A stretch of DNA of 42,096 bases from NCBI GenBank assembly GCA_938074535.1, contig CALJER010000043.1, forward strand, positions 1-42,096, in the 5' to 3' direction. The DNA is from an uncultured archaeon (lineage in GTDB: Archaea; Hadarchaeota; Hadarchaeia; Hadarchaeales; WYZ-LMO6). The notes under the pieces are model-generated. The model was not told the origin of the DNA. It made no database searches and was given only the letters and a program-made list of their open reading frames with translations. The position numbers were made by a program, and so were the translations under genes. This document shows, piece by piece, positions 1 to 42,096 of the stretch (position 1 is its first letter; every line of letters begins with the position of its first letter).

Positions 1-1
1 C

Positions 2-757
2 TTCCAGGAAGCCGCCCTGCTCAACTCCAAAATCCACAGGAGGGTGGGGGAGCTCCTCAGGAAGAAGGGCGGGAGGTTCGCGGGTGGGAGGGGGGACGAG
101 GGGGCCTGGATCTCCCCGCTCAGGGGCAGGGAATCGCTGGAGGTGGTGAGGAGGGCCTGCGAGGAGGTGGGCGAGGAGGAGGGGGTGGGGATCAGGATGG
201 GCCTGGACATGGCCGCCAGCAGCCTCTACGATCCCGGGGGCAGGAGATACGTGTACCCCAGGGAGAGAAGAAAGCTCACGGAGGAAGAGCAGCTGGAGCT
301 CGCCGAGGAACTCGTGGAGGCCTACAGCCTGCTCTACCTGGAGGACCCCCTGCACGAGGAGGACTTCGGGGGCTTCTCCAGGGTGCTCGAGGAGGTGGGG
401 AGGAGGTGTCTGGTGTGCGGGGACGACCTCTTCGCCACCAGCGTGGAGAGGATGGAGAGGGGGATAAGGGAGAAAGCCGTCAACGCCGTGCTGATAAAGC
501 CCAACCAGGTGGGCACCCTCAGCGGAGCCCTGGACGCCATCCAGCTGGCGCACAAGAAGAAGCTGGTGCCCGTGGTTTCCCACCGCTCGGGGGAGACGAC
601 GGACGAAACCATCGCCCATTTGGCGGTGGGGGGTGGATGCCCCCTCATCAAGACGGGGGCGGTGGGGGGCGAGAGAACCGCCAAACTCAACGAGCTCATC
701 CGCCTGGAGGAGGAGCTGGGGAGGAGGACGGCGAAGCTGCGGCTCGCGGGCGGATAA
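2..757 (+). CDS. eno: Enolase, C-terminal part (5' end outside window)
   Basis: Enolase converts 2-phosphoglycerate to phosphoenolpyruvate in the cytoplasm. The reading frame is open from base 2, so the gene is cut by the window edge; the GTG at 44 is internal. The visible part is the C-terminal TIM barrel: the GLDMAAS segment, the YLEDPLHEED metal-ligand strand, CGDDLFATS with the next metal ligand, the IKPNQVGTL lysine loop, the SHRSGET motif, and the closing KTGAVGGERTAKLN segment. All expected active-site strands are present and intact. It is followed 30 bases later by ribosomal protein S2, a common archaeal neighbour. Identification is secure; the true start cannot be seen. Confidence 0.96.
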   Translation, partial: FQEAALLNSKIHRRVGELLRKKGGRFAGGRGDEGAWISPLRGRESLEVVRRACEEVGEEEGVGIRMGLDMAASSLYDPGGRRYVYPRERRKLTEEEQLELAEELVEAYSLLYLEDPLHEEDFGGFSRVLEEVGRRCLVCGDDLFATSVERMERGIREKAVNAVLIKPNQVGTLSGALDAIQLAHKKKLVPVVSHRSGETTDETIAHLAVGGGCPLIKTGAVGGERTAKLNELIRLEEELGRRTAKLRLAGG

Positions 758-767
758 CTTTTAACCG
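758..767 (+). promoter_or_regulatory. TATA box of rps2
   Basis: The T/A-rich element CTTTTAA follows the enolase stop codon. Its centre lies about 26 bases before the ATG at 788, the usual archaeal TATA-to-start-site distance, so the S2 transcript may begin at or very near its start codon. Confidence 0.55.
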
Positions 768-787
768 GAGGCGGACGAGGAGAGAGG

Positions 788-1432
788 ATGAGCGAGGGCG
801 AGTTCGCCGGAGAGCTGACCGGGACCGAGCTGCTGGTGGAGCAGGATACCTATCTGGCCTGCGGGGTCCACATAGGAACCAGGCAGAAGACCGGCTCCAT
901 GGGCTCCTACATCTACAGGGTCCGCCCCGACAGGATCTACATCCTGGATGTGAGGAAGACCGATGCCAAGATAAGGGTGGCCGCCAGGATGATCGCCAGG
1001 GAGAAGCCCGAGCGAATCCTGGTGGTTTCGGCCAGGCAGTACGGCCAGCAGCCCGTCCTCAAGTTCTGCGAGGTGGTGGGCTCGAAGCCCATGGTGGGGA
1101 GGTTCATCCCCGGCACCCTCACCAATCCCTCCTATCCGGGATACTCGGAGTTCTCCCTCCTCCTCCTCACGGACCCCATGGCCGACTCCCAGCCCCTCGC
1201 CGAGGCCTCAAAGATGGGCATACCGGTGATAGGCCTCTGCGACACCGACAACGAAACGGCGGACGTGGATCTGGTCATCCCCACCAACAACAAGGGCAAG
1301 AAAGCCCTGGCGCTGGTCTACTGGCTCCTGGCCAGGCAGGTCCTGAGGGAAAGGGGAGAACTGGCGGCCGACGCTCCCTTCCCGGTTCCGCTGGAGGACT
1401 TCGAGAGCAAGCCCAGGGAGGTCCCCCAGTGA
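788..1432 (+). CDS. rps2: Small-subunit ribosomal protein uS2
   Basis: Structural protein of the 30S ribosome. The 214-residue product has the archaeal S2 signature: the GVHIGTRQKTGSM segment near residues 27-39, the YIYRVRPDRIYILDVRKT strand, RFIPGTLTNP near residue 107, and the closing GLCDTDNETADVDLVIPTNNKGKKALAL core. Archaeal S2 proteins are usually near 200-230 residues, so it is full length. The ATG at 788 is preceded by GAGAGAGG. The stop codon overlaps the GTG start of the MEMO-like gene by four bases (GTGA), implying translational coupling. Confidence 0.97.
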   Translation: MSEGEFAGELTGTELLVEQDTYLACGVHIGTRQKTGSMGSYIYRVRPDRIYILDVRKTDAKIRVAARMIAREKPERILVVSARQYGQQPVLKFCEVVGSKPMVGRFIPGTLTNPSYPGYSEFSLLLLTDPMADSQPLAEASKMGIPVIGLCDTDNETADVDLVIPTNNKGKKALALVYWLLARQVLRERGELAADAPFPVPLEDFESKPREVPQ

Positions 1433-2268
1433 TACGTCTCCCGGCGGTGGCGGGAGCCTTCTATGAGGGGAAGAGGGACTCCCTCCTCTCGAGGATAGAG
1501 TGGTGCTACACCCACCCGCACGGCCCGGGCAGCCTGCCCTCCCCCGGCAAGAAGGGGAAGAGGGTGCTGGGACTGGTCTCACCCCACGCCGGCTACATGT
1601 ACTCCGGCCCCGTGGCGGCCCACGGGTACTCCCTCCTGGCCCTCTCCCCTTCCGAGACGGTGGTGGTGCTGGGGCCGAACCACACGGGAATGGGCTCGGG
1701 GGTCTCTCTCTCCCCGCACCGGGCCTGGAGGACCCCCCTCGGGGAGGTGGAGGTGGATGGGGAGCTCTCCCGCTCCATAGCGGAGGAGTGCCAGCTGGCC
1801 GATCTGGACGAGGCGGCCCACCTGTACGAGCACTCCATCGAGGTTCAGCTCCCCTTCCTGCAGCACCTCTTCGGCTCCCGCTTCAGGCTCGTGGCCATCT
1901 GCATGATGCTCCAGGACGAAAGGACGAGCGAGGAGGTGGGGAGGGTCCTGGGTGAGGTGCTGAAGGGGAGGAAGGCCGTCATCATCGCCTCCACCGACTT
2001 CACCCACTACGAGCCCCAGGAGAGGGCCAGGAAAAAGGACGAAAGGGCTCTCAGGAGGATAGAGTCGCTGGACTGGAAGGGCCTCCTGCGCACGGTGGAG
2101 GAGGAGGACCTCACGATGTGCGGGTACGGCCCCGTGGCGGCCATGCTCCGCGCCTGTCTGGAGCTCGGGGCCAGGGAGGGGAAGCTGCTCAAGTACGCCA
2201 CGAGCGGCGACATAGCCGGCCCCATGCCGGAGGTGGTCGGATACGGATCTCTCGCCGTGACGGGCTGA
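1429..2268 (+). CDS. MEMO1-family protein (AmmeMemoRadiSam system protein B type)
   Basis: A 279-residue member of the MEMO family, related in fold to extradiol ring-cleavage dioxygenases. The biochemical role of the archaeal members is not settled. Visible family motifs are RLPAVAGAFY at the N-terminus, SPHAGYMYSGPVAAH near residue 52, VVLGPNHTGMG, the HSIEVQLPFLQ helix, ASTDFTHYEP and the MCGYGPVAAML segment with a conserved Cys. The histidines and cysteine expected at the metal site are therefore present. The GTG at 1429 is chosen because translation then begins exactly at the family's normal N-terminus and overlaps the S2 stop by four bases. It is a conserved neighbour of S2 and the mevalonate-pathway genes in archaea; the AMMECR1 and radical SAM partners are not seen next to it. 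Confidence 0.93.
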   Translation: MIRLPAVAGAFYEGKRDSLLSRIEWCYTHPHGPGSLPSPGKKGKRVLGLVSPHAGYMYSGPVAAHGYSLLALSPSETVVVLGPNHTGMGSGVSLSPHRAWRTPLGEVEVDGELSRSIAEECQLADLDEAAHLYEHSIEVQLPFLQHLFGSRFRLVAICMMLQDERTSEEVGRVLGEVLKGRKAVIIASTDFTHYEPQERARKKDERALRRIESLDWKGLLRTVEEEDLTMCGYGPVAAMLRACLELGAREGKLLKYATSGDIAGPMPEVVGYGSLAVTG

Positions 2269-2282
2269 GTCCCCCCCGTCCG

Positions 2283-3053
2283 GTGGTGGTGAAGCTCGGG
2301 GGAAGCGTGATCACGGACAAGGAAAGGGAGTTCTCGATCAGGAGGGGAACCATCAGGAGGCTGGCCAGGGAGCTGAGGGGGGTGAAGGGAATCGTCCTGG
2401 TCCACGGAGGGGGCTCCTTCGGCCACCCCCTGGCCAGGCGCTACGGCCTCACCGGGGGGCTGAGGGGGCCCGAACAGCTCAGGGGGTTCGCGGAGGTGAG
2501 GAGGGCCATGGAGCGCCTGAACCTCCGCGTGGTGGAGGAGCTGGGCAGAGAGGGGCTCCGGGCGGTGCCCGTTCCCCCCTCCGCCTGCTGCCTCCTGGAG
2601 GGGGGAGAGGTGAAAACCATGGAGCTGGGGCCCGTAAAGGAGATGGCGGAGCTCGGCCTCCTTCCCGTGCTCTACGGCGACGCCGTGGTGGACCTGGCCC
2701 AGGGGATCAACATCCTCTCTGGGGACAAGCTCGCGGTCCACCTGGCCCTCCGCCTGGGGGCCTCCCGCGTGGTGGTGGGAGTGGACGTGGACGGGGTCTT
2801 CACCGAAGATCCCAGGAGGAACCCGAAGGCCGAACTCATAAAGGTCATCACTCCCAGGGAGTGGGAGAGGATGAGGCCCTCCTTCTCCTCCCGCGGATGC
2901 GACGTCACGGGGGGGATGCTGGGAAAAGTCAGGGAGCTCCTCAGGCTGGCGGAAGGGGGGATAGAGGCCCAGATCGTGAACGCCTCCAGGAGGGGCGTCC
3001 TGCGGAGGGCGCTGGAGGGCGATCGGAGCCTGGGCACCCTCATAAGGGGGTGA
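2283..3053 (+). CDS. Isopentenyl phosphate kinase
   Basis: ATP-dependent kinase of the amino-acid-kinase fold that converts isopentenyl phosphate to isopentenyl diphosphate, the last step of the archaeal modified mevalonate pathway. The N-terminus carries [13 protein letters not shown], followed by [19 protein letters not shown] with the substrate-binding His typical of this family. Later come [17 protein letters not shown] and the nucleotide-site [11 protein letters not shown] loop, then [10 protein letters not shown]. The GTG at 2283 gives a 256-residue protein starting at the first beta strand, the usual length. GTG codons at 2286 and 2289 or a CTG at 2265 are alternatives, and no clear ribosome-binding site decides between them. 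The next gene, IPP isomerase, uses its product. Confidence 0.93.
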
Positions 3054-3057
3054 GGGA

Positions 3058-4131
3058 GTGGGATCCATCAGCGAGCGGAAGAAATCCCACATGGAGCTCT
3101 GCCTCAGGAAAAACGTGGAGATGGTCTGGAACACCACGGGCCTGGAGGACATCTTCCTGCTCCACCAGGCCCTCCCTGAGCTTTCCCCCGAGGAGGTGGA
3201 GCTGGGAACCACCTTCCTTGGGAAGAAGCTGAAGGCACCCCTCATGATCCTCCCCATGAGCGGCGGGCACAGAGAGGGGGGGAAGCTCAACCGCCTGCTG
3301 GCCTCCGTGGCCCAGGAGAGGGGGGTGGCCTTCGGGGTGGGAAGCCAGAGGGCGGCGCTGGAGAGGAAGGACCTGGCCGACACGTACAGGGTGAGGGAGG
3401 TGGCCCCGGAGGTCTTCCTGGTGGCCAACCTCGGGATCTCCCAGTTCTCGGGGAAGGAAGTGGAGGAGGCCAGGGAGGCGGTGGAGATGATAGGGGCGGA
3501 CGCCCTCTCCATCCACCTGAACCCCCTCCAGGAAGCGGTGCAGGAGGAGGGAAAGCCGGACTACAGGGGGGCCCTCGCCAGGTTCAGGAGGATATGTGCC
3601 GGGGCAGGGGTGCCCGTGATAGCCAAGGAAACGGGGGCGGGCCTCGGCGGTGCGGTGGCCAGGAAGCTGGAGAGGGCGGGTGCGGCGGCCATAGACGTGA
3701 GCGGGGCTGGGGGAACCTCCTGGGCAGGGGTGGAAGCCCTCAGGAACCCGGCCTCCTCCGCGCTGGGCCGCACCTTCTGGGACTGGGGCATCCCCACGGC
3801 CGTGTGCACGGCTGAGGTGGCCAGGGCGGTCAGGGTGCCCGTGATAGCCAGCGGGGGGATACGCTCGGGCCTGGACGCCGCCAAGGCCATAGCGCTGGGG
3901 GCCGACCTGGTGGGGGTGGCCCTTCCCATCCTCAGGGCGGCCTCCAGGGGAAGGAGGGCCCTGGAGGGATGGCTGGACGAATTCCTGCTGGAGCTCAGGG
4001 TGGCCATGTTCCTCACGGGCTGCCGGCGCCTGGAGGAGCTCAGGCGGGCTCCGCTGGTCGTGACGGGGAGGACGAGGGAGTGGTTCCTCTCCAGGGGTCT
4101 GGAGACCGAAAGGAGGGAGAGGGGTGCTTGA
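3058..4131 (+). CDS. fni: Type 2 isopentenyl-diphosphate delta-isomerase
   Basis: FMN- and NADPH-dependent isomerase that interconverts IPP and DMAPP for ether-lipid synthesis. The 357-residue protein has [12 protein letters not shown] at the N-terminus, the [12 protein letters not shown] strand, the [10 protein letters not shown] loop, the [10 protein letters not shown] active-site segment near residue 151, the KETGAGL strand, [10 protein letters not shown], and the FMN phosphate-binding [20 protein letters not shown] near residues 263-282. These are the standard family motifs in the usual order. The GTG at 3058 follows the kinase stop after four bases. Its end overlaps the RNase J start by eight bases. 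Confidence 0.96.
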
Positions 4132-5434
4132 GGTGCTGCCCCTGGGAGGGCTGGGGGAGGTGGGCAGGAACATGACGGCCGTGAGCTTCGGCGACGGGTA
4201 TGTGGTGGTGGACATGGGGGTGAGGCTGGATGCCGTTCAGGCCTTCGAGGACGCCAACCTGGCGGAGATGGGCCTGGAGGAGCTGGTGAAGGCCAACGCC
4301 ATCCCCGACGACCGCCCCCTGAGGAAGAAGGAGGTGAAGGCCATCCTCCTCACCCACGGCCACCTGGACCACATAGGGGCGGTGGGCAAGCTGGCCCGCC
4401 CCTACCGGGCGCCCCTCTACGGCACCCCCTTCACGCTGGAGCTGGTGAAGCGCCTGGTGCTGGGGGAGGAGAAGCTGGAGCTGGTCCCCGTCAGGCCGGG
4501 CGAAAGGATAGAGGTGGGGGACCTGGAGGTGGAGTTCCTGCACGCCAACCACAGCATCCCCCAGACCGTCCTCCCGCTCCTGAGGGAGGGCGAGCACTCC
4601 CTCCTCTTCGCCACCGACTTCAAGCTCGACGAAAGCCCCCTGCTGGGGCCGCCCACGAACCTGCAGGAGCTGAAGAGGGAAGTGGGGGAGGAACCGGAAG
4701 CCGCGCTGGTGGGTACGGTGAGGGTGGACGAGCCGGGACCCACCGGGAGCGAGGCGAAGGCAAGGGAGATGCTGCAGGAGATCATGGGAAAAGCGGAGGA
4801 GAGGGGCAGGGCCATGCTGGTCACCACCTTCTCCTCCCATCTCGCCAGAATAAGATCCATCGTGGAAATCTCCGAGGGGCTGGGGAGGATACCCGCTCTG
4901 GTGGGCAGGTCCATGAAGAACTACTTCTCCGCCGCCGTGGAGCTCAACCTTCCCCACCTGCCCCACGATCTTCCCGTGCACGGCTCACCCGGCTCCATCA
5001 AGAAGTTCCTGAAAAAGGCCGACGGCTCCAGGGGGGACTACGTGCTGATCTGCACGGGGCACCAGGGGGAGCCCACCTCCGTGCTGAGCAAGATAGCGGA
5101 CAGGAAGCTCCCCTTCCGCCTCAGGGACGGGGACCAGGTGATCTTCTCGGCCAGCGTCATCCCCAATCCCATCAACCAGAACAACAGGAGCATCCTGGAG
5201 ACCAAGCTCATGGTCCAGGGGGCCAGGATACACCGGGACGTGCACGTCTCGGGCCACGCCGCCCGAACCGACACGGCCGAGTTCCTGCGGGCTCTCTCCC
5301 CGAGGCACCTCCTTCCCTGCCACGGGACCCCCGAGAAGCTGGAGGCCATGATGGAGCTGGGGAGGGAGCTGGGATACGGGGAGGACCGTCTTCACCTGCT
5401 GGAGAACGGAAGACCGGTGAGGCTGTCGGGATGA
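4124..5434 (+). CDS. rnj: Archaeal ribonuclease J (beta-CASP metallo-beta-lactamase RNase)
   Basis: 5'-3' exoribonuclease of the beta-CASP group acting in RNA decay and processing. The 436-residue protein opens with [15 protein letters not shown], has the zinc-site HGHLDH motif at residues 78-83, and continues with [19 protein letters not shown], the beta-CASP insert with [12 protein letters not shown], the [17 protein letters not shown] segment, and the late metal ligands [14 protein letters not shown] and LPCHGTPEK. It lacks the long C-terminal extension of bacterial RNase J, as expected for the archaeal form. The GTG at 4124 overlaps the isomerase gene; the stop forms ATGA with the next gene. 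Its place among isoprenoid genes is a conserved archaeal arrangement rather than a functional link I can prove. Confidence 0.94.
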
Positions 5435-6429
5435 GCGTCCTGAAGTACATCGGCAGAAGGAACCCGGCGGTGGAGAAAACCCTGAGCAGGCTCCTCCCCC
5501 GGGGGATGGAACCGAGGGTGCTCGCCAGGGCCTCCAGGCACCTGCTGGAGGCCGGCGGGAAGAGGCTCCGTCCCTGCCTCACCCTGGCCTGCTGCGAAGT
5601 GGTGGGAGGAAGGGCGGAGGGGGCGCTGGAAACCGCCGCCGCCTTTGAGCTGCTCCACACCTTCTCCCTCATCCACGACGACATCATGGACCACGCCGAC
5701 CTCAGGAGGGGGGTGAAGACCGTGCACAGGCTCTGGGGGGAGCCCATGGCCATCCTCGCCGGGGACGCCCTCTTCGCCAAGGTCTTCGAAGCCCTCTCCC
5801 TGAATGTTTCCAGGGTGGGGCTGGAGAGCGGGAGGGCCGCCAAGCTCTTCTGGATCGTGAGCAGGGCGAGCTTCGAGCTGAGCAGGGGGCAGGCCCTGGA
5901 CATGCTCTTCTCAAAGCGCCTTGGCCTGAGGGAGGAGGAGTATGTGGAGATGGTGGCCCTCAAGACCGGGGCCCTCATGCAGGCCTCAGCCTCGGCCGGG
6001 GCCCTGCTGGGCGGTGGAACGCCCTCCCAGGTGGAGAGGCTGGGGGAGTACGGGAAGAACCTGGGAATAGCCTTCCAGATCCAGGACGACATCCTGGGCC
6101 TGGTGGGGGAGAAGGGAGAACTGGGCAAGCCCGTGGGCTCCGATCTGCTGGAGGGAAAGCGCACGCTGGTGGTCTCCCTGGCCCTGCAGATCCTCAGGGG
6201 GGAGGAAAAGAAGAAGCTGCTCGGGGTGCTGGGAAATCCCGCGGCCTCCAGGGAGGAGGTGGAGGAGGTGGTCTCCCTCCTGCGGGAAAGGGGGGTTCTG
6301 GAAAGGACCAGGGAAAGGGCGCTGAAGTTCTCCGGCAGGGCCAGGAAGCTCCTCCGCGGCTTCCGGGAGTCGGAGGCTCTCAGCTTTTTAGAGGAGCTGA
6401 CGGAGTTCGTAATCGAGCGTCGGGTGTAA
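5431..6429 (+). CDS. idsA: Trans-polyprenyl (geranylgeranyl/farnesyl) diphosphate synthase
   Basis: Prenyltransferase that extends DMAPP with IPP to the C15/C20 chains of archaeal lipids. The 332-residue protein shows the GGKRLRPCL motif near residue 42, the first aspartate-rich motif DDIMD at residues 83-87 followed by RRGVKTVH, the KTGALM lysine/threonine segment, and the second aspartate-rich motif QIQDDILGLVG, followed by GKPVGSDLLEGKRTL. These cover both Mg-diphosphate sites. The residues before the first motif are TFSLIH, which set chain length, but I cannot assign C15 versus C20 from this alone. It starts with ATG inside the RNase J stop (ATGA), in one operon. Confidence 0.95.
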   Translation: MSVLKYIGRRNPAVEKTLSRLLPRGMEPRVLARASRHLLEAGGKRLRPCLTLACCEVVGGRAEGALETAAAFELLHTFSLIHDDIMDHADLRRGVKTVHRLWGEPMAILAGDALFAKVFEALSLNVSRVGLESGRAAKLFWIVSRASFELSRGQALDMLFSKRLGLREEEYVEMVALKTGALMQASASAGALLGGGTPSQVERLGEYGKNLGIAFQIQDDILGLVGEKGELGKPVGSDLLEGKRTLVVSLALQILRGEEKKKLLGVLGNPAASREEVEEVVSLLRERGVLERTRERALKFSGRARKLLRGFRESEALSFLEELTEFVIERRV

Positions 6430-6439
6430 AGGGAGAGCC

Positions 6440-8131
6440 TTGGAGGACCTCAGGAGCAGGCTGATCAGGCTGGCCCTGGAGAACGCCGTGGAGTACGGGG
6501 GAAAGGCCCTGCCGGACCCCGTGCTGAGGAGGATCGCCGGGGAGCTCCCGGAGCTCCGTCCCAGGCTGAAGGAGCTCCTCCCGCTGGTGAGGGAGGTCCT
6601 CTCCGAGGTGAACGAGATGACCCCCGAGGAGCAGGCCAGGAAGCTGGAGGAGCTGGGGGGCAAACCCAGGGAGAGGAGGGAGAGGAGAAAGGGGCTCCCG
6701 GAGCTCCCTGAGGTGGAGAAGTACGAAAGGGTGGTCACAAGGTTCGCTCCCAACCCCAACGGGCCGCTCCACCTCGGCCACGTGCGGGCGGCCCTCCTCA
6801 GCCACGAGTACGCCAGGCTGTACGGGGGAAGGTTCATCCTGAGGTTCGAAGACACCAACCCTGCCAACGCCAGAGGGGAGATGTACGAGCGGATAAAAGA
6901 GGACCTCCGCTGGCTGGGTATGAGCTGGGACGAGGAGTTCTTCCAATCGGACAGGCTGGAGCTCTACTACCGGGTGGCGGAGGCGCTGCTGGCGGAGGGG
7001 AAGGCGTACGTGTGCGTGTGCAGGGCGGAGGAGTTCAGGGAGAGGAGGGACAGGGGTCTCCCGTGCCCCTGCAGGGACCTCCCGCCCTCCCGGCACCTCG
7101 AGAGATGGAGGGGGATGAGGGAGGGCGAGTACGGAGAGGGGGAGGCGGTGCTGCGCCTGAAGACGGACCTCCGGCACCCCAACCCGGCGGTGAGGGACTG
7201 GCCCGCCTTCAGGGTGGTGGAGGCCGCCCACCCCAGGACGGGGAACAGGTACCGCGTGTGGCCCCTCTACAACTTCTCCGTCTCGGTGGACGACCACGAG
7301 ATGGGGATCACGCACGTGATAAGGGGGAAGGAGCACGAGGTCAACGAGGCCAGGCAGAGGGTCCTCTTCCAGCTGCTGGGGTGGGAGTACCCCACCGTGG
7401 TGCAGTACGGACGCCTCACCCTGGCCGGAAGCAGGCTCAGCAAGACGGAGATCGTGAGGGCGGTGGAGAGGGGGGAGCTGGAGGGCTACGACGACGTGAG
7501 GCTGGGAACGATTTCCGCCCTGAGGAGGAGGGGCTTCCTCCCCGAGAGCATAAGGAGGGTGATCCTGGAGGTGGGCCTGACCCCCGTGGACTCCTCCCTC
7601 AGCTGGGAGAGCCTGGAGGCCCACAACAGGAAGCTCGTGGACGACCTGGCCCTCAGGTACTTCTTCGTCCCCTCCGGGGTGTGGATGAGGATCAGGGGGG
7701 CGCCGGAGCTTCCAGAGGTGGAGCTGCCCCTCCATCCCTCCCATCCTGAGAGGGGAAAACGCCGCCTCCCCCTTCTCTACCGCAACGGGCACCTGCTGGT
7801 CTTCCTCCCGCCGGGCGACCTGGAGTCCCTGAGGGAGGGGGAGCTCTTCAGGCTGAAGGACCTGATGAACGTTGCCCTGCTCTCCAGGTCCCCACCCGAG
7901 GGCGAGTTCCGCGGCCTGGAGCTCCTGCAGGGAGTGCCCAAGGTACAGTGGGTCTCCGGGAATCCCGTGGTGGTAAGGGTGCTGAGGCCCGACGGCTCCG
8001 TGGAGGAGGGTCTGGGGGAGCCCGCCCTCCTGGGGGTGAGGCCGGGGGAAATCGTGCAGTTCGAGCGCTACGGGTTCGTCAGGGTGGAGGAAACCGGAAG
8101 GGAGATATCGGCCGTTTTCGCACACAGGTAG
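6440..8131 (+). CDS. gltX: Glutamyl-tRNA synthetase (archaeal GlxRS type)
   Basis: Class I aminoacyl-tRNA synthetase that charges tRNA-Glu, and in archaea usually tRNA-Gln for later amidation. The 563-residue protein has a roughly 90-residue archaeal N-terminal extension, then RFAPNPNGPLHLGHVRAA with the HLGH signature at residues 111-114, the RFEDTNPANARGEMYERIKEDL segment, a Cys-rich zinc-like region (CVCRAEEF...CPC) near residue 193, and LAGSRLSKTEI near residue 335, which stands in for KMSKS. A beta-barrel anticodon-binding C-terminal region follows. The start is a TTG at 6440; the preceding GGGAGAG may act as ribosome-binding site. It is the last gene of the eno-to-gltX run. Confidence 0.95.
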   Translation: MEDLRSRLIRLALENAVEYGGKALPDPVLRRIAGELPELRPRLKELLPLVREVLSEVNEMTPEEQARKLEELGGKPRERRERRKGLPELPEVEKYERVVTRFAPNPNGPLHLGHVRAALLSHEYARLYGGRFILRFEDTNPANARGEMYERIKEDLRWLGMSWDEEFFQSDRLELYYRVAEALLAEGKAYVCVCRAEEFRERRDRGLPCPCRDLPPSRHLERWRGMREGEYGEGEAVLRLKTDLRHPNPAVRDWPAFRVVEAAHPRTGNRYRVWPLYNFSVSVDDHEMGITHVIRGKEHEVNEARQRVLFQLLGWEYPTVVQYGRLTLAGSRLSKTEIVRAVERGELEGYDDVRLGTISALRRRGFLPESIRRVILEVGLTPVDSSLSWESLEAHNRKLVDDLALRYFFVPSGVWMRIRGAPELPEVELPLHPSHPERGKRRLPLLYRNGHLLVFLPPGDLESLREGELFRLKDLMNVALLSRSPPEGEFRGLELLQGVPKVQWVSGNPVVVRVLRPDGSVEEGLGEPALLGVRPGEIVQFERYGFVRVEETGREISAVFAHR

Positions 8132-8136
8132 AGGGG

Positions 8137-8721
8137 ATGCTGGTCTTGGGAATCTGCGGGAGCCCCAGGGAGGGGTCCACGGAGAGGATTCTGCTCAGGG
8201 CCCTGAGGGGGATGGAGGGGAGGGGCTTTTCCACCCGCTTCTTCACCGTGAGGGGCAAGAACCTGGGCTACTGCAGGCACTGCGATTTCTGCCTCAAGCA
8301 CGGGAGATGCGCGCTCCAGGACGACATGCAGGAGCTGTACGGGCACCTGCTGGAGGCGAAGGGGCTCATCCTGGCCACCCCCGTGTACAACGGGGGCTGC
8401 AGCGCGCAGCTCAAAACCGTGATGGACCGCACCAGGGCCCTCCTGGCCTCCCACCCCGGGGCCCTGAGGGGGAAGGTGGGGATGGGCATAGCGGTGGGGG
8501 GGGACAGGATGGGGGGACAGGAGCTGGCCCTCCTCCAGATCCACACCTTCTACCTCCTCAACGGGGTGATCCCGGTGAGCGGGGGGGCCTTCGGGGCCAA
8601 CCTGGGGGCCACCTTCTGGAGCAGGGACCTGCCGGAGGGAGCGGAAAGGGACGAGGAGGGGCTGAGGAGCCTGGAGCAAACCCTGAAGAGGTTCGAGGAG
8701 GCGCTGGGCAGGTATGGCTGA
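8137..8721 (+). CDS. Iron-sulfur flavoprotein (Isf-like, NADPH-dependent FMN reductase fold)
   Basis: Flavodoxin-fold electron-transfer protein of 194 residues. The N-terminus LVLGICGSPREGST binds the FMN phosphate. The compact cysteine motif C-x2-C-x2-C-x5-C in CRHCDFCLKHGRC (about residues 46-58) is the [4Fe-4S] motif of archaeal iron-sulfur flavoproteins. ATPVYNGGCSAQLKTVMDR near residue 83 is the flavin-contacting loop. In methanogens and Archaeoglobus such proteins carry electrons between ferredoxin and other acceptors and can reduce oxygen or peroxide. The ATG at 8137 is preceded by GAGGGG, four bases after the gltX stop. It overlaps the following flavoprotein gene by eight bases, so the two probably work together. 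Confidence 0.88.
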   Translation: MLVLGICGSPREGSTERILLRALRGMEGRGFSTRFFTVRGKNLGYCRHCDFCLKHGRCALQDDMQELYGHLLEAKGLILATPVYNGGCSAQLKTVMDRTRALLASHPGALRGKVGMGIAVGGDRMGGQELALLQIHTFYLLNGVIPVSGGAFGANLGATFWSRDLPEGAERDEEGLRSLEQTLKRFEEALGRYG

Positions 8722-9289
8722 AAGGGTGGCCTGGGGGGTCACGGGGAGCGGGGACAGACTCAGGGAGATCGTGGAGGAGATGAAGAGGCTGGCGGGAGAG
8801 TACGCGGGGAGGGTGGAAATCCGGGTCTTCCTCTCCAGGGCGGGGGAGGAGGTGGTGAGGATGTACGGCCTCTGGGAAGAGCTGGAGGGGGCCTTCGGGA
8901 AGCCCTCGGTGGAGAGGGGACCCAACCAGCCCTTCCTGGCCGGGGCCCTGCAGAGGGGCTCCTACAGGTTCCTCCTGATCGCCCCCGCCACCTCCAACAC
9001 GGTGGCCAAGATAGCGGTGGGAATCGGGGATTCGCTCCTCTCCAACTCCGCCCTGCAGGCCCTGAAGGTTCATCCCCCCGTGCCCGTGTGCGTGATGCCC
9101 TGCGACCTGGAGGAGGGGTTCACCGTCACCAGGCTGCCCGGCGGGGAGGAGCTGAGGCTGAGGATAAGGAAGGAGGATGTGGAGAACGTGGAGAGGCTCA
9201 GGAGGATGGAGGGAGTGGAGATCCTGAGGGGCCCGGAAGAGCTGGGTCCCCTCTTCCGGAGGTACTTCGGCAGAGCCGAGCCGCGATAG
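8714..9289 (+). CDS. Archaeoflavoprotein AfpA-like / DmrX-like flavoprotein
   Basis: A 191-residue flavoprotein-fold protein. Family features are the AWGVTGSGDRL N-terminal phosphate loop, the central LLIAPATSNTVAKIAVGIGDSLLSN segment near residues 78-100 typical of the flavoprotein family (as in AfpA, DmrX and the Dfp/pantothenate group), and the VCVMPCD strand. AfpA of Archaeoglobus is an FMN protein that takes electrons from ferredoxin and is linked to an iron-sulfur flavoprotein; here the gene directly overlaps such a protein, which supports the AfpA reading. A dihydromethanopterin-reductase role (DmrX) is an alternative, but the two-Cys4 ferredoxin motif of that group is not present. Substrate and acceptor remain unknown. 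Confidence 0.75.
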   Translation: MAERVAWGVTGSGDRLREIVEEMKRLAGEYAGRVEIRVFLSRAGEEVVRMYGLWEELEGAFGKPSVERGPNQPFLAGALQRGSYRFLLIAPATSNTVAKIAVGIGDSLLSNSALQALKVHPPVPVCVMPCDLEEGFTVTRLPGGEELRLRIRKEDVENVERLRRMEGVEILRGPEELGPLFRRYFGRAEPR

Positions 9290-9297
9290 CTTTTAAA
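9290..9297 (+). promoter_or_regulatory. TATA box of the L7Ae operon
   Basis: CTTTTAAA lies just after the flavoprotein stop. The predicted transcript start is near 9320, leaving a leader of about 30 bases that contains the GGAGG ribosome-binding site before the GTG at 9349. Confidence 0.6.
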
Positions 9298-9348
9298 CCG
9301 ACCTCCCTTAGTAGTATGACCCGATAAAGGAAAGCGGAGGGTGATGGA

Positions 9349-9720
9349 GTGGCCAAACCCATCTACGTGCGCTTCGAGGTGCCGAAGGACCTGGCCGAGA
9401 AGGTGTACGAGGCGGTGGAGAAGGCCAGGGACAAGGGAAAGATAAGGAAGGGGGTAAACGAGACGGTGAAGGCGGTGGAGCGCAGGCAGGCCAAGCTGGT
9501 GGTCATCGCAGAAGATGTGGATCCGCCCGAGGTGGTGGCCCACCTTCCCCTCCTCTGTGAGGAGAAAGGCACACCCTACGTGTACGTCCCCAAGAAGCTG
9601 GAACTGGGGGCGGCCTCCGGGATAGAGGTCCCCTCGGCCGCCGTGGCCATCGTGGAGGAAGGGGAGGCCGAACCCCTGGTGAAGGAGATCCTCTCCAGAC
9701 TCAAAGAGCTGAAGCGATGA
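9349..9720 (+). CDS. rpl7ae: Ribosomal protein L7Ae (eL8; kink-turn binding)
   Basis: Kink-turn RNA-binding protein that is part of the 50S subunit, of C/D and H/ACA guide RNPs and, in archaea, of RNase P. The 123-residue product has all family segments: [19 protein letters not shown], the [27 protein letters not shown] core that contacts the kink-turn, [19 protein letters not shown], and the [17 protein letters not shown] closing loop. The GTG at 9349 sits nine bases downstream of GGAGG. It heads the L7Ae-S28e-L24e group; the gap to S28e is four bases. Confidence 0.97.
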
Positions 9721-9724
9721 GAAA

Positions 9725-9943
9725 ATGCCTGAAGAGCAAAGAATTGGTTATGCCGCTGAGGTTCTCCAAATCAAGGGAAGGACGGGAGTGACGGGGGAGG
9801 TCAAACAGGTGAGGTGCAGGGTGCTGGAAGGACCGGACAAGGGAAGGATCCTGACCAGGAACGTGAGGGGCCCCGTCCAGGTGGGGGACATCCTGACGCT
9901 CAGGGAAACGGAGAGGGAAGCCAAGGAAATAAAGGTGCCCTGA
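9725..9943 (+). CDS. rps28e: Ribosomal protein S28e (eS28)
   Basis: A 72-residue 30S protein with an OB-like beta barrel. [26 protein letters not shown] and the C-terminal [22 protein letters not shown] are the diagnostic sequence of the family. The ATG at 9725 follows GATGAGAAA; the stop at 9941-9943 is directly followed by the L24e ATG with no gap. Confidence 0.97.
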
Positions 9944-10132
9944 ATGCCCGCCAGCTTCCGCTGTTCTTTCTGTGGGGGAAGGGTAGCACCCGGTACTGGA
10001 ACCATGTTCGTGAAGAGGGATGGGAGCCTTCTCTACTTCTGCTCCTCCAAGTGCGAGCGCAACTTCAACCTCGGGAGGAGACCAGACCGGACGAGGTGGA
10101 CGGAGAAGTACAGAAGGAAAAGGATGGCCTAG
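9944..10132 (+). CDS. rpl24e: Ribosomal protein L24e (eL24), zinc-ribbon
   Basis: A 62-residue 50S protein. The zinc site is visible as CSFCGG near residue 7 and CSSKCERNF near residue 33, with [17 protein letters not shown] between and the basic [16 protein letters not shown] tail. This is the normal archaeal length. In many euryarchaea a nucleoside diphosphate kinase gene follows; here there is only a 76-base gap before aIF5B. Confidence 0.97.
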
Positions 10133-10179
10133 GAGGGTGGAGGGGCGGCCTTCCGGAGCTCCCGGCGCCGGACCTGCCT

Positions 10180-10186
10180 CCTTATA
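10180..10186 (+). promoter_or_regulatory. TATA box of infB (aIF5B)
   Basis: CTTATAG in the short gap after L24e. Its centre lies 26 bases before the ATG at 10209, so the mRNA probably starts at the ATG (leaderless). This supports 10209 over the upstream GTG at 10194. Confidence 0.55.
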
Positions 10187-10208
10187 GAGAAAAGTGGAAA
10201 TATCTTCG

Positions 10209-11993
10209 ATGAGCCTCAGGTGCCCCATCGTAGCCATCCTGGGCCACGTGGACCACGGGAAAACCACCCTCCTGGACACCATACGGGGTACCGCGGTGGC
10301 CTCCAGGGAGCCGGGGAGAATCACCCAGTGGATAGGGGCTTCCGAGGTGCCCGTGGAGGCCATCAGGAAAATCAGCGGGGAGCTGATGAAGAGAATGGGC
10401 ATAGAGCTGGCGGTGCCAGGACTGCTCTTCGTGGATACCCCGGGACATGAGGCCTTCACCAACCTGAGGAAGAGGGGGGGAAGCTTGGCGGACCTGGCGG
10501 TCCTGGTGGTGGACGTGAAGGAAGGCTTCATGCCCCAGACCCTGGAGTCCCTCCAGATCCTGAGGACCTACAAGACTCCCTTTATGGTGGCCGCCAACAA
10601 GATCGACCTCCTGCCGGGGTGGAGGCCAGGAAAAGAACACAGCTTCCTCCAGGCCCTGCGCGGGCAGAGGCCGGAGACTCAGGCCCTTCTGGACCGGAGG
10701 GTTTACGAGCTGGTGGGAGAGCTCCACCGGCAGGGTTTCGACTCCGAGCGCTTCGACAGGGTGGCGGACTTCAGGAAGCAGGTGTGCATCGTCCCCATAA
10801 GCGCTAAAACGGGGGAGGGTCTGGCCGAGCTCCTCGTGGTGCTGGCCGGGCTGGCCCAGCGCTTCCTCAAGGAAGCCCTGACCGTCGAGGTCACGGGTCC
10901 GGGCAGGGGAACCGTGCTTGAGGTCAAGGAAGAAACCGGGCTGGGAACGGTGATGGACTTGATTCTGTACGACGGCAAGCTCTCCGTGGGGGATTCCTTC
11001 GCGGTGGTGGGCAGGGAGGGGGTGAGGGTCTCGAAGGTGAGGGCCATCCTCAAGCCCAGGCCCCTGGACGAGATAAGGGACCCCGAGGACCGCTTCCAGA
11101 GGGTGAAGAGCGTTGCAGCCGCGAGCGGGGTGAGGATCTCAGCACCCCAGCTGGAGGGCGTGGTGGCGGGAGCACCCTTCAGGGTGATAAGGGACCCCTC
11201 CGAGGCGCAGAAGTTCTGGGAGGAAGTGGAGGAGGAGATGAAGAGGGTGAGGATAGCCTCTGACATCAACGGGGTGGTCCTGAAGGCCGACACCCTCGGC
11301 TCGCTGGAGGCGCTGGAAGGACAGCTGAGGGGGAGGGGAGTACCCATAAGGAAGGCGGACGTGGGGGAAGTCTCCAAGAGAGACGTGGTGGAGGCCTCGA
11401 CCGTCTCCCAGAGCGATCCCCTGCTGGGGGTGGTGCTCGCCTTCAACGTTTCCATCCTCCCCGATGCCTGGGAGGAGGCCTCCAGGAGCGGGGTCAGCAT
11501 CCTCTCGGGGAAGGTGATCTACGAGCTCCTGGAGGAGTTCGACAGGTGGAGGGAGGAAAAGCAGAGGGAGGTGAGGGAGAAGAAGCTGGAGGGAGTCATC
11601 AGGCCTGCCAAGTTCTCCCTCAAGCCAGGATATGTCTTCAGGAGGAGCGAGCCCGCCATCGTGGGGATCTCCGTGCTGGGAGGGGTTCTCCGCCCCAAGT
11701 ACCCCGTGATGAGGAAGGACGGAAAGCCCGTGGGGAGGATCAGGGAGATGCAGCAGGAGAAGAAGAGCCTGCAGGAGGCCAGGAAAGGAGACGAACTGGC
11801 AGTCTCCATCGAGGGGGCGGTGGTGGGGAGGAACGTGAAGGAGGAAGACGTCCTCTTCACCGACATACCCAGGGACCACGCGCTGAAGCTCCAGAGGGAC
11901 CTGAGGGACCTCCTGAGCGGGGACGAGCGGGAGGTGCTGGACGAGATCCTCTCCATCAAACGCAGGGAGGATCCCACGTACGGGATGATGTGA
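10209..11993 (+). CDS. infB: Translation initiation factor aIF5B (IF-2 family)
   Basis: GTPase that promotes subunit joining and initiator tRNA positioning. The 594-residue protein lacks the long bacterial or eukaryotic N-terminal extension and begins directly at the G domain: [15 protein letters not shown] (G1), the [32 protein letters not shown] segment (G3), NKID (G4) and [15 protein letters not shown] (G5). Domain II, the domain III segment ([19 protein letters not shown]) and the C-terminal tRNA-binding domain ([23 protein letters not shown]) follow. No intein interrupts the GTPase motifs, although this gene is an intein site in some archaea. The ATG at 10209 is preferred to the GTG at 10194 because of the TATA spacing. 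Confidence 0.96.
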
Positions 11994-11995
11994 AC

Positions 11996-12151
11996 TCAGG
12001 ATTTCAAACCCGCGAACTTCTGGAGGAACTCCCTGGCCTCGGAGAGGGTCAGCTCATGCTCCCTGTAGAGGTGGGGGACCAGAGTGGGTATGGGGACTTT
12101 TTTGTCGCAGAGCGGGCACCTGACCTTCTCCCAGGAGGGCGGGCTCGTCAT
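11996..12151 (-). CDS. Small C2H2-type zinc-finger protein
   Basis: A 51-residue reading frame on the minus strand, tail to tail with infB. It encodes C-P-L-C followed 12 residues later by H-x4-H (C-x2-C-x12-H-x4-H, about residues 12-32), a classical zinc-finger spacing, then an amphipathic helix SEAREFLQKFAG. The ATG at 12151 is preceded at a good distance by GAGGGG. The space between infB and S6e would otherwise be an unexplained 300-base gap. Similar tiny zinc fingers are common in archaea and are thought to bind nucleic acid; the role here is unknown. A T/A-rich element (CTTATTTA on this strand, near 12240-12250) may be its promoter. Confidence 0.65.
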   Translation of the reverse strand: MTSPPSWEKVRCPLCDKKVPIPTLVPHLYREHELTLSEAREFLQKFAGLKS

Positions 12152-12268
12152 CCCCTCAATCCCCCCGGGCGTGGAAGGAACTCAGCCTGCCCGAGCTGAC
12201 CCCCGGCATTCCCCCCACCACTTTTTTCTCTTCGAAAACATAAATAAGCTGGCCCTGCTGAAAGGCAA

Positions 12269-12277
12269 CCTATATAG
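12269..12277 (+). promoter_or_regulatory. TATA box of rps6e
   Basis: CCTATATAG; the centre is about 28 bases upstream of the ATG at 12302, consistent with a leaderless or nearly leaderless S6e transcript. Confidence 0.55.
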
Positions 12278-12301
12278 CGGGGAAACCCGCAAGCCTAAAG
12301 G

Positions 12302-12688
12302 ATGCTCAAGGTGGTGATAGGGGACCCAAAAACGGGAAGAAGCTACCAGAAGGAGCTCAAGGAGCCCCTTTCGAGGGCTCTCATGGGAAAAAGGATAGGG
12401 GACTCCTTCGACGGGAGTCTCCTGGGCCTGCCGGGGTACAAGCTGCAGATCACGGGGGGGACGGATGCGAGCGGCTTTCCCATGAGGGCGGACGTGCCCG
12501 GGCCCGGACACCAGAGGATTCTCCTCTCCGGAGGTGTGGGATACCGTCCCCGGAAGAAAGGAGAGAGGAGGAGGAAGAGGGTGCATGGATGCGTGGTGGC
12601 GGAGGACATCAGACAGCTCAACGTGAAGATCCTCGAATACGGGGAAAAGCCCGTGGAGGAGCTCCTGAAGCCCGCCGAAGAGAAGTAG
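12302..12688 (+). CDS. rps6e: Ribosomal protein S6e (eS6)
   Basis: A 30S protein of 128 residues. Diagnostic parts are VVIGDPKTGRSYQ at the start, the LMGKRIGDSFDGSLLGLPGYKLQITGGTDASGFPMR core and the RKKGERRRKRVHGCVVAEDI basic segment. The length matches archaeal S6e, which lacks the eukaryotic phosphorylated tail. It stands alone, with a tRNA gene 50 bases downstream. Confidence 0.97.
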   Translation: MLKVVIGDPKTGRSYQKELKEPLSRALMGKRIGDSFDGSLLGLPGYKLQITGGTDASGFPMRADVPGPGHQRILLSGGVGYRPRKKGERRRKRVHGCVVAEDIRQLNVKILEYGEKPVEELLKPAEEK

Positions 12689-12705
12689 CGGGACCGGCCT
12701 CCGAT

Positions 12706-12713
12706 AGGATTAA
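12706..12713 (+). promoter_or_regulatory. TATA box of tRNA-Ser(GCU)
   Basis: GATTAAAG centred about 29 bases before the first base of the tRNA gene, between the S6e stop and the tRNA. Confidence 0.4.
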
Positions 12714-12738
12714 AGTGGGGGAAATCCAAGAAAAAGAA

Positions 12739-12843
12739 GCCGGGGTGGCCCAGCCAGGTACGGCGACAGGTCGTACGACCCGCCAAGGGTTGCTAACCCG
12801 TTGGCGCTTACGCGCTTCCTGGGTTCAAATCCCAGCCCCGGCG
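12739..12843 (+). tRNA. tRNA-Ser(GCU) with a 19-nt intron
   Basis: A type II serine tRNA reading AGC/AGU codons. The acceptor stem is GCCGGGG/CCCCGGC with discriminator G at 12843. The D arm is GCC...GGC with the GG of the D loop, the anticodon loop is TTGCTAA with anticodon GCT at 12792-12794, the variable arm is GCGC-TTAC-GCGC, and the T arm is CTGGG-TTCAAAT-CCCAG. The anticodon stem pairs perfectly (ACGGG/CCCGT) only after removal of bases 12768-12786; unspliced, the stem contains a mismatch and a long insertion. The spliced length is 86 nt. The two bases after the discriminator are CC followed by T, so CCA is not fully encoded. Confidence 0.95.
12768..12786 (+). other. tRNA intron in the anticodon stem (position 28/29) with BHB motif
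   Basis: The intron interrupts the 5' side of the anticodon stem between tRNA positions 28 and 29. A bulge-helix-bulge forms: exon GGCG (12762-12765) pairs with intron CGCC (12781-12784) as the four-base-pair central helix. The two three-base bulges are ACA (12766-12768) and AAG (12785-12787), each cut after the second base as the archaeal splicing endonuclease does. The inner helix is the hairpin GGTC-GTAC-GACC. The outer helix is weak, so it is a relaxed BHB. The splice points are unique, with no alternative sliding register. Confidence 0.88.
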
Positions 12844-12881
12844 CCTCACCCCTACCGGCCAAATCCCAGGCCCGACGACTT

Positions 12882-12889
12882 CTATTTAG
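12882..12889 (+). promoter_or_regulatory. TATA box of the RMD1-like gene
   Basis: CTATTTAG centred about 26 bases before the ATG at 12912, supporting that ATG and a leaderless mRNA. Confidence 0.5.
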
Positions 12890-12911
12890 GCCCGCAGGTG
12901 AAGAAACCGTG

Positions 12912-14054
12912 ATGCACCTTACAGGATCCATAGTCTTTCAGTATTTCTACGACTGCGGGGGGGAGGTGAACCTGGGCCTCATTCCGGCCGAGAAGCTCGG
13001 GCTGGTGGAGCAGAGGCCCAGGAGGAGGATGAGGATCCTGGCTCCCAAGTACGAGCACATAGGCCTCATCCCCCTGGTGGGGAAGCTGGGAACCCTGGAG
13101 GTGGAGGGAAAGAAGCTGGAGGTGGAGGCCAAGATCTTTCCGGTGGGGGCCATAGAGATTTCCTTCACTCTCAGGTTCGAGGGGGTCGAGCTGGACTCGG
13201 TGGTCAGGCTGGTGGGGCTGGACGAAAGGAAAGTCAGGATGGGAGAGGAGGAAACGGAGCTGGGGGAGATAGCGAGGAAGTACTTCGAGGACTTCAAGAG
13301 AAAAATCAAAAAAGCCATCACCTTTCCCTACCAGGAGTTTGGCAGACCGGAGACCTACACCCTCATCCTCCTCTCCAGCTCCGATCCACCCCTCTCCGCC
13401 TCCGACCTGCTCACCAGGTTCAGAAAACAGGCGGCGGGATTGCTGAGGGGGGAAACGGAGTGGAGGTCCCTGAGCAGGAAGGAAGTGGAAGACGCCCTCA
13501 GGACCTTCCTGACCTACTCCAACAAAGATCTGATAATCCTGGACTGGTACTCCGCCCTCATCTACGAGCAGGCGGGATACGCGGACGACTACGTGAGAAT
13601 GATAGAGCTGGCCAAAATTCAGCTGCTGGAGCTGAAGACCTACGACTCCCTGCTGGACCTCGAGACGGAGAAGGCATACAGCGCCCTGCGCACGGCCTTC
13701 CCCAGAAGGATGGGGGTGAGGTGGGGGAGTCGGTCCTACCGGGAACTCATGAAGACCGCCAGCGAGCTGGCCGAGCTCAGGGTGGAGATCATGGAGTACG
13801 TGGGGGATCTGAGGAACATCCTGAAGTTCACCGGTGAGTGGTACCTGGGGAAGCTCTACCGCCTGGCCGGGGAGCGCTTCAGGATCTCGGAGTGGCTCTC
13901 CCTGGTGGACAAAAAGCTGGATCAGCTCCAGGAGCTCTACGCCATGGCCATGGAGAGGGTGGACGCCCAGCACGCCAGCACCCTGGAGTTCCTCACCCTC
14001 CTCCTCATAGCCGCCATCGTGCTCTTGGAAGTGATCATGGTTCTCAAAATGTAA
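12912..14054 (+). CDS. RMD1/YagE (DUF155)-like membrane-anchored protein
   Basis: A 380-residue protein whose function is not known in archaea. The N-terminal two thirds are a mixed alpha/beta domain with FQYFYDCGGEVNLGLIP near the start and no catalytic motif I recognise. The C-terminal third is helical and ends with a long amphipathic helix (WLSLVDKKLDQLQELYAMAM), then a single hydrophobic helix (TLEFLTLLLIAAIVLLEVIM) and two or three polar residues. That C-terminal pattern, a coiled helix with an (R/S)xxxLEfxxxLLIxxEv-like membrane anchor, resembles RMD1/Sif2/YagE proteins, including mitochondrial RMND1. The start is set by TATA spacing. It is flanked by two tRNA genes and not in an obvious operon. 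Confidence 0.7.
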   Translation: MHLTGSIVFQYFYDCGGEVNLGLIPAEKLGLVEQRPRRRMRILAPKYEHIGLIPLVGKLGTLEVEGKKLEVEAKIFPVGAIEISFTLRFEGVELDSVVRLVGLDERKVRMGEEETELGEIARKYFEDFKRKIKKAITFPYQEFGRPETYTLILLSSSDPPLSASDLLTRFRKQAAGLLRGETEWRSLSRKEVEDALRTFLTYSNKDLIILDWYSALIYEQAGYADDYVRMIELAKIQLLELKTYDSLLDLETEKAYSALRTAFPRRMGVRWGSRSYRELMKTASELAELRVEIMEYVGDLRNILKFTGEWYLGKLYRLAGERFRISEWLSLVDKKLDQLQELYAMAMERVDAQHASTLEFLTLLLIAAIVLLEVIMVLKM

Positions 14055-14059
14055 TAAAG
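14051..14059 (+). promoter_or_regulatory. TATA box of tRNA-Val
   Basis: GTAATAAAG overlaps the stop codon of the membrane-protein gene and is centred 24 bases before the tRNA start. Confidence 0.45.
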
Positions 14060-14078
14060 TCCCTTTCCCAGTTTAGGC

Positions 14079-14150
<72 letters not shown>

Positions 14151-14168
14151 CCACTGCAACGAACCATC

Positions 14169-15002
14169 TCATCCGCCTGGCCTCCCGGTGAGGGCCCTGA
14201 CCAGCCTCGCCACCATCTCGTCTCCTCCCCTTTCCCCGGAGAAACCGTAGGGAGGACCGGACCTGCCCGCAAGCACCTCGGCCAGGCCCTGGATGGCTAA
14301 GGAGGCCCTGCACTCGGGGTCGTAGACCACCACCGGCACGCCCTCCCTCTCGGCTTCCTGAACGACGGGGTCCTCGGGCACCTCGGCGAGGATGGGCATG
14401 GCACCGAGCGTGTGGCCCATGAACTCCTCCACCTCCCTCGTAGAAAGGTCCGCGCTCTTGCCCGTCCGGTTGACCACCACCCCCCTGGTCCAGGAGCCGA
14501 GCACGTTGGCCAGTCTCACCGTCTTGTAGCAGTCCACCAGGCTGGTGTAGGTGGGGTTGCACACGGCGATCATCTCCCTAGCGGCGGCCAGGGAGAGAAT
14601 GGTGGAATCCTGAATCCCCGCGGGGGCGTCTATGAGGAGAAACTCCGTCTCCTCCAGTATGCTCCTCACCACCTCCTCCACCTTCTCCGGCTTGACCCTG
14701 AAGAGGGCCTCGTGGGCCTCCTCGAACCTGAACCCCGTGGGTATCACGTTGATCCCGTAATTCCTGTAAGCTGCCTCCTCCACCCTGGCCCTTCCCATCA
14801 GCACATCCAGCAGGCTCGTCCTGAACTTGGTGAGTCCCATCACGATGGAGAGGTTGGCCATAGCCAGATCCCCGTCAAGAATGGTCACCTTCTTGCCCAG
14901 CGCCCCTAGGGCCACCCCCAGGTTGGCCGTCATGGTGGTCTTCCCCGTGCCGCCCTTCCCTGAGGCGATGGCGATGGACCTGTGAAGGTTCCTCCTCCCC
15001 AC
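14169..15002 (-). CDS. minD: MinD/ParA-family ATPase
   Basis: A 277-residue deviant Walker-A ATPase. The P-loop is SGKGGTGKTT at residues 14-23 with the signature lysine. It is followed by VTILDGDLAMANLSIVMG, the Walker B strand LLIDAPAGI, and the NRTGKSADLSTREVEEF segment. MinD proteins cycle between dimer and membrane; in archaea several paralogues position surface structures and are not all division proteins. The C-terminal membrane-targeting helix is not obvious: the end (ARLVRALTGR) could be a short amphipathic helix. The GTG start at 15002 has GGAGG eight bases upstream. A TATA-like TTTATAAA lies at 15031-15038. Confidence 0.88.
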   Translation of the reverse strand: MGRRNLHRSIAIASGKGGTGKTTMTANLGVALGALGKKVTILDGDLAMANLSIVMGLTKFRTSLLDVLMGRARVEEAAYRNYGINVIPTGFRFEEAHEALFRVKPEKVEEVVRSILEETEFLLIDAPAGIQDSTILSLAAAREMIAVCNPTYTSLVDCYKTVRLANVLGSWTRGVVVNRTGKSADLSTREVEEFMGHTLGAMPILAEVPEDPVVQEAEREGVPVVVYDPECRASLAIQGLAEVLAGRSGPPYGFSGERGGDEMVARLVRALTGRPGG

Positions 15003-15030
15003 CTTCTCCTCCAGAAGTTGGAGGAAGGGA

Positions 15031-15038
15031 TTTATAAA
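15031..15038 (-). promoter_or_regulatory. TATA box of minD
   Basis: TTTATAAA in the gap between tyrS and minD; the predicted transcript start is only a few bases before the GTG at 15002. Confidence 0.55.
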
Positions 15039-15058
15039 GGGGAAAGGACCCGGCAGAA

Positions 15059-16015
15059 CTACTTCTTCCCCAGGTGCTCCCTCACGGGGCGGAAGAGCTC
15101 GATGAGACCCTCGGCCACGGCCGGCTTCAAATCGGCAGGATGAAGTTCTCCCTCCCTGTACCTTCTTCTGAGCTCACCAGCCTCCTCAAGGAAAATCGTG
15201 CCCCCGTGCCTCTCGGACCTCCTCACCTCCAACCCTCTCGTGTAGGGGAGCACCAGATGCTCGGCGTACTCCACCACGGGGTTCCCCTCCACCTGCCTGG
15301 GAGGGCAGAAGGCCTTCCGGATCTTCTCCCTTACCTCATCGGGCGAATCGTCCACCGCTATAAAGTTGCCCTTGGAGGACGACATTTTGACATCCCCGTC
15401 GAGGCCGTGCAGCAGGGGCATGTGCACGCACACGGGCTTCCTGTGACCCAGCTTCTCCAGCTTCTCCCTGGCTATCATGTGGACCTTCCTCTGGTCCTCC
15501 CCTCCCACCGCCACCTCCACTTTCAGATGGACCATATCGACCGCCTGCATGAGGGGGTAGAGCACCTGGGCCACGTCTGGATTCTCCGCCTTCCTGGCTA
15601 TCTCCGCCATGGCCCTCCTGGCCCTGAGGAGGGTGGTTTCCGTGGACAACCTCAGCACATCCGTCATGTACTCCCGGCTTAGCTGGAACTCCGAACCCAG
15701 CCTGTACTCCGTCTTCGGGGGGACCAGCCCCATCCCTACGAAGCATTCCCTGTTGTACTCCGTGATCCTTCTTATCTCCTCCAGCGTGCCTTTGTGGTTC
15801 AGATAGGCATGGAGGTCCGCCAAAAGCACTATGACCCGGGCACCTTCTCTCTGGAAGTCGAGCAGCTTGAAGGCGGTGAGGGCATGACCGCAGTGGATCC
15901 TGCCCGAGGGCTCGTATCCGCAGTAAACCGTGGGTCTTCCCTTCATCACCTCCTTCAGCTCCTCCTCCGTCACCACCTCCGCGGCTCCCCTCCTCACCCT
16001 CTCGTAGGCATCCAT
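15059..16015 (-). CDS. tyrS: Tyrosyl-tRNA synthetase
   Basis: Class I synthetase that charges tRNA-Tyr. The 318-residue protein has YCGYEPSGRIHCGHALTAFKL (HxGH motif) near residue 31, the VLLADLHAYLNHKG segment, the tyrosine-binding PLMQAVDMVHLKVEVAVGGEDQRKVHM region, and DVKMSSSKGNFIAVDD, a canonical KMSSS loop. The short archaeal/eukaryotic type lacks the bacterial S4 tail. An ATG at 16015 follows directly after an in-frame TTG at 16018; the ATG is preferred because it lies 27 bases after a TTTTTTA element. Downstream minD is separated by about 55 bases with its own TATA. Confidence 0.95.
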   Translation of the reverse strand: MDAYERVRRGAAEVVTEEELKEVMKGRPTVYCGYEPSGRIHCGHALTAFKLLDFQREGARVIVLLADLHAYLNHKGTLEEIRRITEYNRECFVGMGLVPPKTEYRLGSEFQLSREYMTDVLRLSTETTLLRARRAMAEIARKAENPDVAQVLYPLMQAVDMVHLKVEVAVGGEDQRKVHMIAREKLEKLGHRKPVCVHMPLLHGLDGDVKMSSSKGNFIAVDDSPDEVREKIRKAFCPPRQVEGNPVVEYAEHLVLPYTRGLEVRRSERHGGTIFLEEAGELRRRYREGELHPADLKPAVAEGLIELFRPVREHLGKK

Positions 16016-16037
16016 CAAGTCCCTTCACCTCACGGGG

Positions 16038-16045
16038 TAAAAAAC
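16038..16045 (-). promoter_or_regulatory. T-rich element: tyrS TATA box and/or topoIB terminator
   Basis: On the minus strand GTTTTTTAC sits between the topoisomerase stop and tyrS. Its centre is 27 bases from the tyrS ATG, the usual TATA spacing; a run of six T after a gene end would also suit archaeal termination. Both readings are possible. Confidence 0.4.
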
Positions 16046-16054
16046 GGCTTCCCG

Positions 16055-17647
16055 TCAAGAATCCCCGGACCTGCCCTCCGCGCCGTCGCCCACTGCCCAG
16101 GAGAACTTCTTCAGGAGGGACTTGGGGTATATCCTCTCCACCCCGTATCCCACCTTCCTGGCCCAGGAGGCGTAGACCCTCGGATCGATGTAGGAGTTGA
16201 GGGAGGTGCCCAAGTTGAAGTCCCTTATCTCGCGCTCCAGCTCCAGCCTGAGCCTGAGCTCCCTTATCCTCTCCCTCAGCTTCCTCACCCTTTCCTCCGT
16301 CCTCTTTCCAGGCTTCTCCCGCAGCTCCGCTATCCTCCGCTCCAGCGCCCTTATCCTCTCCCTTATCCTCTCCATCTTTTTCTTCCATCCGGCGGGAACC
16401 TTGCGCTTGTGGTTCAGCTCCTCAGCAGCCCTCAGGTTGGCCATCTTGGCCGCGTACCTCTTCTCCATCTCCGTGCTCCCCCTCCCCACCTTCACCTTCT
16501 TCAGCTCCTCCTCCACTATCCTGGAGGCGTGGTAAGTGCGGAAGACCTTCGCCGTAAGACCCGGCATCGCTTCCCCCAGAAAGGAGTTAACATCCTCCGA
16601 ACTCACGCCCGGGAAAATCCTCTCTCCTCCCCTGCCCGCGAACTCCTTCAGGTTCCGGAGAACCTCGGGAGAGGGATCCAGGATCTTGGACCACCGCACA
16701 TGATCTTTACCCAAGAAGCTGAACTTCACCCTCCCTCCGTCGAACTTGAGGTGCTGCGGTCCCAGCGTGGTGGCCCCCACCGTGTTCCTCTCCTCCCTGT
16801 CCCTCTCGTCGCCCACCCTCAGCTTCAGCTCATCTATGAGATAGCAAACGGTTGCCACCATCCTGCGCTTGGGATCGGGATCCGAGAGACCCTTCCTTAT
16901 GTGCTCCCTCACTCTCTCAATCTTCCTGCCCAGCTCCCTGGCACGGTCGAACTTCTCCTTCTCCCTCTCCTGCTTCAGGGGGGAGGAGTCTGAGAGCCAG
17001 ACATACTTCATCTTTCCCGTGAGCTTGTCCCTCCACTTCGCTATCCAGAGGGCGCCCGGGTCCCACTCCCTCCCACCCCACCTCCTGCCGGCTGGGGCCT
17101 CCGGCATGGGTGCCTCGGGGGAGAGGTTGAGGATGATATCCTCGTACTCCACCCTGGGCTTCCACCTGCCCCTCTGGGGATGCTTTCCCCTCCCCACGAA
17201 AACACAGGGAGGTTCGACCGTGTAGTTCTTCACCTCCACCCTCTCCCCGTCGATCCAGGCCGTGCCCCATCTCTCCCTGTTGGCCTCCCTCAGGCGCCTG
17301 CGCTCCTCGGCCAGCCTCCTACGCTCCTCCCTCGTCATTTCCTCTTTTCTCTTCCTCTCCCGCTCAAGCCACTCCAACACGGGTGAAAAATCGAAATGCC
17401 CAAGCTCCGTGTCCCTGGGCAAACCCAGGGCCTCGCTGAAATCGGAGAGGAAGTTCCTCACGAAAACCCCGTCCTCCCCCCTGCCTGCCAGCAGGTGCCT
17501 GCCAAAGGCCACGGCCATTTCCTCCTGCTGGGGATTCAAATCCACCCTCTTTCCCCGGTACAGGATGTGCAGTCCCTTGAACTCGTAGGGCGGAAGCAGA
17601 ACGCCCTTGTGAACAAGGGATTTCATCCTCGCTTTCCTCTTTTCCAT
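16055..17647 (-). CDS. Eukaryote-type DNA topoisomerase IB
   Basis: Relaxes supercoils of either sign through a 3'-phosphotyrosine intermediate. The 530-residue protein covers the core and C-terminal domains of the eukaryotic enzyme without its long charged N-terminus. Catalytic residues line up with human Top1: R in LRVGDERD (about 277), K in FSFLGKDHVRW (about 314), R in TAKVFRTYHASR (about 370), H in EELNHKRKVP (about 413) and the nucleophile Tyr in LGTSLNSYIDPR (about 486). A charged coiled-coil linker (about 420-475) precedes the Tyr, as in eukaryotes. The N-terminal GVLLPPYEFKGLHILYRGKRVDL matches the cap domain. The ATG at 17647 is 29 bases from a TATA-like CTTTTTAG on this strand; a TTG at 17668 and an ATG at 17626 are alternatives. 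Confidence 0.95.
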   Translation of the reverse strand: MEKRKARMKSLVHKGVLLPPYEFKGLHILYRGKRVDLNPQQEEMAVAFGRHLLAGRGEDGVFVRNFLSDFSEALGLPRDTELGHFDFSPVLEWLERERKRKEEMTREERRRLAEERRRLREANRERWGTAWIDGERVEVKNYTVEPPCVFVGRGKHPQRGRWKPRVEYEDIILNLSPEAPMPEAPAGRRWGGREWDPGALWIAKWRDKLTGKMKYVWLSDSSPLKQEREKEKFDRARELGRKIERVREHIRKGLSDPDPKRRMVATVCYLIDELKLRVGDERDREERNTVGATTLGPQHLKFDGGRVKFSFLGKDHVRWSKILDPSPEVLRNLKEFAGRGGERIFPGVSSEDVNSFLGEAMPGLTAKVFRTYHASRIVEEELKKVKVGRGSTEMEKRYAAKMANLRAAEELNHKRKVPAGWKKKMERIRERIRALERRIAELREKPGKRTEERVRKLRERIRELRLRLELEREIRDFNLGTSLNSYIDPRVYASWARKVGYGVERIYPKSLLKKFSWAVGDGAEGRSGDS

Positions 17648-17672
17648 CCTTTTCCGAAAAGACCTCAAGCTC

Positions 17673-17680
17673 TAAAAAGT
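17673..17680 (-). promoter_or_regulatory. TATA box of topoisomerase IB
   Basis: CTTTTTAG on the minus strand, next to the stop codon of the LAGLIDADG-like gene and about 29 bases from the ATG at 17647. Confidence 0.45.
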
Positions 17681-18006
17681 TAGAACCTACCCCTCTGCTT
17701 CCACTGGAGAACATTCTCTTTCCACTTTTCATACTGCCGGATTTTGGAGGGGGTTCTGAGCCCCCCTTCTAGAAACTCCATAAGCGCCACTACCTCCCTC
17801 TTTTTTCTCACCTCCCAGCGGTAGAGGTTCCCTACCTTTTTTACCTCCCCCAGTCCCGTTGCTTCCCTCAGAAAAAGAAGGGTTTCTTTCTCCATCTGGG
17901 TGAGGAAGAAGGCCGGGTTCTGGTAACTCCTGCGCCCTGCCACCACCCTGTTGGTGGTGAAGCATCCCTTTGCTTCCAGGTATCCCAAGATCCAGTCCTT
18001 CTCCAT
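17680..18006 (-). CDS. Small LAGLIDADG-like protein, catalytic acid replaced by Lys
   Basis: A 108-residue free-standing protein. Its N-terminus DWILGYLEAKGCFTTN matches the first helix and following strand of single-motif LAGLIDADG homing endonucleases, including the packing glycines. The later QNPAFFLTQMEKETLLFLREATGLGEVKK and YRWEVRKKREVVALMEFLE segments fit the fold (strand, helix, strand, helix). The metal-binding acidic residue of the motif (the D before the last G, D20 in I-CreI) is a Lys here, so nuclease activity is unlikely and a DNA-binding role is more plausible. The gene lies wholly between two inverted ORB elements of the candidate origin, with a palindrome just upstream of its ATG at 18006. 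It is not an intein or intron remnant that I can see. Confidence 0.72.
   Translation of the reverse strand: MEKDWILGYLEAKGCFTTNRVVAGRRSYQNPAFFLTQMEKETLLFLREATGLGEVKKVGNLYRWEVRKKREVVALMEFLEGGLRTPSKIRQYEKWKENVLQWKQRGRF
17690..17709 (-). repeat. ORB-like element 1 (inverted)
   Basis: On the minus strand it reads CTCCAGTGGAAGCAGAGGGG, followed by T. It differs from ORB element 2 at one of 20 positions and carries the CCAGTGGAA core and G-string of archaeal Orc1/Cdc6 boxes. It sits in the last codons of the LAGLIDADG-like gene. Confidence 0.75.
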
Positions 18007-18015
18007 ATTTGATAT

Positions 18016-18033
18016 GTTTGTTACAAACGTTTG
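18016..18033. promoter_or_regulatory. Palindromic operator-like site upstream of the LAGLIDADG-like gene
   Basis: GTTTG-TTA-CAAAC-GTTTG: an interrupted inverted repeat followed by the perfect palindrome CAAACGTTTG at 18024-18033. It lies 10-27 bases upstream of the ATG at 18006, between it and a T/A-rich promoter element, the place expected for autorepression, and inside the AT-rich part of the candidate origin. Confidence 0.5.
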
Positions 18034-18051
18034 GGTAAAAATAATTAACAG

Positions 18052-18071
18052 CTCCAGTGGAAACAGAGGGG
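18052..18071 (+). repeat. ORB-like element 2
   Basis: CTCCAGTGGAAACAGAGGGG, followed by T. This is a close match to the mini-ORB consensus recalled for Orc1/Cdc6 binding (CCAGTGGAAAC core, then a G-string). It lies in the non-coding gap, with the G-string pointing toward hsp20 and away from element 1. Confidence 0.8.
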
Positions 18072-18083
18072 TCTGTCCGAGAG

Positions 18084-18090
18084 ATTTATA
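18084..18090 (+). promoter_or_regulatory. TATA box of hsp20
   Basis: ATTTATA, about 32 bases before the GTG at 18119. It lies 12 bases from ORB element 2, so origin binding and hsp20 transcription may interfere. Confidence 0.5.
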
Positions 18091-18118
18091 GGGGGGAAAA
18101 AGAAAATTTTGGGAGAGG

Positions 18119-18532
18119 GTGTTCGAGGAGGACTTCTTCGAGAAAATAAGGAGGATGGTCGAGGAGACGGAGAGGAAACAGGAGGAGATTTCGGTGGAGA
18201 TAAAGGGATCCGAAGCCTCCTCGGTGAGGGTCAGAAGAAGGGGTCCGAGAGTCCTAGAGCAGGTAAGCATACAGGAAACCCTGGAAACGGAGTACATGTG
18301 CCTGGAAAAACCCAGGGAGATGATTTTCTGCATGCACGTGCCCGGCGTGGAGAGGGAAGGCATAGAGATACGGAGGAGGGGAAGGGCGCTGGAAATCGTC
18401 GCGAAGAGGAGGGACGGGAGGGCCTACTTCTCAACCTTCGAACTCCCCCGGAACGCGGTTCCAGAGGAGCGCATTCTGAGGGTAAAGGATGGCCTTTTAG
18501 TTTTGATCATCCCAAAGAGGAAGAGAGTCTGA
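18119..18532 (+). CDS. Small heat-shock protein, Hsp20/alpha-crystallin domain
   Basis: A 137-residue ATP-independent holdase-type protein. A helical, charged N-terminal arm (about 1-45) is followed by the alpha-crystallin beta sandwich: EMIFCMHVPGVEREGIEIRRRGRALEIVAKR and FELPRNAVPEERILRVKDGLLVLIIPK, with the conserved A/G-x-L-like DGLLVLIIPK strand near the end. The usual C-terminal I-x-I tail is missing because the protein stops after KRKRV, so its oligomer contacts may differ. The GTG start at 18119 follows GGGAGAGG. Its TGA stop is in the same frame as the downstream ACT-domain gene. Confidence 0.85.
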   Translation: MFEEDFFEKIRRMVEETERKQEEISVEIKGSEASSVRVRRRGPRVLEQVSIQETLETEYMCLEKPREMIFCMHVPGVEREGIEIRRRGRALEIVAKRRDGRAYFSTFELPRNAVPEERILRVKDGLLVLIIPKRKRV

Positions 18533-18601
18533 GGATGCTGGGAGGGGAGGGAAATCCTAGTCCGACTGGAGCTGGAGCTGGAAGACGTACCCGGTCAGCT
18601 G

Positions 18602-19057
18602 GTGAGGGCCCTAGAGCCCATCTCTAGGTTTGGAGGCAACATCAAGAGCGTGGTCCACAGACGAGAGAAGAAGACCAAACTGGGTCTGGTTCCCGTCACG
18701 GTGGTTCTGGAGATAGGCGACAGGAGCAGGTTCAGGAGGGTGCTTTCCGAACTGAGGGCGCAGGGTGTCAGGATCACGCATGTGGGGGAGAAGGAAGAGC
18801 TCAGCAAGAAGGTGGTTCTGATAGCGGGGAGGATGAGGGTGGAGGACCTCAGGGAGATAACGGAGGAGATGGGAAGGGTGAGCGGGGCGAAGGTCTCGGA
18901 CATGAGGCTTTCCATGGGTGAGAGGGGGGAGATGGCGGTGCGTTTGAGGCTCAACGGCAGGGACGAAAGGGTTTTGGAGGAGGCCCTCTCCCTCCTGGAG
19001 AGGCTTTCGGGGGAGAAGGGGCTTCTCCTTCTGAAGGCGGTGGAGGAAGGGCCTTGA
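18602..19057 (+). CDS. ACT-domain regulatory protein, N-terminus displaced by frame problem
   Basis: An amino-acid-binding regulatory protein, probably sensing a product of the aspartate pathway. An ACT domain starts with RLELELEDVPGQLVRALEPI, then SRFGGNIKSVVHRRE; a second ACT-like half follows (VVLIAGRMRVEDLREITEEM). The first strand lies upstream of the GTG at 18602, in the same frame back to the Hsp20 stop at 18532, yet no ATG, GTG or TTG occurs there. An ATG at 18535 is one frame off; loss of one G from the GGG at 18539-18541 would join it to MLEGREILVRLELELE and give a complete domain. The listed start is only the first standard codon in frame. The stop overlaps hom by four bases. Confidence 0.8.
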   Translation: MRALEPISRFGGNIKSVVHRREKKTKLGLVPVTVVLEIGDRSRFRRVLSELRAQGVRITHVGEKEELSKKVVLIAGRMRVEDLREITEEMGRVSGAKVSDMRLSMGERGEMAVRLRLNGRDERVLEEALSLLERLSGEKGLLLLKAVEEGP

Positions 19058-20055
19058 AGCTCATCGTAGTCGGCTTCGGGAACCTGGGCAGGGCCCTCGT
19101 CAGAATTCTCTCCGAGAAGAAGGAGTTCCTGGAGAAGAGGTACGGACTCTCGCCCAGGGTGAGCGCCGTGGTCGACGAATACGGGGCGCTCGTGAGGGAG
19201 GAGGGAGTCCCCTTCAGGGAGCTCATCGAGCTGGCGGAGAAGGGCAGGGTGGTGGGCGGGAGGAGGATGAGCGGAAGGGAGGTGATAAGGGAAGTGGAGG
19301 GTGAGGTGGTTTTTGAACTCACCCCCACCAACATAGAGACGGGCGAGCCAGGCCTGAGCCACATAAGGGAGGCCATGCTTTCCGGGAAGCATGTGGTGAC
19401 CTCCAACAAAGGCCCTCTGGTGGTGGCCTTCAGGGAACTGGAGGAGCTCTCCAGGAAGAGGTCCGTGGAGTTCAGGTACTCTGCCTCGGTGGGTGGAGCC
19501 ATACCCGTGATAAACTTGGCCAGAAGGGTTCTCGCCGGGAACAGGATTCTGGCTATACGTGGAGTGCTTAACGGCACCACCAACTACATTTTAACGCGCA
19601 TGAGCCAGGAAGAAGTTCCCCTCGACATCGTCCTCAGGGAGGCCCAGGAGCTGGGGATAGCGGAGAAGGATCCGAGCTTGGACCTGGAGGGTGTGGACAC
19701 GGCCTGCAAGATAACCATCCTGGCCAATGCGGTGCTGGGCAGGAACGCGAAGCTGAAGGAGGTGAAGAGGGAGGGGATCATGCGCGTCACCCCCCAGGTA
19801 ATGCGCCTGGCCCAGGAGGCGGGATTCACGGTGAAGCTGGTGGGCACGGCCAGCGAGAGCGTGCTGGAAGTGGCGCCCAGGCTGGTGCCCGTTCATCACC
19901 CCCTGGCCGTCAGCGGCACCCTCAACGCGGTTTCCCTGGAGCTCGACCTCGCCAGGGAGATAACCATCACTGGGTTCGGGGCAGGGCCGCGGGAGACCTC
20001 CAGCTCCCTCCTGGGTGACCTGGTGGACATCCACCAGACCCTCTCTGGGAAATAG
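19054..20055 (+). CDS. hom: Homoserine dehydrogenase
   Basis: Reduces aspartate semialdehyde to homoserine for threonine and methionine. The 333-residue protein has the N-terminal Rossmann fold (KLIVVGFGNLGRALVRIL), the ELTPTNIETGEP segment, SGKHVVTSNKGPL with the catalytic-site Lys near residue 117, the SASVGGAIPVI substrate segment, and the GVLNGTTNYILTRM signature near residue 170. It has no C-terminal ACT domain of its own; the ACT protein immediately upstream, overlapping by TTGA, likely supplies it in trans. The start codon is TTG. Confidence 0.95.
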   Translation: MKLIVVGFGNLGRALVRILSEKKEFLEKRYGLSPRVSAVVDEYGALVREEGVPFRELIELAEKGRVVGGRRMSGREVIREVEGEVVFELTPTNIETGEPGLSHIREAMLSGKHVVTSNKGPLVVAFRELEELSRKRSVEFRYSASVGGAIPVINLARRVLAGNRILAIRGVLNGTTNYILTRMSQEEVPLDIVLREAQELGIAEKDPSLDLEGVDTACKITILANAVLGRNAKLKEVKREGIMRVTPQVMRLAQEAGFTVKLVGTASESVLEVAPRLVPVHHPLAVSGTLNAVSLELDLAREITITGFGAGPRETSSSLLGDLVDIHQTLSGK

Positions 20056-20070
20056 CCGCGACTCGAAAGG

Positions 20071-20077
20071 CTATTAA
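20071..20077 (+). promoter_or_regulatory. TATA box of thrC
   Basis: CTATTAA centred 25 bases before the ATG at 20099, suggesting an independent, leaderless thrC-glyA transcript. Confidence 0.45.
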
Positions 20078-20098
20078 CTCGTGTGTGAAGGGGGGAAG

Positions 20099-21328
20099 AT
20101 GGCTGCTTGGTTCGAGTACCGATGCATAGAGTGCGGGGAGAGGAGGGACCCCCACCAGAAGCTCTACGAGTGCCCCCGCTGTGGGGGTTTGCTGGAGATT
20201 GAGCTGGACCTGGAGCAGGTCTCGGAGAAGCTGGATCGGAGGAAGTTGGAGAGGGAGCCCATACGTGTTTGGAAGTACCGCCCCTTCCTGCCGGTGGAGG
20301 ATGAGAGCAAGGTGGTAACGCTGGGCGAGGGCGGGACTCCCCTTTACCGCTGCAGGAAGCTGGAGGAGAAGCTGGGGCTCAGAGAGATACGCGTGAAGTA
20401 CGAGGGAGCCAACCCCACGGGCTCCTTCAAGGACAGGGGCATGACGGTAGGGGTCACCAGGGCGCTGGAGTTGGGGGTCAAGACGGTGGTCTGTGCTTCC
20501 ACGGGCAATACCTCAGCCTCCCTGGCGGCTTACGCAGCCAGGGCCGGGCTTCGGTGTTTGGTGCTTCTCCCTGCCGGGAAGGTGGCCATGGGGAAGCTGG
20601 CGCAGGCTCTGGTATATGGTGCCCGGGTGCTGGCCGTAAGGGGGAACTTCGACAGGGCCCTCTCCCTGCTGCGGGAGATATGCCTGGAGAGGGAGGACTT
20701 CTACCTTCTCAATTCCCTCAACCCCTTCAGGCCCCAGGGGCAGAAGACCATAGGTTTCGAGATAGCGGAGCAGATGGGGTGGGAGGCTCCGGAGAGGGTG
20801 GTGGTGCCCATGGGGAACTGCGCCAACATATGGGCCATCTATAAGGGATTCCTGGAGCTCCAGAAGACTGGGCTGGTGGGGAGCATACCCAAGATGACCG
20901 GCATTCAGGCCGAGGGGGCGAAGCCCATAGTGGATGCCATCAAGAGGGGTCTCGAGAGATTCGTCCCCGTGGAGAACCCGGAGACCATAGCCACGGCTAT
21001 CAGGATAGGGAACCCCGTGAACGGTCCCAAAGCCATAAGGGCGATAAGGAGGTCGGGAGGAACGGCGGAGAGCGTGACGGACGAGGAAATCGTGGAGGCC
21101 CAGCTCATGCTGGCCAGGTTGGAGGGAATAGGGGTGGAACCCGCCAGTGCAGCGGCTTTGGCAGGGCTTAAAAAGCTGGTGGAAGCAGGTGAGGTGGACA
21201 GGGACGAGAGGGTGGTATGTGTGGCCACGGGCAGCGTGATGAAGGATCCCGAGGAGGCGGTGAGGGTTTCGGAAGGCGCGGTGGAGCTGGAGGGAGAGAA
21301 GGAGGAGATACTGGGGGCGGTGAGGTGA
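20099..21328 (+). CDS. thrC: Threonine synthase
   Basis: PLP enzyme converting O-phosphohomoserine to threonine. The 409-residue protein begins with a zinc ribbon (CIECGERRD...CPRCGG, about residues 9-30) usual in archaeal ThrC. It continues with TLGEGGTPLYR, the PLP-lysine motif NPTGSFKDRGM (Lys near 112), ASTGNTSASLAAYAARAG, the GQKTIGFEIAEQM and PMGNCANIWAIYKGF segments, and ATGSVMKDPE near the end. The ATG at 20099 is preferred to the in-frame GTG at 20081 because of TATA spacing. It continues the homoserine pathway of hom upstream; the next gene, glyA, overlaps by four bases. Confidence 0.95.
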   Translation: MAAWFEYRCIECGERRDPHQKLYECPRCGGLLEIELDLEQVSEKLDRRKLEREPIRVWKYRPFLPVEDESKVVTLGEGGTPLYRCRKLEEKLGLREIRVKYEGANPTGSFKDRGMTVGVTRALELGVKTVVCASTGNTSASLAAYAARAGLRCLVLLPAGKVAMGKLAQALVYGARVLAVRGNFDRALSLLREICLEREDFYLLNSLNPFRPQGQKTIGFEIAEQMGWEAPERVVVPMGNCANIWAIYKGFLELQKTGLVGSIPKMTGIQAEGAKPIVDAIKRGLERFVPVENPETIATAIRIGNPVNGPKAIRAIRRSGGTAESVTDEEIVEAQLMLARLEGIGVEPASAAALAGLKKLVEAGEVDRDERVVCVATGSVMKDPEEAVRVSEGAVELEGEKEEILGAVR

Positions 21329-22629
21329 GGGGGAGGACCCCCAGGGAGGCCTTCGAGCGGACCTTCGAACTCCTTAGACAGCACCACGAGTGGATGGAGA
21401 GGACCATCAACCTCATCGCCAGCGAGAATGTCACGAGCCTCGCCGTGAGGGAGGCCCTGCTCACGGACTTTCAGCACAGGTACGCCGAGGGCTGGCCGGG
21501 CGAGAGGGTCTACGCGGGGTGCAAATACATAGACCAGGTTGAGCTTCTGTGCATAGAGCTGGCGAAGGAACTCTTCAGAGCGGAGCATGTGAACGTGCAG
21601 CCCGTTTCAGGGGTGGTGGCCAACCTAGCGATGTACACCACCCTCACGGAGCCTGGTGACAGGATGATGTGTCTTGCCATTCCCGCGGGGGGCCACATAA
21701 GCATGGGGAAGAAGAAGCTGGGGGGGACGGCTGGAGCGGTTCACGGGCTGGAGGTGGAGAACTGGCCCTTTGACGAGAAGAAGATGAACATAGAGGTGGA
21801 CGCGGCCATCAGGAAGGTTAGGGAGTTCAAGCCCAAGCTCCTCCTCTTCGGAGGTAGCGTTATGCTCTTTCCGCATCCCGTGAAGGAGTTTCAAGAGGTG
21901 GCCCAGGAGGTGGGAGCATACATAGGATATGACGCCGCCCACGTGGCCGGGCTGATAGCGGGGAAGCAGTTCCAGGAGCCACTCAGGGAGGGTGCGGACG
22001 TAATGACCTGCAGCACCCACAAGACCCTTCCTGGGCCCCAGCACGGAATGATCATGTGCAGGAAGGAACTGGCGGAAGCGGTCAACAGGGCGGTGTTTCC
22101 GGGTGTGGTGAGCAATCACCACCTCCACTGCGTGGCGGCACTGAACGTGGCGCTTGCAGAGATGCTCGAGTTCGGGAGGGAGTATGCGAGGCAGATAGTG
22201 AGGAACGCCAGGGCCCTGGCGGAGGAGCTTTACGAAGGCGGGCTGAGGGTAATAGGTGCTGATCTGGGTTTCACCTCTTCCCACACCATTTTGGTGGAGG
22301 TGGTGAAGGAGGGAGGGGGAAGGGAGCTGGAGGAGAAGCTGGAGAAGGCCAACATTCTGGTCAATCGCAACCTCTTGCCCTGGGACATCAGGGAGGGCAG
22401 ACACTACCAAAACCCCGGCGGGATTAGACTGGGGGTTTCGGAGGTCACCAGGCTGGGGATGAAGGAGGAGGAGATGGGAAGGGTGGCAGAGTTCATCCTC
22501 AGGGTGGTGAGGGGGGAAAACCCGGGCAGGGTGGCTGCCGATGTTGAGGAGTTCAGAAGGGGCTTTAACAGGATCCACTACGCCTTCGATTCGGCGGCGG
22601 AGGCTTATCGATACATAAAACTCAGGTGA
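21325..22629 (+). CDS. glyA: Serine hydroxymethyltransferase
   Basis: PLP enzyme interconverting serine and glycine with a tetrahydropterin C1 carrier. The 434-residue protein has NLIASENVTSLAVREALLTDFQHRYAEG near residue 32, the YIDQVELLCIELAKELF segment, the QPVSGVVANLAMYT strand, YDAAHVAGLIAGKQFQ, and the PLP-lysine motif DVMTCSTHKTLPGPQHG (Lys near 232). The GTG at 21325 shares the GTGA overlap with thrC. Coupling to threonine synthesis may reflect the threonine-aldolase side activity of many SHMTs; that is inference. Confidence 0.95.
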   Translation: MRGRTPREAFERTFELLRQHHEWMERTINLIASENVTSLAVREALLTDFQHRYAEGWPGERVYAGCKYIDQVELLCIELAKELFRAEHVNVQPVSGVVANLAMYTTLTEPGDRMMCLAIPAGGHISMGKKKLGGTAGAVHGLEVENWPFDEKKMNIEVDAAIRKVREFKPKLLLFGGSVMLFPHPVKEFQEVAQEVGAYIGYDAAHVAGLIAGKQFQEPLREGADVMTCSTHKTLPGPQHGMIMCRKELAEAVNRAVFPGVVSNHHLHCVAALNVALAEMLEFGREYARQIVRNARALAEELYEGGLRVIGADLGFTSSHTILVEVVKEGGGRELEEKLEKANILVNRNLLPWDIREGRHYQNPGGIRLGVSEVTRLGMKEEEMGRVAEFILRVVRGENPGRVAADVEEFRRGFNRIHYAFDSAAEAYRYIKLR

Positions 22630-22669
22630 CCCAACGGGTCCGTGATGGGGCGGTAACTTCGGGTCACCT
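22624..22669 (+). terminator. Hairpin over the glyA stop codon, T-run downstream
   Basis: The nine-base arms AGGTGACCC (22624-22632) and GGGTCACCT (22661-22669) are perfectly complementary around a 28-base loop; the glyA TGA lies in the 5' arm. A run of six T follows at about 22684-22689. This could be a 3'-end or stability hairpin or a terminator; the long loop and the distance to the T-run are unusual. Confidence 0.4.
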
Positions 22670-22740
22670 CTCTGGGAGAAGCCCTTTTTTGTTACACCGA
22701 CTGAAACGCGGTAGAAAGTCGGGAGGGAGGTGGAAAAGAT

Positions 22741-22884
22741 ATGCGTCCAATTTTTATGGAGGTAAAAAAATTTCACCGTCCTAAAAAAAGAGAATTCTTT
22801 TTTGTCACCGATGGGGAGATAAGAGCTCTCTTCGGACCGACGGTTAAGCGGGGGGAAACTCTTGGAAGAACTTGCCGGGGCTGA
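22741..22884 (+). CDS. Possible small protein in the mcm leader (47 aa)
   Basis: An open frame from ATG 22741 (or ATG 22756) to TGA 22884, overlapping the mcm start by 23 bases. It encodes a basic N-terminus and then REFFFVTDGEIRALFGPTVK, which reads like real protein, but I recognise no family. Base composition is AT-rich compared with all neighbours, so it may instead be a promoter/leader region that happens to be open. No convincing ribosome-binding site was found for the first ATG; GGAGG at 22758-22762 comes after it. Confidence 0.3.
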   Translation: MRPIFMEVKKFHRPKKREFFFVTDGEIRALFGPTVKRGETLGRTCRG

Positions 22885-24886
22885 GGAGGAGCTCAAGGAG
22901 AAGTTGAGGGAGTTCTTCTCCCGCAGGAAGATCAGAAAAGAGCTGGAGGCTGCTCAGGCCGCGGGGAAAACCTCTTTGGTGGTGGAGTTCGATGACCTGA
23001 TAGCCCACGAGAAGGGATTTCTGGCCGACTCCCTGCTGAAGTCCCCGCATCGCTTCTTCCGTGTAGCGAACGAGCTGCTGGCCGAAGAGAGCGGCAACCC
23101 GAAGATGCAGCTGAGGGTGAAGGGGTCAGGAGAGGTCGTCAAAATTCGCAACTTGAGGGCGGGGCACGTGGGGAAGTTCATACAGGTGGAGGGCATTCTC
23201 ACGAGGGCCAGCGAGATAAAGCCAGAGATAAGGGAAGCCCTCTTCAGGTGCCTGCACTGCGGAGAGCTTAACTCGGTTCCGCAGAGCGAGGAGATTTTCA
23301 GGGAGCCCCTCAGCTGTCAGAACCCCAACTGCAGGAGAAGAGGTCCCTTCAAGCTGGAGGTGGAGAAGTCGGAGTTCAGGGACTGGCAGAGCCTCAGGGT
23401 TCAGGAGAAGCACGAGGAGCTGAGGGGAGGACGCATGCCCATGATGCTGGACTGCATCGTGAGGGACGACCTGGTCGACGTAGCGGTTCCGGGCAATCAT
23501 GTGGTGATGAGCGGGATTCTGGAGGTCTTCCAGGAGAGCGTCAAGCAGAGGAAGATGAAAACCTTCAGAAAGGTGCTCTACGTTTCCCACCTGGAGGTTT
23601 TGCAAAAAGGGGTGGAGGAGACCGAGCTCACGGAGGAGGACGAGAAGAAGATAAAGGAATTGATCAAGGATCCTTGGTTCTACCACAACGTCATCAAGTC
23701 CGTGGCGCCCAGCGTGCACGGTTACGAGGCGGTGAAGGAGGGAATAGCCTTGATGCTCTTCGGCTGCGATCCCCTGGAGCTTCCGGACAGGACCAGGATA
23801 AGAGGGGACATCCACATCCTCCTCACTGGAGATCCAGGCGTGGCGAAGAGCATGCTTCTCTCCTGGACGGCCAACGTGGCTCCGAGGGGCCTGTACACCT
23901 CCGGGAAGAAGGCCACGGGAGCGGGGCTGACGGCGGCGGCGGTCAGGGATGATCTCGGAGGCGGGTGGACCCTGGAGGCGGGTGCGCTGGTGATAGCCGA
24001 CGGTGGGGTAGCATGCATAGACGAATTTGACAAGATGGCGGATGAAGACAGGAGTGCCATCCTGGAAGCGTTGGAGCAGCAGACGATTTCAGTGGCCAAA
24101 GCCGGAATAGTGGCCACCCTCAACTCTAGAACCTCCGTGCTCGCAGCCTCCAACCCCAAGATGGGCAGACTGGACAGGAACCGCAACCTGGTCCAGCAGA
24201 TAGGTCTGGAGCCGGTGATCCTGTCCAGGTTCGACCTCATCTTCATCATAAGGGACGAACCGCACGGGGAGACCGACAAGAAAATTGCGAAGCACATGCT
24301 GGAGCTTCACAGGAAGCCGGAGATAGCCAGACCCCCCATAGACTCCGAAATGCTGCGGAAGCTGATCATCTACGCTAGGAAGCACATCCACCCCAAGTTG
24401 AAGGACGAGAAGGTGATCAAGAGGATGGAGGAGTTCTATGTCAAGTACAGGAGCGTGGCGGAAAGGGGGGAGCCGGTGCCCATCACCCCCAGGCAGCTTG
24501 AGTCCATCATAAGACTGGCCAAGGCCAGCGCCAGGATGCACTTCAGGGAGGAGGTGACGGAGGAGGATGCGAGCAGGGGCATAGAGCTCATCTCCAAGTA
24601 CCTGCAGGAGGCAGGCGTTGACACCGCCACGGGAAAGGTGGATATAGACTCCATCATCACGGGGAAGACCAAGAGCCAGAGGGACAAGGCCCAGAAGGTG
24701 ATGGACCTCATAGGGGAGTTGGAGAACAAGCACGGCGGCATGGCCCCGATAGAAGAAATCGTGCAGAGGGCCAAGGGGGAGGGAATAGAGGAGAGCTTCG
24801 TTCTCAAGTGGATAGAGGGAGAGAAGAGGGAGGGTTTCCTCTACGAGCCCAAGACAGGTTACGTGACGAGGGTGTTTAAAGGATGA
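22862..24886 (+). CDS. mcm: Replicative DNA helicase MCM
   Basis: The 3'-5' hexameric helicase of the replication fork. The 674-residue protein has an N-terminal domain with a zinc site (Cys at about 130, 133, 152 and 157) and an OB fold. The AAA+ domain follows: Walker A GDPGVAKSM near 323-331, the GLTAAAVRDDLGGGWTLEAGALVIAD insert, Walker B CIDEFDKM near 385, sensor 1 AASNPKMG, and the arginine-finger segment LSRFDLIF. A winged-helix C-terminus ends in VTRVFKG. There is no intein, though mcm is a frequent archaeal intein host. The start is a TTG at 22862 after GGGGGGAAA. It heads the replisome gene chain; its stop overlaps gins by four bases. Confidence 0.96.
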   Translation: MEELAGAEEELKEKLREFFSRRKIRKELEAAQAAGKTSLVVEFDDLIAHEKGFLADSLLKSPHRFFRVANELLAEESGNPKMQLRVKGSGEVVKIRNLRAGHVGKFIQVEGILTRASEIKPEIREALFRCLHCGELNSVPQSEEIFREPLSCQNPNCRRRGPFKLEVEKSEFRDWQSLRVQEKHEELRGGRMPMMLDCIVRDDLVDVAVPGNHVVMSGILEVFQESVKQRKMKTFRKVLYVSHLEVLQKGVEETELTEEDEKKIKELIKDPWFYHNVIKSVAPSVHGYEAVKEGIALMLFGCDPLELPDRTRIRGDIHILLTGDPGVAKSMLLSWTANVAPRGLYTSGKKATGAGLTAAAVRDDLGGGWTLEAGALVIADGGVACIDEFDKMADEDRSAILEALEQQTISVAKAGIVATLNSRTSVLAASNPKMGRLDRNRNLVQQIGLEPVILSRFDLIFIIRDEPHGETDKKIAKHMLELHRKPEIARPPIDSEMLRKLIIYARKHIHPKLKDEKVIKRMEEFYVKYRSVAERGEPVPITPRQLESIIRLAKASARMHFREEVTEEDASRGIELISKYLQEAGVDTATGKVDIDSIITGKTKSQRDKAQKVMDLIGELENKHGGMAPIEEIVQRAKGEGIEESFVLKWIEGEKREGFLYEPKTGYVTRVFKG

Positions 24887-25410
24887 AGGTCCACTGCACG
24901 GTCAGGAAGGATTTTGAGGCGGATCTGGGCGGCGGCCCATCCTCCTGGAGGGAGGGAGAAAGGGTCGAGCTGGAGCACTGGCAGATGAGGGTGCTGAGGA
25001 GGCACGGGCTGGCGGAGCCCCTCAACCCGCTGGGACTGGCCGCCGTGAGGAAGCTCCTGCTCCTGGAGGGTAAACAGCCGGGGCTCCAGCCCCTTCCGCA
25101 GGGTTTCTACGCGCTGCTGGCGGAGGAGATAGAGTACCGCAGGGAGAGGGGGGAGGAGGAGGCGGAAGAACTCAGGAGGGCGGCGGAAGATTTCCTGGAG
25201 CTGCGCCTGCAGAAGCTCGTGCGTTTGGCCCCCTTTCCCTCCCAGGCCAAGGGTGCCCTGCCGGAGGAAAGGGTGCTCTTGGAGGAGCTGGGCAGGGGGA
25301 TAGAGGAGTGGAGAAAGTGGATGAGTAAGAGGTTGAAGGTGGGGGAAAATGAGGGAAGGAGAACTCTTCGGGAGCTGGACGGAGAGAAGCCAGATCTTCA
25401 GGAACCGTGA
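24883..25410 (+). CDS. GINS complex subunit, GINS23-like (B-A domain order)
   Basis: Subunit of the GINS tetramer that joins MCM and GAN/RecJ in the archaeal CMG. The 175-residue protein starts with a small beta domain (KVHCTVRKDFEADLGG...GERVELEHWQMRVLRRHGLAEP, about 1-46). A helical A-domain follows, with LQPLPQGFYALLAEEIEYRR and EDFLELRLQKLVRLAPFP, the latter resembling the GINS R-x-x-K-L core. The B-then-A order points to Gins23 rather than Gins15. The ATGA overlap with mcm and the known mcm-gins23 pairing in Thermococcales support the call. The C-terminal 60 bases overlap the orc1 gene in another frame. Confidence 0.75.
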   Translation: MKVHCTVRKDFEADLGGGPSSWREGERVELEHWQMRVLRRHGLAEPLNPLGLAAVRKLLLLEGKQPGLQPLPQGFYALLAEEIEYRRERGEEEAEELRRAAEDFLELRLQKLVRLAPFPSQAKGALPEERVLLEELGRGIEEWRKWMSKRLKVGENEGRRTLRELDGEKPDLQEP

Positions 25411-26608
25411 GCTTCTCCGGCCCAGCTACCTGCCCGAGAGGCTCCCACACAGAGAGGAGCAGATCGGGAGGCTGGCGAGGATTCTATCCTTTCCCCTGAG
25501 GGGTGAGACCCCCTCCAACGTCTTCATCTACGGGAAGACGGGGACCGGTAAGACGGCTACCGTGAGGTACGTGCTGGGAGAGCTGGAGAAAATGGGGAGA
25601 AAGCTGAACCGGGGGATAAAGGGGATTTACCTGAACTGTGAGAGGGTGAACACCAGGTACCGCGTGCTGGCTACCCTCACCAACTCCCTCCTGAACGGCA
25701 CCTCCTCCGTCCCCACGACCGGCTGGCCCATCGATGTGCTGTACGAGACCTTCCTCAGGGTGCTGGACTCGGAGGAGCGCGTGCTGATCATAGTGATGGA
25801 CGAGGTGGACCGGATGGTGGTGAAGAAGGGGGATGAGGTGCTCTACGACCTCACCAGGGTGAACTCGGAGCTGGAGAGGGCAAAGGTGAGCGTGATAGGG
25901 ATCTCCAACGATGCCAGGTTCACCCACTACCTGGATCCGCGCGTGAGGAGCAGCTTGGGGGAGGAAGAGCTGGTGTTCCCCCCCTACGACGCCCTCCAGC
26001 TGAGGGACATCTTGGAAGAGAGGGCTTCCGGGGCCTTCCAGCCCGGGGCTCTGGAAGGGGGGGTTCTCTCCCTCTGTGCGGCCCACGCGGCGAGGGAGCA
26101 CGGTGACGCCAGGAGGGCGCTGGATCTCCTGAGGGTTGCGGGTGAGCTGTCGGAGCAGGAGGGAGCGATGCGTGTTACGCTGGAGCACGTGAGAAGAGCC
26201 TACGAAAAGCTGGAGGAGGACAAGATGGTGGAAATCGTCCGCACCCTCCCCAGCCAGTCCAAGCTGCTGCTCTTCAGTCTTTTGCTCCTGGTGGAGAGGG
26301 GTGCGGAAAAGGTGACCACGGGGGAGGTCTATGAGGCTTACCGGAGGGTGAGCCTCCAGAAGGGCCTGGATCCCCTCACCCCCCGCAGGGTGAGCGATCT
26401 TCTCTCGGAGCTTGAGATGCTGGGGGTGGTGAGCACCAGAATCCTCAACAGCGGCAGGTACGGCAGGACCAAGGAGATTTCCCTCAACCTCCCCACACGG
26501 CAGCTCAGAAAGATGCTGGAGGGGGATGGGATGCTCCTCCCCCACACCGTTTCTCTTCTTCGCCAGGCGAAGCTTGGGGGATGGGAATGGACGGGGGAAG
26601 CCTGGTAA
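25349..26608 (+). CDS. cdc6: Orc1/Cdc6 origin-binding initiator
   Basis: AAA+ initiator that binds ORB elements and recruits MCM. The 419-residue protein has the IFRNRELLRPSYLPERLPHREEQI lead-in typical of Orc1/Cdc6, Walker A GKTGTGKT at 62-69, Walker B IIVMDEVDRM, sensor 1 GISNDARF, sensor 2 HGDARRALDLLRVAGELSE, and a C-terminal winged helix (LFSLLLLVERGAEKVTTGEVYEAYRRV) that reads the ORB. The start ATG at 25349 lies inside the gins gene (62-base overlap). The last 28 bases overlap the PolD small-subunit gene. Its likely targets are the ORB elements at 17.69 and 18.05 kb. Confidence 0.96.
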   Translation: MREGELFGSWTERSQIFRNRELLRPSYLPERLPHREEQIGRLARILSFPLRGETPSNVFIYGKTGTGKTATVRYVLGELEKMGRKLNRGIKGIYLNCERVNTRYRVLATLTNSLLNGTSSVPTTGWPIDVLYETFLRVLDSEERVLIIVMDEVDRMVVKKGDEVLYDLTRVNSELERAKVSVIGISNDARFTHYLDPRVRSSLGEEELVFPPYDALQLRDILEERASGAFQPGALEGGVLSLCAAHAAREHGDARRALDLLRVAGELSEQEGAMRVTLEHVRRAYEKLEEDKMVEIVRTLPSQSKLLLFSLLLLVERGAEKVTTGEVYEAYRRVSLQKGLDPLTPRRVSDLLSELEMLGVVSTRILNSGRYGRTKEISLNLPTRQLRKMLEGDGMLLPHTVSLLRQAKLGGWEWTGEAW

Positions 26609-28077
26609 GAAAATTCCAAGAGGCGCAGATGTGCCTCACTCCGGAGGCCCTCAGGCTCCTGGAGGGGAGGGGGGAGGAGGAGGCGGAGAAGGTGCTTTTG
26701 GCCCTCAGGGGGAAGGAGTTCATCGTCACCCAAGAGCTCGTGAGGAGGGTCCTGGAACCGGCGCCAGAAGTTCAGGAGGAGGGGAGGATGGAGCTCTCCC
26801 ACACCAGCTTCAAACCTCTGGCGGCGGAGGTGGAGGCCAGGGTGGAGGTGCTGAGGGACGTCACGGGAAAGAGCTACAGCAGGGGGGAGGTGAAGGACTT
26901 TCTCAACCTCTTCCTGGACAGATACGAGAGGCTGAGGGGCCTCCTCAGGGAGAGGAGCGACTACGCGGATGCACTGCCGCTGAGGGAGCTGAGGGGGATG
27001 GAGGAAGGGGAGCTGGTGAGGGTGGTGGGGATGGTGGCGGAGAGGAGGGAGACGGCAGGGGGACACCTCCTCATAAGGCTGGAGGACCCCACGGGACAGG
27101 CGGCGGTCTGGGTCTTCAGGGGAAAGAGCGAGGAGCTCATGGAGAAGGCAGCGGAGGTCGTGCCCGACGAGGTGATAGGGGTGGAGGGGACGGTGCGCTC
27201 GGGGGACAAGCTCCCCAGGATAGTGGCCAGGGACATAGTATGGCCCGACCTGCCCGTGCGGGCAGCCGCCAACAGGGCCGAGGAGCCGGTCTGCGCCGTC
27301 CTCATCTCGGACCTCCACGTGGGGAGCAAGATGTTCCTTCGTGGGACCTTTGAGAAGTTTCTCAGCTGGCTGGAGGGGAAGGTGGGGAAGGCTTCTCAGA
27401 GGGACATGGCGAGCAGGACGAAGTACCTCGTGGTGGCGGGCGACCTGGTGGACGGAATAGGGATCTATCCCCAGCAGGAAGAGGAGCTCTATCTCGACGA
27501 CATCTTCCAGCAGTACGAGGAGGTGGCCAGATTGCTGGAGAGGGTGCCCGATTACATAAAGATCATCCTCGCACCGGGGAACCACGACGCGGTCAGGCCC
27601 TCCGAGCCCCAGCCAGCGATTCCGCGGGAGGTGGGGGGGAGACTGTACGACCTGAACTCGGTGATGGTGGGCAACCCCGCCTGGGTCTCCCTGCACGGGG
27701 TGAAGTTCCTGATTTACCACGGTAGGAGCTTCGACGACTTGGCTTCCACCCTGCCGGGAGAAGGCAGGAACGAGGTCTCCTCCATGATGATAAGGCTTCT
27801 GAAGAAGAGGCACCTAGCTCCCATGTACGGGGGGAAGGTGGCGGTGGTGCCGGAGGAAAGGGACTTTCTGGTCATAGACGAGGTCCCCGACGTGCTTCAC
27901 TGCGGGCACATCCATATCTCGGGGCTCGGGAAGTACAAGAAGGTCTGGGCCGTTAACTCCGGGACCTTCCAGGGGATGACGAGCTACATGAGGGAGAGGG
28001 GTATCGTTCCCACTCCCGGGAGGGTGACGGTGATGGACCTCCAGAAGAACCATCCCTGGGTGATAGATTTTGCCTGA
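26581..28077 (+). CDS. polB: DNA polymerase D small subunit DP1 (3'-5' exonuclease)
   Basis: The proofreading subunit of archaeal PolD. The 498-residue protein has an N-terminal helical region, a linker, an OB fold (about 140-225, VRVVGMVAERRE...), and a calcineurin-like phosphoesterase domain with ISDLHVGSK (243-250), GDLVDG (287-292), GNHDAVRP (333-340), IYHGRSFD and the metal-ligand pair CGHIHISG near 440. All metal ligands of the active exonuclease are present, unlike the inactive eukaryotic B subunits. It starts with ATG within the orc1 end and overlaps the HAD gene by eight bases. Confidence 0.95.
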   Translation: MGMDGGSLVRKFQEAQMCLTPEALRLLEGRGEEEAEKVLLALRGKEFIVTQELVRRVLEPAPEVQEEGRMELSHTSFKPLAAEVEARVEVLRDVTGKSYSRGEVKDFLNLFLDRYERLRGLLRERSDYADALPLRELRGMEEGELVRVVGMVAERRETAGGHLLIRLEDPTGQAAVWVFRGKSEELMEKAAEVVPDEVIGVEGTVRSGDKLPRIVARDIVWPDLPVRAAANRAEEPVCAVLISDLHVGSKMFLRGTFEKFLSWLEGKVGKASQRDMASRTKYLVVAGDLVDGIGIYPQQEEELYLDDIFQQYEEVARLLERVPDYIKIILAPGNHDAVRPSEPQPAIPREVGGRLYDLNSVMVGNPAWVSLHGVKFLIYHGRSFDDLASTLPGEGRNEVSSMMIRLLKKRHLAPMYGGKVAVVPEERDFLVIDEVPDVLHCGHIHISGLGKYKKVWAVNSGTFQGMTSYMRERGIVPTPGRVTVMDLQKNHPWVIDFA

Positions 28078-28855
28078 GCTTCGTGCCCTGGTGCTGGACC
28101 TGGACGGGGTCGTTTACGTGGGAAACAAATCCGTGGAGGGGGTGGCTGAGTTCCTTCACGAGTGGAGGGGGAAGGGCAGGAAGGTAGCCTTCGTCACCAA
28201 CAACTCCTCCCTCTCGAGAGGGGGATATGCCGCAAAGCTGGGAAAAATGGGAATCACCGCCCATCCCGGGGAGATCCTGACCTCAGGCTATCTCACGGCC
28301 GAGTACCTCCGGGGAAAGTCGCCCGGGGCGAGGGTCTATGTGGTGGGGGAAGGGGGGCTGAGGGAAGAGCTGAGGAGGGCTGGAATGAGGCTGGTGGGGG
28401 AGAGGGAATCGGCGGAGGCGGATTACGTGGTGGTGGGAATAGACAGGAAGTTCAACTACAGGAAGCTGGAGGCGGCTCTCAGGGCCCTGAACCGGGGGGC
28501 GGAGTTCCTGGCCACCAACGCGGATCCCACCTACCCCACCGAGAGGGGGCTCCTCCCAGGGGCCGGGGCCATGGTTGCGGCCCTTTCTTTTTCTTCGGGC
28601 AGGAGGCCCAGGATCATGGGGAAGCCCTCCACCAGGATGTACAGGGAGGCCCTCCGCCTCCTGGGGACGAGGCCGGGGGAGACGGCGGCGGTGGGGGACA
28701 GGCTGGACCTGGACGTGGCGCCCGCCAGGAGGCTGGGGATGGTTTCGATCCTGGTCTTGAGCGGGGTCACCAGGCGCGAGGACCTGAGGGGCCTCGAGGG
28801 AGGGAGGAGACCGGATTTGGTTCTGGAGAGGCTTCCTGACTTGGTGAGAGGATGA
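28070..28855 (+). CDS. HAD-superfamily phosphatase, NagD-like (HAD-IIA)
   Basis: A 261-residue phosphatase. Motif I is LDLDGVVYVG (nucleophile Asp near 10), motif II VTNNSS, the C2-type cap lies between about 60 and 180 with LATNADPTYPTERGLLPGAGAM, motif III is MGKPSTRMYREAL and motif IV GDRLDLDVAPARRLGM. The NagD/PGP group acts on small phosphates such as sugar phosphates, phosphoglycolate or nucleotides; the substrate cannot be read from sequence. It is wedged between the two PolD subunit genes with overlaps at both ends (start TTG at 28070, stop ATGA), so it is made together with the polymerase. Confidence 0.9.
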   Translation: MPELRALVLDLDGVVYVGNKSVEGVAEFLHEWRGKGRKVAFVTNNSSLSRGGYAAKLGKMGITAHPGEILTSGYLTAEYLRGKSPGARVYVVGEGGLREELRRAGMRLVGERESAEADYVVVGIDRKFNYRKLEAALRALNRGAEFLATNADPTYPTERGLLPGAGAMVAALSFSSGRRPRIMGKPSTRMYREALRLLGTRPGETAAVGDRLDLDVAPARRLGMVSILVLSGVTRREDLRGLEGGRRPDLVLERLPDLVRG

Positions 28856-31800
28856 AGGTGGAGATGAGCCAGTCGGTTGAGGCGTACTTCTCGGAGATAG
28901 AGCGCAGGGTGGAGGAAGCCTACGAGATCGCCCGCAGGGCCAGGCTGCAGGGAAAAGATCCCGAGCTGGAGCCCGAAATCCCCCAGGCGGAGGACATGGC
29001 CTCCAGGGTGGAGGAGATGGTGGGGCCCCCCGGGGTGAGCAGGGTGATAAGGGAGCTGGAGGGGAAGATGTCCCGCGAGGAGCTCGCCCTGAAGGTGGCG
29101 GAGATGATCGTGGACGGGGTGGTGGGTGAGGAGCCGAGCGACGAGAAGAGGGCGGAGCAGGCCGTGCGCACGGCCCTGGCTATCATCACCGAGGGAATAG
29201 CGGTGGCAGCTCCCCTGGAGGGTCTCACGGAGGTGAGGATAGAGAGGAATCCCGATGGCAGCCGGTACCTGGCCCTGTACTTCTCCGGGCCGATAAGGTC
29301 CGCGGGCGGGACGGCCGCCGCCCTGGCCGTGCTGGCGGGGGACTTCGTGCGCAGGAAGCTCTTGCTGGACAGATACAAGCCCACGAAGAGCGAGGTGGAG
29401 AGGTTCGTGGAGGAGGTCAACCTCTACTCCTCCGAGATTTCCCACCTCCAGTACACCCCCAGTCCGGACGAGGTCAGGCTGGCGGTGCGCAACCTTCCCG
29501 TGGAGATCACGGGTGAGCCCACGCACAGGGAGGTGATGGTGACGGCCTACCGCGACCTTCCCAGGGTGGGACACAACTTCGTCAGGGGTGGTGCCGTCCT
29601 GGCCCTCGCGGAGGGCGTGCTCCAGAAGGCCCCCAAGATCATGAAGTACGTGAGGAAGCTGGGGATGGAGGGATGGGATTGGCTGGAGGAGCTCATGCAG
29701 CATCCCGCTTCGGAGAAGGAGGAGGTGGAGGAGGCCAGGTACCTGGAGGAGGTGATAGGGGGGAGGCCCGTCATCTCCTACCCCGGAAGGCCCGGTGGCT
29801 TCAGGCTCAGGTACGGGAGAGCGAGGAACACGGGCATAGCGGCGGTGGGTGTGCACCCCGCCACCATGGTGGTGCTGGGAGGCTTTCTCGCGGTGGGCAC
29901 GCAGCTCAAGCTGGAGCGTCCCGGCAAGGGGGGGGCCGTGGCCCCCGTGGATACCATAGAGGGTCCCACGGTGAAGCTCCAGGACGGCTCCGTGGTGAGG
30001 GTTTCCTCCGTGGAGGAGGCGGAGAGGCTGAAAGGTCAGATAGAGGAAATCCTGTGCCTGGGGGACCTCCTGGTGGACTTCGGGGAGTTCCTGGAGAACA
30101 ACCATCCCCTTCTCCCCGCGGGATACTGCGAGGAGTGGTGGGCCCAGGAGGTGGAGCGGGCGGGTAAGGGGTTCCCGCAGGATCTCTCCCCCTACCTCTT
30201 CCCCCCCTATCCCGTCCCTCCCCCCGGGCTGGCGGTGGAAATCTCGGAGAAGCTGGGAGTTCCCCTTCATCCCTGGTACACCTACCTCTACCACGAGGTG
30301 GAGAGGGAGGACCTCCTCAGGCTGGCCAGGTGGCTGTGCCGGGGGGAGGCCGAGTTCGAGGGGGAAGAGCTCAAGGGTCTGACCCTGCCGCTTGAAAGGG
30401 AGCCCAAGAGGATCCTGGAGCTCCTCTGCGTGCCCCACCGGGTGGAGGGGGACAGGGTCAGGATAGAGGAGCACGCCCTCCCCCTCTGCCGGACGCTGGG
30501 GATTCTGAAGGGAAGGGAGAGGACCACGGAGAGGCTGGAGGCGGAGGATGAGAGGGACGTGATGCTCCTGCTGGAGAAAGTGGCCGGCTTTCCCGTCAGG
30601 AGGAAGGCCCCCACCTGGATAGGGAGCAAGATGGGGAGGCCGGAGAAGGCGAAGCCCAGGGAGATGGATCCCCCTCCCCACCTCCTCTTTCCGGTGGGGC
30701 AGGCGGGTGGTCCCACCAGGAGCCTCCTGAAGGCCGCCTCCTCCAGGGAGGAACTGAGGGTGGAGCTGGCGAACCTGAAGTGCCCCTCCTGCGGCACGCT
30801 GGGAATCACAAGGAAGTGCCCCTCCTGCGGGGAGAAAACGGAGTTCGTGAAGCTCTGCCCCAAGTGCGGCAGACCCGCCAGGGGGAGGTGCCAGACCTGC
30901 GGGGCGAGGGAGGAGTTCTTCAGCGAGAGGCTGGTGAACCTGAAGGAAATGCTGGAGGAGGCCGAGAAAAGGCTGGGGGAAAAGGCGCCGGCGGACCTCA
31001 AGGGTGTGAGGGGGATGAGCAGCGCCTACAAAGTGCCGGAGCCCCTGGAGAAAGGAATTCTAAGGGCGAAGCATGGTCTGCGCGTGTTCAAGGACGGGAC
31101 CGTGCGCTTCGATGCCACCAACCTTCCTCTCACCCATTTCCGTCCCAAAGAGGTGGGGGTCTCGGTGGAGCGTCTGAGGGAGCTCGGCTACACCAGGGAC
31201 TACCTGGGGGAGCCCCTGGAGAGGGAGGATCAGCTGGTGGAGCTGAAGGTGCAGGATCTCCTCCTTTGTGAAGAGGGTGCCAAGTACTTGCTCGGGGTTT
31301 CCAAGTTCCTGGACGAGCTCCTCCAGAAGTTTTACGGTTTGCCCCCCTACTACAGGGCGCAGCGCAAGGAGGACCTCCTGGGCCACCTGGTTCTGGGTCT
31401 TTCCCCCCACACCTCCGTGGGCATGGTGGGGAGAATAGTGGGCTTCACGAAGGCCAACGTGGGTTATGCCCACCCCTACTTCCACGCCGCCAAGCGCCGC
31501 GATTGCGACGGCGACGAAGATGCCGTGATGCTCCTGCTGGATGCCCTCCTCAACTTCAGCAGGAAGTTCCTCCCCGCGAGCAGGGGGGGCTTCATGGATG
31601 CCCCCCTCGTCCTCAACCTGAGGATAGATCCCAGGGAGGTGGACAAGGAGGTCCACAACATGGATGTCATGTTCAGGTACCCGCTCGAGTTCTACGAGGC
31701 CACCCTCAAACAGGTTCATCCCAGCGAGGTGCTGGCCAGGATGGAAACCGTGGAGAAGAGGCTCGGGACCAGGGGCCAGTACGAGGGCCTGGCCTTCAAC

Positions 31801-32256
31801 GTGCACACCTCGGACCTCTCCAGTGGACCCCTCGTCTCCATCTATTCCACCCTGGAGACCATGGAGGAGAAGGTGATGGCGCAGCTGAACCTGGCCAGGA
31901 AGATCAGGGCGGTGGACGAGAGGGATGTGGCGGAGAGGGTGATAGAGCACCACCTCATCCCGGACCTGAAGGGCAACCTGCGCAAGTTCTCCACCCAGCA
32001 GTTCAGGTGCACGAGCTGCAACGCGAAGTACAGGCGCCTTCCCCTCACCGGGGTTTGCAGCGAGTGCGGGGGGAACCTCGTCCTCACCGTTCCCAGAGGG
32101 GGTGTGGAAAAGTACCTGCGCACCGCCATGAGGGTGGCGGAGGAGTTCGGAGTGAGAGAATACACCAAGCAGCGTCTGAAGCTGATGGAGAGTGACATAA
32201 AGTCGGTGTTTGAGAGCGATGCCGAGAAACAGACCAGCTTGGCCGACTTTCTGTGA
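28852..32256 (+). CDS. polC: DNA polymerase D large subunit DP2 (catalytic)
   Basis: Catalytic subunit of the replicative PolD, built on two double-psi beta barrels like RNA polymerase. The 1134-residue protein starts with VEAYFSEIERRVEEAYEIA, has SGPIRSAGGTAAALAVLAGDFVR near 145, zinc-type Cys clusters (CPSCGTLGITRKCPSCG and CPKCGRPARGRCQTCG, about 643-683), the catalytic DCDGDED at 884-890 with its aspartates, and a C-terminal zinc module (CTSCNAKYRRLPLTGVCSECGG). The last eight residues QTSLADFL fit a PCNA-interacting (PIP) motif. The catalytic site is a common intein insertion point; none is present here. ATGA overlap with the HAD gene. Confidence 0.96.
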   Translation: MKVEMSQSVEAYFSEIERRVEEAYEIARRARLQGKDPELEPEIPQAEDMASRVEEMVGPPGVSRVIRELEGKMSREELALKVAEMIVDGVVGEEPSDEKRAEQAVRTALAIITEGIAVAAPLEGLTEVRIERNPDGSRYLALYFSGPIRSAGGTAAALAVLAGDFVRRKLLLDRYKPTKSEVERFVEEVNLYSSEISHLQYTPSPDEVRLAVRNLPVEITGEPTHREVMVTAYRDLPRVGHNFVRGGAVLALAEGVLQKAPKIMKYVRKLGMEGWDWLEELMQHPASEKEEVEEARYLEEVIGGRPVISYPGRPGGFRLRYGRARNTGIAAVGVHPATMVVLGGFLAVGTQLKLERPGKGGAVAPVDTIEGPTVKLQDGSVVRVSSVEEAERLKGQIEEILCLGDLLVDFGEFLENNHPLLPAGYCEEWWAQEVERAGKGFPQDLSPYLFPPYPVPPPGLAVEISEKLGVPLHPWYTYLYHEVEREDLLRLARWLCRGEAEFEGEELKGLTLPLEREPKRILELLCVPHRVEGDRVRIEEHALPLCRTLGILKGRERTTERLEAEDERDVMLLLEKVAGFPVRRKAPTWIGSKMGRPEKAKPREMDPPPHLLFPVGQAGGPTRSLLKAASSREELRVELANLKCPSCGTLGITRKCPSCGEKTEFVKLCPKCGRPARGRCQTCGAREEFFSERLVNLKEMLEEAEKRLGEKAPADLKGVRGMSSAYKVPEPLEKGILRAKHGLRVFKDGTVRFDATNLPLTHFRPKEVGVSVERLRELGYTRDYLGEPLEREDQLVELKVQDLLLCEEGAKYLLGVSKFLDELLQKFYGLPPYYRAQRKEDLLGHLVLGLSPHTSVGMVGRIVGFTKANVGYAHPYFHAAKRRDCDGDEDAVMLLLDALLNFSRKFLPASRGGFMDAPLVLNLRIDPREVDKEVHNMDVMFRYPLEFYEATLKQVHPSEVLARMETVEKRLGTRGQYEGLAFNVHTSDLSSGPLVSIYSTLETMEEKVMAQLNLARKIRAVDERDVAERVIEHHLIPDLKGNLRKFSTQQFRCTSCNAKYRRLPLTGVCSECGGNLVLTVPRGGVEKYLRTAMRVAEEFGVREYTKQRLKLMESDIKSVFESDAEKQTSLADFL

Positions 32257-32257
32257 T

Positions 32258-32282
32258 TCCAAGGCTTTTATCCAGGCTTGGA
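32258..32282 (+). promoter_or_regulatory. TATA box of the V4R gene within an inverted repeat
   Basis: CTTTTATC (32265-32272) is centred about 26 bases before the ATG at 32294. It is framed by CCAAG (32259-32263) and CTTGG (32277-32281), an inverted repeat that could bind a repressor over the TATA box. Confidence 0.45.
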
Positions 32283-32293
32283 AAAGAGAAACG

Positions 32294-32833
32294 ATGGAGG
32301 GGGAATATCGGAAGGCAAAGAAGGAGATAGAGGAGTATCTGAGCCGCCACTGGAAGAAGGCCTTTGAGATGTGGATGGGATGCTTGGTGGACGCGGGAGA
32401 AATTCTGGAGTTCGCACCCCCGATGGAGGTGAGGGAGGACATCTGGAGGGACACCTGCAACACCTTCCTCTACGACACGGGCTTCAGGTCGGGGAAGAGG
32501 GTGGCCCAGTGGCTCTACCGCACCTTCGGGCTGGGGAAGAAGAGCCTGAAGGAGAGGACCATCTACACGGACATCTTCTTCGTTGAGAGCGGACTGGGGG
32601 AGATAGAGCTCCTGGGGGAGAAGGGGGGGAGGATCCTGAGGTTCAGGAGGGGGAGCTTCATCGCCAGGGAGACGGGAAGGGTGGGAAGAAAGGCCTGTCA
32701 CTACCTGGCGGGCTTCATCGCCGGGGCCACCCAGCACTTCACGGGCAAGGACTGCAGGGTGGAGGAGCTGAGGTGCTACTCCAACAGGGATCCCCACTGC
32801 GACTTCCTGGTCAGGCTCCTGGGTTCCACTTAG
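32294..32833 (+). CDS. V4R (4-vinyl reductase-type) ligand-binding domain protein
   Basis: A 179-residue stand-alone V4R-domain protein. The domain ends with the family signature GRKACHYLAGFIAGATQHFTG, then CRVEELRCYSNRDPHCDFLV, including the three cysteines (about 134, 153 and 159) and the terminal C-x-F strand. V4R domains bind small hydrophobic molecules and often act as sensors, for example with transcription regulators; no DNA-binding domain is present here. The ATG at 32294 is fixed by TATA spacing. It follows the PolD gene but has its own promoter, so a replication link is not implied. Confidence 0.82.
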   Translation: MEGEYRKAKKEIEEYLSRHWKKAFEMWMGCLVDAGEILEFAPPMEVREDIWRDTCNTFLYDTGFRSGKRVAQWLYRTFGLGKKSLKERTIYTDIFFVESGLGEIELLGEKGGRILRFRRGSFIARETGRVGRKACHYLAGFIAGATQHFTGKDCRVEELRCYSNRDPHCDFLVRLLGST

Positions 32834-32842
32834 GCTATATTT
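32833..32842 (+). promoter_or_regulatory. TATA box of tRNA-Ser(CGA)
   Basis: GCTATATTTT immediately after the V4R stop codon, centred 27 bases before the tRNA start. Confidence 0.55.
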
Positions 32843-32864
32843 TCGGTCGCCCACCTTCTCAGGG

Positions 32865-32950
32865 GCCGGGGTAGCCTAGCCAGGTAAGGCGACAGCCTCG
32901 AGAGCTGTTGACCCTTTGAGGTCTCGAGGGTTCAAATCCCTCCCCCGGCG
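32865..32950 (+). tRNA. tRNA-Ser(CGA)
   Basis: Type II serine tRNA: acceptor GCCGGGG/CCCCGGC, D arm GCC...GGC, anticodon stem ACAGC/GCTGT around CTCGAGA (anticodon CGA), long variable arm ACC-CTTTGA-GGT, and T arm GAGGG-TTCAAAT-CCCTC. Discriminator G at 32950; CCA is encoded at 32951-32953. It has no intron, in contrast to tRNA-Ser(GCU) at 12.7 kb, whose body is otherwise similar. Confidence 0.95.
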
Positions 32951-32968
32951 CCAGTTCGCCGCGAGCTT

Positions 32969-33580
32969 TCACTCGGGGATTCTGGTTTGGAGGGAAGACC
33001 TTCTTCCGGCTCGGGCGGCCGTCGGGACGGGGATTCCCACCCTGACGAGGAGCCTGGCCATTCCCACCAGCGGGGGGACGAAGACGAGGGAGCAGAGATG
33101 GTAGAGGGTGAAGGGCACCTGCCCTATGAAGGAGACCCAGAGGGGCGCGTGCAGGAGCGACCACCCCACGATTCCGGTCCAGAAGTCGAAGAGAAGGATG
33201 GCGATGGCCGTGGTGACCAGGCTGGAGCCGAGGAGCCTGCCGAGCTTTTCGAAGGGGGAGAGCCTGCTGCGGAGGCCGAGGGACCAGGCGAGGAGAAAGC
33301 CCGTCCAGGTGAAGAGGTAGATGGGTCTCGGGCCCCAGACGGCAAGGTCCGTGAGGAAGACCGCCAGGAGGGCCACCACCCCGAAGTAGCGGGTCACCCA
33401 TCCCCAGAGCCCTTCCTTCAGGGGAGGGGAGAAGGAGCCCACGACCACCAGCGTGGGTATCACGAGCTCCAGGTTGGGAAGGGTTATCCCCGAGAGATAG
33501 AGCAGCTTGCTCATTCCCACCAGCAGAGCTCCGAAGAGGACGAAGAGCTTGAACCTACCGGAGGGGAAGAGCTCCTCCAT
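32969..33580 (-). CDS. Multi-spanning membrane protein (DUF6580/ECF-like)
   Basis: A 203-residue hydrophobic protein with about five or six membrane segments, for example LFVLFGALLVGMSKLLYL, VALLAVFLTDLAVWG, FLLAWSLGL, TTAIAILLFDFWTGIVGW and LCSLVFVPPLVGMA. The order (short N-terminal helix, PNLELVIPTLVVVGSF loop, DFWTGIVGWSL segment, PFTLYHL before the last helix) resembles the DUF6580/ECF-transporter substrate-subunit group, but I cannot name a substrate. No ECF ATPase genes are nearby. The ATG at 33580 is chosen over the TTG at 33601 because it lies 26 bases from the shared TATA box. It is divergent from the radical SAM gene. Confidence 0.65.
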   Translation of the reverse strand: MEELFPSGRFKLFVLFGALLVGMSKLLYLSGITLPNLELVIPTLVVVGSFSPPLKEGLWGWVTRYFGVVALLAVFLTDLAVWGPRPIYLFTWTGFLLAWSLGLRSRLSPFEKLGRLLGSSLVTTAIAILLFDFWTGIVGWSLLHAPLWVSFIGQVPFTLYHLCSLVFVPPLVGMARLLVRVGIPVPTAARAGRRSSLQTRIPE

Positions 33581-33583
33581 CTT

Positions 33584-33602
33584 ATTGGATGGTATATCCA
33601 AT
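33584..33602. promoter_or_regulatory. Operator-like dyad, membrane-gene side
   Basis: ATTGGAT-GGTAT-ATCCAAT: perfect seven-base inverted repeat between the palindromic TATA box and the minus-strand start at 33580. It shares the GGAT/ATCC core with the dyad at 33614-33625. Confidence 0.5.
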
Positions 33603-33611
33603 ATTTAAATA
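33602..33611. promoter_or_regulatory. Palindromic bidirectional TATA box
   Basis: TATTTAAATA is a perfect palindrome. Its centre (33606.5) is 26.5 bases from the minus-strand ATG at 33580 and 26.5 bases from the plus-strand GTG at 33633, so one TBP site could serve both leaderless genes. Confidence 0.65.
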
Positions 33612-33613
33612 AG

Positions 33614-33625
33614 CTGGATATCCAG
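33614..33625. promoter_or_regulatory. Operator-like dyad, radical-SAM side
   Basis: CTGGATATCCAG: perfect 12-base palindrome between the TATA box and the GTG start at 33633. Confidence 0.5.
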
Positions 33626-33632
33626 TTTTACG

Positions 33633-34343
33633 GTGAGGGTCCATCACCTCGCCCGGTCTTCCTGCCTGAGGGAGGTTTACCTCCATTTCCGCGGGTGCAA
33701 CTTCAGCTGCCTGGGCTGCGTGGGGAGGGGCTTTCCCTACGATGTGCACCTCGGGGAACCCCCTAGGGGCAAGCCACGCCTCTTGAGCTTGAGGGAGCTC
33801 TTGGGGCTCCTGGACGGAGCAGGGCCGGGCAGGGCTTTTCTGGTGGGGGGTGAGCCCACCCTCGACCCCCATCTCCCCCTCCTCATCCGGGAGCTGGGGG
33901 AGAGGGGAATCCAAGTACATTTTTTGACCAACGGCTGCCAGCTGCCGGATGGGGTGCCGGAGGAGGTTGAGGGCATTTGCATGAGCCTGAAGGCCCACTC
34001 TTCCCCCCTCCACCGGTTCCTGACCGGAAGGGACAACCGAAGGGTACTGGAGAACTTTAGGAAAGTCCACGAAGAGGGCATCCCCCTTTCCGCGGAGACC
34101 GTACATCTTTCCGGTCTGGTGGAAAAGGGGGAAATAGGGAAGATAGCCAGGTTCATCTCCCCCTTGGATGATACCATCCCCTATCACCTAGATGTCTATC
34201 TCGCCGTGAACGGGAGGTGGAGGGCTCCTCACCCCTGGGAGGTGGAGGAGGCGGCGGGGGAAGCGGGCAAGTACCTGAAGAAGGTGACCCATTTCGCGGG
34301 AAGGGAAAAGCCGATCGGGGAGGTGGTGAGCCTTTTCCCCTGA
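33633..34343 (+). CDS. Radical SAM protein, PflA-like
   Basis: A 236-residue radical SAM enzyme. The [4Fe-4S] cysteines are in FRGCNFSCLGC (C-x3-C-x2-C, about residues 22-29). The SAM-contacting GGE motif is LVGGEPTLDPH near 70, with further strands VHFLTNGCQLP and ICMSLKAHSSPLH. The layout resembles small pyruvate-formate-lyase-activase-like proteins; the substrate is unknown and no glycyl-radical enzyme is in the window. The GTG start fits the shared TATA box. It is followed after seven bases by the Dph6-like gene, suggesting a two-gene operon. Confidence 0.82.
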   Translation: MRVHHLARSSCLREVYLHFRGCNFSCLGCVGRGFPYDVHLGEPPRGKPRLLSLRELLGLLDGAGPGRAFLVGGEPTLDPHLPLLIRELGERGIQVHFLTNGCQLPDGVPEEVEGICMSLKAHSSPLHRFLTGRDNRRVLENFRKVHEEGIPLSAETVHLSGLVEKGEIGKIARFISPLDDTIPYHLDVYLAVNGRWRAPHPWEVEEAAGEAGKYLKKVTHFAGREKPIGEVVSLFP

Positions 34344-34350
34344 AGCCGTC

Positions 34351-35004
34351 GTGGTCTCCTGGAGCGGTGGAAAGGAGAGCGCCCATGCTCTCTGGCGAGT
34401 CCTGAGGGAGGGAAGGGCGGTGCCTGTGTGCCTGCTCACCGTTCTCACGGAAGGTTATGAGAGGGTGAGCATGCACGGGGTAAGGAGGGAGCTGGTGGAG
34501 GAACAGGCCAGGGCGCTGGGTTTCCCCCTCCACCTGGTCTACCTTCCCAGGGAGTGTTCGAACGAGGAGTATGAGAGGAGGATGGGGGAGGCGGTGCGGG
34601 GCTTTCTGGAGAAGGGAGTGAGAGGCTGGGTCTTCGGGGACGTCTGGCTGGAGGAGGTCAGGAGGTACAGGGAGGAAAAACTGCTAGCCGGGGGTGCGGT
34701 CGGATACTTTCCCCTCTGGGGGAGGGGGAGCAGCAGGCTCGTGGGTGAGTTTTTGAGCGCCGGCTTTCGTGCGGTGGTGGTGTGCGTGGACGGGAGGGTG
34801 CTGAACCCCTCCTTTTTGGGCAGGGAGGTGGACAGGAACTTCCTCAGGGAGCTCCCCTCCTCCGTGGATCCGGCGGGGGAGAAAGGGGAGTATCATTGCT
34901 TTGTGTGGGATGGCCCGATTTTCAGGTATCCGGTTCCTTTCGAAAAAGGCGAGGTCGTGAAGAGGGGGGACTTCTACTTCTGCGATCTGATTCCCGAGGT
35001 CTAG
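34351..35004 (+). CDS. dph6: Diphthine-ammonia ligase-like PP-loop ATPase (Dph6 family)
   Basis: Adenylating amidase of the last step of diphthamide formation on elongation factor 2. The 217-residue protein has the PP-loop SWSGGKESAHAL at the very start, SMHGVRRELVEEQARALGFPL near 50, and the family pattern VFGDVWLEEVRRYREEKLLAGGAVGYFPLWG (about 92-122), then FRAVVVCVDG and the GEYHCFVWDGPIF closing segment (about 180). The GTG at 34351 leaves only two residues before the PP-loop strand, so the true start may be a little upstream. A Dph2 gene begins at the right end of this window, so the pathway is present in the genome. Confidence 0.88.
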   Translation: MVSWSGGKESAHALWRVLREGRAVPVCLLTVLTEGYERVSMHGVRRELVEEQARALGFPLHLVYLPRECSNEEYERRMGEAVRGFLEKGVRGWVFGDVWLEEVRRYREEKLLAGGAVGYFPLWGRGSSRLVGEFLSAGFRAVVVCVDGRVLNPSFLGREVDRNFLRELPSSVDPAGEKGEYHCFVWDGPIFRYPVPFEKGEVVKRGDFYFCDLIPEV

Positions 35005-35116
35005 CCGGAGGAGTTTTTTCCGGAAGCTTCGGGCGACGGGGCTGTTCCCCGGCGTGTGGACGCCCTTTTCATCGCTTCGCTCGAGGGGCCATGGCTACCG
35101 GGGGAAGCGCCCCGTC
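35005..35116. other. Gene-free segment with several inverted repeats
   Basis: No coding frame was found between dph6 and tRNA-Thr. The segment holds CCGGA/TCCGG (35005-35023) with a T-run, nested GGGCG/CGCCC (35031-35065, followed by TTTT) with CGGGG/CCCCG inside (35037-35051), CGGGG/CCCCG (35099-35114), and the long-range perfect pair GACGGGGC (35035-35042) with GCCCCGTC (35109-35116), which excludes the local hairpins. It may be terminators of the dph6 operon or a structured RNA; I see no known RNA family. Confidence 0.35.
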
Positions 35117-35162
35117 AAGGTGGGTGGAAAAGAAAGTTTTTAGCCTTCACCGGGGGGTCCAG

Positions 35163-35203
35163 GTCCGTCCGAAGGGGCTGAAGAGGGCTCAAGGGGGACA
35201 GAC
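35163..35203 (+). ncRNA. Possible small hairpin RNA upstream of tRNA-Thr
   Basis: GTCCGTCC (35163-35170) pairs with GGACAGAC (35196-35203) except for one mismatch, and TTTT follows. A TATA-like GTTTTTAG at 35136-35143 is centred about 24-26 bases before the hairpin. No C/D or H/ACA boxes were recognised. It could be chance, since the downstream T-run is also the tRNA-Thr TATA region. Confidence 0.2.
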
Positions 35204-35209
35204 TTTTAC
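35203..35209 (+). promoter_or_regulatory. TATA box of tRNA-Thr
   Basis: CTTTTAC centred about 28 bases before the tRNA-Thr start. Confidence 0.4.
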
Positions 35210-35233
35210 TTTCATGTTCAAAGAAAAGAGGAA

Positions 35234-35306
35234 GCCGCCGTAGCTCAGCCGGTAGAGCGACCGCCTCGTAAGCGGTAGGTCGTGGGTTCGATCCCCACCG
35301 GCGGCT
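35234..35306 (+). tRNA. tRNA-Thr(CGU)
   Basis: Acceptor GCCGCCG/CGGCGGC, D arm GCTC...GAGC, anticodon stem ACCGC/GCGGT around CTCGTAA (anticodon CGT), T arm GTGGG-TTCGATC-CCCAC, discriminator T, CCA encoded at 35307-35309. There is no intron. Confidence 0.96.
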
Positions 35307-35372
35307 CCACAAAAGAAGTCTTTGCTTCAGGCAGCCAAATGATTCGAGGCGCGAAACCTTCAATGGGTGGTT

Positions 35373-35913
35373 TTACTCCCTGTTCAGAATGAGGGCGTTG
35401 GTGTCCGTGTAAACCCTCTGAGTGTACCCCATGGACCATGAGTCATCCCAAGTACCCTGTATGAGGTCGGAGGTGAAGCTGAACTCTCCCACGATCCTGC
35501 TGCCGCTCATCACCGTCAATCTCGACCCGCTGACGATACCCGTGAAGAAAGAGGGAGAGACATCGGGGACGTAGCCGGAGCCTGAAACCAGCTGCCGGCT
35601 GGAAACGGTGAAGCGCTGCTCGATGCGCACCGTGTTTTCGGAGCTGCCTCTTGTTACTACCCAGGTGACCATCCGCTCTTCCGAGCCCACCTCCTCAAGC
35701 TCGGGCCAGTTTCGAAAATCGGTCTGGATGCGAAAGGTCACGGGGAAGGTGGTTTTCCAGGTACCCTCCAGCTCGGGCCGGTGTGAGAGTAGATCCGTAA
35801 CCCAGGGTCAGTACGTAGTGATAGAGGAGGTAAGCACCCGCTATTATCCCTAAACCGGCCAGTATCGCCGCTAGGGCTGCGGTTGAGGTTCCTTTTTTCT
35901 CCGCAAGAAACAT
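35373..35913 (-). pseudogene. Frameshifted secreted or pilin-like protein
   Basis: From ATG 35913 one frame encodes a class III-type signal: MFLAEKKG followed by the hydrophobic TSTAALAAILAGLGIIAGAY, then YHYVLT. That frame then turns into unlikely sequence and stops at 35695. The next frame, from about 35810, carries a plausible extracellular beta-rich domain: WVTDLLSHRPELEGTW, TFRIQTDFRNWPELEEVG, ERMVTWVVTRGSSENTVRIEQ and so on to 35373. The switch is a +1 change near the CCTGGG at about 35808-35815. Joined, they give one N-anchored protein of about 180 residues. It could be a real mutation, an assembly error or recoding. A GTG at 35741 could start the C-terminal part alone, without anchor. 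Function unknown. Confidence 0.6.
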
Positions 35914-35938
35914 ACCGTCTCTCGCCTTATTAAACCTG

Positions 35939-35946
35939 GTATTAAG
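35939..35946 (-). promoter_or_regulatory. TATA-like element of the pilin-like gene
   Basis: CTTAATAC on the minus strand, centred about 29 bases before the ATG at 35913. A second T/A-rich site, TTTAATAA, lies closer at 35928-35935. Confidence 0.35.
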
Positions 35947-36028
35947 CCAGGATTCCGCAACTTCTTTCCCTGTGGGACAGAAAGGGTAGAAAGCCGCTCT
36001 CCCGTCTCGAAGGAGCCTGGGGTGGGTG

Positions 36029-36036
36029 TCTAATAG
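36029..36036 (+). promoter_or_regulatory. TATA box of the CinA-like gene
   Basis: TCTAATAG centred about 27 bases before the ATG at 36060, suggesting a leaderless mRNA. Confidence 0.45.
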
Positions 36037-36059
36037 GAAGCCGTCCAGAGAGGAGAAGG

Positions 36060-36833
36060 ATGGAGTGCTCCCTCCTGGTGGTGGGTAACGAAATCTTGGA
36101 CGGGACGGTGAGGGAGGAGAACGCCTCCTGGCTGGCGGGAAGGCTGAACGCCCTCGGGTTCAGGGTGAGGAAGATTGGGGTGGTGGGAGACGGTGAGGAG
36201 GAGATAGAGGAGGGACTGGAGTGGGTGATGGCTGGGTCCCGCTTCGTCTTCGTGTGCGGCGGGCTGGGCGGCACTCCGGACGACAGGACCAGGGAGGCCG
36301 TGGCGAAGAGGCTGGGGAGAAGGCTGGTCCAGCACGAGGTGGCCCGAAGGGAGCTGGAGGAGAAACTGGAGAAGCTCAGCCGATGGGGCATAGAACTAGG
36401 GGGAAGGGAGTGGATCATGAAGATGAGCCTGGTGCCCGAGGGGGGAGAGATACTGAAGAACCGGCTGGGCATGGCGCCGGGCATCAGGCTCTCCGCCGGG
36501 GAGGTCACGCTGTTCCTCCTTCCGGGCGTGCCGGTGGAGCTGAAGGTGATCTTCGCCGAGGAGGTGGAGCCCCTCCTCGGAAGGGGGGAGGAGAGGGAGG
36601 TGGTGGAGCTGACGCTGGGATCCGAGGAGACCAGGTTCAGCGGGCTGGCGGAGGAGCTGGAGAGGGAATGCGGGGTGGTGGTGGGGATGTATCCCCTCTT
36701 CGGCAGGCTGGAGGTGAGGATGAGGATCGTGGGAAAGGCGGGCAGGGCGGCGGAGGCGGCGAGGAGGGTTAAGGAGGAGGCGGAGAGAGCTGGGGTCCCC
36801 CTCCTTGCGGAGAGGAGCTTCAGATTAGGATGA
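36060..36833 (+). CDS. CinA N-terminal/MoaB-like domain protein
   Basis: A 257-residue protein of the competence-damage CinA N-terminal (COG1058) group. It has the MoCF/MoaB fold: SLLVVGNEILDGTVREENASWLAGRL at the start, the FVFVCGGLGGTPDDRTREAVAKRLGR motif near 60-86 that holds the phosphate- and metal-binding GG-x-x-PDD-x-T signature, and the LFLLPGVPVELKVIFAEEV strand near 155. Bacterial homologues hydrolyse ADP-ribose or pair with an NMN deamidase domain; that second domain is absent, as usual in archaea, so a nucleotide-repair or pyrophosphatase role is only likely. The end overlaps the minus-strand SPL gene by nine bases, tail to tail. Confidence 0.9.
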   Translation: MECSLLVVGNEILDGTVREENASWLAGRLNALGFRVRKIGVVGDGEEEIEEGLEWVMAGSRFVFVCGGLGGTPDDRTREAVAKRLGRRLVQHEVARRELEEKLEKLSRWGIELGGREWIMKMSLVPEGGEILKNRLGMAPGIRLSAGEVTLFLLPGVPVELKVIFAEEVEPLLGRGEEREVVELTLGSEETRFSGLAEELERECGVVVGMYPLFGRLEVRMRIVGKAGRAAEAARRVKEEAERAGVPLLAERSFRLG

Positions 36834-37622
36834 GCCGAAGGCAGGCTCGCACCTCACCCCCTTCTCCCTGCACACCCTCTCTATCCTCTCCCTTTCCTCC
36901 TTCCAGGCCCTGGAGCGGAGGGAGGGCGAGAGAAGGATCCCCAGGGTTTCTGGGGAGAGCTCCTCCAGGGTCTCCCTCAGCCTCCCCATCACCCCCCTCT
37001 TCAGGTTCAGCCTGTCGTAGATCAGCAGGCTCCGGGTGGAGGCTGCCACCTCCACCACCTCCCTTATCTTCTCCTCCGAGTCGGTCAGGGAGGGAAGGAG
37101 GGGACCGAGGAAAAGCCAGGTGCTGATCCCCCTGGAGGAAAATTCCTCGAGCACCCTCGCTCTCCTGCGAGGGGTGCTGGCTCCTGGCTCCAGCGCCCTG
37201 GCGATTCCCTCGTCCAGCGTGGTGATGGTCACCCCCACCTCGGAGTTTCCCCCTGAAAGAAGCTCGAGGTCCCTGAGGATGAGGTCGGACTTGGTCTGGA
37301 CGCACACCGGGAAGCCCTCTTCAAGCAGGATGCGTATGCACTCCCTCGTGAGTCCGAACCTGGCCTCGGGGGGCTGGTAGGGATCGGTCACCGTCCCCAC
37401 CCCCACCGTCTTCCTCGGTTTTTTCCTCACCTCCTCCTTCAGCACCTCGGGGGCGTTGATCTTCACGTCCACGAACCTCCCCCAGGGCCTGGTCTCCCTC
37501 AAAAAAGATGGGGAGTAACAGTAGAGGCAGCCGTGCAGGCAGCCCCGGTAGGGGTTGAGGGAGTAGTGGAGCCCGGGCAGGCTGGTCCTGCACAGCAGGC
37601 TCCTGCTCCTGACCTCCCTCAC
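36825..37622 (-). CDS. SPL-family radical SAM protein (SplB-like)
   Basis: A 265-residue radical SAM protein of the spore-photoproduct-lyase-like group (COG1533). The cluster motif is NPYRGCLHGCLYCYSPSF (C-x3-C-x2-C, about residues 28-35). Further family segments are VGVGTVTDPYQPPEARFGLTRECI near 73, VCVQTKSDLILRDLELL, VGVTITTLDEGIARALEPGASTPRRR near 130, and FLGPLLPSLTDSEE. True SPL reverses a UV thymine lesion; most archaeal members are uncharacterised. The GTG start at 37622 lies one base past the nreA stop, so it is almost certainly co-transcribed with this DNA-repair gene. Confidence 0.87.
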   Translation of the reverse strand: MREVRSRSLLCRTSLPGLHYSLNPYRGCLHGCLYCYSPSFLRETRPWGRFVDVKINAPEVLKEEVRKKPRKTVGVGTVTDPYQPPEARFGLTRECIRILLEEGFPVCVQTKSDLILRDLELLSGGNSEVGVTITTLDEGIARALEPGASTPRRRARVLEEFSSRGISTWLFLGPLLPSLTDSEEKIREVVEVAASTRSLLIYDRLNLKRGVMGRLRETLEELSPETLGILLSPSLRSRAWKEERERIERVCREKGVRCEPAFGSS

Positions 37623-37623
37623 C

Positions 37624-38955
37624 TCAAGCCCCTTTCCGCGCTGCGTGCTCCCCCCTCCAGAACTCCGTGAGCTTCCTCTGGAAGAGGCATCGCCTGAGAA
37701 GACCGCTGTGTTTCACCCACTCCTCCAGGGGAACGGTGAGCTTGGTTCGGGCGCGGGCCAGGGCCTCCTCCAGGGTCTCGAACTTCTCCGGTTCCCCCCT
37801 GAGCATCTTCCTCACGCACTCCCTCACGAACCAGACCCCCAGGGGGAGGAGGAAGCCTGGGTGGATTTCCCTCAGGACCACGGCCGAGGCCTGCCTTCCC
37901 TCCTCCACCAGCCTCTCCGCCACCGCCAGCCTGCAGGCGTAGTAGCACCCCCCTATCTCCGGGTAGCCCCTTCTCCCTTGGTAGGGCTCCCAGTCTCCCA
38001 TCACGGCCGGTGAAGCGGCCCCCGCTGGGTTCCAGGTGGTCCCCGGGAACCAGCTCTCGATCCAGTCGAAGCTCCACTTCTCGGGCATGAGGATGGCCAG
38101 GAAGAGGTTGCCGTGGTGTCGGAGAGAATAAACGCGGTACTCGTCCAAGGTGTCGAAGTCCTTGAGCCTCTCTACCAGCTCCTGGGAGAGGATGGCATCC
38201 ACGGCCGTGATGCTCCACCTAGTGGGGACCAGCCTCCTGCGGTCCCTCAGGCCGAAGACACCCACGCTGAAGGCCCTCTGGATCCTGCTCACCGGCACAC
38301 CTTCCCGGTAGAGCTCCACCACCGCCTCCTGCGCCTTCAGGTCCCCGTCGTGGAAGGCCCGCTCCATCCTCTCATCCGTCCTCACCTGGGAAACCCTCAT
38401 CTCCCGCAGAGGGGCGGAAGGCCCCATCGGCGGTACTTCTTCCCCCAGGGTGAGGAAGCCGGAGGGCTTCTTGCTCAGAAAGACCTCAGCCTCCACCGGT
38501 TGCTTCCCCATGGCCATCTCCTGGAGCATCTCCACGAACCTGCCCCCCTCCCTGGCGGCCTCCACCCTCTCCCTCCTCTTTCCCCTCACAAGCGAGGACC
38601 GGAAGCCCACGATTTCTTCCACGCTCCTCTCCACCCAGCTCTCCGGCGCGTCCAGGAGGCTCGTATCCCCCAGGTAGGGTGGCAGCATGGGACCCGCGTA
38701 CACCCTGGGATACCCCAGCCTTCCCACGAAGACGGAGGGAGGGGAGGAACCCCACACCCTTGAAGAAAGCCCCCTTCCCACCCTGGCCAGCGCTTCAGCC
38801 CTGAGCAGAACGGGGCACCTCGCCTTGCCGCACAGGCCCCTTCCCCTGCAGGAGAGGCAGAGGTGTCCCGACCTCCTGAAACGCAGGCCGGTTATGCCCT
38901 CCAGGAGGGAGGGGGGCAGCACTTCCCTCAGCCAGTGCGCATCCTCGGGTCTCAA
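37624..38955 (-). CDS. nreA: NreA-family DNA repair protein with PIP motif
   Basis: Archaeal Nre (DUF650/DUF651) protein. The Nre family binds PCNA and protects against interstrand crosslinks in Haloferax. The 443-residue protein has an N-terminal zinc cluster (CLSCRGRGLCGKARCPVL, about 33-50), the SSPPSVFVGRLGYPRVYAGPMLPP segment near 71, VRTDERMERAFHDGD near 193, GVFGLRDRRRLVPTRWSITAVD near 231, and a helical C-terminal domain. The last part, FQRKLTEFW (PIP residues 426-433), fits the PCNA-interacting motif Q-x-x-h-x-x-a-a. The listed start is a TTG four bases after the DUF47 stop; a later start closer to the zinc cluster cannot be excluded. Confidence 0.93.
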   Translation of the reverse strand: MRPEDAHWLREVLPPSLLEGITGLRFRRSGHLCLSCRGRGLCGKARCPVLLRAEALARVGRGLSSRVWGSSPPSVFVGRLGYPRVYAGPMLPPYLGDTSLLDAPESWVERSVEEIVGFRSSLVRGKRRERVEAAREGGRFVEMLQEMAMGKQPVEAEVFLSKKPSGFLTLGEEVPPMGPSAPLREMRVSQVRTDERMERAFHDGDLKAQEAVVELYREGVPVSRIQRAFSVGVFGLRDRRRLVPTRWSITAVDAILSQELVERLKDFDTLDEYRVYSLRHHGNLFLAILMPEKWSFDWIESWFPGTTWNPAGAASPAVMGDWEPYQGRRGYPEIGGCYYACRLAVAERLVEEGRQASAVVLREIHPGFLLPLGVWFVRECVRKMLRGEPEKFETLEEALARARTKLTVPLEEWVKHSGLLRRCLFQRKLTEFWRGEHAARKGA

Positions 38956-38959
38956 GGGC

Positions 38960-39622
38960 TCACAGATGGCTCAGGGCTATATACCGGATGAGATCGCTCA
39001 CGTCCTCGCACCGGTCGGCCACTTCCTCCAGGTTGTCCGCAATTTCCTTCAGCAGGAGGGAGGAACCCACGTTTTTGTTAGTTTTTTGCCATTCCAGCAC
39101 TTTGGGTACGAGCTTTTCCCCCCTGAAGTCGTCTATCTCCTCCTCTATCCTCTCCACCTCGTGGGAGACCCTGATGGCGGAGGAGGGGGTTCGGGTGAGG
39201 GCAAGGAAGTCCTTGTACATGGTTTTGGAAATCTCCACCACCTTGGAGGAGAAGTGCGAGAGGAGCTTCCTCAGGTCCTTGGGCAGCTCCTTCGGGTCGA
39301 GGAAGGTGAGCTTCCTGATAGCCGCCTTGGCGTTGGAGGCCACATCATCCGCCGTCATCACCAGCCTGACGATCTCGTCCCTGTTCATGGGCTGGAAGAG
39401 CTTCTTGGCCAGGTCTTCCAGGACCTCCTTTTTGATTTTGTCAGCCTCTCTCTCCCTCTCAAAGGTTCTTCGGAAGGCCTTCTCCACCTCTTTCCCGTCC
39501 TTCAGGGAGCAGGCTGCCTGGAAGCCCCGGTCCATCTCCACCACCGTCTCCACCACCTTCTTCATGTGGCCATCGCACCTCCTCAGCACTTCCGTCTCCC
39601 GCCCCCTTCCTATCCAGAGCAT
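38960..39622 (-). CDS. DUF47/PhoU-like Pit accessory protein
   Basis: A 220-residue all-helical protein of the DUF47 family, which pairs with PitA phosphate transporters and is thought to regulate them. Family features are FEREREADKIKKEVLEDLAKKLFQPMNRDEIVRLVMTADDVASNAKAA (about 56-103) and the C-terminal KEIADNLEEVADRCEDVSDLIRYIA (about 190-214). Both contain the E-x3-D metal-binding repeats of PhoU folds. The ATG at 39622 has GGAGG six bases upstream and matches the usual short N-terminus (MLW-IGRGRE). An ATG at 39640 overlapping the pitA stop is the alternative. Confidence 0.9.
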   Translation of the reverse strand: MLWIGRGRETEVLRRCDGHMKKVVETVVEMDRGFQAACSLKDGKEVEKAFRRTFEREREADKIKKEVLEDLAKKLFQPMNRDEIVRLVMTADDVASNAKAAIRKLTFLDPKELPKDLRKLLSHFSSKVVEISKTMYKDFLALTRTPSSAIRVSHEVERIEEEIDDFRGEKLVPKVLEWQKTNKNVGSSLLLKEIADNLEEVADRCEDVSDLIRYIALSHL

Positions 39623-39636
39623 GGGACCTCCTCCCC

Positions 39637-40830
39637 TCATCCCGTTATCACCCCGGCCAATCTAAATAAAACGGCACTTAATAAAGCCGCGCAGGGAATG
39701 GTGAGGACCCAGAAGAGAAGGATTTTAGCAACCGTTTTTCGGTCCACGCCCCCCATTCCCCCGCTGGCTATTCCCACTCCCACTACGGTTCCTATGTTGC
39801 TGATGGAGGTGGAAACGGGTATGCCGTACTTCCAGAGGAGGGCCGGAACGGTGGTGAACACGAGGACGGTGAAAGCCTGCGAGTACTCGGCGGCCAGCCC
39901 GGTGAGGGGGTTGAGCTTCGTCACCCTGTAAGCGGCCGTGTCGATTACCTTGGGCCCCCAGGTGAAGGCTCCCAGGGCGATCCCTACCGCCCCCATCACC
40001 GAGAGCAGCAGCATGGCGGGAGGGGAGGGGAGGCCTACCACGCGCTCGGTGGGGGTGATGAACACCCCCGTGGCGTTGGCCATGTCGTTGGCCCCGAAGG
40101 CGAAGGCACTGAGGAAGTGGACTAGGATCAGGAGCTTCGAGGACAGCTCCGCTCCCTCCGCCTTTCTCACCCAGAGAAGGAGAGCCGAGAGGCAGAGGAA
40201 GGAGCAGAGGAGGGTGTAGAGGAGGGAGCTCTCCCCTCCCCACTTCAGGATCCCGAAGAAGAGGGAGAAGAACAGGGTCAGGAAGAGGGGAAGGTAGAGG
40301 GAGAAGGAGAGGAAAAGATTGGAGACCACCCTCCTGCGCCTTTCAAAGTACTTCCTGAGGAGGAAGAAGAGGCCGGCCGCCAGCCCCATGGCTACCAGGG
40401 GGGAAAGCGGAATGCTCAAAAGGGCCTTTCTGGCGGTCCCCCAGCGGACGGGAGCACCCGTGGCGAGCGCGAAGCCCAGCACTCCGCCCATCACGGAGTG
40501 GGTGGTGGAAACGGGCATCCCCATCCAGGTGCTGAAGGTTATCCACAGACACCCGGCCAGCGCAGCGCACAGGCTTCCCAGCACCAGCGTCATGGTTTCG
40601 AACTGCTCCCTCCTGATCAGCCCCCGGTCGAGGGTTTTCATCACGAAGGGTCCAAAGAGGATCCCTCCAAGGGCGGCGAAGAGCACAAAGGTGTAGATGG
40701 CTTTTCTGGTGGGGTAGACACCCGCCCCCACCACGCAGTTGCAGGGATTGGCGGCGTCGTTGGCTCCCAGGCCCCAGGCCATATAAAAGGCCAGGGCCAG
40801 ACTGGCTCCGTAGAGCGGGAGCTCGAGCAT
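39637..40830 (-). CDS. pitA: PitA-type inorganic phosphate transporter
   Basis: Low-affinity phosphate:cation symporter of the PiT family. The 397-residue protein has about ten or eleven membrane helices arranged as two repeats. Each repeat carries the signature GANDxAN: GLGANDAANPCNCVVGAG near residue 21 and FAFGANDMANATGVFITP near 245. The paired motifs GMPVSTTHSVMGGVLGFAL and GIPVSTSISNIGTVVGVGI are also present. The ATG at 40830 lies about 26 bases from a strong TATA. It is divergent from the AbrB-PhoU gene and followed by DUF47, a standard phosphate unit. Confidence 0.94.
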   Translation of the reverse strand: MLELPLYGASLALAFYMAWGLGANDAANPCNCVVGAGVYPTRKAIYTFVLFAALGGILFGPFVMKTLDRGLIRREQFETMTLVLGSLCAALAGCLWITFSTWMGMPVSTTHSVMGGVLGFALATGAPVRWGTARKALLSIPLSPLVAMGLAAGLFFLLRKYFERRRRVVSNLFLSFSLYLPLFLTLFFSLFFGILKWGGESSLLYTLLCSFLCLSALLLWVRKAEGAELSSKLLILVHFLSAFAFGANDMANATGVFITPTERVVGLPSPPAMLLLSVMGAVGIALGAFTWGPKVIDTAAYRVTKLNPLTGLAAEYSQAFTVLVFTTVPALLWKYGIPVSTSISNIGTVVGVGIASGGMGGVDRKTVAKILLFWVLTIPCAALLSAVLFRLAGVITG

Positions 40831-40850
40831 TCTCCCTTTCTTTTCCCCTG

Positions 40851-40859
40851 CCTTATATA
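40851..40859 (-). promoter_or_regulatory. TATA box of pitA
   Basis: CTATATAAG on the minus strand, centred about 26 bases from the ATG at 40830; predicts a leaderless pitA mRNA. Confidence 0.6.
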
Positions 40860-40871
40860 GCTTTCCCCAAA

Positions 40872-40880
40872 TTTTATATA
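40872..40880 (+). promoter_or_regulatory. TATA box of the AbrB-PhoU gene
   Basis: TTTTATATA, about 30 bases upstream of the ATG at 40906 and about 20 bases from the oppositely oriented pitA TATA box. Confidence 0.5.
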
Positions 40881-40896
40881 TTTCTAAATAGAAATA
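40879..40896. promoter_or_regulatory. Inverted repeat between TATA and start of the AbrB-PhoU gene
   Basis: TATTTC-TAAATA-GAAATA, perfect six-base arms, overlapping the end of the TATA box. It is well placed to block transcription of the regulator and possibly of pitA. Confidence 0.45.
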
Positions 40897-40905
40897 CGAG
40901 AAGAT

Positions 40906-41931
40906 ATGGAGAAGCGTAAGCTCCAGCTCACAGGGGGGTCCACCTACATCCTTTCCCTGCCGAAGAAGTGGGTCGTGGAGATGGGGCTGAAGGAGGGGGA
41001 CGAGGTGGAGATGGAGAAGAGGGGAGATGGCTCCCTGGTCGTGTTCCTTTCCCCGAAGAGGGGGGAAAGGAAGAACGAGGTGGTCCTGAAGGTTCACCCC
41101 GGGGATAACCCCTACTCCCTGGCCAGGAGGGTGGTTTCCCTCTATCTGGTGGGATGCAACGTGATAAGGCTGAGGGCCGGAGAGGGGAGGATCTCCACGG
41201 CCCAGAGGGAGGTGCTGAGGAGTTTCGTGAGGACGAAGCTGGTGGGGACGGAGATAACCACGGACCTGCCGGGTGAGATGGTCCTGCAGGTCCTCATGAG
41301 CTACCCCGAGCTTTCCGTGAAGGATGCCCTGAGGAGGATGTACCTCATCGCCATGAGCATGAGGGAGGATGCGATGTTGGCCCTGGAAAGCTCCAAAGCA
41401 GAGCTGGCCAGGGACGTGGTGGCCAGGGACGACGAGGTGGACAGGTTCGGGATGTACATCATAAGGCAGCTGAAGTCGGCCGTGGAGGACCCCAGGCTCA
41501 TAAGGGAAATAGGGCTTGAAAGCGGGAGGGATTGCCTGGGTTACAGGATCATCACCAAAATGGTGGAGAGGGTCTCGGATCACCTCGTTCTCTTGGCCCA
41601 GAACACGCTCCAGCTCAAGGGGAGGGTGCCGGGCGAGGTGCTGAGGCGGATGAAGGAGATGGAGGGATTGGTCTTCTCGGTCTTCCAGGATGCCGTGAGC
41701 TCCCTTTTCGAGGAGGACTACGCTAAGGCCGAAAGGGTAATGGAGAGGAGGGAAGAAATCCTGAAGACGGAGGAGAGGGCGATAAGGGAGGCCCTCAGGA
41801 GGGTCTCGGGGGAAGACCTGCTTGCCCTCCGGCTCATGATCGAGAGCCTGCGGAGGATAGGGGAGTACGGAAGCGACATAGCCGAGATCGTTCTCAATCT
41901 GAACGCCTTCAAGATGGCGGAGGAGCGCTGA
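40906..41931 (+). CDS. Phosphate-uptake regulator: AbrB-like plus PhoU domains
   Basis: A 341-residue archaeal PhoU-type regulator. Residues about 1-50 (KLQLTGGSTYILSLPKKWVVEMGLKEGDEVEMEK) form a SpoVT/AbrB-like swapped-hairpin DNA-binding domain. Two helical PhoU repeats follow (about 125-220 and 230-335), with E/D-rich metal motifs such as AELARDVVARDDEVDRFGMYI and a closing LRRIGEYGSDIAEIVLN. The domain order suggests a protein that senses phosphate state through PhoU and binds DNA through AbrB. Its position, divergent from pitA with an inverted repeat between, makes pitA and its own gene the likely targets. Confidence 0.9.
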   Translation: MEKRKLQLTGGSTYILSLPKKWVVEMGLKEGDEVEMEKRGDGSLVVFLSPKRGERKNEVVLKVHPGDNPYSLARRVVSLYLVGCNVIRLRAGEGRISTAQREVLRSFVRTKLVGTEITTDLPGEMVLQVLMSYPELSVKDALRRMYLIAMSMREDAMLALESSKAELARDVVARDDEVDRFGMYIIRQLKSAVEDPRLIREIGLESGRDCLGYRIITKMVERVSDHLVLLAQNTLQLKGRVPGEVLRRMKEMEGLVFSVFQDAVSSLFEEDYAKAERVMERREEILKTEERAIREALRRVSGEDLLALRLMIESLRRIGEYGSDIAEIVLNLNAFKMAEER

Positions 41932-41932
41932 G

Positions 41933-42096
41933 TTGAGAGAGGACTACGACTTGGAGGAGGAGAGGGTAAGGAGGTTTCTCAGGTCGCGCAGGGTGAGGAG
42001 AGTAGCGGTTCAGCTCCCGGAGGGGCTCCGCAGGTACTCGGGGAGGATAGGGGGTCTGCTGGAGGAGGAAGGGGTGGAGGCGGTCTTCTTGGGGGG
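41933..42096 (+). CDS. dph2: Diphthamide synthase subunit Dph2, N-terminal part (3' end outside window)
   Basis: Radical SAM-type 4Fe-4S enzyme that transfers the 3-amino-3-carboxypropyl group to the elongation factor 2 histidine. Only about 54 residues are visible: LREDYDLEEERVRRFLRSRR, then VRRVAVQLPEGLRRYSGRIGGLLEEEGVEAVFLG, the normal N-terminal helix and first strand of archaeal Dph2 (YDLE...QLPEGL). The TTG at 41933, one base after the regulator's stop, is the likely start. The cysteines lie beyond the window. Confidence 0.85.
   Translation, partial: MREDYDLEEERVRRFLRSRRVRRVAVQLPEGLRRYSGRIGGLLEEEGVEAVFLG

Follow-up and report, generated by a model that had tools for sequence, protein, structure and literature searches.

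A predicted chromosomal replication origin of Hadarchaeales that contains a gene of probable homing-endonuclease descent

The window analysed here is a complete 42-kb contig of a Hadarchaeota archaeon of the order Hadarchaeales, whose genome assembly comprises 1.206 Mb in 53 contigs. It contains two 20-bp elements (Table 1) that the first-pass annotation had taken for the ORBs of a candidate replication origin. Both lie at the positions and on the strands assigned to them, differ from each other at a single base and are followed by a T. A search of the entire assembly allowing up to three mismatches retrieves these two sites and no others, and the reversed control pattern retrieves none. With a weight matrix built from ORBs of other genera only, the two elements are the two highest-scoring sites of the window, at 27.5 and 24.6 bits, compared with a top score of 21.6 bits for the same matrix across 60 first-order Markov windows. 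The proposed match to the Orc1/Cdc6 ORB pattern is further borne out by agreement with a published list of archaeal ORBs, including the characteristic G-string, as in the Methanomassiliicoccales element TTTCCACTGGAAACAG-AGGGGT (PMC4153887). The AT-rich tract that had been noticed beside one of the elements is real and adjoins the right ORB; its AT content is 76%, against 38% for the window, which ranks it with the contig's most AT-rich 45-mers. Equivalent tracts are present in 10 relatives, and the arrangement of inverted ORBs flanking an AT-rich unwinding region, which is typical of archaeal oriC, is found here with a conserved ORB pair.

The genes diverge from this locus, as annotated. To the left, the genes for the LAGLIDADG protein described below, a type IB topoisomerase, tyrosyl-tRNA synthetase (tyrS) and a MinD/ParA-type ATPase are located on the minus strand; to the right, genes for Hsp20-like and ACT-domain proteins, homoserine dehydrogenase, threonine synthase (thrC), SHMT, MCM, Gins23, Orc1 and both PolD subunits follow on the plus strand, in accord with the earlier placement of the replication genes on this side. 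Adjacency to orc1/cdc6 is typical of archaeal oriC but not universal, and here orc1 indeed is not directly next to the locus but at a distance of about 7.3 kb, an order of genes that relatives share. This order is kept over much of Hadarchaeales, and in most genomes tyrS immediately adjoins the ORBs. The topoisomerase, a eukaryote-type protein of three domains, is encoded between the origin and tyrS only in the genus of the window. Another origin neighbor, adjoining the locus in 13 genomes of family f3, is a gene (L108:7424-8344, minus strand, and the other members of cluster c6) with faint similarity to LigD_Prim-Pol primase-polymerases (E = 0.064). In the most distant member of the phylum (L119, G027:C27), four ORB-like elements are located near orc1, and neither the LAGLIDADG gene nor gene X (see below) was found there; because these elements lie near orc1, an origin remote from orc1 may be peculiar to the order.

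Table 1. Coordinates of the features discussed, in the window unless a locus or contig is named
Feature	Coordinates	Strand	Remarks
Tyrosyl-tRNA synthetase	15059..16018	-	conserved origin neighbor in the order
Type IB topoisomerase	16055..17668	-	left neighbor; tyrS holds the same position in most relatives
Single-motif LAGLIDADG gene	17680..18006	-	108 aa
Left ORB	17690..17709	-	CTCCAGTGGAAGCAGAGGGG then T; outward facing; within the 3' coding end of the LAGLIDADG gene
AT-rich tract	18007..18051	.	candidate duplex-unwinding element; flanked by the right ORB and the LAGLIDADG start codon
Right ORB	18052..18071	+	CTCCAGTGGAAACAGAGGGG then T; outward facing; upstream of the LAGLIDADG gene; kept in relatives
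Hsp20-like gene	18119..18532	+	right neighbor
MCM helicase	22862..24886	+	
GINS (Gins23)	24883..25410	+	
Orc1/Cdc6	25349..26608	+	presumed ORB-binding initiator; distance measured from the right ORB
Gene X	L108:8359-8922; L107:7977-8675	-; -	equivalents in G007, G012, G015, G016, G017, G019, G020, G025 and G026
Distant X relatives	L172:851-1144; L171:685-978; L176:545-847		
Dyad TGWTACNNNNGTAWCA, examples	G004:C5:30595 and 30731		

An outward-facing pair of ORB-like elements, counted at a matrix score of at least 14, occupies the corresponding syntenic position across the order and was detected in 19 of the 24 loci compared, the second element being weak in several of these. A single element exceeds the threshold in genomes G014, G023, G012 and G007, and the contig of G011 begins too near tyrS for the pair to be judged. 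The spacing of the elements is 96-221 bp in loci without the LAGLIDADG gene (821 bp in G016) and 362-417 bp in those with it.

A change in skew, which the first-pass annotation had expected at this position, was sought in the long contigs of two relatives, G001 (440 kb) and G005 (250 kb), using G-C skew at third codon positions (GC3) with genes of the two strands treated separately, so that the effect of gene orientation was removed. In G001, the values for plus- and minus-strand genes are -0.003 and 0.166 to the left of the locus, and 0.126 and -0.004 to the right; in G005, they are -0.015 and 0.108 to the left, and 0.104 and 0.022 to the right. Thus, coding-strand skew is higher for genes that point away from the locus, and the orientation-corrected skew changes sign there. 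The best single change point in G005 is at 87.0 kb, next to the locus at 87.96 kb (bootstrap quartiles 87-87 kb, 5-95% range 85-153 kb), and a change point at the locus (326.5 kb) fits the G001 data as well as the best one at 365 kb, the bootstrap range being broad (325-365 kb). The change-point R2 is 0.21 in G001 and 0.13 in G005, compared with 95% null values of 0.023 and 0.061, respectively. The leading-strand asymmetry therefore switches sign at or very near the locus in two genera that belong to two families. Raw cumulative GC skew was discarded as misleading because it tracks gene orientation, its global minimum falling at 366 kb in G001 and close to the end of the contig in G005.

Given the synteny and the skew in relatives, the locus of the ORB pair very probably is the chromosomal replication start of this archaeon; the original proposal of an origin is upheld by these comparisons and by the lack of scattered copies of the 20-mer. 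ORB-like sites in other archaea can serve regulation, and the pair might accordingly serve an Orc1 paralogue as a regulatory site while replication begins somewhere else. We consider this extremely unlikely, because in two families the skew switches sign at the locus, the genome has no other such pair and synteny of the locus extends across the order. A literature search found no study of a Hadarchaeota origin, and the loci compared here provide a first origin map for the phylum.

The space between the two ORBs had been described as filled by a complete small gene. The gene is real and conserved; the left ORB, rather than bounding it, lies inside its 3' end and encodes the C-terminus of the product, LQWKQRG. 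The identity of this gene, which had not been recognized before, is that of a LAGLIDADG protein: the sequence matches Pfam family PF00961 (LAGLIDADG_1) with E = 1.1e-5, exceeding the curated cut-off, as do 10 of the 11 family members. An AlphaFold2 model based on the alignment of the 11 members (pLDDT 93.4) has the classic alpha-beta-beta-alpha-beta-beta-alpha fold of the family, and the best Foldseek matches are the archaeal homing endonucleases I-TnaI (TM 0.85) and I-Vdi141I (TM 0.81). The active form of single-motif LAGLIDADG proteins is a homodimer and, since only one motif is present, the inter-ORB protein is expected to act as a homodimer as well.

The gene is present in 11 of the 28 genomes of the phylum, namely all four of family f1 and seven f3 genomes in four genera, and in all 11 it occupies the origin. 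Strong matches among 394 archaeal genomes come from these Hadarchaeota carriers only. Nine weak, distant LAGLIDADG homologues were detected in 366 other archaeal genomes, none with an ORB within about 1.5 kb on either side, and no LAGLIDADG-like reading frame is found between the ORBs of six further ORB-pair loci from other archaea. In the carriers, the start of the gene lies immediately inside one ORB (degenerate in G013) and its end falls in the other ORB or the remnant of that ORB, so that the conserved C-terminus [LF][QE]WKxR is encoded by ORB-like sequence. A strong in-gene ORB is seen in G000, G001, G002, G005 and G010, a weaker one in G003 and G006 and a weak one in G008 and G013, and in G014 and G023 it has decayed below detection; some carriers can therefore do without a gene-encoded ORB. 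All 11 genes use AGG for the Arg specified by the ORB core (the product of within-gene AGG fractions is 7e-7, or 9e-6 for f3 alone), even though several of them encode Arg mostly by other codons, which supports selection acting on the DNA as well as on the protein at this codon. The test for synonymous constraint concerns the AGG codon alone, the overlapping ORB as a whole being too short.

Known enzymes carry motifs such as GFVDGEGCF or GFIEAEGSF, whereas the motif of the window protein is LGYLEAKGCF, with Lys in place of the catalytic acid at the motif end. The acid is replaced in nine of the 11 members, by Lys in G000, G001, G002, G003, G008 and G023, Arg in G014, Cys in G010 and Ala in G005; Glu is found only in G006 and G013. 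The equivalent of the active-site Gln, at a position that we assign from what is generally held for the LAGLIDADG family, is also lost in most members, including G006 and G013. All 11 reading frames are nevertheless intact, and dN/dS values of 0.10-0.21, obtained where dS is unsaturated and with the terminal codons excluded, indicate purifying selection. Two LAGLIDADG proteins encoded away from the origin, L014 (G014:C36:6475-6780) and L015 (G023:C4:2465-2797), retain the catalytic acid; both of these genomes also carry an origin copy.

The loss of catalytic residues would also fit a functionless relic that decays in a harmless place, its protein sequence being kept only through the overlap with the ORB. 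This overlap spans no more than the last seven codons, outside of which the low dN/dS values were obtained, and the intact frames in all members likewise speak against decay, making a relic very unlikely.

A more serious rival is a selfish, free-standing homing endonuclease for which the highly conserved non-coding origin was both target and safe harbor: it would have cleaved unoccupied origins at a point between the two ORBs and inserted a copy of itself there, most copies now drifting into inactivity. The fold and the nearest solved relatives, which are archaeal homing endonucleases, fit this scenario, as do the apparently empty origins in the same order with their closely spaced ORBs and AT-rich sequence between them. 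The two acid-retaining members, in which cleavage is possible and which count against a non-cleaving role, keep this explanation alive, and the distribution of the gene requires at least three changes on the tyrS tree, a weakly resolved tree in which five of 18 branches are starred. Persistent purifying selection despite the loss of the acid, together with the loss of the Gln equivalent, is at odds with it. Moreover, presence of the gene is stable within clades, with no polymorphism within the genera for which the origin locus is assembled; neither the carrier genomes nor the gene tree, which recovers family f1 (98/99) and genus g7 (81/84), give any sign of horizontal transfer; and no second copies of the origin subfamily were found elsewhere in the genomes. 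On balance, we regard the selfish gene as a rather unlikely explanation.

Acid loss, low dN/dS, the gene tree and clade-wise presence jointly favor vertical inheritance and a role other than cleavage, as judged from sequence comparison. Because the metal-binding acid is gone in the window protein and most of its relatives yet purifying selection persists, the inter-ORB protein probably is a domesticated, non-cleaving DNA-binding protein that resides in the origin. Origins of the order do not generally depend on it to function, since half of the order lacks a counterpart.

In 11 other genomes of the order, ORB-like elements occupy the syntenic place without a LAGLIDADG gene. All 11 contain, directly outside the left ORB, a gene of about 190 codons that we denote X; it is missing from all 11 LAGLIDADG carriers, and no genome has both genes. 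The X protein has no match in Pfam, NCBIfam or, at E <= 0.001, the PDB. Homology of X to the LAGLIDADG gene was considered and ruled out, as profile comparison reveals none. The same kind of comparison, based on two small alignments, ties X to short proteins whose genes adjoin ORB pairs in members of two further archaeal families (E = 2.8e-6); in seven of nine genomes of these families, the genes lie 14-194 bp from the ORBs. X is thus a candidate for a widespread archaeal origin-associated protein. The LAGLIDADG gene may have replaced an older origin-linked gene.

We also observe a 16-bp dyad, TGWTACNNNNGTAWCA, close to the ORBs and frequently at the distal end of X in G004, G007, G009, G012 and genus g12. 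It recurs up to 15 times elsewhere in the same genomes, in intergenic or gene-boundary positions at the sites inspected. As a binding site for the LAGLIDADG protein, the dyad was rejected: exact copies are missing from 10 of the 11 carriers, and it belongs to the genomes with X. It may be a putative binding site of X, reminiscent of UBP and its ucm motif in Sulfolobus origins.

Taken together, these observations are explained fairly well, and in our judgment probably correctly, by a chromosomal origin of Hadarchaeales that holds a descendant of a homing endonuclease, now a non-cleaving DNA-binding protein acting at the origin. By analogy with the known archaeal mechanism, Orc1/Cdc6, encoded some 7 kb away, would bind the two outward-facing ORBs, and the AT-rich tract beside the right ORB would melt for MCM loading. 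The inter-ORB gene would derive from a free-standing LAGLIDADG homing endonuclease, and its product may bind the origin, or its own promoter inside the origin, sequence-specifically and without cutting, as an accessory or regulatory origin factor. With the left ORB formed by the last codons of the gene, gene and replicator would share sequence. A more specific version, to which we give somewhat less than even credence, is that the homing endonuclease became, through domestication, a replication factor that binds the origin and replaced X, its coding sequence becoming fused to an initiator-binding box. If so, a single stretch of DNA would serve as replicator and as the gene for its regulator.

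The usual picture of an archaeal origin is a non-coding ORB-DUE-ORB arrangement beside orc1; here, the origin contains a conserved gene of apparent mobile-element descent whose frame encodes an ORB. This opens two questions to testing, namely whether selfish homing genes can colonize a chromosomal replicator and be recruited by it, and which non-initiator proteins serve archaeal origins. Our search of the open literature retrieved no report of a LAGLIDADG gene within an archaeal chromosomal origin. The 11 occupied and 11 X-type origins within one order amount to a natural comparative experiment.

WhiA, with which the inter-ORB protein invites comparison, is not known to be encoded in an origin. 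WhiA of Gram-positive bacteria is a domesticated transcription regulator of the LAGLIDADG fold, a precedent for the conversion of a homing-endonuclease fold into a DNA-binding regulator, and differs from the window protein in its added HTH domain (PMC3781837). I-TnaI (5gkk) and I-Vdi141I (3e54) share with the window protein the fold, the single motif and about 22-26% identity over the structural match; both carry the catalytic Glu, and I-Vdi141I is encoded in an rRNA intron, whereas the window protein has Lys and its gene is free-standing in an origin. In the ORB-DUE-ORB origins of Sulfolobus (oriC1), haloarchaea (oriC1) and Thermococcales (oriC), polar inverted ORBs flank an AT-rich tract (PMC12141716, PMC4010727), and the present locus resembles them in this arrangement and in the ORB sequence itself (PMC4153887). 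It differs in having a complete protein-coding gene between its ORBs, one of which is part of the coding sequence, and in the distance of orc1, which is not adjacent. Finally, in Sulfolobus origins, UBP, a non-initiator DNA-binding protein, acts at the ucm motif in the unwinding region, which provides a precedent for such proteins at archaeal origins (PMC12141716). UBP is of an unrelated kind, has hundreds of binding sites and is encoded by a gene that has not been described as belonging to an origin; this system more closely resembles X and the dyads of the sister genomes than the LAGLIDADG gene.
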